64,000 bases of DNA from Cymodocea nodosa (Eukaryota; Streptophyta; Magnoliopsida; Alismatales; Cymodoceaceae): contig CM072339.1 in assembly GCA_036874045.1 (NCBI GenBank), forward strand, positions 18,731,501 through 18,795,500, given 5' to 3'. The notes under the pieces are model-generated. The model saw only the letters and a list, made by a program, of their open reading frames with translations, ran no database searches and was not told where the DNA came from. The position numbers and the translations under genes were made by a program. This document shows, piece by piece, positions 1 through 64,000 of the stretch (position 1 is the stretch's first letter; every line of letters begins with the position of its first letter).

Positions 1-1451
1 ACTACCACTGCGACTGCAACCTGATTTAGAACAGCATTCATTGGTGTGGTACTTGTTAGTAAGGGGAATGAAACTTGTAGTGACACTGAGAATAGTAATG
101 GGAACTTGACGGTATCATGAAAACCTGTAGAAACTAGTGAACCTAAGGATGAACATCAATTCTTATCTCCAGAAAACCTGTGTTAAAGGAGAATCAATAC
201 ACTTGCACTTCTACATGACAATTTTTTCTCATTTCGATGACTTTTGCATATTCTTTCTTGCCTATTGTTTGGGATTTCTTGACTGAAATCTTATTGTACA
301 TGTTGATAAAAGACTACTAACCCATAAAAGATCGATGGTAGTGGGGGTGGTAGTTGCACTATGGTTCTATCAAACATTAAGATGAAGCATTTTATACGCC
401 CAAAGGTAAGGGAAACAACCAATATTTCATAAATCATGTTATTATCACCTTGCAAAAATGAAAAGAAAAACTCATTCAAGAATCCAACGGTGAACAAGGG
501 GGGTTGCTTACCTGGGAGAGATGATACTCTGGACCACTTGTCAGCGAGAATGAAATGTAGCCTTTGGTTTCATTTTTATCATTTGTATCTTCAACAGAAA
601 AAAGGAATATGAGACATGTAGCCACCCACAATCAAAAGATTCACTGACGAACAATGTTTTGCTAAAACCTACTCAAAATTGGCTTTTGCCAACAAGATTT
701 CAGCTCTTGAATGTTCTCCTTCCAAGGCCCTTCATCTCCTTCTTGAACAATTTCGGCATTGTCTTCCTCAACCTTGATTGCATTGATGTGGGTTGCCGTA
801 ATCATGGGTCTCTACACAAAACAAAATGTGGAAAGCTACTTAAGTTCTTGATTATACCATAACAGTCAAGCACTCCGCACAACCATGATAATTTGATTAG
901 CAAGAGGAATACCCAACTAGTGCCAATTGTCCGTAATGGATATCTATAAGGAGAAAGCTCGCATGATTAAAAAAAAAGTATAGAACGATGGCCCTTGGAT
1001 CTGTTTCTCGGCAATCGAAAATAAACGCAGTGGATGTTTTACTTTATTAAACACTTTCCCTTTCAGCAAAACCAGCACAAAGTACTACTGGAATTTATCT
1101 TGTTCAATTAAAATTACTCTGACAGAACTTGATTATCGTCTTCAGCTCAACCAACAAAAACGAAGAATCCATTCCACATCCACATCCACCACCTCTTTTA
1201 ATTGGCATTGAAGTCAAACCATGAAAAAAAAAAAAAAAAACATCTTTATAGATGCATCACAATCAAAAAAGGAAACAGATCCAGATCAATCACTACGTAA
1301 GTCTACAACAGATTGGGAAAAAGATGGTGAGTGGATCCGGGCTACTTACCTGAACAAAATCAAAGTGGTCGTGCTTGATCATGTTGCCGAGCATCAGGAG
1401 CATGGTCAGTGTGAGAAAACCCGACACTATCTGCCTGGGATCCACGGCCAT
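1..1451 (-). CDS. O-fucosyltransferase-like protein, MANNAN SYNTHESIS-RELATED type (5' part)
   Basis: Partial gene; exons read on the minus strand are 1451-1350, 811-673, 588-512 and 20-1 (cut by the window edge), all with GT/AG borders and a continuous frame of about 113 residues. Residues 1-34 hold a short N-terminus and a hydrophobic stretch (about 8-25), as expected for a Golgi type II membrane anchor. Residue signatures match the plant MSR branch of GT106-like O-fucosyltransferases: GPWKEN...ELKSCW in exon 2, then KGYISFSLTSGPEYHLSQ in exon 3, followed by VAVAVVV at the edge, where the family has its conserved start of the nucleotide-sugar-binding domain. MSR proteins are linked to mannan synthesis in the Golgi; that role is family knowledge. 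The start at 1451 was chosen because MAVDPRQIV fits the family N-terminus; an in-frame upstream ATG would add about 11 residues. The catalytic part lies outside the window. Confidence 0.8.
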
Positions 1452-1776
1452 GGCACACCCACCAACAGAAGCTCCACCGGGCATATGGGAGGTAGCGGAA
1501 CAATGGAGCCGGCCAACTCCGATCTAAGCAAATTCCTATGTCCACATCAGGTTGGAGAGAGAGAGAGAGTGGGTGTGTGTATATGTGGCAGTTGAGGTAA
1601 TTGGAACTTTGGAGCTCCGGCAAGGAGAAAGAGGATGGGGGGAGAGGAGGGTAGTGGCGCCCCTGTTACTTCTTGCCGACACCGCCAAATCCAAGCGTAG
1701 TTACTCGCGTTCTTCCTCCCCCACCTTCAAATTTGCGGTTTAAAAATAGTGTTTTTCTTTATCTTTCATGGAAGAA

Positions 1777-1778
<2 letters not shown>
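1452..1778 (-). promoter_or_regulatory. Probable 5' UTR/promoter of the MSR-like gene
   Basis: Sequence directly upstream of the first exon. It contains a short (GA)n run near 1555-1566, which reads (CT)n on the gene's strand, a pattern common in plant 5' UTRs. No TATA box is clear enough to mark. Open frames on both strands here overlap the first exon and look like shadows. Confidence 0.3.

Positions 1779-1832
<54 letters not shown>
1779..1832. repeat. Uninterrupted run of 54 T
   Basis: Positions 1779-1832 are all T, followed by a short A-run. It could be the poly(A) tail of a minus-strand retroposon or a slippage-expanded homopolymer. No SINE or gene copy was recognised beside it. The length is likely to vary between individuals and sequencing runs. 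Confidence 0.9.
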
Positions 1833-1838
<6 letters not shown>

Positions 1839-2439
1839 TGGAAGACGGTGGTATGTTTGATTGTGTGGGGCATCAATGTTTTAAAAAAGATCACTTCTAA
1901 AAGATACAAATTAAAGTATAGGGTAATGATTGCGAGAAGTGTCAACTTTTCCAAAGGTACTCGTATCATTTTTGCATCGTAATGTTTATAACGACATATT
2001 TAATTTAATTTTAACATATTACTTTATAATATTAGATGTAAGATTTAGGATCTATTTATGTATTAAGATTTGAATGAAATGAACATACATAAACTTATAT
2101 GCAGCACTACCAGAGATGATTAAGTTTGGTATCTTTATTGTTAGTTGACGATTGGTATGAATGTGGGAACAGAAATAGATGATTGGTATCAAACCACAAG
2201 ATTTTTTAAGTGTTTTGTGACAAAATACGAGACCATTACAACAGATTTTCAAACAAGATTGCCTAGAACAAGTAAATATCAATGCTAATATGAACTCTCC
2301 AAGCAATTGTGATGTTAAGAGAAGTCCGAGAAGAAAAAGGCCTGAAATCACAAGATCAAGTAATGATGACGTTCAAAGATCTATCAAGCTAACTTTCAAC
2401 ATATGTAAGCATGATACATTCATACTTGAAATAAAGACA
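1833..2439. other. Gene-free AT-rich stretch
   Basis: No coding region, RNA gene or repeat could be recognised. Short open frames here lack domains and biased codon use. Confidence 0.5.
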
Positions 2440-2730
2440 ATGAGCAAAAGGGAGTGGAAGGGAGCGGAAGTGTAATCTTAAGTAAGTGGACGTGGAAGAC
2501 ACTGATGTGGAAGGGAGCAGACATGGAAGGTAGAGTAGATGCAAAGAGAAGCAACACACGGAAGCTCAAGTGAGTATACGTGGAAGATGGAAGTCGAGCG
2601 GACACGGAAGACATTGATGCAGAAGCTCAAGTGAGCAAACGTAGAAGACATCAATGCAGAAGGAAGCGAGCATGGAGGCTCGAACAAGTGGATGTGGAAG
2701 ACACCAACGTGAAAGGGAATGGATGCAAAA
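2440..2730. repeat. Purine-rich degenerate minisatellite
   Basis: Repeated variants of GTGGAAGACA, GATGCAGAAG, AAGCTCAAGTGAGCA and GGAAGGGAGC occur about every 30-60 bases. The clearest tandem pair is the AAGCTCAAGTGAG...ACGT.GAAGA block around 2560-2660. The strand is strongly purine-biased. Open frames through it arise because the repeat avoids stops, so no gene is called. Confidence 0.6.
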
Positions 2731-4374
2731 GGTAGACTAGATGTGATTTCTAGGTCATTTCTATTGTTACGATGATGAGCTGAGACGAAAAATGGAAGAC
2801 GGGCAAGAAATTGCAAATGTGTTTCCATCTAATTCTAAACTCTCGGACTTAGAATATGTTTTCCAAAATTTACTAAAGAGATGGAATTTACTTTTCATTA
2901 AAAAATAAATTTCAAACATGCATGAACAAGTTACCCTTGGATTTTAGACAATTTTTTTTTTCCTTTTCATCTAATTCTAAATGTACAAACCTTACTTTAT
3001 GAAAAAAAAAGTATTGATTTAATATAAAATAATATATAAAAAAATAAATTTAATATAATGTTTTTAAAAAATTATAGTAAAAAAATGTTAGGACTACTAC
3101 TACATTCCATTAAAAAGATAAAAAAAATAAAGCATCTTGTACCGTTTTTATACACCAGTTCCACGACTTGTTGACATATCTTTTTAATCAAAATCTCAGA
3201 TCTATTTACGAGGTAAGTAAGTTACGGTAAAGGGATTGGACTGAGATGGTAAAATATCCCATTTGTCCAACGCCCATCATTCACAAGCTTCAAACGGTAG
3301 TTTCCTTGCCGTAGTTTAATTTACTTTGGGTCCTCCCTTGATGGTTGATACCTACCTTACGTAACCAATCGGCTATCTTTTGTTGCTTTCTCTGAAAACA
3401 TGAGAAACTGGAGGAAAAAAATTGTTGGGTTAGATGTATAAGGTGGTCCCAAAAAAGGCAGAGAGCATTTGCCAACCAAAACATGACATCTTCTTTCTTT
3501 AATTGACTTCACCACACTTATTGAATACGTTTCGACTTCAGGCTGCTTGAATCAATTTTCGGTTCAAGACATAATAAAATCAAACCTTCATAAATGGTCT
3601 TTAATTTAGCCGAACAAACACCGTAGAAAACCCTTTAAACTGTTACTTCGAACCATCAAAGCACAACTGTAAAACAAAAAAAACAAAAAAATGAATGAAA
3701 ATGGCGAAGCTTCGAGAATGCGCTAGAGAGTTCACGCGTCGGCCATGATTTTTCTGTTTTTTCCATGATCGTTCACAAATGCACAATTCTGTAACAAAAA
3801 CAAAAAATAGAAAAAATGAATGAAGATGCATAAATCAGGGACGATGAAGAAAAAAAAATTGGAAAGGGGGCCCTCCGATTTCCTCTTCCTCGAGATTGCA
3901 CCGACAATCATCAAACTTCGTCAGAGACAGGGAAGACGCAGGGTTGAGCGGCGAAATAAAATATATATAAATAAAATGAATAAAAAGAATAAAATCATGA
4001 TAACATAGTTTGACCAAATCTAAAGGAAAAATAAAACGTTCAAGGATATAAAATGGAAATATCTAAAATAAAAAAGAATTAAATATCTTAAGTTAAATTA
4101 TAAGATGTGATATTAAAAAAAAAACACCAAAAAAAAAGAGAGAAAGGTGTAACCAACGCACAAGTCCAATCAAACCAGTCGATCATCTTCTGCAAAATAA
4201 AAAAATACATAATAATAATAATGGAAATGACTGACTTCGGTCTGCTTTGGTTTGGTTTGGTTCGATCGATGTTCAGTCAGACCGAACTTTCGTTTCATCC
4301 TTTTTTTTCAGAAAAAAAATATAAAAAGAGTAATAATTAATTACTTTTGGAGGGTAAATTTATTCTAAAAGAAA
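2731..4374. other. Gene-free stretch with a MITE-like end
   Basis: AT-rich with many A-runs and no recognisable gene. Near 2966-2992 the sequence CATCTAATTCTAAATGTACA resembles the terminal part of the MITE-like elements at 16157 and 21197. A short unit like that of the downstream minisatellite is already visible near 4038-4105. Confidence 0.4.
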
Positions 4375-5085
4375 ATTTAAACGTCTAAAATAAATAAAAA
4401 ATAAAAATAATTTAAGATATCAAAATCAAAGTATTTTAGATATAAAAATACAAATATATAAAATAAGGAAAAATTTAAACATCTTACATATAAAAGTATA
4501 AGCATTTAAGAGATTAAAATTAAAATATTTTAGATACAAAATATAAGTATCTAAAATAAAATATCTTAAACATCTAAGAAATTAAAATCAAAACATTTTA
4601 GATACAAAATATAAGTATCTAAAATAAAATCAAATATCTTAAATATAAACATCTAAGAAATTAAAATCAAAACTTTTAGATACAAGATATAAGTATCTAA
4701 AATAAAATTAAACATCTTAGATATAAAATTATAAATATCTAAGAAGCCAAAATCAAAATATTTTAGATTCAAAATATATCTAAAATAAAATCAAAGATTT
4801 TTGATATAAAATATAAATATCTAAAGAAAAGAATCAAAATATTTTTGATATAAAATATGAGTGTCTAAAATAAAATCAAACATCTTAGATATAAAAATAT
4901 AAATATCTAAGAAATTAAAAGTCAAAATGTTTTAGACATAAAATGTAAGTATCTAAAATAAAATCAAATATCTTAGATGTAAAAATATAAATATCTAAGA
5001 AATTAATCAAAATATCTTAGATATTAAAAATATAAATATCTAAGAAAGTAAATCAAAATATCTTAGATATAAATTATAAATATTA
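4375..5085. repeat. AT-rich minisatellite, 70-88-bp unit, about 8 copies
   Basis: The core ATTAAAATCAAAATATTTTA and its variants recur near 4427, 4513, 4581, 4660, 4748, 4829, 4915 and 5003. Each is followed by AAGTATCTAAAATAAAATCA and then an ATCTTAGATAT...ATATCTAAG segment. The last two blocks are complementary to each other, so each unit could fold into a hairpin. Copies have diverged by substitutions and small gaps. No coding function. Confidence 0.85.
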
Positions 5086-7767
5086 ATCTACATTCTTTTT
5101 ATGAAAATGTGAAAGGTATAGAATTAATCGTTAAACATTGAGAGGTTCCTTGATGCATATATATACATAATATATACATATCAAAATGCACCCTAAAATA
5201 TATATAATGAGATGTATTTCTTATTCTGAAGGAATATCAAAAGTCAAGAAAAAACTCACATTAAACACAGAGTCATTTGCATTTTGTACCTCTTAAATCA
5301 TTCAATTCCAAGGCGTTGGATTTATGGATTCTACATTTGAAATCAACCATAATTAGCTTGAAATCCTCTATATGTAGCCAGTTTTACCTTCCTTTCATCT
5401 TAAGGAAACAACAACTCCTATTACCAAGCTTGACCTTGCATCTCTCTTTAGACAACTCCCAAGGAATGTGAATGCACGTAATCTTCTTAAGCAATTCAAA
5501 ATAATCCTTTTTCCTGGTAGATTGCGGCATCCTAATTACCATTTTTTCCCACTACTTGATTTTGAATATTAATGACAAACATGCAGCAAAATCAGATTCT
5601 ACAAGGGATAGCTCACTCTCCTCCGTAGAAATGGTGGTTGATTAGTTGCCTCCATTTGCCATGAAAAGTTTGTCCATACATTTTGCATGCACAATGGAGA
5701 TGCCTTGCACCATACTTGTATGTTGCTGGGCATCTTTTTTAGAACAAGTTGAACATAATAAGTTACATGATCAATTCTGCAACACAATTAGACAAGACAA
5801 CAATCTAAACATGGACATTAAGAGATTGACCACACATGGATGGACGTCAATTTCCATGTTCAGAGCATCAACATGGAATTCATGTCAATTGGAATCTGCA
5901 GCACTTCAGCATGAGATGAAATGTTATGGTCTTGTTAAACAGAAGATGTAATTACTCATGCATTACAGCAAAGTAAGTAGGGCTGAAATAATACTTGCTT
6001 CCAACCCTTACATGGACTTGTTTTAGACAGGAGTATGCTTGCATGATAGATTTCTGAATTGATGGTCCACCTTTGCATCACATACTTCAAACGTAAAAAT
6101 TGTGAACTTGTTTCTTGTGCTGAAATTTCTTGCAAGAACAACAGATAAACATATCGAGACCGCAATCGAATGTAACAGATTTTTGGATTCTCTTGCTTTT
6201 CAATCTTCCAAACACGACAGTGCACATCATGTCCTACTTTGGCAGTCTTTTGAGAAAAAACAAGGCATGCCTCTTTTCGTTCCATTCTAAAATAGGGCAA
6301 ACATCTCTCTTGTTTATGTGGTGCCTAATTGTATTTCGTTTTGGAATGAAAAGCAAGATAACAGGCTTCATGCTCAATGTCATCACATCTTCCTCAGACA
6401 CAATATCTACATGATATTGTTTTGCCATATTGAATGCTAAATTCTGATAAGAAAGTTCACAAACTCAGATCTTTAGCCTGTCGTCATTCTTACCAGCATG
6501 AAGATGTCATATAAATAACATGGTGCCTAGTGTTCTCCAGTGTCAAGCACTGTTTCAACCGTATGTTATCTTCGACGGAGAGATACTTCACCTTCAATAA
6601 TTCTCATTTAGAATCAAATTACCCTAGCTTCTCGGTTCATGTGTGTATTTGTTGTAGTCCTCTTTAAACTTGCAATTGCATCAAGGCTCTAATACATGTG
6701 TTTATTGCCATTTCTGCCTGTGTCAAGCAACAAGATCGATGTGTTGTTCCACAAATACTCAGGGTATGGTCGCAATGCAAAATCTCGACCAACAACAATT
6801 GTTTTTGGTTTCTTTTCATACGTGCATGACAAAAAAAAAAGGTTTCTTCAATTTCATCTAAAATTAATCAAGGCACAAGCACATGATGTGGACTGACCGA
6901 CATCAGTAAATGTGCAAATAGTACTTCGAATCTATTTGTTCTGTACGTTGTCTTAAAATCACATCTTGGAATCTCACATAAATGTCACGAGACCTACCAT
7001 TTGCCTAAAAAATGCTTTTCAATGTATGATCTTCGTACAATTTAAATTGAAATGAAAAATTAATGGTACTGTTTTTCTTCTTTTTTTCCCTTCTGTGTGC
7101 ACTTTTTTAATTGATGATTGCTTTCAACGAGAAGTTGGTCAGCTCTGGATGAGCGAACACCACACAGTGATGGGTGTATCAACTAATCTCTTTGCCATTG
7201 AAGACGTACAACTTGTCATGATCGAGATTAAAGCTTTTATGTCATTGTGAAATGTGGTGAGCATATAATTATGCCCCACAATGAATTCATTTCTCTACAA
7301 CCCACATTTCCTTCTCTTTTTTCAACTCAATTGTAGGCCTCCTCCTATTCTTCACCTCTTTCTCAAAGATACAAGGTTTTTAAAATATCAATCTCTCCAT
7401 TTGTGTTCGGCCATCTAGGCCAATCTCTTCAAGTGAAAAGTTCTTTTGTCCTTGCAAAGCTACTGTAATGCATGTTGGGCATCACACAACCAGTGCACAT
7501 CACAAATCCAAAACAAACCAATAGGTACATGTAATCAAAAGCAAGAAAAACTCAGAAGTTATTGAATATCGACAAGATATTCTCATGATTTCTATTAATA
7601 TACAGATCCCAAAGCAAAAAAGAGAGCACCAAATAAATATACTTGAGCAAGGCGAAACCAAAGGAGAGTTCATAGCATCAAAAAAGTTAAGAATTGACTT
7701 TCCTATCTTTTGTGTTATTTAAAAAAAGTCTCGATCAATTGTGAAAGAGAGAAGTTCGTCGTCCTTG
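5086..7767. other. Gene-free stretch, no element recognised
   Basis: About 2.7 kb with open frames of at most about 115 codons on both strands, overlapping each other, without domains. The composition is less AT-extreme than the flanks, so it may be an old mobile element, but I recognise no family. Confidence 0.4.
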
Positions 7768-8000
7768 CCCGAGAAAACTCGCTGACGTCTTTGTTTTCGG
7801 AAACGTCCTGATTTATTGCACCGCCCATCCCACCCTTTCCTCCTCTTTCGTTGTTCTTCCTTCCTTCTCCGCCCGAGAAAACCCACCGTCGTCGTCGTCG
7901 TCGTCTTCAGAAACCTCCTCGATCGCATCGCCTGTCCCGCCCTTTCCTCCTCGTGCTTACTTCCTTCTCCACCCGAGAATGCTCGCTCACCATCCTCGCC
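7768..8000. repeat. GC-rich tandem repeat, unit about 102 bp, 2.3 copies
   Basis: Units begin CCCGAGAA at 7768, 7872 and 7972 (104 and 100 bp apart). Each full unit carries TTTCCTCCTC and ends TTCCTTCTCC. The second unit includes a (GTC)n run near 7879-7903. The third unit is cut short. Open frames on both strands follow the repeat and are not called genes. Confidence 0.8.
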
Positions 8001-8223
8001 CAATAAAAATCCTTAAGGGTTCCATTAATCACTAAAGAAAATCTAGCTAAGGTAATACACATCTTCATCTACGTTATCCATTTGTTAGCAAAGCTCAAAC
8101 CCCTGATTATCAAAAAAAATTTTAAATTCTATTTTCAAGAAATTAATAAGAGTCTCTTAGGGAAAAAAAAAAAAATTTCATGTAAATGATTGAAGCTTGA
8201 TATTCTTGGCAGCAAGCATATGC

Positions 8224-8250
8224 ACGCATACATACATACATACATACAAA
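8224..8250. repeat. (ATAC)n microsatellite
   Basis: Five to six tandem CATA units, slightly imperfect at the left end. Confidence 0.85.
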
Positions 8251-10435
8251 TAAGAAATTAGTTATTTTTTGAAACCTATATTCTAGGCAGCATTTAATGC
8301 TTTGGAATAATAGTGGAATCAAATACATTTCTTCCTTGGAGCTAGTGATGATATATTTTATATATATGTATATATAAAGTAATGATAAAAATTAAATATA
8401 TAATAAGAAATGAAACAAACAGGTCCGGCCCAAGGACGGAGTGGCCAATCCTGATCCGGCCCAGCTTGGTTTACTCGTCTAGTTAAGAGAAAAGAATGTC
8501 GAGAGATGTGCACGAAAGGGAGGAGCCAGAGCCATCTATGACGAATCGAACTGAAGTGCAAATATTCTTGCAAAGGTTTTTATTATAAAAAATAAAATAA
8601 AATAAAATAAATAAAGACCTATATTTTTTTAAAAAAAAACTTAGGAATTAACAAGTAGAATTTCGAAAATCATTTCTATTCATTATGTGGACAAATAAAA
8701 GGAGTCAAATGTGAAATTTACAAAAAAAAGGTCTTGAATGAGAAGCTATTGGAGACTAAAGAAGTATAGATGTTAAACGGACCAGGTTGGACCTTGCCCT
8801 CCTAGCCGAACATGGTCGAACCATGTTTCGGGCCGACATACAGCGCAGCCATGCATGTCGACCTCACATGGTTCCAACACAAGTGTTGGAGGCACGGCGC
8901 ACGAGCACCATTAGTCAGTCAGGGTAGGGGCATCAAATCAAGGCTGGGGTCATGACCCACAGGGTGGGGGTTGCCTTTCTTATCGACCCATGTAGATTAT
9001 GTAGATACAATTAAAATGTGTCATTGACTAGCACATGTTTATACAAGTTAAGTCTACAAATTCTATTCGTACACTTTTTTCGTTAAAAAATAAAACGACA
9101 ATAAATAAAGTGTTTGTGTAGTTACAGGAAATGACAAAAAATTAATAATTTTTTTAAAATTTAAAAATTTTATTATTTTTGAAAACTAATATTTTAAATA
9201 TTATAATAAATATTAAATTTTCATTAAATACAGATGTAACATGTGAAATAACATGTTTGTCATAAACATAAATAATATTGTTCATTACAATTTAATTTGT
9301 TTCCAAAATAGACAATATATTATATGAAAATGTTATAATACATATTACATATTATCTCTTTATTACATAAAGAATATAATTTATTCATGCATTTTATCAA
9401 CTGCTCACTTTCTTTGTTCAATACTTATTTCACTAGTATAATATATTCATTTTTCTTTAATATTAGCAAGAAACTTCATCAAGATCATCAACATTTATTT
9501 TAATTAATTCATCTATAAGATCTTCAAGTAAATATTCTTATTCAATATTATTTATTTAATGTATTATTTATGTTATACTAGAATATGTTAATGTATTATT
9601 TAATATTATTAAGTTGTGTTGGAATTAGTTATGTTATGCTAAAATTAATGTTACTTATTTAACGTATTATTAAGTTAAGCTAGAATATGTTAACATATTA
9701 TTTATTCTCATGATATTAACGTATTATAATCTAGCATCATTCTTTAGCGTTATTTTTATTTTAACTTATTATAATTATAATACGTTATTATTTATTTATT
9801 ATTATAATCATATTTTGTTGATGTTACGTTAAAGTTATTAATTATTTTAATCTATTATAACTATAATGTGTTATTTATGATTTTAATTATAATTCATATA
9901 TTTTAATTTATTATAGTTATGTTATTTATTATATTACTAGTCAGTGTCATTTTCCTATAAGAAACAATGAGATGTGTTTTCTTTAATTCAGAAAAAGATA
10001 AGAAAAAATCATCTCTTCCATTTCTAAGAGTACAAACACAAAAAATGAAAAAAAAAAAAATCATCGTTTCCTTTCCACCTATTTCCCCTGTCTCCCCTCC
10101 TTACATAAAACTATACTTACAGCATTATAAATTATGTCTGACACAATCTGTTAACATTTATAAAAAAAAAGAAAATTAATAAAATATCAATGACAATGGT
10201 CAGGGCTTAACACAGTCAATAATGCTAATACCATGCATGGGGCCCAGCCGTACTCTTGTCGGCCCAAATACACGATGGGATGGACTGGTACGATCCAAAT
10301 GACGTATACGATTTAATTACGTAACAATATATATATTACATGTACGAGTAGAAAATTTTCCCTAGGGGAAGAATCTTCCACATGGATGGATGATGCCATG
10401 CGTGCATTCTACAAAGTCAACATGAATAGTCTAAA

Positions 10436-10437
<2 letters not shown>

Positions 10438-10468
<31 letters not shown>
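10438..10468. repeat. (CT)n microsatellite
   Basis: About 13 CT units after a short C run. Confidence 0.9.
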
Positions 10469-12289
10469 ACCTCATCTTAACTAGTACATATGGATTCTCA
10501 ATAATATCTCTGATGGTCATCAGTGCGATGTTCACCCATCTATCATGGTCTCCACTACAGAAGGAAGCCTCTGGGAGACTAGATTCATGCAATTATTCAG
10601 CGAATATAACCACTAATACAAGCCAATCTTCTCTCCTTCCCTCCCACCTATATACAATCACAACTTAATCTTTCAACTATGCAGCAGCAGCAATAGTATA
10701 TAATCATAAAAGAATAGAAGTCAACCATAGATTTTTCTACAAAAGTCAGAGGTTTTAGGTTGCACGCAGCCATATATATATCACCCTCTTGTCCTTCCTG
10801 ATCAGATGATGCGGCCACCACCCCCGCCCCTATCCACCGCCCTTTCCAAGCAAGATGGGTCAAGTTATTATAAAGCTGTCACTGTTTGAAATGGACATAT
10901 ATGTATCCCTGCTTGCGTACGTGTAGATTAATTACAATATAAAAACGAAGATCATGTAATCTCCAGCTCGTCTTATTTTATTATTAATTCATTTTGACTT
11001 GGCAATGAACCTGTCGCAATAATTGATTTAGTCTTTAGTTTTATGTATGGTATAATAACGACCTTACGTTTGACTTTTAAAAGTACTGCTTACACTATTA
11101 TGTCTTGACAAAAGATAATTTCGTCATGTCCTTCTCCTTCATTTAACAACATTATGTTAATCTAGTTGCTCACAAATTAATGAATATGAATTTCAAAGAA
11201 TTAATAGTCACAAATTTCTTCTAGGGTTTAGGTTTAATTATGATTCACGGCATCAATCAACATACACGTCTGGATCGTAGTAGTCTCATCGATAATCTTA
11301 TATATTCTGGTCATAATTAAGTCACACATTTCTTATCACATCACCCTTATTAGAGGAAAATGAAAGATTTTGAGTTAGAATTTCGTGTGATGTTAGAGTA
11401 GATTCATATACATCAACTCATGGATATTTATAAGTATAAAAATAAACTAAAGGTAAAGAAGAACATTGGAAAAGTCTTACTCAGATATTAACAAGAGGTA
11501 GAATCCAGTTATATACCATGATAAATCTCTCTATCCACGATCAGTTCATTTTAAAGAAGATTTTAGCAGTTTCGTCCCATCTACTAACGTAACAGATGTG
11601 TTTCTTATCTCATTTGTTGCATGAGGAAAAACAAGAGAGGGAATAGAAACGAGAATGGATATACATAAGACAACGGACCGGCATAGGTTCTTATCCACGC
11701 ACGGTAGATTGCAGATTGTAGTAGTTAGCAAGTTATCAGCGTCAACCTCGTGATTTGTCCTACCTTGATATGTAACATTTTTTCAGTTTTGAGCCCCTTT
11801 CAGTGATTGCTTTGTCAAACATTGAACCACCTGTAGTTATTTCTGGATTGCAAGGTCATTAACATGAAAGCATTGTTGTTATGATAGCCGGGGAAGGAGC
11901 TTCAAATTTCAAATCATGCAACCACAAGTCAATTAAAGTAACTGTCGTTTCTTTCTGATGTACAAAAGCAGCCACAAGTCGATAACAAGTTCTCTTGCTC
12001 ATCCGAGATTCTTCCTGATCAATCCCTCTTTGATTTGAGAAAGCAACCACAACTGATTGGTCTTCTCCCTCGTCATATGAGAACACCGTGAAAGATAATC
12101 AATCTTTGGTTGAAATCTAAGCAAAACCTTTACCAATATTATCAGAAAAAAGAAAAATACTACTAACACGTCACAAAATATGAGTCTATTAAACTTTCCA
12201 TCATGCTTCGGCAGATGTAATAAAGTATAGATCTTCTCACCGACAGTTTCAAGCAACTTCTTATGGGAACACAACTTTTTCCAAAATGG

Positions 12290-12600
12290 CTGATGTTAAA
12301 ATCTGACTTAAAATTGATTGGTATTTAGTGGAAGGCCTAACAACATATATATTATTAGTCATAGGTTCTATCTTCATTCTTTTAATATAAGACCTTTTTC
12401 AATATTCTTCCTTACTTGTTATATATCTGTATGACAACAAGTATCTACAAATGAACGTGTGTAAAATCAATTTTGATACCATATATGTTAAATTTTAACT
12501 CAAAATCAATTGACATTGAGTAGAAGGTTCAACCCTATATTTGTCACAGGTCTCATCTTCATTTAGGACTTTTTCCAACAAGTGGCTCACAACTTCAAAA
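12290..12600. repeat. Two diverged tandem copies of a dispersed repeat
   Basis: A block with TTAAAATCTGACTTAAAATT, a TGGTATTTAGTGGAAGG-like segment and a TCTATCTTCATTC...GGACCTTTTTC-like tail occurs at about 12294-12410. It recurs, diverged, at about 12486-12590 as TTAAATTTTAACTCAAAATC, TGACATTGAGTAGAAGG and a similar tail. The same kind of block is common in plant intergenic DNA; its parent element is not identified. Confidence 0.5.
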
Positions 12601-12959
12601 TTCAGATGGGATTAATAACTAACTATTAATATTAATATAGTTATAATTATTATTATTTTGATAAATATAACTTCATTGTGACAATATCAATATTATTATT
12701 TTGTTTATTAATAACAATTAATATCAATTATTTTGCATGTTTTTATTAATGATATAGTGATGATCTTTGTTTAGATGTAGAAGGTCGGTAGTAAAGCATT
12801 TTATTTCAGGTCACATTATATTCCTTCGTAAGCCTAACAATGAAATTCTCAAAGTGATCCCTATGAAATAGTTATTTCGAAATATAATTGCATGGAATAA
12901 GGGAAAAAAAATAAATCTTAATTCTCATTCCTAAATTGGCACACATATAGGATATATGA

Positions 12960-13620
12960 TACGGATGCCCAACATACCAAGAAGGAGATTAAATCCATGA
13001 CAACTTGATGAAGAGATCAACAACTTGTTCTTTCCAACAAACGCGATCTTGATGATGACACTCTACTGACAAATATATTTTATTTTTTGCAATGACTTAG
13101 GTTTGCAACGATTTGTAAAGTAGCTTTATTGTCATTGAAGAAAGTAAGCAACATAGTTGACTTCAAAGAAAGGATTCTTAGGAGAGAGAGTAATCCCTAA
13201 ACCTTAAACTCTAAGTAACCATAAATCTATATTCTACTTTAGCAAAATATCTAGAAATGCTTTGTTATTTTTAAGTTTTTCATGAGTCAAGAGATTTACC
13301 TAGTTCGACAATAAACGCCCATTGGTCACTACAAGTAATTTCAAGATTTGTAAGAACCTTCTCTGAAGACATTGTAAGGAACCATCCTCGTAGACCCGGC
13401 CCTTTTTAAGATGGTAGGTAGCGAGTTATGGCCCATTATTTTCACACTAACTTCACCTAACCTGGTATCCCTTCTCTTTTAGTGAAACCCTTAGCAACTA
13501 TTTTAGTCTTAAATCTCTCTATACAGCCATCCATTTCATAAACCCATTTGCATCTTATAGGTCAAGACTCAATCTTTTCCAAATTATTCAATCTAGTTTC
13601 CATAGCTTTCTATCATCCAT
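12960..13620 (-). pseudogene. Decayed Ty1-copia pol fragment (RT and RNase H)
   Basis: Reading the minus strand from 13620, frames with stops and shifts give AM.TRLNNLEK, then CKWVYEMDGCIERFKTKIVA and KGFTK (about 13580-13460). This is the start of the copia reverse-transcriptase domain. From about 13260 downward come LKNNKAFLDILLK and FNDNKATLQIVANLSH (about 13150-13090), the copia RNase H with its DN-KA motif, and then a degraded tail. The YVDD core is missing between them, so the fragment is internally deleted. It may extend upstream to about 14300, but no LTR was identified. Confidence 0.65.
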
Positions 13621-14299
13621 TGTCGCACCTAATTTGATCATAGGTAGCAAGTTCCTTCTTCTATTAAGATAGGGAATATAATCCTTGCATGTTGTGTGTT
13701 GGAAACATCGACAATTAATGGAGATGTATTGATTTAGTGGATACCAAGTGATGTAGTGATTTTCCAAGTTAGGATAGATGTAAATCTCCATATCTCTTGG
13801 AGGATGCAAAAAACTCTCCACGATTATCTCATTCCCTAATTAATCTAATGATTTGTCTATAACCGTTTTGATCATCTATCTATCTATGTAGATTCCATTG
13901 TCTTCACCAAGAACTTGGCCATCTTGGTCAGTGGATTTACTATTGTGAAGCAAGTAACAAGAAAAGGTAGAGTGTTGTGTATCAATGGGGAAAAAAATTG
14001 GTTTCTTGTTGGTTCAATTTGAAAGGGAAGATGGTCAATTTCTATTAAGATGATCTTGTAAAATGCATTTGTGTGCCCTTAACTATATGTCATCCTTGGG
14101 TCTAAAATTAGAGGTATATATTATAACATAGTCAACCAAATAATCTAAGAGCCACATAATTAGAACATAGTCAATGAGGATAGCCTAAGGACTTTTATTT
14201 TTAGTAAACAATTTATGTGGAAAATTGCAATCTAGTTGCTCTCTCCCCAAAGCCTGTTAGGTAGGCCAGAGTAGAATCTGTAACTCCTCCTGGCTATAT

Positions 14300-16156
14300 C
14301 TAACACTTGCAACATCATTTTTCAACTTACAATATATAAGCACTCACAAGTTTGAGAATAAAAGACATCATCATCTTAGCTAACTGCAATAATTCAACGA
14401 GTTAAAGATAGTGATATTCAATTCGTAATTTTCATCAAAATTTGAATACAAAAAACTATTATCATTATCATAAAAACTACAACCAAGCACGTGACACTCA
14501 TTTCTCGAATATCCAATTGATAAAAAAAATTGCAAGTCAACAATAGCGGCTTAGTTGAGCATAGAAAGTGACACTTATAATAACCTTTTTAAAGATTTAC
14601 ATTCTAATGAACACAAAAATTCACCATCATTATCAAGAAAATGATAAGCTAGCTTACAAATTCTACAAAAATTAATTACTCCACTTTGATTGAACTTTTG
14701 GCCGATGAAAAATTGCAAGCCAATAAAATAGCAGTTTAGTTGATTAAAAAAGAGTACTTACAATTTTGTCGATTATTTGAATCTCGTTGAATAAAAAAAT
14801 CACACCATTGGCTCACCCTTCAGAAGCTAATTAAGGCTGCATTTTTTTGCAAGATCACAGGTATTCACTCCTTCAATTCGTAGGCCTCTCTTTTTATTGT
14901 TCCTGAAATTTCATTCAGAGTTTCGAAATAAAAACAACACAAAAAAAAAAAAACTTAAAATTAGCATCACGTTGGTTATTTCAAAAAATAAAGTAGCATT
15001 GTGATTCCTATGTTTTGAGATTGGTTAATTCACATAATTTAATTCGAATCCTTGAATTTAGTTTGAAGCATGCATCTCTCACAAATGAGAATCCCTAAAT
15101 CGTTTGAACATATGTATACACGGGAAAAGAATATTCTTGCTTAATTTAAAGCTCTTACAAATATTCCCAGGGTTAGAATTGAGTACCTTGCAATGGTTGT
15201 TAACCGTCTTAATCATCACAGTAATTACTATGTATCTTGCTCGCTTACAAAACTACGTACACTAGAAATTATAATTGCTCTCGTACTGTATTACCAGAAA
15301 AGTGAACCTGAAGTTAATTCTAATAAAAGATCGGCAGTATCAAAAAATATCTTGCTCTTTACTAATATAAGTTCGGAAAATTCAAGCTAGAATATTGTAC
15401 TAAACCCATGAAATTAAAATATTTTACGCTTCCCCAACTAAAAGCTACGACCTTTTACTCACTGTACGTGGTTCATTAAGAAAATTATGCTGTGGTTTTT
15501 CATATGCCTGCTTAACCCCATTTACTCTCACATTTATTGCATAAAAGGACAGGAGACGGCAACGTGCAAAAGAAGGAACGCTCCTTCCACGTTTTATTAT
15601 TATTTTTTTAAAAAAAAAAAGATGAGGACAAAAAGTTAAAAATCCCAGCGACGGTCAAACTCTTCGTCGTGACAAAATCTTGATCAGAGATGATAATATC
15701 AAGTAAAAAGGTTGGCCTGGTGAGTATCTGGATGCAATATTACCATTGAAACTGTTCAATATTTTTTTGTTAACTGTGATATCTCTTTTAATATTTGATA
15801 CTTTTTTATCAAAGATAGCAGATTTCTCATTCTGATGATATTTCTTTTTCCATTTTCTCTCTCTCTCTCTCTCTCTCGTTTCTCCCTTTTTCTTAAATAA
15901 AATCACTTGATATTTCTTCTTACTCGTCTTTTCTTAAGTTATCTAGAAAATCAAAAATAATATTATTTTTAGTAACGCTCATTTGAATAACAACCATTAG
16001 TATTATCAACTTGTCGACCTAGATAAAGGTGCTAGTAAAGATAAATTAACAAAATATTCATAATTAAAAATTACGAAAGTAAAGACTAGAGAAATAAAGT
16101 AAAAAGTTTAGACTTAGGTGAATCTAGAATTTGAATTATGTTTAATTTTAAATAAA
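14300..16156. other. Gene-free stretch with one internal repeat pair
   Basis: No gene recognised. AAAAATTGCAAGTCAACAAT (about 14525) and AAAAATTGCAAGCCAATAAA (about 14708) start two diverged copies of a segment of about 60 bp. A (CT)8 run lies near 15860-15878. The rest is AT-rich. Confidence 0.4.
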
Positions 16157-16560
16157 TGATATTTGTACATTTGAAATTTTAATTCTAAAAAAAAATAAAA
16201 TTCTGGATTATAACGTAAACAAAAGAATGTGAACTCTCTTCGAGGAAGGTGTGAAATTGAATTTCGTTTCGAAAAATTTTTATATGTCATTTAATTATTG
16301 ATAAATGACATATGAATATTTAATAATATAATTAATTATATTTTAATAATTATTTAATTAAATAATTATATTATATTATTATCTTACATAAATATAAAAT
16401 TTTAATTTTATCAAAATCTATATTATATACAAATACATGAATTTCAATTTTCATCGAATTCTTAAATATACACGAACAACTGTATTTTAAATTTTATTTT
16501 CACCTAATTTTATAAAATTTTAATTCTACATAATTTTAATTTTATGCACACAAATAAACC
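16157..16560 (+). mobile_element. MITE-like element, copy A
   Basis: A stretch of about 404 bp, AT-rich, non-coding, with imperfect terminal inverted repeats: it starts ATATTTGTACATTTGAAATT and ends ATGCACACAAATAAACC. It shares TTCTGGATTATAA...AAAC and other internal blocks with the element at 21197-21656 in reverse orientation. The superfamily is not clear and no target duplication was found. Confidence 0.55.
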
Positions 16561-17108
16561 TTTAAGAATTTGAAAATTAGAAAAACATCGTAGAAAGATA
16601 TACACGAGGAAGTAAGACGTTTGAGAAGAAGATGGAATTTAGTGTAAATTTAGAAAAATTATAAACTTTTTTAAATAAAACTGAAGAAATAATAACTAAA
16701 AAATAAATTTTAAAAGTAAGATATAAAAAGTGTCCTGCAAATTCTTCGGCCTGTTGGACCACCCGCGTAGAAAATTAGATTACTTCGGCTAACAATACAA
16801 TTTAGCGGTGTCAAGTTGACGACTTCGGTATTTTTTTAATAAAAAACTTGGGTGCAGATTCCTGCAGTACATCCGTACGCAATCTTCTCTCCTTGGTTTT
16901 AACCATGGTTGGTATAAAACTATCTCTTCTTCTCTCATCTCTCTCTCTTCATAATGGTATGAAAAAAGCCTTTATCCGGCCAGGAGAGAAGAAAAGGGCG
17001 GAGATCACCGGGAGAAAAGCTAATCCAGTAGTCTACGTGCTTGTTCTTAAGTTGTCAGTTGTGATTCGATTTGCAGAAGCGGTAGAGGGAGAGGAGGAGG
17101 AGGAGGCC
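16561..17108 (+). promoter_or_regulatory. Upstream region and probable 5' UTR of the PIRL gene
   Basis: A CT-rich stretch at about 16920-16950 and a possible 5' UTR intron (GTATGA donor at 16957, TTTGCAG acceptor ending 17076) precede the chosen ATG. Translation can be extended in frame into this region, but the peptide does not look conserved, so the start is placed at 17109. Confidence 0.35.
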
Positions 17109-18406
17109 ATGATGACGATGGAGCGTCGGAAGAGGTTCAGTGTTAACGTAGCGGAGATGAAGAACGTTGAGGACAACAGAGATCATGATCAGAAGAAGCA
17201 GAAGAAGTTGGACCTGAGCGGCTTGTCCCTGGACATCTTCCCAACCTCAACCCTCAATCTGTCGGCGGTGACCGTGCTGGACCTCTCCAACAACAACCTC
17301 AAGGTTCATCCGTCGATCGAGCGTTTAGAAACAGAAAAAGGAATACTAGCTAGCTAGCTACTCCTTGAGCGATGATTAACTTAAATATTTGTCGAAGCTT
17401 GCAAGATAGCTGATGCTTGATTTGCTCTCTGTACGTTCATGATTAATTTGATTAGGTCATACCGGAGTCTCTGACGGCGAGGTTGCTGAACTTGGTGGTC
17501 ATGGATGTGCACTCCAACCAGCTTGAAACCCTCCCCAACTCCCTCGGTTGCCTGTCGAAGCTCAAGGTCCTCAACGTCTCCGGCAATCTCCTCCACACCC
17601 TCCCCAAGACCATCGAGGACTGCAAGTAATTACCGTTAATTAATTAATTTTTCGTGTCTTATATACATATGAGTGTGTAGTTGTATGTGAATATCATGAT
17701 ATACAGGTCTTTGGAGGAGTTGGTTGCCAACTTCAACAAGCTGACGATGCTGCCGGAGACGATGGGGTTCGAGCTCACCAACCTGCAGAAGCTGTTGGTG
17801 AACTCCAACAAGCTGGATTTTCTGCCCTTCTCCACCTCCCACATGACCATGCTCCGACTGCTCGACGCCCGGCTGAACTGCCTCCAGTCCCTGCCGGAAG
17901 GCCTCGAGAACCTCATCCGCCTTGAGGTCCTCAACGTCAGCCAGAACTTCCAGCATCTCCGGTCCATACCCCCCTCCGTCGGCCTCCTCCTATCTCTCAC
18001 CGAGCTCGACATCAGCTACAACTGCATCTCCACCCTCCCCGAATCCCTCGGCTGCCTCATGAAGCTCCAGAAGTTCCACGTCGAGGGGAACCCCCTGGTT
18101 TGCCCCCCCATGGAGGTGTTCGAGCATGGCCTGGACGCCGTGCGCTCATACCTCGGCGACAGGATGAACGGCGCGCACGAGTCGAGGCCCAAGAAGTCGT
18201 CGTGGATAGGGAAGTTCGTCAAGTGCGCCACCTTCAGCGAAGGGATGATGCCCAATGCCGCCGCCATCAGGGCCGAGAGGGACGAGTTCTTGCTCTCCGA
18301 CTACCGCTCCATCGACGGCCATGCTTCCCCAAGGTTCATGAGCATGTTCTCCCCTCGTCGGTTGTTCTCCCCCCGCCGGAGTAAATCCGGTCACCAGACA
18401 AATTAA
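17109..18406 (+). CDS. Plant intracellular Ras-group-related LRR protein (PIRL)
   Basis: Three exons, 17109-17303, 17456-17625 and 17707-18406, join in frame to give 354 residues. Both introns are short (152 and 81 nt) with GT/AG ends. After a basic N-terminus, LRRs run from about residue 36 to 250 with the form LxxLxxLxVSxNxLxxLPxxI, for example [30 protein letters not shown] and [19 protein letters not shown]. There is no signal peptide, membrane segment or kinase, which fits the cytosolic PIRL family related to animal Ras-binding LRR proteins such as SHOC2. A C-terminal tail of about 100 residues has basic SPRR motifs. The length and tail resemble the PIRL6/7/8 branch. The family acts in development including gametophytes; its biochemical role is poorly known. 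The long third exon is much more GC-rich than its surroundings. Starts at 17109 and 17118 are both possible. Confidence 0.88.
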
Positions 18407-19619
18407 TCAATCAGATTTGAGTATATTAATCACCGTGATCATGTATAAACACATCTGTCTTGTCTTGTCTTGTTTGTTTGTGAAAGCACGGCATGTGGGC
18501 ATGCATGGATGGGAGGACCACCATGGCCCTCTCCCCCATGCAAAACAGCTCGCCGATCCAAAGTGGTAGATCCGACAGGGAAGTCTTCATTTCTCTCAAT
18601 TATAATTACAAGGGTTTTGTTATTGTATGGTCTTTATGGGAAGTGTAATTACAACAATATTGGAGGAGCTAGGCGATATATATTTTACGTATAGATAACT
18701 TATCTGTGAAAAATGAAGAGATAAGTCTGAAAGCCTTCACCTTTGACCTTGAAATATGAGGTATGTATGTATGCATATGTATGAGTGGATGTATCACCTA
18801 CCACGTACTCGTGGACCACAAGCATTTTACGTATAGATATAAACAAAACACTTTAGTGGCCCATGATCGTCGTCCTCTATCAGTATGCGCGTTTACATAC
18901 ATTATTGCGCGCTTGAGAAGAAACTAGTCTAGGTACATGCATTTCTTCACAACCTGTCCATAACCAACATCTAATTAGCATGGTTGATCTTTACTTATCA
19001 GATCTACAAGCAAGGAAGGTCTCTTGGATTCAGACTTGAACAACATGCACAGACACTACCAATTTCAAAAATCTTGTACCCATCGGTGAAACAGGGTAAA
19101 AGGCCGTCACGACTTTATCTTCAGAATAAGATGAGTTAGCATGGAGAATATGGCCCATCGCTGGGAATCAACAATCATTGGAGGACATACAACCATATAT
19201 AAGCAGCAGCTGTCGAACTACTACAACTCTTTTTTTTTCATAGCCATATATTTTAAACCGCAGGTGCGAATACGCAACCTAACTAGTGGATGAGTAATCA
19301 TTGATCACCACCAGGGTGAACCTTCAAATTCAACTAAAGCTTTTGATTCCAAGGAAACGAAGTTTCAAAATGTAACAAAATGGTAATAATACATGGTGTA
19401 CTAAATGCCAACCTGACTGTTGTAAGAAAAATTGAACTCTTCAACGCATTGCTCAGAGGGTAGTTTTTGAAGGTATAGTTATCAAGTTACCCAACAGGAC
19501 GGTGTAATCAGTTGCATATTTTATTGTGAATAATGAGATGTTAGATTCAAACTTAGATATAAAATACTATTAGGATGCAAATATGAAGTTGAGGTTAATC
19601 AATTTCATTCTGAAGTTTT
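18407..19619. other. PIRL 3' flank, gene-free
   Basis: Likely 3' UTR at the left, then intergenic sequence. TGTCTTGTCTTGTTTGTTTG repeats occur just after the stop. No further gene recognised. Confidence 0.4.
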
Positions 19620-19910
19620 TCTAGAAATGAATTAATATATCGTTTACAAAAACGGTAGACCAATTTATTTCCACAAGGCTTTGGAATAATTAATCAATAT
19701 ACCGACTATTTATAGAAATGATATACCATTCATTTCCAGGACAGACATTGAAATGAAATCGATATATCATTTACAGAAATGGCATACTGTCATTTTCAAA
19801 ACAAACACTAGAATAAAATTGATATATTATTTATAAGACTGGTACGCCATTCATTTCTAGAAGAAATGCTGGAATGAAATTGATACACCGCTTACAAAAA
19901 TAGTACATTA
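19620..19910. repeat. Degenerate tandem repeat, unit about 61 bp, about 5 copies
   Basis: Units contain GAATGAAATTGATATATCAT, TTACAGAAATGG and CATTCATTTCCAGAACAA-like blocks, recurring near 19625, 19690, 19750, 19812 and 19872. A similar short block (GTATACCGATTTTGATAATC) lies at about 37040. Confidence 0.7.
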
Positions 19911-21196
19911 AAAATATTTCATCTATTATTGAAAATGCACTTTTGGGGGCTTATTATACTAAAATCTATAAGATTTAAACCTATAAATTTTACATATCGA
20001 GAGATACAAATTCCATTATAGAGAATACACTTTTAGGGCTTACAAAGAAGACACTTGGGTTTCAATTGTAGATAGCATGTGATTCAGACTACTTCACATG
20101 GCAAATAGTCATGATAGTTTTGAAACTCTTGGAGGTCTCCAACATGAGAAAAGCAAAACAGGAGGACAAGAGCTACAAGAGGTTGGGATGTCGAGAGGAC
20201 CCAAGCTTCAGGAGGGGAGTTTATGGTTTTCTTCGGATTTCTAGGGAGGCAATGGAAATCACACATCACTCTCCTTTTATACCTCAAAAAGTGATGAAAA
20301 GTAATTCTGCCACTTTCCTTTCCACCAAATAATAGTGTAACATGACAAATTTCATTGAGGAAGCAAATAAAAACAGAAAAAGGGATCTATTGGCACATTG
20401 AAAAGAAAAGATTTAGGTGCTCAAAATCTATCTACATATGATCATATATACAGGAAATCATATGCTCTAGAAAAAACTTGAACAATATGAGAAGGATATT
20501 TTATTGATAAAAAAGAAGAATCTACTTCAACCAATATGGTCTCAGGTGCAACATCTACTCGTGTACCTTGATGGTTCTCGAACTCTACCACCCTAATGTG
20601 CACAAGTTCGAGCCTTCTGACTCGCACACCAGTGATTGAATTCTCACCTCAATACCAAACAAAAAATGGTCTTAGGTAAATCAATTATAACATAAATATC
20701 AAACTTGGAATGGACAAACAACTGATAAGAGCAGCAAGTGTTGGATAGCTGTGCATGAAAGGACAACCACCCCTATCAAGAATGTTTATGGTCAATCCTA
20801 TGTGCTTCAAACTGAGACCATGACAGTATAAGTTTCTTGCTGCATGTAGGGCATCATAACTTTGAATCATGACTTCCAATAACATTGGAACAATTGTCCA
20901 CCATGAAAGAGCCATTTTTTAGAACAATAGTCAATCCAAGTCTTGAATGAAAGTTTTGATAAATTACACTTTATATCCTTGTCAAAATCTCATGATTCTT
21001 GCCTTTTAAGTAAAAACCTATTAGCTCCCATTTTAGGAAGCCTTGCAAACTCGTTATTTACCTTTTTAAAAATGAGCCCAAATTCCTTGTAAGTTCCTAC
21101 AATTCAAATGTGCCATTTTCTACAACTAAACATATAAAAGAAAAGGTTATCATATTAGTTTTGTCAGTAGTTATCTAAATGAACACACATTAAAGA
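19911..21196. other. Gene-free stretch
   Basis: No recognisable coding region. Small frames at 20084-20332 (both strands) and 20442-20915 (minus) lack domains. A direct repeat AAATTCCATTATAGAGAATA / TATTGAAAATGCAC...TTTTGGGGGCTTA-type block surrounds 19930-20040. Confidence 0.35.
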
Positions 21197-21656
21197 TCTA
21201 TTTGTACACTTAAAATTGAAATTTTGTAGAATTGGAATTCTAACAAAATTGAAATTTTATAAAATTAGACAAAAATAGAATTTAAAGTACAGATGTTTAT
21301 GCATATTTAGGAATTCGATAAAAATTAAAATTCAAATATTTATGTATAGTATGGAATTTGATAAAATTAAAATTATATATTTATAAATTTTTAAGTAATT
21401 ATTTAATTAAATAATTTAAGTAATTAATAAAAATATAATTAATTAGTAAATTTATTACAATAATCAATTGACATGTTATATAATTATATTATTAAATGTT
21501 CATATTTCATTTATTAATAATTGAAGAACATACAAGAATTTTTCGAAATAGAATTCAATTTCACATCTCCCTAGATGAGAATTTACATCCTAGTGTTTAT
21601 ATTGTAATCCAGAATTTCATTTCTTTCAGAAATTGAAATTCTAAACGTACAAACAC
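21197..21656 (-). mobile_element. MITE-like element, copy B
   Basis: Starts CTATTTGTACACTTAAAATT; read from its right end on the other strand it starts GTTTGTACGTTTAGAATTTC. It shares the CTGGATTACAATATAAAC block with copy A in opposite orientation. An extra 60 bp to about 21722, ending CCAAGTACACAAACCC, resembles a second terminus. Non-coding. Confidence 0.55.
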
Positions 21657-21722
21657 TCTTTATTTGGAATTGGATGGAATTCAAATTTATTTCCATCTAA
21701 TTCCAAGTACACAAACCCTACC

Positions 21723-22279
21723 TAAATTTCAATCATGATTTTTCAAATAAAAAATTAACAATGAATGTAAAGTAAATGAAATGAAACTATAGCACATAGT
21801 AGATTATCCTTTAAATTAACAATAAGATAATTAAATTTAAAATTTAAAAGTAAGATTAAAAAGATAAAAGATGCATATAGGAGGATATTCTTGTAGAGAG
21901 TAGACACTTGAGAACCTTTGTAACTCGAAGATATTGACAATAACTTTTTCTAAGTAGTCATCAACATAGGTAGTCTTCCCTTGTTTAATAAGTACTTCAC
22001 AAGAAAAGAAATTAAGGTTTAATGCCCAATAAAATCAACAATTTTCAAAATCTTTTTTTTTGAAAGCCCCAAGAAACACATGTTTTAGCTGAAGTTACAA
22101 AGAAATGGAAGTTGACGATCTAAACATATCGAAGAAATACCAATAACATCAAAGGAAACGTCATTTATAAGTAAACTGTTTCCAATTGTGACTTTAATTT
22201 AGACATGTAAAAATAAAGTGCGACACTTTCAAAAGAAAAAATAGAGTGTGAGCAATTAATAACCTCTTGATAACATCAA
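21723..22279. other. 3' flank of the prefoldin gene
   Basis: AT-rich sequence downstream of the prefoldin stop codon; part will be its 3' UTR. No separate gene seen. Confidence 0.4.
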
Positions 22280-25200
22280 TCAAACAGTCATCGATAGTAT
22301 CTCTCGTGCAATACTAGGATTTTGCTGTATCAACTCTCTAATATTGCCCTCCACCTCTGCCAACTGCTTCTCCAAATACTCCCTAGACGTCTGACAGTAA
22401 AAGGGAGTATGACTTTAAATGACACAGAAGAGATTAGGAAGCATGAGAGAGAGAGAGAGAGAGAGAGAGTGAGAGAATAAGGATGCACCTGCAATGAAGA
22501 TAATGCAGATTCACAGTCCTTGAGCTTCTGCTGCTGTTCATTCATCAAGACCGACTTTGTTTCCAAAATAAACCTGACAAATATGCAGCCATGAAAAACG
22601 AGAATACTAAGGCAACTAGGATAACGCAATGCAACATAAAATGGAATGTTCCTGAGATTGGAGGGCAGAATTGAATACGCACAGTTTACCTGCAACAACA
22701 TAAAAAAAGGGATGCTGATTAAACATTGGTCAACTATTTGATAAAACTCTTTTTTAATAGACAAGAAACAGAATATGGTCTAAAGATCCTTTGGTTGAGG
22801 GCATTGACGAACACACTTATCATGATGCCAAGGCACCACATTGGTGGCCTGAGGCAGACGCCCAGATGGTTGAATCTAAATTTTTAGGTGTATATGTATG
22901 CATACACATCCTAGCTCAGATACATCACCCCGAATAGAAGGGAAGATTGATTTGAAATTTTGATCATAATCCAATAGTTATCAACAAAAGCAATCATTCA
23001 TCCATAGTTATGTACAAAAATATCTAGATTCCATTAATGGTTTTTTAGGACGAATTTTTTTCAAATTTGTTTAATTACGTATAAATATGGTATATAAATG
23101 TGGTCCCTGCTTGTCATTTAAAAAAAAAAAATCATTCTCTTGTTTTAAATTTACACGGCATATTTTTAAAATAGTTTCATTAAGTTTGTCTCATTTAATA
23201 TCAATAATGTATTACTAAATCTTTTGTATTTTATACAGATTTAATATTAAAAAATATGTTAGCATAGTTTTTGACAATAAATAGAGTTTCAGAGCTTCAT
23301 CTAGCGTTGCTAGAAAAACATAATAATAATGGTCATCGGTGATTTAATTTTACTGATTTAATCATATAGAATAAGAAATAATATCTGAGAAATTGTTAGC
23401 ATTACTGATTTAAAATACAAATACTATCGATATCTATGTAATATTTTTTGTAAAAAAATCTTCATTAAACCCTGTATCTTCATATCTTGTTGCCTCCTTT
23501 GCAGTTATGCTCTGCATTGAGCCTTAACCTCAAAGCAACAATTTATACAGCACGTGGCAACACTAAATATAAAACTTCTTTGGAGTTGCATCACACACAT
23601 GGAAAGACCTTTAACATCCTAACAAATTGGCTAGCCCATAACAAGAGCCCCGTCCTTTTAATGTTGGTGGTAGTGAGCAAATGTTTCAATTTGTTGTAGG
23701 GAAAAAGATGTGTTAGGAAAAATAATCCCTAACACTCCTTATATTAAATAGAGAATGGTAAATGGATCTTGCAAGATCCATTTACCCATTACAACACTAA
23801 GTGATCCATTTAATACTCCAACACTCCCCCCTCAAGCTGGAGAGAACAAGTTCAACACTCCAAGCTTGTTACAGAGATCATTAAAAGGACCAACACTAAG
23901 AGGCTTAGTGAAAATATCAGCAAGCTGATCTGAGGACTTGGTATAAGGTGTAGAGATTACTCCCATTAGCAGTAGTTGACGGATATAGTGACAGTCCACC
24001 TCTATGTGTTTTGTACGCTCATGGAAAATCTCATTGCTTGCTATGTATATGACAGCTTGGTTGTCACAAAAGAGCGATATTAGAGTTGAAAGCTTTACTC
24101 CAAGCTGGTCTAAAAAATTCTTGATCCATACTACTTCCTTTCCTGCATGAGTCATGCCTCTGTATTCTGATTCTACACTGGATGTAGATATAACATTCTG
24201 CTTCTTGTTGCGCCACGTGACAAGATTGCCTCCAAAGAATGTGTAATAGCTGTCTGTGGATTTCCTGTTACCTCTATCTCCTGCATAACTAGCGTCTGAG
24301 TATGCAATCAGCTCTAGATGATGGTTGTTTGAGTAGATTAGATCCTTTCCTGGATATCTTTTAATATAGGCTAGAACTCAAAGCGCTCCTTGCTAATGCA
24401 CCTATCGAGGATGTTGCAAGAATTAACTAAGGAGACCAACTGCAAAGGAAATGTCGGGCTTGGTAACTGTCAGGTGAATTAACTTGCCAATCAGTCACCT
24501 ATATCGAGTGACATATTCTAGAAGATCTGTATGAGTATCCCAAAAACCTGGATTCTGTTCCATAGGAGTTGTAGCAGGTTTGCAACCCAACATTCCTGTC
24601 TCCTTGAGTATGTCCAGCACGTATTTCCTTTAAGATAAAGCAATCCTATTCTTGGCATAGGAGAACTCTATACCTAGGAAGAAACGTGGGTGTCCCATGT
24701 CACGAAGGGTAAATACCTTTCTCAGCTCCTCCTTGGTGCAAGTGATGCCAGCCTTGTCATCACTGGTAAGCAGAATGTCATCCACATAAGCGGCAAGTAT
24801 CACAATGCCTTGTGAGCTACACTTCATGAAAACAGAGCTATCTACAACACACTTGTTGAATCCCTGAGAAAGAAGCACAGTGCTAAGCTTGGCAAACCAC
24901 GCCCGAAGGCTCTGTTTTAGTCCATATATCGCCTTTTTCAGGTGACATATCTTGTTCGTCTCCCCTTGAGCAACAAACCCAGGAGGTTGCTCCATGAAAA
25001 CCTCCTCCTGTAGGTCACCATAAAGGAAGGTATTGTGAACATCAAGTTGAGTAAGCGACCAGGACCGATTGACACCCAAGGATAACAGCATACTAATGGA
25101 ATTGAGCCGAGCAACTGGAGAGAAGGTGTCACTGTAGTCAATCCCATACGTCTGAGAAAAACCACAAGCCACCAATCTAGCATTGTGACGCTCTACGAAC

Positions 25201-28200
25201 CCATCTGGTCGGAATTTGTAGAACACCCATCTGCAACTCACTACGGGCGAATGGCAAAGACGATCCACAAGCTCCCATGTCCCTCGTCCAAGTAATGCAT
25301 GCATCTCAACATCCATGGCTTGCTTCCATGGTGGAAGGGTAAGTGCATCCAAATAATGAGTAGGTAAAGACTCGAAGACAACCGCAAGAGAATAAGGGTC
25401 ATGAGAGACAAAAGGAGCAATAGGATGAAGTGTACAAGAACGGGTACCTTTCCGAAGCGCAATAAGAAGATTATCTGCAGACGTGGGAGCCAAAGGTGAT
25501 GATGTCACAGGAGCACGTGGGCGGCGATAATACGTCTGTGCAAACGAAGATACCTCAGAGGAGGGGGGGTCAGTAACCTGTACGTCAGTAATGGGAGACA
25601 GCTGAAGGAAGCTCAGGGTAAGGCAGTGAAGAAACTGATGAGGTGATATCACTAAGCTCCACACTAGACTCTACGAGACCAGATGAGGGAGGGTCAAAGA
25701 AGAGAACATCCTCCAGAAACTGCACATCAGCAGAGACAAGATAACGACGTGAGGGAGGATGATAGCAGCAGTAGCCTTTTTGATGACGAGGATACCAAAG
25801 AAAGACACATCTAACAGAGCGAGATGCTAGCTTATCAAGACCAGGGGAGAGATTCTTGACAAACGCTGTACACCCAAAAACTCTAAGCTAAAGGGGAAAA
25901 GACTCCCGACCAGGAAAGAGCCGTCCAAAGGGAATGGCACCCCCTAAAGGAGTGGAGGGAAGGCGGTTGATTAAGTAGACTACGGTAGAGACGGCTTCCG
26001 ACCAGAAGATGCGGGGCACGTTCATAGCAACCATGAGAGATCGAGCAACATCCAAAATATGACGATGTTTTCGCTCAACAACCCCATTCTGCTAGGAGGT
26101 ATGAGCACAGGTGGTCTGATGGAGAATGCCTCAAGAAGCACAGAGGGAAGATATGATCTCTTGAGTGAATACAAGCGCGTTGTCAGTCCAAAAAATTTTG
26201 GGAGTAAGACCATGCTAAGTTTGAATTTCATTCATAAAGGTAGTGATGATATCAACCACAGAAGAACGATTTTTCATTAAATAAAGCCAACTGGTACGAG
26301 AAAAATCATCAACAAAGACAATATAATATTTAAAACCAGAAACAGATGTGACCTGTGTGGGTCCCCAGACATCATAGTGAATAACATCAAAAGGCTTGGG
26401 AGCCGACACCAACTTACGAGTGAGAAATGTGCTACGCACATGTTTCCCAAGGATACAGGACCCACACTGAAAGGACTCAAGAGACACCCAGGGCAAAGTA
26501 GCACGAAGTTTCTGATGAGACGGATGCCCTAAACGCTTGTGCCATAAGATAGCAGAAGTAGTCGAACTGCAAGCGACTACCAATCCCCGAGGAATCTCGT
26601 CGCGTGCAAGAACATAAACATCATGACCCACACCAATCCTCCTCCCCATCTGCAAATCCTGAAAGGTGCAATGAAAGGGAAAGAATGTAACAAAGCAGAA
26701 GAATTGTTTGACAATTTTGCTTATGGAAAGTAAATTAACGAGAAATTCAGGTACAAGAAGAATGCGATCAAGGGTGATATCAGAATTGATGGGTGTAGTG
26801 CCTTCACCAGTAACAGAGTAACTACGACCATCGGCTAAAACAACAGAGGAGATGCTAGGAAGCTCAGTAAGGCGAGTAAACAAGGAGGAATCTCCTGCAA
26901 TATGGTTAGATGCTCCGGAGTCGATAACCCACACATTGTTTGAATCAGATGTTGAGGTGGTAGAATTACCTGAGGAGATAACATGGTTGGCCATGGCCTC
27001 ACTTGCCTGTTGTGCCCTATAGATCATAAGCTCCTCATACTTTGCTTGAGAGATCTTGATTTCCTCCTGAGAGACGGTCCTAGGAGATGGAGTGGCAGAC
27101 TCTAAGGAGACCGTCACAACATGAGCCAAGGCCGGTAGTGCTGGAGGCCACCCGAACTTGTCCCAGCATTTGTCGGATGGATGGTTTTTACGTCCACAAT
27201 GAATGCAAGGCTGTCGAGGGGCCCTATTGGCCTGTTTTCCTTGCCCCCTAGAGACCTGTCCTGTAGAAAATTAGGTCTGTCTAACCTGTCTTGCACGATT
27301 CCAACCCCATCTCGTGCTGCCAACCTGCACAGCAAGTGCTGATCCTTCTAAACCGGACTGCTGGTCAGTCTGTGGCACCCCAACAATGGCTGTATAGACT
27401 CTTAGGACCTTATTAAAGGTCTGTTGGAAGGAGGGAAGAGCATCAACAGCAAGCATCTGTCCTCAAATCTGATTGGCGAAGGTTGGTTGCAATCCAGCCA
27501 GCAACCGAGCCACAAAGATTTCCTCCTTATACCTTCTTTGTGTAGCAATATCTCCACTAGGAGGTTGATATACTTCGATTTCCTCCTTCAACCCTTTGAG
27601 TCTGTTAAAGAAAGCATGAGGGGTCTCCTGCAGGCCTTGTTTGTCATTGAATACATTTTCCCATAACTCACATACACGGGAAACATTATGTTCATTGCCA
27701 TACATAGCTTGAAAACTGGATCATATACGACTCGCCAGTCAGACCAGCACATAACTCCGATGGATGTTGTCCTCTACACTATTCAGCAACCAGGAAACTA
27801 CTGCAGCATCTGCAGCCCTCCAAGCAACATAGTTCTCAGCCTTGACATCTGATGGTTCATCAAAGAGATGATGTTCCTTCATTTGTGAGACTACAAATGT
27901 CTCAAAGGTTGGAGCTCACTGATGATAGTTGTTATCATTCAATTTAACTCCAGTAACACACAACTTGCAGGGAAAGGAATCATACCTGGCCATACTATAG
28001 CAGACCAAATGAAGACTGGAGATTTCCAGTGAGGTCCAACCAACTCAGGCGTCGGAAGCCTGGCACCGAACTAAGGAGGTGCGTCCTCAGGGGATCAAAC
28101 GGCTGAAACAAATAGTGATTTTCTATTGATTGTTTTGAAGAACCAGGTTGAAAGGCGGTCTGCCACTGGATCAAACTTGAAAGTTATTCTAATGTATGCA

Positions 28201-31200
28201 ACGGTGGATTCCAACTTCTGATTCTCCTACATAGATTTGGTGGATTATCATCTCATTGGGTACTCCCTTTGCATTCTTCTCTTGCATCTGTGGATCAACG
28301 AAAGGTTTTTTCTCTCGCCACCAGATAACTTCTCCTTCACCTTGAATCCCGCGGGAAGTCTAGAACGCGGTGGTCAAACACGAACTGGACCGCGGTGGAC
28401 AGCTGCGACGTACCACACATTGGAACGTGGTGGTCGAGCACGGACTAGACTGCGGTGGATGGCCTCAACGAGTCACGACAAGCGTGTGCGAACCGTGACG
28501 GGCCACAATAGGCATGCGCGAGTACGGACCGCGATGGGCATGCACAAACCACGCACTGGAACGCGGTGGTCGTGTGCAGACTAGATCGCAATGGATGGCG
28601 GTGTTCAGGCTTGCAGGTGCAGACGAACCACGGCGAGCATGCGTGTGTCGCTCTGATACCAAGTTTGTTGTAGGGAAAAGTTTGTTGTAGGGAAAAAGAT
28701 GTGTTGGGAAAAATAATCCCTAACACTACTTATATTAAATAGAGAATGGTAAATGGATCTTGCAAGATCTATTTACCCATTACAACACTAAGTGATCCAT
28801 TTAATACTCCAACAGTTTCAATGAGCTCTATGATGAGGTTCGAAGAACGAATAAGGACAACACCTACAAGATGGTAAGCTTGCAAAAAATTAAAAAAAAG
28901 CTCAAGGATTATAAAAGAAGCATATCATATGATCAACCAAGCCATGATTATTTTAACGGTGTTGACCACACCATGATATATGTGTAGGAGCATCCAATGG
29001 TTCACTACACAATGATGCAAATTGGCCAAAGCAGCTGGTCCTTAGCCTCTTTACTAGTTGGTTTCCCAACATCCCCAACATATCCAGCTTTTGGACTCAC
29101 CTTCACTATCCAAGGATTTTCTCTTTCCCTTGCACCCCCACCCCTACATGTAAGTCACAAATTCACTGCTACACATAGTTTAGCTAAAATAATTACATGA
29201 ATTGGAGATGATTTTTTTGGTAAATAAATGGGAGCATTCGGAGATGATATTTTTTGTCTTCATGTTAAAGTTTAGTTGCATATTCCCACAAAGCATTAGA
29301 TAACCATCTAATAATCAATGTTTAAATTATGAAAATCAATGTGTAAATATGAGTGTCAAAAAACAGAAATGGTATTCTTTAGTTCTGATTCAAATCTGGC
29401 AGCTATCATTTCCCAGTTTTCAAGGATCAACTAATTGCCTATTGCATCAAATTACTCTGTTAATAATTTTGTACTTTATTTTCCTTTTCTATTTACATTT
29501 TAGAAAGTATTCACTTTGTTTTTAAACGAGATCTAGGTCAGATTTCAAACATGATTGGTGCTAATTAAGATTGTTGAATAAGGAAATTTACAATATTTTG
29601 ATTTTGAAATTTGAAATTGAAAGGAAAGTTAGTTATCTTTGATTTAAACTCAAAGAAATGACATGTCAACTTCTCTTACTTCCCATTGTAGTTACCAATG
29701 CATGTATATTAAGAGATTTGTTACTTTTGTTTCAAATGAATATGGTAATTTTGAATAGCAATGATACCATCTTACAAATTCATAACACTCTTCTCTCATG
29801 ATATATAAATTAGCATAAAAATTTCAGTATTACTGAAAATAATAATCATGATCCATATTAACCAAGTATTAATCAAAAATTTGATAATGTTACTAAAAGA
29901 ATAATCCTTATATAACAATAAGAAACATTACCAATTTTATTTTACAAAATAGCATATATGATAAAATGTTAGTTTATTAAGAAACAATATCTAACAATTA
30001 CAATTACTGATTAATAAAATAATTGTATTACAAATGTTCATTATTCCTCACATTGAAACTCTATAACAAAGTTCCCACACTTAAACTCTAGAACAAAGTT
30101 ACTTCATTCCCTTTCAATCCAAAATAGAATAACCCTATATATTCCTACAAACCTCTAAACCTAAAAACCAACAAGCCCTCACATGTAGGAAACTTGTTCA
30201 CTAATGCCTTTCATTTACCATCCATCAAACCAAAAACCAACCTCTTTTTCCACAACTAAAACACAAATGGGACATCTAGGCATGCAGAAACTGGCATTGA
30301 CGGGGACATCAGTGTTATGACATTAGGGACTAGGATTGGTTGATGTCAATGGGGATCTGCTGGCCTGGATCCAATCAAGTGTCAACAAACATGTGCATGT
30401 CTAGTATGGCAGGAACATGCACACATGGGTGCCAACGACAGGCACATGTAGGTCTAGGTTACATCAATGAGGATACATTGGCTTGGGAATCATTGATGGT
30501 GATATTATCAAGGCACCCAGGTGGTGAGCCAGGATGCCTTGGGCAGATTTTTTTTATTTTTTTATATAGTTTATTTAATCTTTTGTATATCTACAAGTAT
30601 GTACAAATTTATAATTATGTGCAATATACTAACTGCACCTATAAAAAAATCAGTAATATACTAAATTTTTAACCACACAATTAAAAGTATTTTCTGAAAT
30701 ATTTGAGTATTTTTATAAAAAGAATCTAACCTGAAGATCCTGAACACAAATAAAAAAGTAATCTACAGAAAAATAACAATTAAATAGCATAAAAAATAAC
30801 TAAATAGAGATCATTTCAAAGTACAAACATTAAATAAGAAGTGAACCATGTAATAATAGTGTCAAATAGCAATAACAATGAATACAATGAACACTAAAAA
30901 AGAGTCTGTATTTGCTTTAGCATCTATATTATCAAGTCCAAAGATGAGGTGTGGTCATGTGGACTGAACAGGTATTTATTATTGAATCTCATTTTTATAA
31001 TATATAATTTTTTCATTTATGTTAAGGCTAAAACAAAAGAATATTAGTTTATTACAATCATGATACCTATTCAATATCACAAGAAAAAGCAACCATTGTT
31101 GAAGAAAAAGGGAAAAAATAGTCATTTAAATGTTCTTATCCTAATGGAAAATGGGAAAATAGTTTAAGAAAATGTCATTTTCCCATTTTTTGACATTTCA

Positions 31201-34200
31201 TTTTTGGATTTTACTTTTTGTGTTGTTGTCACTGACATTTTTTTACTGTTTTAATACTTTATTATTTAAATCTTTAGTTGTGCCAGTTATATAGTTATGT
31301 TTAAGGACTTGCTCTTAATTGATGAATACAAATTCAAAATATTTTTTAAGTATATTGTATGTAATTGAAATAAATTTGTTTTATCTAATTAAATTGATAA
31401 CTGTGAAGATTATATGCAAGTATATTTATATTTGGATTTTTTTAAGAACTTGTTTTTAATTGATGAATACAAATTTAAAATATTTTTTGAAGTATATTGT
31501 ATGTAATTGAAACAAAATTTTTTTATCAATTCTCTAGATCTAGAAAATTTGAGCTTCTAAATTTTTGATAAGGAAATTGATCTATACTTCGAGAAACATT
31601 TTAATGAAACTATCATAGAAAATTCTTATATGCTAAATTTCTGTAGACACACAAAAAATATAATTATTTTAATAGAGTTAGTACTTTGAGGTTAAGGAAG
31701 CATTAAGAAAAAAAAATGGTATTCCTATCAAGGTTTAGAAATACATGTGAAGTTTGGACTAAATAATTAATTATAATATAATTTAAAAGAGAAAGAAGAA
31801 AGGACACTTTAATATCTATATTTAAGAATAAAGGTGACATACATAATTGTATATCAAGGTATTAAAATAATGAGTCATACAATGAAATTTTAGGAAAGGG
31901 TAATTAAACAAAGATTAAGGTATGAAACTGTAATCATGGAGAATCAATTTAAACTTTTTTAAGTATATGAATAAATTGGATCCTTAATATAGTTCTTAGG
32001 ATTAGTACATATTATTTGTCATATATTTGTTATCATTTGTAACCTCTATTTACAGAGGTCTCTTATTAGTCAATGAAATAAATTAATTCTTCCAACATCT
32101 CATCTCTTCACAAGATTTATACTAGTTTACATCAATAATAACTTAAACAACTAATTGAAAATTTAAAGTTGAAAAAAAAAAGAACCACAACATGGTGTTC
32201 ATGGATTTAGAATATTAGAAAACACTTGTGATAGAGTACCTAGATATTTATTGTGGTGGTTATCAAAAAGAAAAGGAGTACACATTGATTATACTAACAT
32301 TGTCAAAGATATGTAAAAGAAAGTAATGCCTAATATTAAAACCATAAGCAAGACAAAAGAATTTTCAACCGATATAGGTTCACATCAACAATCATCTAAA
32401 AGTCCTTACCTATTTATCTTGATTAAAGATGAAGTGGTAAAAAATTCAAATAAAATACTTTAGCGTATGCTATTTATTGATAATAGAGTTGTACTTGATG
32501 AGAGTAAACTAGGAATTGGTTCTAAATTAAAACCATATGAGATATCTTAGAATCCAAAGAATTTAGACTATGGGCTGATTTGGGAACCTAAAATCTAGGC
32601 TCTTTGACTCAATCTCCATAAATAGAATAGATCTTCATTACCAAGATGAATTTCAAGAATCCATTTCACGACATGAATCAACAAGATTTGGAGAGAGAAT
32701 GTTCTTGTAAACCATTAATGTGAGAAGCAGTAATCTAAAGAACAAACGAGAGAACTTCCAAGGGCATTTTTATGAACTGTTGGACGCAAGAGTAGGAGTC
32801 AATGGAGGTTGCTTTCCAAACATGATCAACTTTTACATTGGCAATCTGAGCTACAGACATCCCCACACAAGAGTTGGAAAGAGAAGACTTAATAAGAATT
32901 TGGAGTTGGAACTTTTTCCTAAACTATATGTAAGTAGATTAAAGGCTGAATACATAGTGTAAGGTTATCATTTATAAGAATAATGATGAAAGCATAAAAT
33001 TTGAAGCTAGGAGATCCCCTAAAAATGAGAATTTTAGATATTTAAGATCTCTGATAAGTAATAATAGAGAAATTAAAGAAGATGTTGTGCACACTGCACA
33101 GAATTAAAATAATTTGAACAAAGTGTACTACATCTTGAGTACTATGTGATAAAAGAATGTCACTAAAATAAAAAATAAAATTCTCAAGAAAATATATATG
33201 CTTGACTATAATTTATAATACATAATGTTAAGCTGTTAAACATTAACATATGCAAAAAGTTAGTATAACAGATATGTGAATGTTGAGATAGATGAGTAGC
33301 AACACAATAAAAGATAAGCTTAAATTCATCCAAAATGTAGGAGTGGCACTAATTAAGGATAAAATAAGGTAAAATCATCTTAAATGGTTTGTTCATACCC
33401 GTAGAAGGCCTACAGATATGCCTGTAAATAAATGAAAATTAATTATGTACAAGCTAAAACAGGTAGAATAAAATCAAATTTGACTTAATTAGTAATTATG
33501 GAAAAAAAATTAAATTAGCATAATTTAACAGAATACTTAATGATGGACAGAAATAACTAAAAGTAAAGGATTTATGTGACAAAGCCTGCATATTGGGTTT
33601 AAAGTATTAAATGTTGTTGTCGTTGTCATTGCTGTTATTGTGTATTCTTTACCATAGTCATATTTGTTTTCATTTTCTGAATACAAGTAAGGACATATTT
33701 CAAGCATGAAAAATTAAAACTATATTCAAAAATATTTGAATACAGACAAATTCTATCTAGATATCCAGATCTGTATTGCACCTCTAGCAGTACCAGTTGG
33801 ACAAAACTAAATCATGAGCAGTTCAAGTTTTACAAAAGCAGTTCTGTTCCAATAATATAGATGATTAGGTTCTGATCTCATCATCCAAAATTCCAAAACT
33901 ATTGTCAACAGACCAAGAACATCAGCATACCAGGAAAAGAAAAACTGAGATGCTGCATAACAATTTGAATCACACGAAATCAACATTATAGATTGTTAAA
34001 ACAAGTACAGATAGGCATGATCAAGGAAATAATATAATTCTACAATAAAGTCTACTTTAACATTTTTATGACAGGGAATAATATTAGGTAAAACCATCTA
34101 TTTACCAGGAATCAATACGTTCATATTGGCTGAAATTACTTATTTATGGAATTCTTATATTGAACATGCATTGTTTGTGAAGACAAGGCAACATATATAC

Positions 34201-35242
34201 AGATCCTTCAAATTTCTTTCACGTAGACATGCATTAACATTATTGATTATTTTTGGTACCTCAGCTGAAAAAGGTTAAGACATCATGATGTTTCCAATAC
34301 TAAAATAGTAAAAATAGTGGTCCTGAAATTGCAAATCATACTGTTAAATTTCACTAGGGAATTCTTTTCAAAAAGAAAAAGGTTGATTGAGGAATCATGT
34401 GACTCCACAATTTTTTTTTATTGTCATCTGGTTTCATTTCTTCTAATGTGGATCAAATTCCACAAATAGCAATGTAAGGAACTTCCTGCACTAATCGGAC
34501 ATTTGTACCGATGCAGACTTCTAGTTGATAAGTGCGTAATCTTACCACTGCCAACCAGAAGCGTGAAACATGAATGTGATGAATCATTCTGCATTTGCAG
34601 TACAGGTATATTTCCAATTTAACTTTCACATCGCAGTTCTAGTTCAAGATTGCAGGTCATGCCCGAAGACTTAATTTTTGGAGTAAGACTCGACAATACA
34701 AAAAAGACAGAAACTTTCATATCAGAAATAACACTGGCATACCGACAGACTTATATGTGTTCGTGTCATCCGGTAATTGCCGCAACTCCTCCAGTGTCAG
34801 ATACGCCCTTTTCTTCTCACCTTCTTTATTACGCATCTGATTTTGCACCTATAAGATGTAAAGCAGAAACTCAGACCACGATATGCTGAAAGCAACTGGC
34901 AAACTCCAACCGTCCTCAAATTTGCAAGAGGAAAAACAACGTATTTTCCCTATTGAGTTAGATTCTTTAATTACAAAAGGACGATTTCCCGTAACTACCT
35001 GCTTCAATGTGCCAGCGGCTTCGATCATGCGAGCTTGGAGCTCCAAGTACGCCTGCACACCAAACCATATGAGATCGATCCAAGTAAATTTCAATTTCTC
35101 AGGAAAATATCGAACGTGTTATGAAAAGCTATGCCAAGGAACAAATACAGCTTGGAGATCGTTGGAAGGAATAAGAGAGGAAAAAAGGATGGCAGTGAAT
35201 TGTATGGGAGGAAAATACCTTTCTGCTGTCTTCTTCCATCAT
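22280..35242 (-). CDS. PFD1: Prefoldin subunit 1 (beta-type), six exons including a 7-nt microexon
   Basis: Minus-strand exons 35242-35219, 35052-34999, 34848-34743, 22689-22683, 22573-22489 and 22390-22280 (stop) join to 387 nt, 128 residues, the usual length for plant prefoldin 1. The protein has two helices around a short beta-hairpin region: helix 1 includes AYLELQARMIEAAGTLKQVQ and EKKRAYLTLEELRQLP; the middle NTYKSVGKLFIL matches the family YxxVGRMFIL; helix 2 includes KLKDCESALSSLQTSREYLE and a SMTV end. Prefoldin is a cytosolic hexamer that passes unfolded actin and tubulin to the chaperonin CCT. Introns 1, 2, 4 and 5 are short, while intron 3 (34742-22690) is 12,053 nt and contains a copia element and an RTE fossil. 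Exon 4 is only 7 nt (GTAAACT). Without it exon 3 and exon 5 do not join in frame. All borders are GT/AG. Overall reading is firm; the microexon is predicted. Confidence 0.9.
22447..22471. repeat. (GA)n microsatellite in last prefoldin intron
   Basis: About 12 GA units within the short intron between prefoldin exons 5 and 6; on the gene strand it is a (CT)n pyrimidine tract. Confidence 0.9.
22683..22689 (-). other. Predicted 7-nt microexon of prefoldin subunit 1
   Basis: On the minus strand: TTGTTGCAG acceptor, GTAAACT, then GTGCGT donor. It joins the phase-1 end of exon 3 (…GTC G) to the phase-2 start of exon 5 (G TTT ATT TTG) and encodes G-K-L. That matches the conserved G-R/K-x-F step in prefoldin 1. 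No transcript is available here, so this is inferred from phase, splice sites and protein alignment. Confidence 0.7.
23487..23691 (+). pseudogene. Possible CACTA-type transposase fragment split by the copia element
   Basis: An open frame crosses the copia insertion: before it, NTKYKTSLELHHTHGKTFNI; after it (from 28815), NELYDEVRRTNKDNTYKM. The order N-K-HT-G-F then DE...M loosely matches the plant Ptta/En/Spm transposase domain. The fragment is short, so this is a weak call. It matters because it may be the target into which the copia element inserted. Confidence 0.3.
23692..23823 (-). repeat. 3' LTR of the copia element
   Basis: 132 bp, TG...CA on the minus strand (TGTTGGAGTATT...CCCTACAACA). 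It contains a perfect 30-bp palindrome at 23757-23786 centred on CTTGCAAG. Confidence 0.95.
23824..23833 (-). other. Polypurine tract of the copia element
   Basis: GAGGGGGGAG on the minus strand, directly before the 3' LTR; it primes plus-strand DNA synthesis in this element class. Confidence 0.9.
23832..24310 (-). pseudogene. Copia RNase H domain
   Basis: Reads SDASYAGDRGNRKSTDSYYT at the N-side, then VTWRNKKQNVISTSSVESEY, FCDNQAVIYIASNEIFHERT, KHIEVDCHYIRQ and DQLADIFTKPL, the standard copia RNase H motifs including the catalytic D, E and D positions. It ends with a stop at 23834-23832 next to the polypurine tract. The domain itself is open, but the connection to the reverse transcriptase (about 24330-24630) is broken by shifts or stops. 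Confidence 0.9.
24630..25664 (-). pseudogene. Copia reverse transcriptase domain
   Basis: Open for 344 codons. Motifs in order: WKQAMDVEMHALLGRGTWEL, CRWVFYKFRPDGFVERHNAR, LVACGFSQTYGIDYSDTFSP, QLDVHNTFLYGDL, MEQPPGF, KAIYGLKQSLRAWF and the catalytic AYVDDILLTS, then DMGHPRFFLGIE. Copies RNA of the element into DNA. It is preceded by integrase sequence in another frame. Confidence 0.92.
25665..27129 (-). pseudogene. Copia protease and integrase region
   Basis: The upper part (27129-26215) is open: an aspartic protease core VWVIDSGASNHIAGD, a pre-integrase zinc motif LWHKRLGHPSHQKL with CGSCILGKH, and the start of the integrase core DVIHYDVWGPT and FVDDFSRTSW. Further down, in shifted frames, are TSPQNGVVERKHRHILDVAR, FWSEAV.T.VYLINRLPS and LRVFGCTAFV. 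Active-site D, D and E residues can be placed, but shifts and stops break the frame near 26215 and 25890. Confidence 0.88.
27463..27993 (-). pseudogene. Copia gag
   Basis: A start at 27993 (MARYDSFPCK) leads through VKLNDNNYHQ, AENYVAWRAADAAVVSWLLN and VCELWENVFNDKQGLQETPH to AFFNRLKGLKEEIEVY and FVARLLAGLQPTFANQI, matching copia gag proteins. In-frame TGA codons interrupt it at three places where related proteins normally have Trp. A CCHC-like zinc knuckle is expected near 27200 but is not clear. Confidence 0.75.
28359..28649 (-). repeat. GC-rich repeated leader of the copia element
   Basis: Between the PBS and gag lies a GC-rich block in which GAACGCGGTGGTC...GACTAGAC-GCGGTGGAT-like units recur near 28364, 28421 and 28558, together with GGCATGCGC/GGCATGCAC repeats. 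It is unlike the AT-rich rest of the element and has no convincing reading frame. Confidence 0.65.
28650..28661 (-). other. Primer-binding site of the copia element
   Basis: TGGTATCAGAGC on the minus strand, complementary to the 3' end of plant initiator methionine tRNA, the usual copia primer. Confidence 0.92.
28683..28814 (-). repeat. 5' LTR of the copia element
   Basis: 132 bp, matching the 3' LTR except at three sites; one change breaks the palindrome. An extra partial copy of its inner end lies at 28664-28682, between the LTR and the PBS. Confidence 0.95.
28892..32190. other. Prefoldin intron 3, left part without other genes
   Basis: No gene recognised. A direct repeat pair lies at 31301-31387 and 31441-31527 (about 87 bp each, TAATTGATGAATACAAATT core). 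A GC-richer patch at about 30270-30545 has loose GACATCA-GTGTT and CACATG repeats; its open frame lacks a domain. Confidence 0.45.
32191..33640 (+). pseudogene. RTE-type LINE fossil
   Basis: Stop-ridden frames give MVFMDLE, TCDRVPRYLLWWLSKRKGV, IVKDM, KEFSTDIGSHQQSSKSPYLF (the family has the GLHQGSALSPYLF motif) and a degraded FADD box (RMLFIDNRVVLDES), then RLKAEYI and, after 33240, the C-terminal RKDKI...HIREHLGVAPI..KIR.NRLRWFGHV-like tail. It ends in a (TTG)n-like tail at about 33612-33640, typical of RTE elements. A block at about 32570-32925 between the RT core and the C-terminal part has no similarity to the family and looks inserted. Many stops show great age. Confidence 0.75.
33641..34742. 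other. Prefoldin intron 3, right part
   Basis: Intron sequence before exon 3 on the gene's strand; no separate gene or element recognised. Confidence 0.45.
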
Positions 35243-35663
35243 TTTTGGGCAGAGATCAAGGGTGAAACAAAAACCCTAGTTCTGATATTTTGGTGCAATA
35301 CAGAGAAAGGAAGACGAAACGGCAGACCGAAATGGGAAAACAAGCAGAACACACGAGTCACCGAAAACAGAGAAACCGGACCGGGTTGCCAAACAAGGGA
35401 TTTTTGCATAAATATCATAAAAATAATTGAAAATAGATTTTTTTTTTTTTTAAATGGAAAGATTCGACTGAACTAGAAAACCTTCATTCTTTCAAAATCT
35501 TCCGTTTTTCCTGTTACCTTATCTTTGGATTCTTGCTAATTTTTAGTTTATAATTATTATTGTTAAACCTCGGTATTGTAAAATTAAGAAGTAATTGTCA
35601 CGTTTCACTCAATAGCATTAAGGTTTTTATTTTGTTTTGTGCATTGTGGATAACATTATACTA

Positions 35664-35700
<37 letters not shown>

Positions 35701-36957
35701 GTGAGAAATCTATTGATTAGTCTCATTGTTTCCTTACGACAAAATATTGTATTTCATCTTATACCTTTTTACTACATGATTATAATTCCATTCTGTCTTC
35801 TTCTTCGACAAACAAGAGAAAAAGAATAGGGACTAAAGAAATAGGCTTGTTGTACAAATCCTGCTTTGAATCTAAAGTCAAAGCAGAAAGTAAAAGAAAA
35901 ATCCATATTTTTGATATTTATAATTTTATTTGTAGGTTTTTTAAATTCTACATTTTCTCTTTAAAATTTAAACAAATTTTATTTAATTAATGTTTGAGAA
36001 AAAGAGAGATTTGTACTATCAGATAAGTCAAGAACTGAAAAGTTTTTTTAACATTTTAAAAGTAAATTCTCAACTTTCTAAGGTGTAAAAAAAATAATTT
36101 CAAATCATTAAAGAAGTCAAAAAACACCAAAGATTACTTTATATATGTTAATATATAATAAATAGCATTATAGTATTTAAATATTATATGCTATATATAA
36201 ATATTTATAATTTATATAAAGTAATATAGTATATGTCAATATTTATGATTAATAATTATAAAGTAGTGTATCATTATTTATATACGTTATAATTATATAC
36301 GCTATAATTTATTTTTTATTATTATTGCAATTATTATATTTCAATTTATCATAATTATGTTGATATCTATATCATATTTATTATATATTAATAATTACGT
36401 TTATTAATTATATGATTATTATCATATTATAATCAGTTTAAATATAAATAATTTATAATTTATTATGAGGTCAATAATATTAATATTAATGTTTAAATTA
36501 TTTATCAAGTCCTTAAACTACATAATTTTCTCACTTTCTATTTTTTTCTATTTCTTGATATTTTGATTTCTATCTTTTTCGATTTTTTATTTCTTCAATA
36601 TTTGCATTTTTATAACGTGACACAAACAAATCCGAAGAAGCCTTAAAATAAATTCTCAGAATTTGAAGTCGAATGTATCTTCAAATCAAAAGCAAAAATA
36701 TGTAAAGTAGAATTGTCTTTCATGGAATACCTCATGTTCGTTGCCAGAATGAACAAGAAAATGAATTTATCCATTTGTCGTGCCCAGAACATAGACAGAC
36801 AATGATAATCACTACAATATCTATAAAGAAATGCGGTAATGTAGAGAGGCTGGGCCGACATGGCCCGGCCCATTTTGAACGCAGTGTTATACTGTGGGTA
36901 GGGTCATGTATCAAAGAATGCGACCCGAGCATAGTTCGTGATTTAACTTTGATTGGA
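35243..36957. other. Prefoldin upstream region and AT-rich flank
   Basis: The first few hundred bases hold the prefoldin promoter and 5' UTR (minus strand); no TATA box is clear. A (TA)n run covers 35665-35695. From 35880 to 36620 the sequence is extremely AT-rich. No gene recognised. Confidence 0.4.
35665..35695. repeat. (TA)n microsatellite
   Basis: About 15 TA units. Confidence 0.9.
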
Positions 36958-38816
36958 AAAATAATAATAATAATAATAATTGTAGACATTTTGGAAAACT
37001 TGTTGGATTATCAAAATCGATATATTATTTTCCAAAATGGTATACCGATTTTGATAATCAGTATACTGTTTTAGAAAATAATATATCATTTTGGAGAATA
37101 ATGGTAAATTGAATTTCTTAAATCATATCAGACTTGGTCGACACATTTAAGCTCGATCCAATTAACACTTGTGAAAAAGAAAACCCTCAAAATCCTACGA
37201 GTTGCTTTCACCTTTAACTAACTTGGGAGGAAAGCAATATGTGGAACACACGCAAATCCAAAGGGCAGATCATAGACAAGTTGAAATGGAAGCAATCATC
37301 TGACCTATTTTTGTCGTCCTTTGAATAAAAGATCAAATTCTCCGTATTTCATATCGACGTGAAACTTTGTTTCAACACACTTTATTTATTTATTCATGAC
37401 TTTTGATATTTTGTTATTGTTCCAGCACGTGATATGTTTGCAACGTCTGTAAAACTCTGGGCATACTATAAGTCTCCTTTTCGTGCTGTGACGGGACCTG
37501 CCGCCTCACTTTCTAACCCCAGATCCTGGTCCTCTCGTTTTCCATGGAGAGTGAAGACTCACCGTGATTGAGAAGTCGTTTATTCTCTTGTACAAGGTTA
37601 GAATTTTTTCAACATTGTAAATATAGTGATAATTGTTTGACAAGTCTTCGTATACTTCACGTGACACTGAATTATTGGTAAGCTTGTGGGTCAATGCGTC
37701 CGCACAGATGCCATTGTTTGCTGATCTGTCGTAGAAATGAGACGACTACGCAGTCTGACTTGTAGGTTTGTCTCCATTTCGCCATTGAACTTCACAAAAG
37801 TATGGATTATTCAAACTTGTGGTTGCAATTAATTTTTTTTTTTGTTTTGTTTATCTTATTATCAAGGGAAAACCCTTAATCAATATTACAGGGCGTTGGC
37901 ATCGTCTCTCCATCAAGACAACCACTCCATTTAAGGCAAGCAACCACCACCCTCCCAAGTCCAAACCGCCCTTCATCGCCTCAACCACCTCAGGCCCAGT
38001 GCATACAAGGTCGGTCTCTTCCCTTCGGAGCGAATCCAACGCCCCGAGGATCAGCCAACCACCTCGATTTAATAGCAATATACTGAAGTGGTTGGTTGTT
38101 ATTATATTCGAGGGTCAACGAAGACAACTACGGCGTGACATACGTGTGGGTCCGACGAATGACCCATGTCCTTTGACCTAGAAGTGGTCCTGGGGTCCCG
38201 CCAACCACCACCGGCACTGGTCCATCCTATTCACGCTTCGAATTACTCTTTTGTCTTTTTTGCTTCTTCTTCTTTTTTTAATTTTAAAAAATACGCGAGA
38301 GTGGAAGAAAACTTGACTTGTCGAACATGGAGATCACTACCTTCGTTGGGTTGGATTCTTCAGTCTCGTCATCATCACCATCTGTTGGTGGAGGGGAAGA
38401 AGGAGAAAAGAAGGGAAACAAAAAGGAAAAACGAAAGGGACGGAATGCCGAAGACCGACGAAAGGACTCCGAGAACCGCCAAGATGATGATTTCGAACCA
38501 AAACCACAGCATTTTTGTTTGAACAAGTAAAATATATTAACAGAGATAAAGTTGACGATAATGTCTCTTCTTGTCAAACAGTGGTAAAACCCAATTCCAA
38601 GAATTCTTCACTGCAAGCTTCTCAAAGCCCACTCTAGCATTTCATATCACTGCAAGCTTTCTTTCTGCTCCTTGGAAGTCTCTTCCTCTCGCTTTCCCGA
38701 ATCCATTCCAATTCCATTCTATTCTGTTCCTTTGTGACTCCGAATCTTTTTCTTTTCCTTTCCTTTCCTCCTGGCCATTCGTCAGTTACTTCTCTCTTTC
38801 TTCCTCCCCTCGTTCC
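36958..38816. other. Intergenic, downstream of the WRKY gene
   Basis: Begins with an (ATA)n run at about 36960-36980. An open frame at 38327-38530 (plus) would give a 67-residue Lys/Glu/Ser-rich peptide starting MEITTFVGLD; it has no recognisable domain and could be chance or a small gene. The right end includes the WRKY 3' UTR, T/C-rich on the plus strand. Confidence 0.35.
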
Positions 38817-40019
38817 TCAGGACGACGATTCAAACACCATCGGTGCTCCACCACCATCAGTGCCGTGACGGTGCTCTCCTTCGTACGTAACGATGAGCAT
38901 GGACGGATCGTCCGGTGCCCTCTCTACGTGCTTCCTCGCCGGACACCCTCTGAGACTGCTGCACTTGTAGTACCCCCTGCCATCACAAAATCAATCGATC
39001 AGACAGACGACCAAACGAACGAGCAAAATCTGGTTTTGATTTATGATTTCAGATGCGAAATCATTCGCACGTTTAGGAAGAGCTTTTTGGGTGAACACTG
39101 ACTGTATACTGACCTCGGATATGGAGAACCCTTGATGGGCTTCTGGCCGTACTTCCTCCACGAGTACTCGTCCGGCGGGATGTCGGCCACTTTCGGGCTT
39201 ATGGCCGGAACACGGATCGCCCTCTTGACTCTGTTCTTCCTGCAACGATCGCAAGCATATACGACATACATGATCAGCAATAGAGGATGCCATTAGCTAG
39301 CTTGTCTTTGGAAATACAGGTACCCACCTTTTTTTGGAGCAGTGGCAGCGCCTTCCCGGGACAACGTCAGAGTGAGCGTAGCCATGCTGTCCCTGGCACC
39401 GTTTCTTAAAAGAGGAAGACAAAGGTGGCTTCCCAGCAGAAACGGCGGCAACTGGAGGGAGCAAAAGGGAAGATCCCAGCTTCCCGTTGGACACACTGGG
39501 ATCACTGGTGATCGAGGACAAGAACGACGAGTTCGCGGACGATAAGGGGTGGGAGATACCCAAGGGGCTGCTATTGTTCTTGCTAGCGGTGTTATTGGCA
39601 CGGTCCTTGGAGATCTCTTGTTTGCAGGGCTTGGTGAAGTCTAGAGTCAGGACATGCTTCTGGGCCGCCAGCTGGGTTGTAGGCAGCAGAAGAGGAGGAG
39701 GTGGAACGGAGTGGGGATGATTATTATGACTCGAAGAAGAAGAGGAGGAGGAGGAGGAGGAGAAGGAAGAAGGACCACGTCTAAAGCGGGCGTGGCCGGT
39801 TCTATCTAGGATGGAGATGATCTTCTTGAACTTGGACACCGTGAAGTCGGTAATCTCCCTGCAGTCCAGCTGCTGCTTCTGTGGCTTCTGCTGCCGAGGA
39901 AGGTGATGATGGTGGAGCTGGAAGATGAGATGCTCCATGCTCCTCAGCCCAGCTGTCGCCGCCTCTTGGATGGACGCCACCTCTTCCATCTCGGTGTATC
40001 CCATCAGATCCACAGCCAT
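38817..40019 (-). CDS. WRKY transcription factor, group IId
   Basis: Minus-strand exons 40019-39328, 39239-39114 and 38976-38817 join to 325 residues. The N-terminus [20 protein letters not shown] is typical of IId. Residues 61-81 ([19 protein letters not shown] and RR) form the calmodulin-binding C motif with HARF. A Ser run spans 87-97. A plant zinc cluster follows (KRCQGQ...[15 protein letters not shown], about 208-237). The WRKY domain has [16 protein letters not shown] at 258-273 and a zinc finger with Cys278, Cys284, His308 and His310 (C-x5-C-x23-H-x-H). The second intron falls inside the domain at the family's conserved site, after the R of SPYPR. It binds W boxes in the nucleus; IId members often respond to defence and calcium signals. 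The zinc cluster is short and appears to lack one Cys usually present. W boxes lie upstream. The start is firm. Confidence 0.95.
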
Positions 40020-40139
40020 ATCTCTTCACTCTTCTCTCAAGCCAAGTAGTGGCAGCAAGTGGTTTTCTTTTGTAAATAACAAGCCGTAGTGGTTGGTCAT
40101 GGAAGAAGTGGAAGAGGGTGAGGAGGAGCCGAGGAGATA

Positions 40140-40151
40140 ACATATAAATAC
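40140..40151 (-). promoter_or_regulatory. Possible TATA box of the WRKY gene
   Basis: TATTTATATG on the minus strand, about 120 nt before the ATG, leaving room for a short 5' UTR. Confidence 0.5.
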
Positions 40152-40185
40152 ATGAAGATGTGTGGGACTAAAGTCTAAAGGTTCC

Positions 40186-40191
40186 GGTCAA
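40186..40191 (-). promoter_or_regulatory. W box upstream of the WRKY gene
   Basis: TTGACC on the minus strand, within TTTGACCGG, about 170 nt before the ATG and about 40 nt before the possible TATA box. WRKY factors bind TTGAC(C/T), so self- or cross-regulation is possible. Confidence 0.5.
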
Positions 40192-40650
40192 AGTGATGTT
40201 TCATCCAACGGTTGATATGCGCTTGAATTTCATCGTGATCGTTCGTAGTGTTTCGTGACGATCGAGGTTGGATTTAATATTTTATGATTAATATTTTATT
40301 GTTACGTTTGTCCTGGTAAAATATGTATACATTGACAATGAGGATAATTTAATCTTTCCATATGTAAGTTTGCAATGGATTTAGTTTATTTTAAAATTAG
40401 CGATGGATCCTTTGGTAACGATCGTTTTATAATCTAACTTTCGAAAATAAGAGTTGATGCTTTTAAAAAACCTTACAATTCAAATTTTCCCATTCAGCAT
40501 TTGTACTTTAAGCCACAAAAAATATTGAAGCTAATGTATAAAAAATAATCTATTCTATAAATAAGACGTTTGCTAATGACTATTTAAAAATGTTAATATA
40601 TTTTAATAAGTCAGTCTAAGTATTCTTAATCAAATGTCTGACGCATTTCT

Positions 40651-40687
40651 TTGACCTTTTTCTTTCCCACACCTTGGATTTTTGACT
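40651..40687 (+). promoter_or_regulatory. Two W-box sequences, distal WRKY promoter
   Basis: TTGACC at 40651-40656 and TTGACT at 40682-40687 (plus strand), about 0.65 kb upstream of the WRKY ATG. Such six-base sites occur by chance; their spacing of about 30 nt is suggestive only. Confidence 0.35.
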
Positions 40688-40699
40688 TTTCTTGCTTGC

Positions 40700-43600
40700 T
40701 AATCAAGGTTCGTCCAAAGCAACACGCTTGTGGACTACTTCTCATTTCTATTTATTTATTTATTTATTTTTCAATTACTGTTTTTGGTGCACCTTCAAAT
40801 TGATAAAACCCAGTAGATTATTGATCCAGAAGGAATCGGCATGGGTAGGTCACCGAATCCACTTGAGTGGATTGCTTAAGCAAGAAAAAATAAAAGTCTT
40901 ACCAATTAATTTACATCATTATTAATATATTATTTAAAGAAAAGGCTTTCGAATGGTCTACGTACTATATATATATGCAGGTGGAGTGGATTCCATCTAA
41001 CGTTCCATTATTCACCAAAGTTGAGCTTTGTTTGCTTCGAATCGTGGAGATTAAGATTGCGACGTTGTGTGTGTAAGATTTTAAACAAATATTTTGACGT
41101 GATGGATTTTACGAAACATTATTGAAATTAATTAAGCATGGTGTTTTTTCATGTGAGAGGATGCTTATAATATCAACTTTAGCTAGATATGGACTAAGCT
41201 AACTTATTTCTGTGTATGAGTTTAAAAATGTTTTATTTTGAGCTAAGAATACCAAGATCAAAAAACAAAAAAGCAATCTTCGTACATTTTTGAAATGACA
41301 AATTTCTTCAGATTCTGAGTCTAAATAAATAGTCCCCTAATGGGACCTGTGAAATCACAATGTCGTTTCTTTGGTAGCAAACATATATTAGGAATAAACC
41401 TTAATTAATTTATACGTTCGTTGGCACGTATAAATTATATATTAATTTCCCCCATTGACATCTCGAGAAACTTTGGGTGCACTTTTTCAGGGATATTTGG
41501 TGTAAATTAACATTTTTAAGGAAAAATCTTTCACCAGATTTCTTTTTTTATTTTATTTTAAATGTTTATCTTTTGCATGCATTAATTAGAATAGAAGAAT
41601 GAATTAATGTAGAAAAAATTGAGGAAATAAGGGAAGTTCTAAAACTATTTGGCTAAGAATTGTGAGAAAAAAAATTAAATTCATATGATTTGATCAAGAA
41701 ATATATGGAAGAAAAAATTTCTGTAATTAATCCAACGTAACGTAACGTAACTTGACTTGTTATTGTTGTTGTTATTTGCATGTATCAATCCTTTAAAAAT
41801 AAATAGATTTATGTACCAAAGTCAGGTATTAAAATCATTAGTTATGAAACCACGATTAAGATAAATAAAAAAAATAAAGAATTCTAATATTTGTTAAGTT
41901 GAAAATATCAAGTTCAACAAGAGAAAATAGAAAGGAGTGGAAGATAAAGGAAAGTGCAAAAAAGAAGGAGAAGAAAACCCTCGGTGTTTAATCCAAAAAG
42001 CAGTAAATTTTAATGACAATATTGATCTTGCTACTAATAATGCTCTTGTGGAAAACACTCGTCAAGGTCTGAGAAGTTTAGGTGAATATTGCCGATGCTA
42101 ATATTAATGTCTAATTTCCGTTTTACTTCTTATTATTTTGTTTGTATCTTTTGTCCTTTACTTGTGATTTTATATTTGAAGTTGGTTAATTTTATTCCAA
42201 CCTTTTATAAAAAACATTTCTAGCTAAAAACCTCTCAAAGGTGATATGTTATTTCTGTTTAGCCAAACGAATCAGGGAAAACAATTAATTAATTAGTTGG
42301 TACGCAAACCACCGAAGTCAACGTCGGAATCGGAAGATAAAAAATTCGGTCAAAAGTTGTGGAGGTCCCCAAGCCCACGCCTGCCGGAGGAAACGGACGA
42401 AAAAGGCCAGCGCGCGTGAGTGGTCCCCGTCGTAATTGGAAGTAGCGAAGCTGCTGTTGACCGGCGACAGACGACCACCGCCAGGGGGCAGACGGCCGAC
42501 GTTTTTACTTTACCAGCCGACGACTGAGATCGAAAGGACGATGTTGCCCCGCCCTTCACCTTCACAACCGACGGTGGATCCGGGAATTCGCCCCGCCGAC
42601 CTCGTCGTCGCCGCCGCCGAGCCGGACATCACAAGTGTCGGTACGAGATATTCTCAAGAAAAAGAAAAAGAAAAGAAAAAGGAAGGAAGTGTTGCCATGC
42701 CGCTCATGCCAGGCATCTGAGCTGTATATCTGATGTGATATGTTTTTTTTTTTTTTTAATATTAAAGTAAAAAAAAATTAAGGTGTAGAATTTAGAGAGG
42801 TATTTGTTTGTAAAGTAAAGTAAAAATATGAAAAGAAAAGGAAAGGACAGGTTCTATTGTTCTAAGAAATTAAAAATATTATATTTCACTTAACATGAAT
42901 TTTAAAGTATAGCGTATTATTTTTTTAAATGTAACAAACATTATTTGATACATCTAAATAAAAAATAATACAAGCAACGAATAATATTTCGCTCTACCTA
43001 CACAGGCAACTATATAATAAGAAAGAAGCCTTCATATGTTCGTTACCATCTTCATTTTGTGTATCATTTTTCACTCTCGCTGTTGATAATATTTTATGTT
43101 TATTTTTTGTATATGTGATATTATATATTAAAATTTTAAATCCAAGCTTCAAGTCAATTATAATAACCTCTTTGATGTATGTAATTTAAAAAAAGGTATC
43201 CATCCATCTATTTAATAATTGTTTTATCATTTATTCAATAAATTATTCTCAAATCTGTTAATTTAATAAGCCGTATTATTAAATAAAATTCTTATTGAAC
43301 CATGAGAATTTTTTAAGCATACTATTGAAGGGATTGAAAACCTTCGTCCATGAATCGTTCATTTTTGCTTGCCACGTGTTCCGCATTTCCAAACTTTAAG
43401 AAAAGGATCCACCTCACGCTGTGAAAGATGGGCCTACAAGGCCTACAAGGCCTACAAGGCCCGTTAAACCGAGGCCCAGCCTACTGTGAACATGTGATCT
43501 GGGCCTTTGAAGTAGTGGCCCACTTCTGCCATCAAAGAGTACAAGGATTGATATTTATGTAAAGAAGCAACCATTGCTTTGAATCGACGATGGTCAGGAT

Positions 43601-44149
43601 TTAGTAATTCAGAAATAACATTTTCCATTTCATGTTTTTCTTCCTTATCTCTTGCTCACCTTTTCTTGTTCACATACATGTTCTTACGTACTTTTGATTT
43701 TTTTTTTTTTTCTCTTGAAAGCTCTTTTTGCCTTTTTCACCTTTCAATTTTATTAGATGTCTTGAAGAGACTAGCTTTTGCATCTTTGAACTTTCAATTT
43801 CGACGACAATTTCAAGCAAATGTTGTCTAAATTATTTCTTTAAGTATTGTATACTTAAATTTCAATGGAAAAAAAGTGACAAAATTATTTTTAATTGTTT
43901 TTTTTGATATTTACATACAACAAAAAGTGAGGAAAAAAGTTTCGTTATTTTCTAAGGTATGAAAGACACTATTTGTGATTTCTATTTCCTTTTCCTTAGA
44001 AATTTGACTCTTGACCTAAAGTTTTCATCCTCCTCTCGTCTATTATTCTAAAAAGACTTCTAACAGTTCTAAATCTCTTATTGTCATCTATTGTGCGAAA
44101 AAGTTTCTTGATTCACACATCACCTATTGTAAAATACATTTTATCATAA
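40700..44149. other. Gene-free stretch with a GC-rich island
   Basis: Mostly AT-rich. A GC-rich island at about 42350-42640 carries open frames on both strands (for example 42436-42720 plus) without a recognisable domain. GGCCTACAAG is repeated three times in tandem at about 43432-43460. Confidence 0.4.
43432..43460. repeat. Three tandem GGCCTACAAG units
   Basis: A 10-bp unit repeated three times, followed by a broken fourth (GGCCCG). Confidence 0.85.
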
Positions 44150-44391
44150 TGTTGCCATTGTGTGTTTATCACTTTTCTTTCTATATATTTTGTCCATTGT
44201 ATGTTGATATTTTAGACTTTGTGCGTGTGTGTTGTCATATCACTGTAGTGGTTTTCGTCCTCTTTATATTCTTGTAAGGTGTTGGGTATTGGGTTTGTGA
44301 AAAAATTGAAAGGTTTCTCCCTTCTTTACCATCTGGATGTATGCTTAGAATTCACGCTATATAATTCTTGATCTTGCATTTTATCTTCTTC
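44150..44391 (+). repeat. 5' LTR of the old copia element
   Basis: Starts TGTTGCCATTGTGTG. It shares TTTTAGACTTTGTG, GTGGTTTTCGTCCTC, TTTATATTCTTGTAAG, GATGTATGCTTAGAA and TTTTATCTTCTTCTT blocks with the 3' LTR. It has about 39 extra bases near 44173-44211. Confidence 0.85.
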
Positions 44392-44499
44392 TTGGTATTT
44401 GAGTGAAGGGCAATGCCTCGCGATGAGTCTAGGAATAACTCCAACGATGGTCGAAGAAACGATATACCTCTTCCCAACAAATGTAGGGATCAACAACTT

Positions 44500-45060
44500 C
44501 CTCACCACTAAACTTTAACACAAAAAATTATTTGGTATGGGAGGGACAAGTGTTGCGCCTTGTCCAAGCAAAAGGAGTGAAAAGTTTCCTCGATGGCTCC
44601 AGTCCATGTCCGACGTAGTTCCTGTCCGTCGTCAACACAAAAGGTGGCAAAAAAATCATTTGTAATCCTCTACACAAGCAATGAGAGAAAACTGACTACT
44701 CGATGATGAGTTGATGGCTTTTAGGGAGCCTCATCGACAATGTGGCAAGGGACTACGTTCACCTAACCACTACACAAGAAATTTGGTGAGAAACCAACTT
44801 CAGCGCCTAAGGTGTTAAAGGTATGACAACCTTAATGACCTACTTGTTGATTTTAAAGAGATATACGATGAACTTTATGATTATCAACAAGCCACTCATC
44901 GAGGAAGAGCAAGTTTTGGCTCTCGTCAACACCCTTGGTGACTGTTACGAAAGTTTCTCTACCATGGCGTTATGACCTCTACTCCTGACCTTCATCGGCG
45001 TCATCGATATGTCTGCATGCCTTTGAAACAAAGACGTAGAGTGCGGAGAAGATGTCGTAA
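44500..45060 (+). pseudogene. Gag remnant of the old copia element
   Basis: In shifting frames the text reads LTQK..YLVWEGQVLRLVQAKG, SFLDGSSPCPT, SLIDNVARDYVHLTT and EEQVLALVNTLGDCYESFST, like copia gag; stops and shifts are frequent. Further acidic sequence to 45480 may be the gag-pol spacer. Confidence 0.55.
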
Positions 45061-45714
45061 ATGGAAATGATGTTCTACGTTGGCCAAAGCGGAGTTCCTC
45101 AAAAAAATAGTTACCAATAGAAAGACGCCAATGGCAATGGATGATCGACAACCATGTCTATCTAAGTCGGCACGTGGTTTTCGAGTTGCACTAGCACTAC
45201 TGTCCTTCCATCCATTGCCTCCAATACGACTTCAGGCTTCAAACATGCAAGTTGTGATTATACTACTAAATCTGGTGTTCATATGGCACTTGAAGAGGAC
45301 GAACCCACACCTCGTGTCGTGCACCATGTGGATCTTGATCATCCGACGTTAGTTGGAGTTGACAATATAGACAGGACTGAGGAAAAAGGAGATCAACAAG
45401 AAGACACTGAAAATTATGATAAAGTTGATGATCACGATGCCAACCTCAAAGATTTTGACGATAAAGAAGTATCTTCTTAAACACAAAACTTGATTGGTAC
45501 AAATGAAAGCAAGTTTGTCCAAGATCTGGATGATGATGACACCAATAATGAGAATGAGACATTGAACAATATCATTCTTAACGAGGAGTCTATTACTTCA
45601 TGTATTCATTTGTGACATGGAATTAATAAACCAAATTCGAAGTATGTACTACAATGTGATATTACGCACATTCTTGAAAGTCCTTCTAGTGTGTAGGAAG
45701 TTCTCAATGATCTA

Positions 45715-45945
45715 GGTTGGACTCAAGCCATGCAAGAGGAAATGTGTGCCCTTAAACATAATAAAACATGGACTCTTGTACCACAAACACTGGAAATGCA
45801 TGTCATTAACAACAAATGGGTCTTCAAACCCAAGCTAGATGCTAAAGGGAAACTTGAGCAACTAAAGGCTCGACTCATTGCTAATGGGTTTCTACAAGTT
45901 GAAGGTGTGGACTACTTTAAGACATTTTTCCCTTGTTGTTCATGA
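45715..45945 (+). pseudogene. RT N-terminal part of the old copia element
   Basis: Reads WTQAMQEEMCALKHNKTWTL, NNKWVFKPKLDAKGKLEQLK and ARLIANGFLQVEGVDYFKTF, the copia RT beginning. The continuing RCILSLIVINC-like sequence stops at about 45985, where unrelated DNA begins. Confidence 0.85.
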
Positions 45946-45984
45946 GAATACAATCAGGTGTATATTATCTCTTATTGTTATCAA

Positions 45985-47580
45985 TTGTTGAGAGGTGTGC
46001 TTGGATTGTTGGTTTTGCTCAAGATATGAAGTAATTCCTAAACGAGACTTAAATTAATTAAATTCATTTGTTTACTAAATTGCAATTGTACAACATCTAT
46101 TGTAAAAGTATACAAGTATAAGTTGAATCATAGGAATTGATTAGAATCAATTTCTAAGTTACTTTTAGTATGTGGCAATATTTTACTAGTTAAGTCTCTC
46201 ACTTCATTAAGTTATTAACTAACTCAATGGATAAGTCTGTAGACTTAAGTTCACTATAATTGTTTGCATCTGAATTTGGCTAACCATTGGGCGATCTCAA
46301 AGAATGTAAACATCTCACTTTACATTCTTTGATTACTACTTATTTTATATTTAACAATGAATAGATTCAACATCCAAATAATCTCAAATAACAATAAATC
46401 AAGGTATGATTTCAAAGATTTAAAATTAACTAATTTCAAAATAAAGTCATACAGTTTCATATTAAAATAAAAAGTAAATATACAACATTTGACAATCACA
46501 AACAAACAATTCATAAATAAAACATGGTATATATGCAAATGTAAATGTTAATGTTCCTTAAGTTATATGATAGATGAATGACACTACTCTCTATTGAAAA
46601 TCAACAACTTCAAACCCTATATGTAATGCACTTACACCTCTGAAAATTTAATCGTTTACTTTCAAGCACTTCTCTCCTTATTAGATTACTAACTTAGACC
46701 TTTATAAGGTGATATTCTCTTTGGCTAATTAACATCAACTAGACACCAAGGTTGAAAGCTTTAATTTTTCTACTAAGAGATGATTCAATACTTGGTGAAG
46801 AAATATTCTTTTCTTATAACACAATCATTCCTTCGTAGTAATTGTCAATCACCATGGTTTAATCGAAATTAACTCAACTTTAAAAATAGCTCTACAAACC
46901 TCCAATGAATGGTGAATGGTGGTAGAAAAATGATATCTCAAGGAATGTCCAATGCTCTCTGTAGTGAACACTCCTTCCCCTCATTTTTCTAGATTTCTTT
47001 CGATCATTTTATATATTTTTTCAATAACAACTGTTGACACTAAAATGAATGGTTGTATTCTTTTTTCCTGTGCATCAATGGCTGTAATCCCTTCTTCATT
47101 CCATAACAGAGATCATGGGCGTGAATTATGCAACATAGGTTTTCAATGCAATTCCTATAACTACTCATAATCACATATTAGATAAAATAACTAGTTTGTA
47201 GAGATAACATAACTCAATAGACTAATTATGTTAGATTAATTACTAACTCAATAGACTTCGTTGAGTTATTTGATAACTCCACGGACTTAGTTCGGTATTG
47301 TAGTTCAATAAAATAAACATGTAATAAAATAAGTTATGTAAATAATACATATACTACACAAGTGTAAACAACATTTAATAATATTTTTAGGAGATATTTT
47401 ACAATAATTCCAAAATAATACTTAGTTAATATTAATTCCTTTTAATTATGCATATTTTTCAATAAGCCTTAGATTTCCACAAATGTAATATAATGACTTA
47501 ATTCCTATCTAATTAGTCATATAACATATCCTTAATTGTTAATTTAAGTTTTAAGAATTATGTCCTTTTTCACTTTAAAC
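45985..47580. other. About 1.6 kb insertion inside the copia RT
   Basis: It separates RT sequence ending near INC.E (about 45985) from RT sequence resuming at VQHLDVKNVFLHGDL (about 47582), which are normally adjacent. The insertion is AT-rich with no gene longer than 72 codons. GTG occurs at both junctions, a possible 3-bp target duplication, but no terminal inverted repeat was found. Confidence 0.5.
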
Positions 47581-47581
47581 A

Positions 47582-48802
47582 AAGTGCAACATTTAGATGT
47601 CAAGAATGTTTTCCTCCATGGAGATCTACATAAAGTAACCTCATGGATTTGAAGATCCGTCTTGTCTAAAATATGTTTGCAAGCTTTAAAAGGTTCTATA
47701 TGGTCTAAAGCAAGCATCAAAGTCCTAGTATGATAAATTTAGTGATTTTCTATTCCAATATGGGTTCAACTTTTGCTTCTCTAATATTTCCCTCTTCATT
47801 TACAATGATAAGAAAAGTGTTTTCTATTTACTTTTATACGTTGATGATGTTATCATTTGTGGAAGCAATAAAGTTCTTATGATTGATTTTATTGAAAGTG
47901 CAAGTCAACACTTGGCCATGAAAGATCTAGGTACCTTACATTATTTCCTTGGTATCGAAGTTCATAGAACAATGGATGCAATGTTTTTGTCTCAATAACA
48001 ATACATCATTTCTATTTTGTGAGGTGCCTCCATGTTGGAATGCAAGCCTATCAAAAGCCTGATGCTAGCCAAGCTCTCACAATATCTTGAACAAGAATCC
48101 ACTCCTTTTGAAGATGGTCATTTATATCGACAAATAATTGGGAAGCTTCAATATCTCTCTTTTACTGAACCTAATATATCCATTCCTATGAATTTGCTAA
48201 GTCACTTTATATAGACCCCAAATCAAATACATTTTTCACTTCTAAAAAGTGTGTTGTGCTATCTAAAAGGGAGCGTAATAAAGGGCCTATACTACACAGC
48301 TCAATCCAGCAACAATGTGTATGTTTTCTGTGATGCCGACTTCAATGGATGCAATGATACCATGAAATTCACCACCAGGATGTGCATTTTCATTGGTGAG
48401 AACTACATTTCGTGGTCAGCAAATATACAATTGACAGTCTCCCTAAGCACCATAGAGGTTGAGTATAAAGCCCTCACTAATGGGACTACAGAACTACTCG
48501 AGATGTGCAACCTTTTTTGTGAACTTGAGGTGTTGTTGCCACATGCATCTCAACTTTTATGCGATAGCAAGTGCATAGTTTGCTTGACAAAGAAACCAGT
48601 GTATTACACTCGATCTAAGCACCTTCAAGTTGCCTATCATTTTGTTCAAGAGAAAGTTTCTAACAAAGCTGTTGCAATCAGATTTATTCCTGGAAGCCCT
48701 CAACTTGTTGATGTTTTTACCAAAGGCATTGGAGCTATATTGCTAAAAAGGTTTCTTCCCAAACTTGGCCTTATCATACGATCAAGTTTGCTGGAAGGCT
48801 AA
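47582..48802 (+). pseudogene. RT core and RNase H of the old copia element
   Basis: RT: VQHLDVKNVFLHGDL, GLKQASKS, then the catalytic LLYVDDVIICGSN and DLGTLHYFLGIEVH, with stops. RNase H (from about 48032): MLECKPIKSLMLAKLSQYLE, then VYVFCDADFNGC, YISWSANIQLTVSLSTIEVE, CDSKCIVCLTKKPVYYTRSK and VDVFTKGIG. The last 183 codons (48251-48802) are open. Confidence 0.88.
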
Positions 48803-49021
48803 TGTTGTCATTGTGTGTTTATATTTTAGACTTTGTGCATATGTGTTGTCATGTTGTTACAGTGGTTTTTGTCTTCTTTATATTCTTGTAAGATGTCGAG
48901 TATTAGGTGTATCAAAATATTGAAACATTATATGAAAGGTTTCTCACTTCCTTCTTCATTGTCTAGATGTATGCTTGGAACTCATGCTATATAAGCTTCG
49001 ATCTTGCGTTTTATCTTCTTC
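48803..49021 (+). repeat. 3' LTR of the old copia element
   Basis: Starts TGTTGTCATTGTGTG; shares most of its length with the LTR at 44150 but lacks about 39 bases and carries many substitutions, so the insertion is old. Confidence 0.85.
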
Positions 49022-52000
49022 TTATCTTTCTAATCTGTAAGTCTCATAAGTATATTTTTTCTTGAATGGAACTTGTATTTTGCTCTACATAAGATTATAA
49101 GTCTAAATTGTGTACATTTTAATAAGAGGTCTCAAAATTTGTATTTTTAGTATAAAAATATCTCCTTGCAAAAATTTCACCATACCATTTATAAAAATGC
49201 TATGTCCATTTTAGAAATAATTATGTGTATACAATCAATTTTAATATATTGTTTATAAAAAGTGATACGTCAATTTTAAAATAATTGTATGTGTATACTT
49301 AATTTTATTATATAGAAATTCACTAAATGACATGTCAAATATACCCAAATTTTTAATATTGTCTTTTTTCAATGGAGACAGAAAAAGTAAGAGAAGGACA
49401 CAAAAGTATATTTCTTTTAAAAAATTTTATTTTTTAATATTATCTTTTTCGTCATTTTCTAAGCACACAAAACACGTATCCTCGTAAGATGCCATTTTTC
49501 AAACGTATTCTTTTTTTTCTTGCCGGCTTCGAACGTCCCAGGTAAGGCCATGATCCCGGAACTCTCCATTAATGAAAAAAAAGACAATAAATAAATAAAT
49601 TAGAAACGACGTTGACTTCGAAGTTGAAATTTGAAAGAATGCAAGAAAAACGAACGGCCGATGGTGAAAATTATACCTGAACAAACACGCAGAAATATCT
49701 GGAAGGGAATAAATTAATTAAAGTCAGGTTCAAATAAAATGTTTTCGTAGCTCATGTGTGATGATGATGATGCATGGGAATAATTAAAGTCTGGTTTGTG
49801 CGGATCGGATCCACAGGATCCATTCGGCGTGCCGTTTGGGAACATGTACCACGCGTGCTCTTGTCGTCGTCGGTCATCGGTCGTCGGTCGACCACCGCCA
49901 GGCACCACCACCACCACCGGCTGTCCGATCGAGCGACAGCCGCGGGACAGACGGACGACAAAGAGAGAATATCAACCAGCAGGGGCAGGTCCCACGTGGT
50001 CGTCGGTCTGATCTCAACTCTTCGGAGGATTCAAATTAAAACCCATTTGTATTGATATTTCATTATAAAAATTTAAAATAATTAGTTCATCAGGTAAATA
50101 TATATATATATATATCATGATCCACGTACAATGCATTAAACTTTGGTATCAATCTCAGTTATAATCATCATTTTATTTGTAGCCAAAAACCAATTATCCA
50201 GCTTGACCAAGAGCAGTCTACCAAACCAGCATCTACCAAGGACGGCCTAATCACCGTCAAAACAAGTGTGATCAAAAGAATCCCCATCTTCGGCATGTTT
50301 CAGCAAACACACGTCGAAGTAAGGGAAAAGCTTCGTCTTTTAGCATTCTATTCAGTGGGTAGAGCGCCGTGAAGGTATCTGTACAAGAGGGAAGAAATTT
50401 TAGTAGACATATAAGGTTTTTAGATCCCCACGTTCCAACATGTGCCTTCAGAATTACATTTGGACGTTTCCCAAGCCGTTTCCACAGTAATACTGCCTTC
50501 CTTGTCCCATAGCCATCCGAAAGAATCTTCGAAATCACTTATGAATTGAAATTTTTTCTTAATTGCCTTAACACCCTGAGACATAAGGAAGGAATTAAAA
50601 TGAATCCCAGACCAGACTGCTTTCCTACCCGTTGAGATTTTTCCAGACTTGCTTATGCTTTGATTATTAACAGATATAGATCTCATGCATAAAAACAGAC
50701 CAAATATTGTTATCATGTGTTTAAGTCTTCAAATCATTTGCATTCGAAGAGCTCCCATCGTCTCTCTTAAATCTCAGATTCCGAATCCACCCTTCGAGAT
50801 AGACCTAAATGACTTCTTTCCAACTCACCGGATCTTGCGGTGGAGTTGTAGAGACGAGCATCTCGAGGAGACAATAGAAGGGGAATCTTAGGTATCTCAG
50901 GTGTCTTGGGATCAGTAAATCTTAATCTATAAAGCATACGAAGATAGAATATCTTTAATATTGTCAACTTGGGAAAAAAAAAAGAGAGGTGGGAGTGGGT
51001 TCCATCTACCTGAATGATTTCCATGTGCTCGCTCGATATAAATGTTATTTTCTCGATTGGTAAGAAGACGTGGACGATACTAATAAGATTTAAACTGATA
51101 AAAAATATGCATATTTACATATCCAACTGCAATTATTTACATGCCTGTAGTTTGATTTCATCAAACTTGTAAACAATCGATCGATCCGATCCGTACCCGA
51201 AAAAGAAGTACTCGCTTCTTAATGGGCAAGCAATGGCCTTGTGTGTATTTCTTTTGTACTTGCATCGATATTATCCTCACAGTCACAGATGATATATGTC
51301 ATTTCGTTTGGAAGATGAGTTTTGACTTTTACCCAATTATATATTGTGTGGTCTAATTACCGATTATATGTGTCCCCTGATAAATGTCAATAACTTTTGA
51401 TAATTAAGCCCTTATTAATTCTGCTTGAATTTTAACCTGGATCGATCACATTTCATTCGAGTAGAATGTTGATTAAATATCTATGATGGCTAGTATAGTT
51501 GATCGATCTTCTTTCACCTCATACGTTTTTTAAGACAAAATTTTTTGATTGAAATTTAAAAAAACATTATCAACAACAAAAAAGAGAGAGCAGAAAGTCA
51601 ACCACATCATGGATTAATGTCGATATTGAACTTTTATTTTACAAAATGAAGGTGTGTGAGATTACAATGCAAACACTGAGGATTTGACATTGGCATGTTT
51701 GCTAACTAATTATATTTCACTTGCTAATGCAAGGAGGTAATGTAGTACATGCATGTACTTTTTTTTTTCTTACGATCATTTAAAAGTTGTAAGATTGAGA
51801 ACCAAATGAAGCAAAAGAGGAATCCTACAACGATATTGGTGCACACCCCTACTCATAACCCAATATATGTTAACAACCACTAGTGGACGTGCTCATGCAA
51901 TCTCTCTTGCAGTCTTGCTATGCTATTGATCTTCCAAAATAATTTCAGATACAAAATTGTTCTCTGTGCCCTACTCCGACCTCTCATTGCTCATCTTACA

Positions 52001-52235
52001 TTAAATGATTATGGATCTCCTCCATCGGATGCTTTGCTATATATATCAAAGCTTTATTAAGGGCTTCAATATCTCTTGCTTGACGCCTGTATATCACGTT
52101 TGCAGTGAACCATCTTTCCTAGTTCTTGAAAGCTCCTACATTTGAGCATTTCAAGGCTACCAAACATATACTATCTCACAATAAATGAACTTTTACTCAT
52201 GGTTTATGATTTAAGACTTTCTCAACTCTACATGC
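49022..52235. other. Gene-free stretch
   Basis: A GC-rich island at about 49795-50010 has overlapping frames rich in His/Arg repeats without a domain. At 50272-50716 (minus) two frames contain DSFGWLWDKEGSITVETAWE, a little like a LINE zinc-binding RT tail; this is weak. A short (TA)n run lies at about 50098-50114. The rest is AT-rich. Confidence 0.4.
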
Positions 52236-52710
52236 GTACTCTGATGTGGACCGGGCAAGCGATGCTACGGGTTGACACTCCATTTAGTCTCCTGTGTTTT
52301 TCTCGGAGACAACTTAATCACTTGGTGGACACACAAATAACGTACGATGACTGGATTCAAGGCTAAGTCAGAATATTAATTAGGCCCTGGCTACCTCCAT
52401 TACTGATCTCTGATGGTTATGCTTCCTGCTGAGAGTTGCATGCGCACATACCCAAAACATCCCACATCTTCTACAACAACAAGTTCACACTCAATATGGT
52501 CAAGAATCCTATCTTTCACAGGTGTACACAACACATCAAAGTTGATTACCACTTTGTTTACGAATTTTTACCTTGTGGTGCAATCTCCATCTCTCATATT
52601 CCTTCTCAACTTCAACACAAAGTCTCTCACTTTAGATCAATTTTAACAATTGCTCCAATCTACCACTCCTTTCGAATTGGCTTAAGAGGGAGTATGAACT
52701 GATTGTGTAT
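52236..52710 (+). pseudogene. Copia RNase H fragment
   Basis: Frames with shifts read DVDRASDATG and VFFSETT, a decayed copia DADWAGD...GYCFFLG, then NPIFHRCTQHIKVDYHFVYE, the copia NPVFHxRTKHIEVDYHF motif, and IPSQLQHKV. It ends in a purine-rich AAGAGGGAG, probably the polypurine tract. The following bases from about 52712 (TGAACTGATTGTG) may start a 3' LTR. No upstream half was found. Confidence 0.7.
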
Positions 52711-52758
52711 CTAAAGTTGGGTTATCTAGAATGTTCTATATAACATTTATACATATAT

Positions 52759-52789
52759 GTGTGTGTGTGTGGGGGGGGGGGGGGGGGGG
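52759..52789. repeat. (TG)n followed by a G run
   Basis: About six TG units, then roughly 19 G before TTGTATTG. A long G tract is unusual and prone to length errors. Confidence 0.85.
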
Positions 52790-53318
52790 TTGTATTGTAC
52801 ATGATTGATTAAGTGAATACAAACTCTCATTATTCTCTTCCCTACCAAACTCTCTCAACCACCTTCCTACTCCATGCATTTCTTCTCCTTCACCCTCTTC
52901 CCTCATTGGTCACAGCAATCTCTTTTTCTCTTCAGTGGCTTTCTTCCATACATAGTTCTCCTTTATCCACCATTAGCTCTCATCCACCCTATTTCCTTCA
53001 TCTACCATCATTTTCTCCCTTGCATCTTCCCTACTCCTGGCCAATTTAAGTCTAGTGACTCAGGCCCCTAAAGCATTTAACACATGGATAAACAGGTATA
53101 TATATCTAGGCTGGCTGAAGATGGAAAGAAAAGCAAGTCATTGCCAAAGGTAACTTTGAGCAGAGGGATTTAATAGTTGGAATATAGAAAATAAAATTGA
53201 TAGGCAGTGGGCTATTAGATATCTTGAAAATTTGTGAATAAGTTGTAATTGTAAAGAGCATTGTAAATTTTTGTATATTGAAAAAGATTGTACAAAGCAT
53301 GCCATGTAAAGATCCCAT
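52790..53318. other. Gene-free stretch
   Basis: C/T-rich at the left (CTCTTCC-type), possibly the rest of a decayed LTR; no gene recognised. Confidence 0.35.
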
Positions 53319-53339
53319 ACACACACACACACACACACA

Positions 53340-53381
<42 letters not shown>
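53319..53381. repeat. Compound (AC)n(TC)n microsatellite
   Basis: About 11 AC units followed by about 19 TC units. Confidence 0.95.
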
Positions 53382-53384
<3 letters not shown>

Positions 53385-56300
53385 GTAAAAAAAGAAAAAT
53401 CACCTTTATTTTCCACATGTATAGTACAGTAAAATTAAGGGCATTTCACAGTCATTTTAGTGTAACTGGAAGAGAATGAAAAATCAAGATTAAAAATTGC
53501 TACAGGAAGTGGATTTACAAAGGACCAGAAAGATAATATGCTGGGCATGGAAGGGAGAGCTGCGGTGGAAAATGGAGCGAAAGGATGACTGGTGGTGAGA
53601 ATAGACAAGATGGCTAGCTTTTGTAGTTGAATAGATTCCACTTTTTTAGAAGAAGAACGATGAAGATATATGACTATTAATTTTGTAGTAAACAAAGTGA
53701 TGATCAACTTATAAAATGTTTTGGAAAAGTTATCTTGCATTTTCGATATTGCATTTACATTTTTTTGTATTAAGGTGAAAAGTACAAACAATACTTCTTT
53801 CTAGATATATATCATGAAATCAGCTATTTTTTTTAAAAAAAGCTATGATCTTCCAAACTCACTTTCCAAGCGTGGCCCTAATCTTCCACAAGAAGACATT
53901 GACCTTCATCATGTATCATATGAGAATGATGAGTGGTCCACTGAAGAGATCAATGGGGAGGTTTTAATTAGCATGTTGAAGCTAAGAATAATGTATCCAG
54001 TCAATAATGGTTGGTCATTAAAAGTGGTTATTTTAGATTTTTGCCATTGTTGTGTTCTATTTGGAAATTCTGTGAATTGGGTCGTTCTAGATTGTGTTGA
54101 TGATGAGGATATATATATATAATATTTATTAATATTTCTTTGGTTGTGATGCTTTTCACGTCTAATGTGATAATACTGTATTAATTAGATATCCCAAACC
54201 TTATACGGCATTGCGGTTATTTAATTTCTTCATCACATGTTTTTCAACATTTGGAAGTGTGATGATATATTAATGTGTATATTATGTGTTCCGTTATGGT
54301 GTATAAAAAATTTAAGGAATGATGTGTTTTACTTCTATTTAATTGCATTCGTAAAAGGGAAGAATCCATTTGAATACCGTTGTTAATTTAAAATTGATAT
54401 TTGTTCTATGCCAATACACATTATATCCTGTTGTGCCATGCCACGAGAGTAATTTAAAATATGAGTACTATTGTGACGTTGAAACTTACACATCGTAATA
54501 TGTAGTTGTGTTGAGAGAATTTTGAATGTTGATGTAGAAATTCAAAAATATTTTGGTATTTTTGGCAATTGAGATGATCATCTATGATTTGTTGCATGAA
54601 AATAAAAAATAGTCCGATTGTAAGATGGATTGAAGACTAGCTATGTTCCTGATTAGAGAAACGGTTCCACAAAATTTAACTCTTGTATTACTCAAAAAAA
54701 ATGCTTGCTATCATGCCCATGGAATGTAAGTATGTCAAAGTTTCGTTGGCGATTGCAGATCGAGAAAATGAAAAGAAAAGGGAGGAAATAGGAAGAAAAG
54801 GGCCGGAGAACAAAATGAATTGAAAGGAAGAGAGAAAAGAAAAAAAGGATCAGGCGCTCATTTGTTAGGATTTGAGCATTCTTTGTATAAGCAAAAGAAA
54901 AATCTTATCTATCCTTCTCAGCAAAGATGTCAACTGTCCGTCATGGTCCGATTGGCTTGAATCATGTTCAGCTACGTTGTGTTCTTGGGGACGATTTATG
55001 GCTCGCGATTGGCTTGTGTTATATTGATTAATAATATAATTTGATCGTATTGGATCAGACTAAATCATATTTTTTAATATATTGAATTATAAAATTAGTA
55101 CGTTGATTTGATAAATTGGTATATTATTTTTGTAAATCGTATACTAAATTTGATACAAACTTGTAGATTTTATAGGTTTAGTATACTAATTTTACAATTT
55201 AGCATATTAAAATCGACATAAACAAATTCTATAAACATTTTCGACATATCCTTTTTGTAACAGGTATGTTAATTTCTGAAAAAACTTATATTGTATTGAC
55301 TTACATGTTTATATCAAGGTATGCTACTACGACTTAATTCTAGCTTCATACGATTTGAAAAATCACGTCGTTCTAGTAAATTGCACAATCTGATCATTCT
55401 AGTTCGGTTGAAATGTCTGCATTCAAAGCAATTCAATTGTATCTGTCAGCAATGAAAATTTGCAAAAAAGACAGGAATTGAAAAGACCGAACTTTAAGAG
55501 ATCGAAAGGATTGGATGTATGTGTACGTAGAACCACAAGATCGAACGCGAAAACGTACATGAGAAGGAGAACACAAGATCCAACGTGTATGCTGGCGTTT
55601 CTTTATTTCATTAATCTCTTATCATCCAATGGATGTCATCTCTGAGTGCGTTGCTTCAAGAAGAAGCCAGTGCCTTTCCTTCCCGCAACATCCAAACTTC
55701 AAGCATGATGCATTCATCATTCAACCTCTCTCTCGGTTGATCAGAAGCGTTCTTCTTTTTTGTTTATTTTATTTTCCTTTTAAAATCATTGCTTCCAGTG
55801 GGTTCTCATTCCACCTGTTAATTAACCGAAGAGCATGTGCTGCTCTTTGCTTCCCTGTTACTACTCCATGATTCCTCCACCCACATGAACAGTATGATCA
55901 GTTCGCTTTGCATGTGGGTGTTGTTTCCAAAATAACCACCACTTAACAGGAGGGGGCCCCTTCCTGATCCCAATAACACATCATTTCCCAGGCAAATATA
56001 GGATAAATCAGGGAAAGCCTTGAATGTATTATCGTATACATGAATGTGTTTAGCAAAGGTTGCGTACAAAATCTTAACTTTGCAAAAATAAAAAGCAACC
56101 TAAGCTGATGAATGCTAAACATTAGGTCATTAAAAAAGAAATGGCCGTTCGTCCCCAGCAATGTCTACAAAGGTCTCAACATTTTACTGGAACCTTTTTC
56201 TTTGCTTGGCAAGTAAAAGGGTAGACAAAGTATTGGGACCATATCAGAAGTAGACGTAAATAAAATGAATTGCATGGCAGACGTTTGTTATGCTTGAAGG

Positions 56301-57168
56301 TTTCAGCAGAAAAAAGGCTTGATTCTGCCAGCAATTATTCAACCCTGTTGAAATGGTTAGTATTATACTTATAAAGATGGATTAGAGTTTGCACGGCACT
56401 TGATATAATAAGAAACCATTCTATTTATTTTTAACCAGGTGACTTTATGTTTGTGCTTGATATCAGGGTTAAATACGATCTTCTAAGAACAGTAAATAAA
56501 CATGCCCGTAAGACTTTAGAAAAATTACAAGTGAACAAGTGCATGTATTGGAATAAAATATATTCTTATATCGATTAAAATTCCTTCCGATTGCAAGTAA
56601 ACAACTTGCTTCCACACCATTTCATTTCAGAAGGTCGAACATTTTTTTTATTTTTTAATTAGTAAGAAATAATAAAGTCTTGGAATTTGTAACCGCATAA
56701 ATTTAATTAATTTTTACAGACTCGAGAACTAAGAATTAGTTAGAAAAGGCTTGGTTGGGATTACAGAAAAATGGAAGGACCGATCATGTGAAGGACCAGC
56801 TTTTGGAAGTGGCATTTGAAGTGGTTTTCTCGTAATTGAAGGGCAGTTATGCTGCCCACCCACATGAAACGAAACAAGTAAGATCAAGAGATAAGTCTAC
56901 CATTAACACATCTTCTTATTCCTTCCTGTCCTGGGTCCTCACCCTTCTCCTTATTCCATCTATCTTCCAAAAACCTTTCCCTCCCTCTTCTCTTTTAATG
57001 CCACCAATTCCATCCACTGTTGCTGCTGCTGCTGCTGCTCTTTTTCACCATCCATATAATTCTCTTCTTCTTTGAGCAAAACCCAACACAGTTGTAATCG
57101 TCTCCATTGTTGATCTACATTTTCTTTTTCCAATCATACCATTTTTGCTTGATCTTTACCCACCAGCT
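53382..57168. other. Intergenic; right end is the SMR promoter and 5' UTR
   Basis: About 3.8 kb with no recognisable gene; frames such as 53814-54122 (plus) have no known domain. In the probable 5' UTR of the SMR gene a (GCT)n run lies at about 57021-57040. Confidence 0.4.
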
Positions 57169-57537
57169 ATGCCTGGACTTCCCAATTCAAGGAAACGTGC
57201 ACCCCTTTCTCTTCCCCCTCCTCAGATGTCACCTGCAACTGCAGAAGAAGCGGAAGAGCACCCAACTGTGGTCACACCCATAAGAACAGCCCTGCCAATT
57301 CTCGGAGCGAGCACCGCCACATCCGGTGAGGAAGAGGGGGGGAATTGCGTCACACCCAAGGGCGAAGATCACGACTTGAAGCCTACTTTGGTGTGTCCAC
57401 CGGCACCGAGGAAGCCACGGCGGGCCATGAGGAGATTCAGCCGTCCCGTTCGGGAATTGTTCATCGTCACCTGTGATTTTGAGTCCGTGTTCCCGATCAT
57501 AGCGGCCCCTCCCAAGAAGAAGCTTCATGTGGGATGA
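57169..57537 (+). CDS. SIAMESE-related cyclin-dependent kinase inhibitor (SMR)
   Basis: Single exon, 122 residues, as is normal for the family, whose members are small and intronless. A Pro-rich, partly acidic N-terminal half is followed by the SMR signature: C60-V-T-P then CPPAPRKPRR at 76-85, with an ELF motif at 96-98 and a basic PKKKLH near the C-terminus that could serve in nuclear import. SMR proteins bind CDK-cyclin complexes in plants, block mitosis and promote the switch to endoreduplication, often in trichome and leaf development or under stress. ATG 57169 is the first Met; the frame upstream is open but begins without ATG. It is isolated from other genes. Confidence rests on the CPPAPRKPR block; the exact subgroup is not resolved. 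Confidence 0.85.
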   Translation: MPGLPNSRKRAPLSLPPPQMSPATAEEAEEHPTVVTPIRTALPILGASTATSGEEEGGNCVTPKGEDHDLKPTLVCPPAPRKPRRAMRRFSRPVRELFIVTCDFESVFPIIAAPPKKKLHVG

Positions 57538-60175
57538 AGAATTCCCTCAATTCTCTTCATCTGCTTGACCGAGGTTGTGACCTTAATTTACGTGCATGGT
57601 AAATGTTTTGCACTTTGGCTTCTTCTTTTTCTTTTTAGCTTTGAAGAAAAATATCTCAAGGGTTATAATCTCTTGATGTGGTTTGCTAGCCTTGTCTATA
57701 ATTCAGTTGAAAATTTCTCTTCCCTTTTCTCTCCCTTGTTTGCCTGCAATCCAGAAGCAACCTCTAGCAGTAAAGATCTGTGTGTATGCTTGTGTACTGT
57801 AAATCAACATTCTAATGGGTTCCTGAATTTATACATTCAGCAGTAAAGAAAAAAATCAGAAACCAAGGAGCATCTCAATTTCCTGCCCAACATTTCTGAA
57901 ATCAATTGGAAGTTTTATTGCTAGGCTACTATTTTTGTTTTTGGTAAATATGTAGGCTACTGTTCTTAGCAGGGAAGAAAGCAGCACTGTGAATTTGCCA
58001 TAGATCTGGGACAACTGATCAACACCTTGTATGCATTGAATAATTGTAGGCTTAGAGCTGGTCACTGCAGAAACAATAGAGGTGATTACAACCAGATCCC
58101 ACATTATGAGCCAATATATATATATATATATATATAATTTGAAGAAATTAATTGCCGAGGGACAAGTAAAAATGTCTCCTTTTCTTGGTGACAAAATGTT
58201 AAAAGTTTTTTTTCTTGTAAGAGACAATGGATTTGAATTTTGGTGGAAACTATAGGACCACACATTCTTAAGCTAACTTGCCTACAAAAATCTGTTTTTT
58301 TTTTTAGAGAAAAAGTTAAAAGTTAGATGGTGGTTGTGTAATAAGTTGCTTTTGTGAGAAATTGGGGGCATCAGCGAAAGTAGAATGCTACGCCTAGACC
58401 CGCTAACTAACTTAGCCATCTTAACTTGAAAGAAACGCATCAATTTGTGTGTTTTGTTTTCTCCTACCATGAACAAAATATACAGATTGCTTCCGCCCTG
58501 AAAAACTATCACTAAGAAAAACACTCAGCTCGTTAGAGTAAATCTCCCTCTCTTTCCCCTCAAACTTCTTCCTCCCCTGCAAGGCTTTGGTTTCCTCCTT
58601 CCCTGTACAACCCAAGGGAATGGAGCCCGTACATGGTGGGTGCGAGTATCGTGGACATTCATATCCATTAAAGCCGTTTTTTCAGGTAAGGAGGCTTCGT
58701 TGAATTTGTGGATCAGAGGTCGATGACCACGACGATGGGCGTTACGAGGGTTCACAACAAGGAGAAAAAGGGGGAAATCGGCTGCAACTGGTGTTTGATG
58801 AATGTGATGGTAAATGGGGGCATTCAGAAAGGGGAATCAGTGGCATTGCCTGTGAAGAACTTAACTGATCAGCCTTCAGGATGGTTCATAGTCTTGAGAG
58901 GAAGTTTATTGTTTACACCAGCCAGCTGACAAAAGCACTTACGAGAGAACCCCAAAACATTCATGTTCAGAGAAAATGTTTTCATGGAAGAAGAAACGAA
59001 CGATCCTGTTCGAGGCACAACGATGAAAGGGCCTTTGGTTTGGGTGTTGAAGACAGAGAAGTCACCTCGCCAATTAACCCAAGGAAAGAAAGCACACCCA
59101 CATAAAAAGTCCTCCTTTTCTAGTTCCTTCGTTCTTGCCTTGTGCTGCAGACCACCAAAACATGTCATCCGGACAACTGTAAGAGTCCAGATCACCTCAT
59201 CTTCTTCTTGATGTGTGATAACAAAGCCACCATCTGGATGGTACTGGTACACCAAAAAATATTACAAAGTGTTCGCAATAAAAATAAATTTTTACATGAA
59301 ATTACTATTTTAAGGGAAGGAGAAGATGAGTTGGGTGAAAATAACAATCTTAGTAGAAAGTAGTTTGTTCTGATACAAAACTTCCTGTGTTGTTCGTTTA
59401 TTAAATTTTTAGAATCTTTTATGTGTTCAGAACCCGAACCTAGGTGGAGTTGTCATGTGCGGAGCAAGTTTGGAACTTTGGTAATTGTGGGATTTTCAGC
59501 TGCTTCTAGGAATATTCACATTCTCCATCAGTAATGCTGACGTCTATGTCATTTATGCTCTTGCATGAACGGTACATGAAAACACCGAAGGCCATTTGGC
59601 ATTCTCAAGCTCAAGCTTTCGGAGGCCCATCTGTTTCCGACCGACCTCACAGTACACGTGACATCTCGTCCGTGACATCTCATCGTCGTCCAGTGAAATC
59701 TTGCACGACGTCAACTTGCATGTTCCGACTCCCAACGCATGACAATAAAAAAGATGACAACATTAGTTGCTCCGAATTTTATGTGACATCAATCTACAAA
59801 ATCACTAATTTATGTTAAATTTCATCCATTAATTTTAAATAAAAATAAAAAATCTTAGCAAATAGAGCTTTAGATTAAATATATAGATAGCTTCATATTA
59901 AAATTTCAATATAAAGTTAAATGTGCAATAGATAAAATAATTTACACATTTATATCTTCTTCTTTTTTTTTAAAAAAGTTATTAAAAACAAAAATATTAT
60001 TTCTAAAAAAATTCCCTGGAAACAACTTTAAAAATACTTTTTCTTAAAAACACAAAAAAGACAAACTTCCAAGCCTTTCACTTTCCCCTCATCTCTCGAG
60101 CTCAGCACAAACCTCGCATCGTTTTCTCCCCGGCGTTGCCGGTGGCGGCGGCGGCGGTGTCGGCTCCCCCTTCTG
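57538..60175. other. Intergenic between SMR and TMEM230-like genes
   Basis: About 2.6 kb. A (TA)n run lies at about 58112-58136. An open frame of 128 codons at 58869-59255 (minus) and overlapping plus frames have no recognisable domain. The last 150 bases are the TMEM230-like promoter and 5' UTR, with a GGTGGCGGCGGCGGCGG run at about 60141-60157. Confidence 0.4.
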
Positions 60176-60551
60176 ATGGCATACGTGGCACATGCGTTCT
60201 CCATCTCCGACGACGACATCATGATGGACACCACCCACGTCGCCCGGAACAAGCCTCCCTTCAAGGAGATTGCCCTCGCCGTCTCCCTCCTCGTCTTCGG
60301 AACCCTCGCCATCGTCATCGGTATCGTCATGGCCGTCAACATGTCCGGTGGCGACAGAACCCACGGTATACTCCTCATTCCTCCAATAAAACAAAAAACT
60401 CTTGAGAATCTCACACCTCTTTCTCGCAGGTGGTTTCTTCGGAGCGTTGGGGGCGTTGCTGTTCATTCCCGGGTTCTACTACACCAGGATTGCGTACTAT
60501 GCGTACAAGGGATACAAAGGCTTCTCCTTTGCCAACATTCCTTCCGTCTAG
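60176..60551 (+). CDS. TMEM230-like two-pass membrane protein
   Basis: Two exons, 60176-60365 and 60430-60551, with a 64-nt GT/AG intron, encode 103 residues. It begins [16 protein letters not shown] with a cytosolic acidic head, then [20 protein letters not shown] (start of transmembrane segment 1, about 31-53), a GGDRTHGG loop, and [20 protein letters not shown] (segment 2, about 66-85), ending [18 protein letters not shown]. The whole protein matches the TMEM230/DUF872 family known across eukaryotes. In animals TMEM230 sits on vesicles and endosomes and affects vesicle trafficking; the plant role is not established. No sign of damage. The intron site falls in the conserved glycine loop, and the open frame continuing through it is read-through. 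Confidence 0.92.
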
Positions 60552-62839
60552 TGCCTGCTTAGTCCAACCGAGCTCCGACCTCAATATGCCTCTCTCTACC
60601 TGTACAGAACTACAGATGGATTTTTTATCTTCTTCGTCTTGTGAGTAGCGTGCAAGTCTTCTGTATCACTTGAATTTGTGAAGATCTTGTTCTCTGGTTT
60701 GTTGAATCAATCTCTGAACAACATTTCCTCTTGAATTGGTAGTTTATTATCTAGTGATTTTTCTTTTACGCTATATTCTGTATTGTTTCTATTGGAAGGT
60801 TGAAGACTTTGCTTTCGTTTATTCCATACAAGCGCAATTTGTTGAGCTTCCTTTGCATTTTTTCTTCGGGTAGTAAGTTTGTAGATTTGAGTGTAAGAAT
60901 ATGTTCTCTGGTTCTGAAACAATTACTGTGATTCTTATGATTGCTTTCTTTACCCTTGTTCTCGTTTTTAGTACCATATAAGGTTTTTATCTTCATAAGA
61001 TTTAGGTCCATTCATTTGCTCCACCCAAATATTGCGGAGACTAGCCTGAGGAATGAGGAGTAATAGCAGTAGTGAACTGTGAATCAAGAGATTGTTCATG
61101 TTTCTTTTCTTTGTTTGCATCACTAAATCTTTCCTTGTTTCCCTTCCTGCTTTGTTTTGTCTTGTCTGCAAGAAATTGGACTTGTTCGTTCCTGTTGTGA
61201 TCATTTTATTTTGGTTGATGTTAGAAGTTAAGACTTCAAGTAGCCCGATGCGAATCTTAGTGGATTGCGACTAATAGTTATTTGTTGCTTTCTCCTCCAC
61301 AGAAATAAAGTATCCCTTTAATCTTTATTGTGGACCCGAACCACCCTACATTTGCATAATTGGATGTTATTTTCAAAGGTCCCATTATATCATCCATCCT
61401 AAAAACCCCATAAATTTCATTGAGTCTAAAAATGTTAGGCTCTTCCATTTACAAAACATGAACAAAATTAGAATAGTGCATGCATTATTTCATACTTACG
61501 ATTCTGCATATTTATTTTTCATATTCTAACATCATCTCATACATATGCATTGTTAAACACAAAAAGAAATAACGAGACCAAGTTCATAATTCATCAATGT
61601 TATGATAGTAATATTGGATGTAACATCACTAAATTGCAATTACGCAATGAAACAAAGATAAACAATTTAAAGCATCTAGATAATGAGTTAATGTCAATTG
61701 TTGATTCTCTTCTCTGTTCAAGGACATTAATTATTTGGGAAGCAAAAGCTGGATCATGTCCTGAATTGATTTGCATCAACAATTCCTTCTTCCCAGGTTG
61801 AAGTACTATGTCAGGCAAGGTATAGAGTATAGACTATAGAGATGCTTCTAATTTCCTCTTTCTCCATGCAGATTTTTCAGAGGAATCTCACAATTGCAAT
61901 GTTCTTTTGTGTTGTCGCAATGTTATGGAAGTAGTTTTCTGAGTTCCCACTTTTATCATAGTGGTTGTGTTAGGCAATTTCCAGACAGATTTGCTGCTCT
62001 ACATTCTGGGGGTAATTAGTTCATTGGTTGCATCTGGAGCAATGATTTCAAAACAAAATCAATCGGAAAATTGGTTTCATTTTGGTCTTGGTTTTTACCA
62101 CTGTTGATATTACTATGATATATGGCTCAGGAAAAACCAAATCGAAGGTCCTGCCTTCTCAAAAATTGAAGGGCGTTTCACTTGATTCAACTAGTGGTTC
62201 AATTAGTCCTGTCAGTCTTGTCCAATATATAAATTCTTAAAGTGTAAGATGCCTTCAACATTGCATTGTAAAAAATATAAACTAGAATTATTTTCAGTAG
62301 AAAAATAGATCATGACATATGAAGCTAACCACCAGTTTTGATAAAGAGGTTAGGGTTAAATAAATTTAGCTCATAAATAGGGTGATTCATTTAACACATT
62401 TATTAAATGAGTTGAAATCGAGTTGAACATGTGTTACCTGTTTGTGACCCATAAACTCATAAGAAAATTTTATATATTTAATATATATTAAATAATTTTA
62501 TTACATATTATATCATATAATATCACTTTCCTCCTTTAGTATGTGGAACGTAGAAAGAATACCTATGCAAACCGTTGGTGTCTGTCTTTAACGAGAAATG
62601 AAACCAAACAATAATGAATTATCACGATAGAATTTACTTCTTTGCATTTCATTATAGATTTAGAAATTGTCCACTATAAGAAATTTCCCAATGGAATAAT
62701 TTTGGCTAACAATTCTTATGCATTGACTTGGACTTCCCATGGTGAATGCTATGAGCTTTTAGAAGTAGAATTGAGACCATCTGGATCTAACAAAAAGATG
62801 AAAAAAATGTCCTATGTCACACACGCACGCACGCACGCA
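60552..62839. other. TMEM230-like 3' flank and intergenic sequence
   Basis: Likely 3' UTR to about 60900, then AT-rich sequence without a recognisable gene. A short frame at 61550-61801 has no domain. Confidence 0.4.
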
Positions 62840-62840
62840 C
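62819..62840. repeat. (ACGC)n microsatellite
   Basis: About four ACGC units between ACAC and ACCC. Confidence 0.8.
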
Positions 62841-63090
62841 CCACAATCTAGGAGATTGATGAAACTCATCAACTACAAGGCATGCCTTGTATTAATCTGT
62901 GATTCCATCAAGGTCACATTTAACCCGAAACACCCATTTGCATCTCTCAACATTCCTGGCAATTTGAAGAGTGCATCTAACATGACACGATGCCAACACT
63001 CATATGCCTGCCAGCTTAAGAGAAACACGTTGGCTCCGCTTCTAGAGCGTTGGAAGGAGATTTTCTGTTGACAACCATGTAGCATGTACA
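62840..63090 (-). pseudogene. Copia reverse-transcriptase fragment
   Basis: On the minus strand, frames with shifts give an AM.DAL-like lead, then ERCKWVFRVKCDLDGITD, YKACLVVDEFHQSPR, the decayed form of copia CKWVFRVKxxxDGxxxRYKARLVAKGFHQ. Only about 60 residues of the domain survive. Confidence 0.7.
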
Positions 63091-63210
63091 CATGTTAGTC
63101 CAAGAATGATTCTTAAGTATGTTGACTCAATTTTCTAGAGCGTTGGAAGAATATTTTCTGTTGACAACCATGCAGTGGTAGACATGTTAGTCAAAGAAAT
63201 GATATTGTTT
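63042..63210. repeat. Direct duplication of about 70 bp
   Basis: TCTAGAGCGTTGGAAGGAGA (from about 63042) and TCTAGAGCGTTGGAAGAATA (from about 63136) start two copies, each followed by TTTTCTGTTGACAACCATG and ACATGTTAGTC. Copies are about 94 bp apart. Confidence 0.8.
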
Positions 63211-63294
63211 TTCTGGTGTGATCTAGTGATCATGTGTCCCGGAGGGGGAACGATGGCAGTGGTGGTGATTGTGGGGGGGAGGATCCAAAAAAAC

Positions 63295-63390
63295 CTGCTC
63301 AATGTACCGTGCAAAAATCTCAGAAGTTAATCCATCATCTGGCGTACATATCATATCATCTTGAAGTAAAAAATCATCCATCAACCACAC
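63295..63390 (-). CDS. Possible single exon of an unrecognised gene
   Basis: A 96-nt, phase-0 segment between TTATTCTCAG and GTTTTT on the minus strand encodes VWLMDDFLLQDDMICTPDDG followed by LTSEIFARYIEQ. The amino-acid make-up looks like real protein rather than chance, and the acceptor is good, but the donor is weak and no family is recognised. Another possible exon with GQHMGPQSLTTWIKNHSKAD lies at about 63870-63965 on the same strand. If true, a minus-strand gene continues past the right edge. Confidence 0.3.
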
Positions 63391-64000
63391 CTGAGAATAA
63401 ACCTCTGATTCGTTTGGTATATATATCGCATTATCAAGTTTACAATTTCCAATTACATGGCCCCAGAAAAAGCTCTAAAAGGTCACCTGAATCTGGACGT
63501 CTGTGTAAGTCACAGAGGTAGATATTAGTACCCGACACCTTGTGCAATATCAAGGTGCAGAAATGTATTAGTCAAGTAGAGCTGCCAAGGCATGCAGAAC
63601 ATAAACACTGAACAATTAACTACTGTCATGCACGGTTCAACTTGCAGACATCAATATGAAACCTCATTGTTAATAATGACACACCTCATTGGAGATTTGT
63701 CCCTTACCGGTAAGAATAAGATGGCACGCATCATCTCTTCTTTTACTGTTGCTGTTGCATTTGTGCTACATCTTAAGTATATATGACTTGCATAAGACAT
63801 GCAAGATCCTCTACTGCACAACAGCTTTTGTAGGATAAAAACTAGCTATGTAAGATAAAACTGTCGGGGATGCAGATTTGATGGCTTCAATGATCTCGTT
63901 CCTGCATCAGCTTTAGAGTGGTTCTTTATCCAGGTTGTCAAGGACTGAGGTCCCATGTGCTGACCTGTAAGTGAAAGGAAACTAAGAAAAGACAACATAA
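63391..64000. other. Right edge, no firm feature
   Basis: May hold introns and a further exon of a minus-strand gene (see 63295-63390). No tRNA or repeat recognised. Confidence 0.3.

Follow-up and report, generated by a model that had tools for sequence, protein, structure and literature searches.

We identify the sequence GTAAACT (positions 22683-22689, minus strand) as, very probably, a 7-nt coding microexon in the gene of plant prefoldin subunit 1 (PFD1), where its inclusion is likely constitutive. It lies in a window of 64,000 nt of Cymodocea nodosa DNA with a G+C content of 35%. As far as the genomic sequence speaks to it, our analysis confirms the microexon proposed in a preliminary description of this DNA and supports its interpretation as part of PFD1. 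The gene structure, the reading frame, the fit of the protein and the rank of GTAAACT among the scored candidates were directly observed.

The gene consists of six exons on the minus strand, with exons 1 to 3 located within 35242-34743 and exons 5 and 6 within 22573-22280 (Table 1). The local sequence on that strand reads ctttttttatgttgttgcag/GTAAACT/gtgcgtattc, where slashes, here and below, mark cut points. Spliced with the 7-nt exon, the gene encodes a protein of 128 amino acids (MMEEDSRKAYLELQ...NTYKSVGKLFILETKS...REILSMTV), which scores 67.3 bits against the Pfam family Prefoldin_2 (cut-off 27.6) and covers positions 2-106 of the 106 in the profile. Among its eight matches to solved structures, the best two are both named prefoldin subunit 1 (7wu7, 5.3e-17; 6nr8, 8.8e-16) and are both presumably human, followed by a prefoldin beta subunit at 3.6e-7. 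The alignment with the PFD1 of 7wu7 extends over 110 residues without a gap, with VGKLFIL here and VGRMFIL there, and the three beta prefoldins in the structure alignment, which we take to be archaeal, are also gapless across this step (VGTLIV, VGTLIV and SGNILI). The family score and the closest structures thus bear out the assignment of the gene to prefoldin subunit 1; the exon coordinates given in the preliminary description hold as well.

Table 1. Features of the PFD1 gene and of its predicted microexon, in positions of the window.
Feature	Positions	Strand	Remarks
Exon 1	35219..35242	-	24 nt, first ATG to AAG; start codon 35242-35240; donor gtattt
Exon 2	34999..35052	-	54 nt; acceptor gtgtgcag, donor gtagtt
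Exon 3	34743..34848	-	106 nt; phase 1 end ...AAG TCT GTC G; donor gtatgc
Intron 3	22690..34742	-	12,053 nt; Copia-type retrotransposon inside
Microexon acceptor and polypyrimidine tract	22690..22709	-	CTTTTTTTATGTTGTTGCAG
Predicted microexon GTAAACT	22683..22689	-	7 nt: Gly bases 2-3, Lys, Leu bases 1-2
Microexon donor GTGCGT	22677..22682	-	Weak; 4 of 9 consensus positions
5'-site-like CAG/GTAAAC	22684..22692	-	7 of 9 consensus positions; overlaps acceptor, cut point at first base of the microexon
Intron 4	22574..22682	-	109 nt
Exon 5	22489..22573	-	85 nt; Pfam Prefoldin_2
Exon 6	22280..22390	-	111 nt including stop codon

Exon 3 breaks off one base into a codon (GTC G) and exon 5 opens with a third base (G TTT ATT), so that the joint requires 3n+1 bases, and since the relatives are gapless across the joint, exactly seven nucleotides are called for. 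The preliminary description had stated that exons 3 and 5 cannot be joined in frame, and this holds: a direct join gives ...TYKSVGLFWKQSRS-stop (VGLFWKQSRS-stop), a frameshift that ends at a stop after nine codons and covers only positions 2-52 of the Prefoldin_2 profile (36.7 bits). Keeping the intron leads to ...SVGMPVLFLI-stop. With GTAAACT inserted, the product reads ...TYKSVGKLFILETKS... and 128 codons remain open, in agreement with the earlier claim that these bases restore the phase and supply Gly-Lys-Leu. When exon 3 donors were scanned from -40 to +80, five alternatives in the right phase were found, of which only those at -8 and +10 avoid a stop; products from two of the alternative donors reach 62.8 and 43.7 bits for Prefoldin_2 vs 67.3 with the microexon. 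No alternative exon 5 acceptor in the right phase was found from -150 to +40.

We ranked GTAAACT among all AG..GT strings of 1-40 nt with a length of 3n+1, located at least 60 nt from exons 3 and 5. There are 472 such strings between the two exons, and the frame stays open in 322 of them. GTAAACT is first among the 322 by a hidden Markov model built from only four sequences, the structure relatives (55.0, no tie), and also first by summed splice score, calculated with general plant average frequencies rather than ones trained on this genome. Its total of protein and splice scores is 62.0, while the runner-up has 51.6. The protein fit separates the 7-nt candidates poorly, as GTGGACT (23993-23999), which also has a GT donor, scores 54.7 against 55.0, and it is thus the splice signals that decide. 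The protein fit was also scanned more widely, with GC and AT donors and AC acceptors added (AC paired with any of the three donors), for exons of up to 301 nt at least 20 nt from exons 3 and 5; this gave 4740 in-frame candidates out of 22,434, of which the best 12 were viewed. Among these 12 are five 7-nt candidates with AT or GC donors and AG acceptors, four of them at 55.4-56.2 and one tied at 55.0. They were dismissed on their donors alone. The preliminary description would have been contradicted by another exon in some other part of intron 3, and among the 322 GT-AG candidates none comes near GTAAACT on fit and signals combined. As an internal, in-frame exon of 7 nt with an AG acceptor and a GT donor, it falls within the size limit of 15 nt for plant coding microexons.

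The splice signals of the microexon are of very unequal strength. Its acceptor has the best splice score of all 619 AGs lying between exons 3 and 5, and is the strongest of the five acceptors of the gene (CTTTTTTTATGTTGTTGCAG; 8.2 vs 2.1-6.2); the last 25 nt before the microexon are 72% pyrimidine, again the highest value among the five. The donor ACT/GTGCGT is the weakest of the five (-1.2 vs 1.1-4.1), matching the consensus at 4 of 9 positions. The good acceptor that had been proposed is therefore present, and so is the GTGCGT donor, but the preliminary description mentioned neither the weakness of this donor nor a rival site, CAG/GTAAAC, which is the best of the 37 AG/GT sites in the span and agrees with the consensus at 7 of 9 positions rather than 4. 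Splicing at CAG/GTAAAC would leave out the seven bases of the microexon and break the reading frame. After exon 3 has been joined, this upstream site is weakened to TCG/GTAAAC (5 of 9; score 0.13 vs -1.18 for the true donor), so the order of intron removal should matter for the choice of donor; if the downstream intron is removed first, CAG/GTAAAC competes at full strength with the weak donor.

To evaluate the chance expectation, the span of 12,169 nt from exon 3 to exon 5 was resampled with first- and second-order Markov models, 1500 times each. The motif AG-G-N-[Lys/Arg codon]-NN-GT occurs once in the real span, vs a mean expectation of 0.63-0.64 (order 1) and 0.75 (order 2), and roughly every second simulated intron carries it. 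Being expected 0.6-0.75 times by chance, the Gly-Lys/Arg motif alone is thus no evidence for the microexon. A splice sum equal to or above the 7.0 of GTAAACT accompanied the motif in 8 of the 1500 first-order and 4 of the 1500 second-order simulations (0.3-0.5%), and the motif occurred with an acceptor of at least 8.2 and a donor of at least -1.2 in 0 of 1500 in each order. Across the entire window, counting both strands, this motif is present 13 times including the microexon, and the other 12 have splice sums of at most about 5.0. Among the 34 AG-N7-GT strings in the span, GTAAACT scores 7.0 and the second-best 1.2.

Intron 3 contains, on the gene's own strand, a Copia-type LTR retrotransposon (23690-28814) that makes up 5.1 of its 12 kb. 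Its 134-nt direct repeats (23690-23823 and 28681-28814), with three differences between them, are taken as the long terminal repeats; between them, matches to the RVT_2 reverse transcriptase (203 bits), Pol_BBD and parts of the gag-pre-integrase were found in Pfam, in a coding frame that is split into several open reading frames. The sequence GTTTCAAT occurs at both outer borders of the element (23683-23690 and 28815-28822) and is likely a target-site duplication. Outside the gene, an open reading frame at 48215-48802 (plus strand) looks by eye like the terminal RNase H portion of a Copia polyprotein, with no Pfam match at 0.001.

Other explanations for the joint between exons 3 and 5 were considered. 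Exon 3 could end at a donor 10 nt further (agt/GTTATT) and be joined directly to exon 5 with no microexon at all, giving SVGMPVFIL in frame, without a stop and with the Prefoldin_2 match of 62.8 bits, but this donor scores -3.3 vs 1.1 for the usual one, and the product is one residue longer than the solved relatives at the joint and falls 4.5 bits lower in Pfam and 6.5 bits lower in the four-sequence model, all of which makes this splicing very unlikely. That another small exon of intron 3 links exons 3 and 5 has a next to negligible probability: the GT-AG strings of no more than 40 nt that keep the frame do number 322 including GTAAACT, some alternative 7-nt exons have a similar protein score, and the five with AT or GC donors equal or exceed it among the best 12 of 4740, but none of the other GT-AG candidates, the set scored for splice signals, unites fit and signals (51.6 at best vs 62.0), and the gapless relatives ask for exactly 7 nt.

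It is also conceivable, though we regard it as highly improbable, that GTAAACT belongs to a zero-length recursive splice site, CAG/GTAAAC, through which the 12-kb intron would be removed in two steps. The first place of this site among 37 and its agreement with the 5' consensus at 7 of 9 positions would fit such a role, but a recursive site implies that the flanking exons join in frame without added bases, and here that join runs into a stop after nine codons; furthermore, any recursive use of the site could be a side path rather than the main one. The retrotransposon within intron 3 might point to a decayed copy of the gene, in which the missing base is a mere lesion. This is barely credible given open exons with GT-AG borders throughout and a full-length product that scores strongly for its family.

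Searches beyond the gene gave no confirmed relatives of PFD1 in viral contigs (36 pattern matches; tblastn, 1e-3) or in prokaryote contigs (76 pattern matches), and Rfam (gathering scores) and ARAGORN had no matches over the window. The neighbourhood includes, at about 39100-40020 on the minus strand, a partial WRKY gene in which a plant zinc cluster precedes the beginning of a WRKY domain (Pfam matches on a 43-aa piece), resembling WRKY group IId. At 17681-18406 on the plus strand there is a leucine-rich-repeat open reading frame (Pfam LRR_4 and LRR_8) that may be the final exon of a gene of the plant intracellular Ras-group LRR type.

The predicted exon can be compared with the conserved plant microexons of 1-15 nt, for which the published studies report 2,398 exons in ten species, 45 conserved clusters and 20,224 predictions across 132 genomes (PMC8831610; PMC12409088). 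It is similar to the exons of Yu et al. 2022 (PMC8831610) and of MEPDB (PMC12409088) in size, coding role and the tendency to be unannotated; its length is not a multiple of 3, as in about half of them, and T-rich intron sequence lies beside it, a motif reported as enriched there (PMC8831610). In contrast to those published exons, it is predicted from genomic sequence. That such tiny exons are frequently missing from annotation, as the preliminary description had held, is documented in PMC8831610. AP2 and invertase genes have a 9-nt exon that also lies within a conserved protein motif (PMC8831610), and in potato invertase the second intron is removed first according to PMC4674806. With 9 nt, however, the frame survives skipping, whereas skipping the 7 nt of PFD1 breaks it. 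The 1-nt exon of APC11 and VPS55, as presented in PMC8831610, belongs to other genes and differs in length from the 7-nt exon of PFD1, but both are missed by annotation and their omission alters the predicted protein.

To count as a published cluster, plant microexons have to agree in length and phase across three or more land plants. PFD1 is likely to be already among them, although the word "prefoldin" has zero occurrences in the main texts of PMC8831610 and PMC12409088, and none of the three papers found to contain both "prefoldin" and "microexon" has, by its title, plant prefoldin genes as its subject. According to a survey of plant prefoldin genes, the majority of genes within a group resemble one another in exon-intron structure, and the part of its text available contains no mention of a tiny exon (PMC4792155). 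Overall, the PFD1 microexon appears to be an ordinary case of a known kind, perhaps already catalogued.

We propose a splicing scheme in which exon 3 would be joined across 12 kb to the strong, pyrimidine-rich acceptor of the microexon, and the weak GTGCGT donor across 109 nt to exon 5, which would restore the frame and add Gly-Lys-Leu ahead of the conserved Phe-Ile-Leu of PFD1. Its inclusion by the cell's splicing machinery is what we infer from these features. The 109-nt intron would be removed first and the 12-kb intron later, following the order described for most of 69 constitutive Arabidopsis microexons, whose downstream intron tends to go before the upstream one, with the latter frequently detained (PMC8831610). 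Skipping would lead to a frameshifted and probably degraded transcript. An improbable extension of this scheme is that the microexon acts as a built-in splicing gauge, where transcripts with the 7 nt would give working PFD1 and those without them a frameshift and decay, possibly tying PFD1 output to splicing capacity by feedback. The first six bases of the microexon together with the acceptor CAG outscore its own donor and would thus make splicing an either-or choice, and PFD1 output could follow splicing capacity because prefoldin reportedly sustains the Arabidopsis LSM2-8 splicing machinery, according to a review (PMC10893143).

The importance of the microexon is mostly one of annotation, as without it a conserved chaperone subunit gets predicted as truncated or shifted. 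A 7-nt exon located behind a 12-kb intron and overlapped by a 5' site also provides a case for studying how, given two donors spaced by 7 nt, the spliceosome settles on the weaker one.
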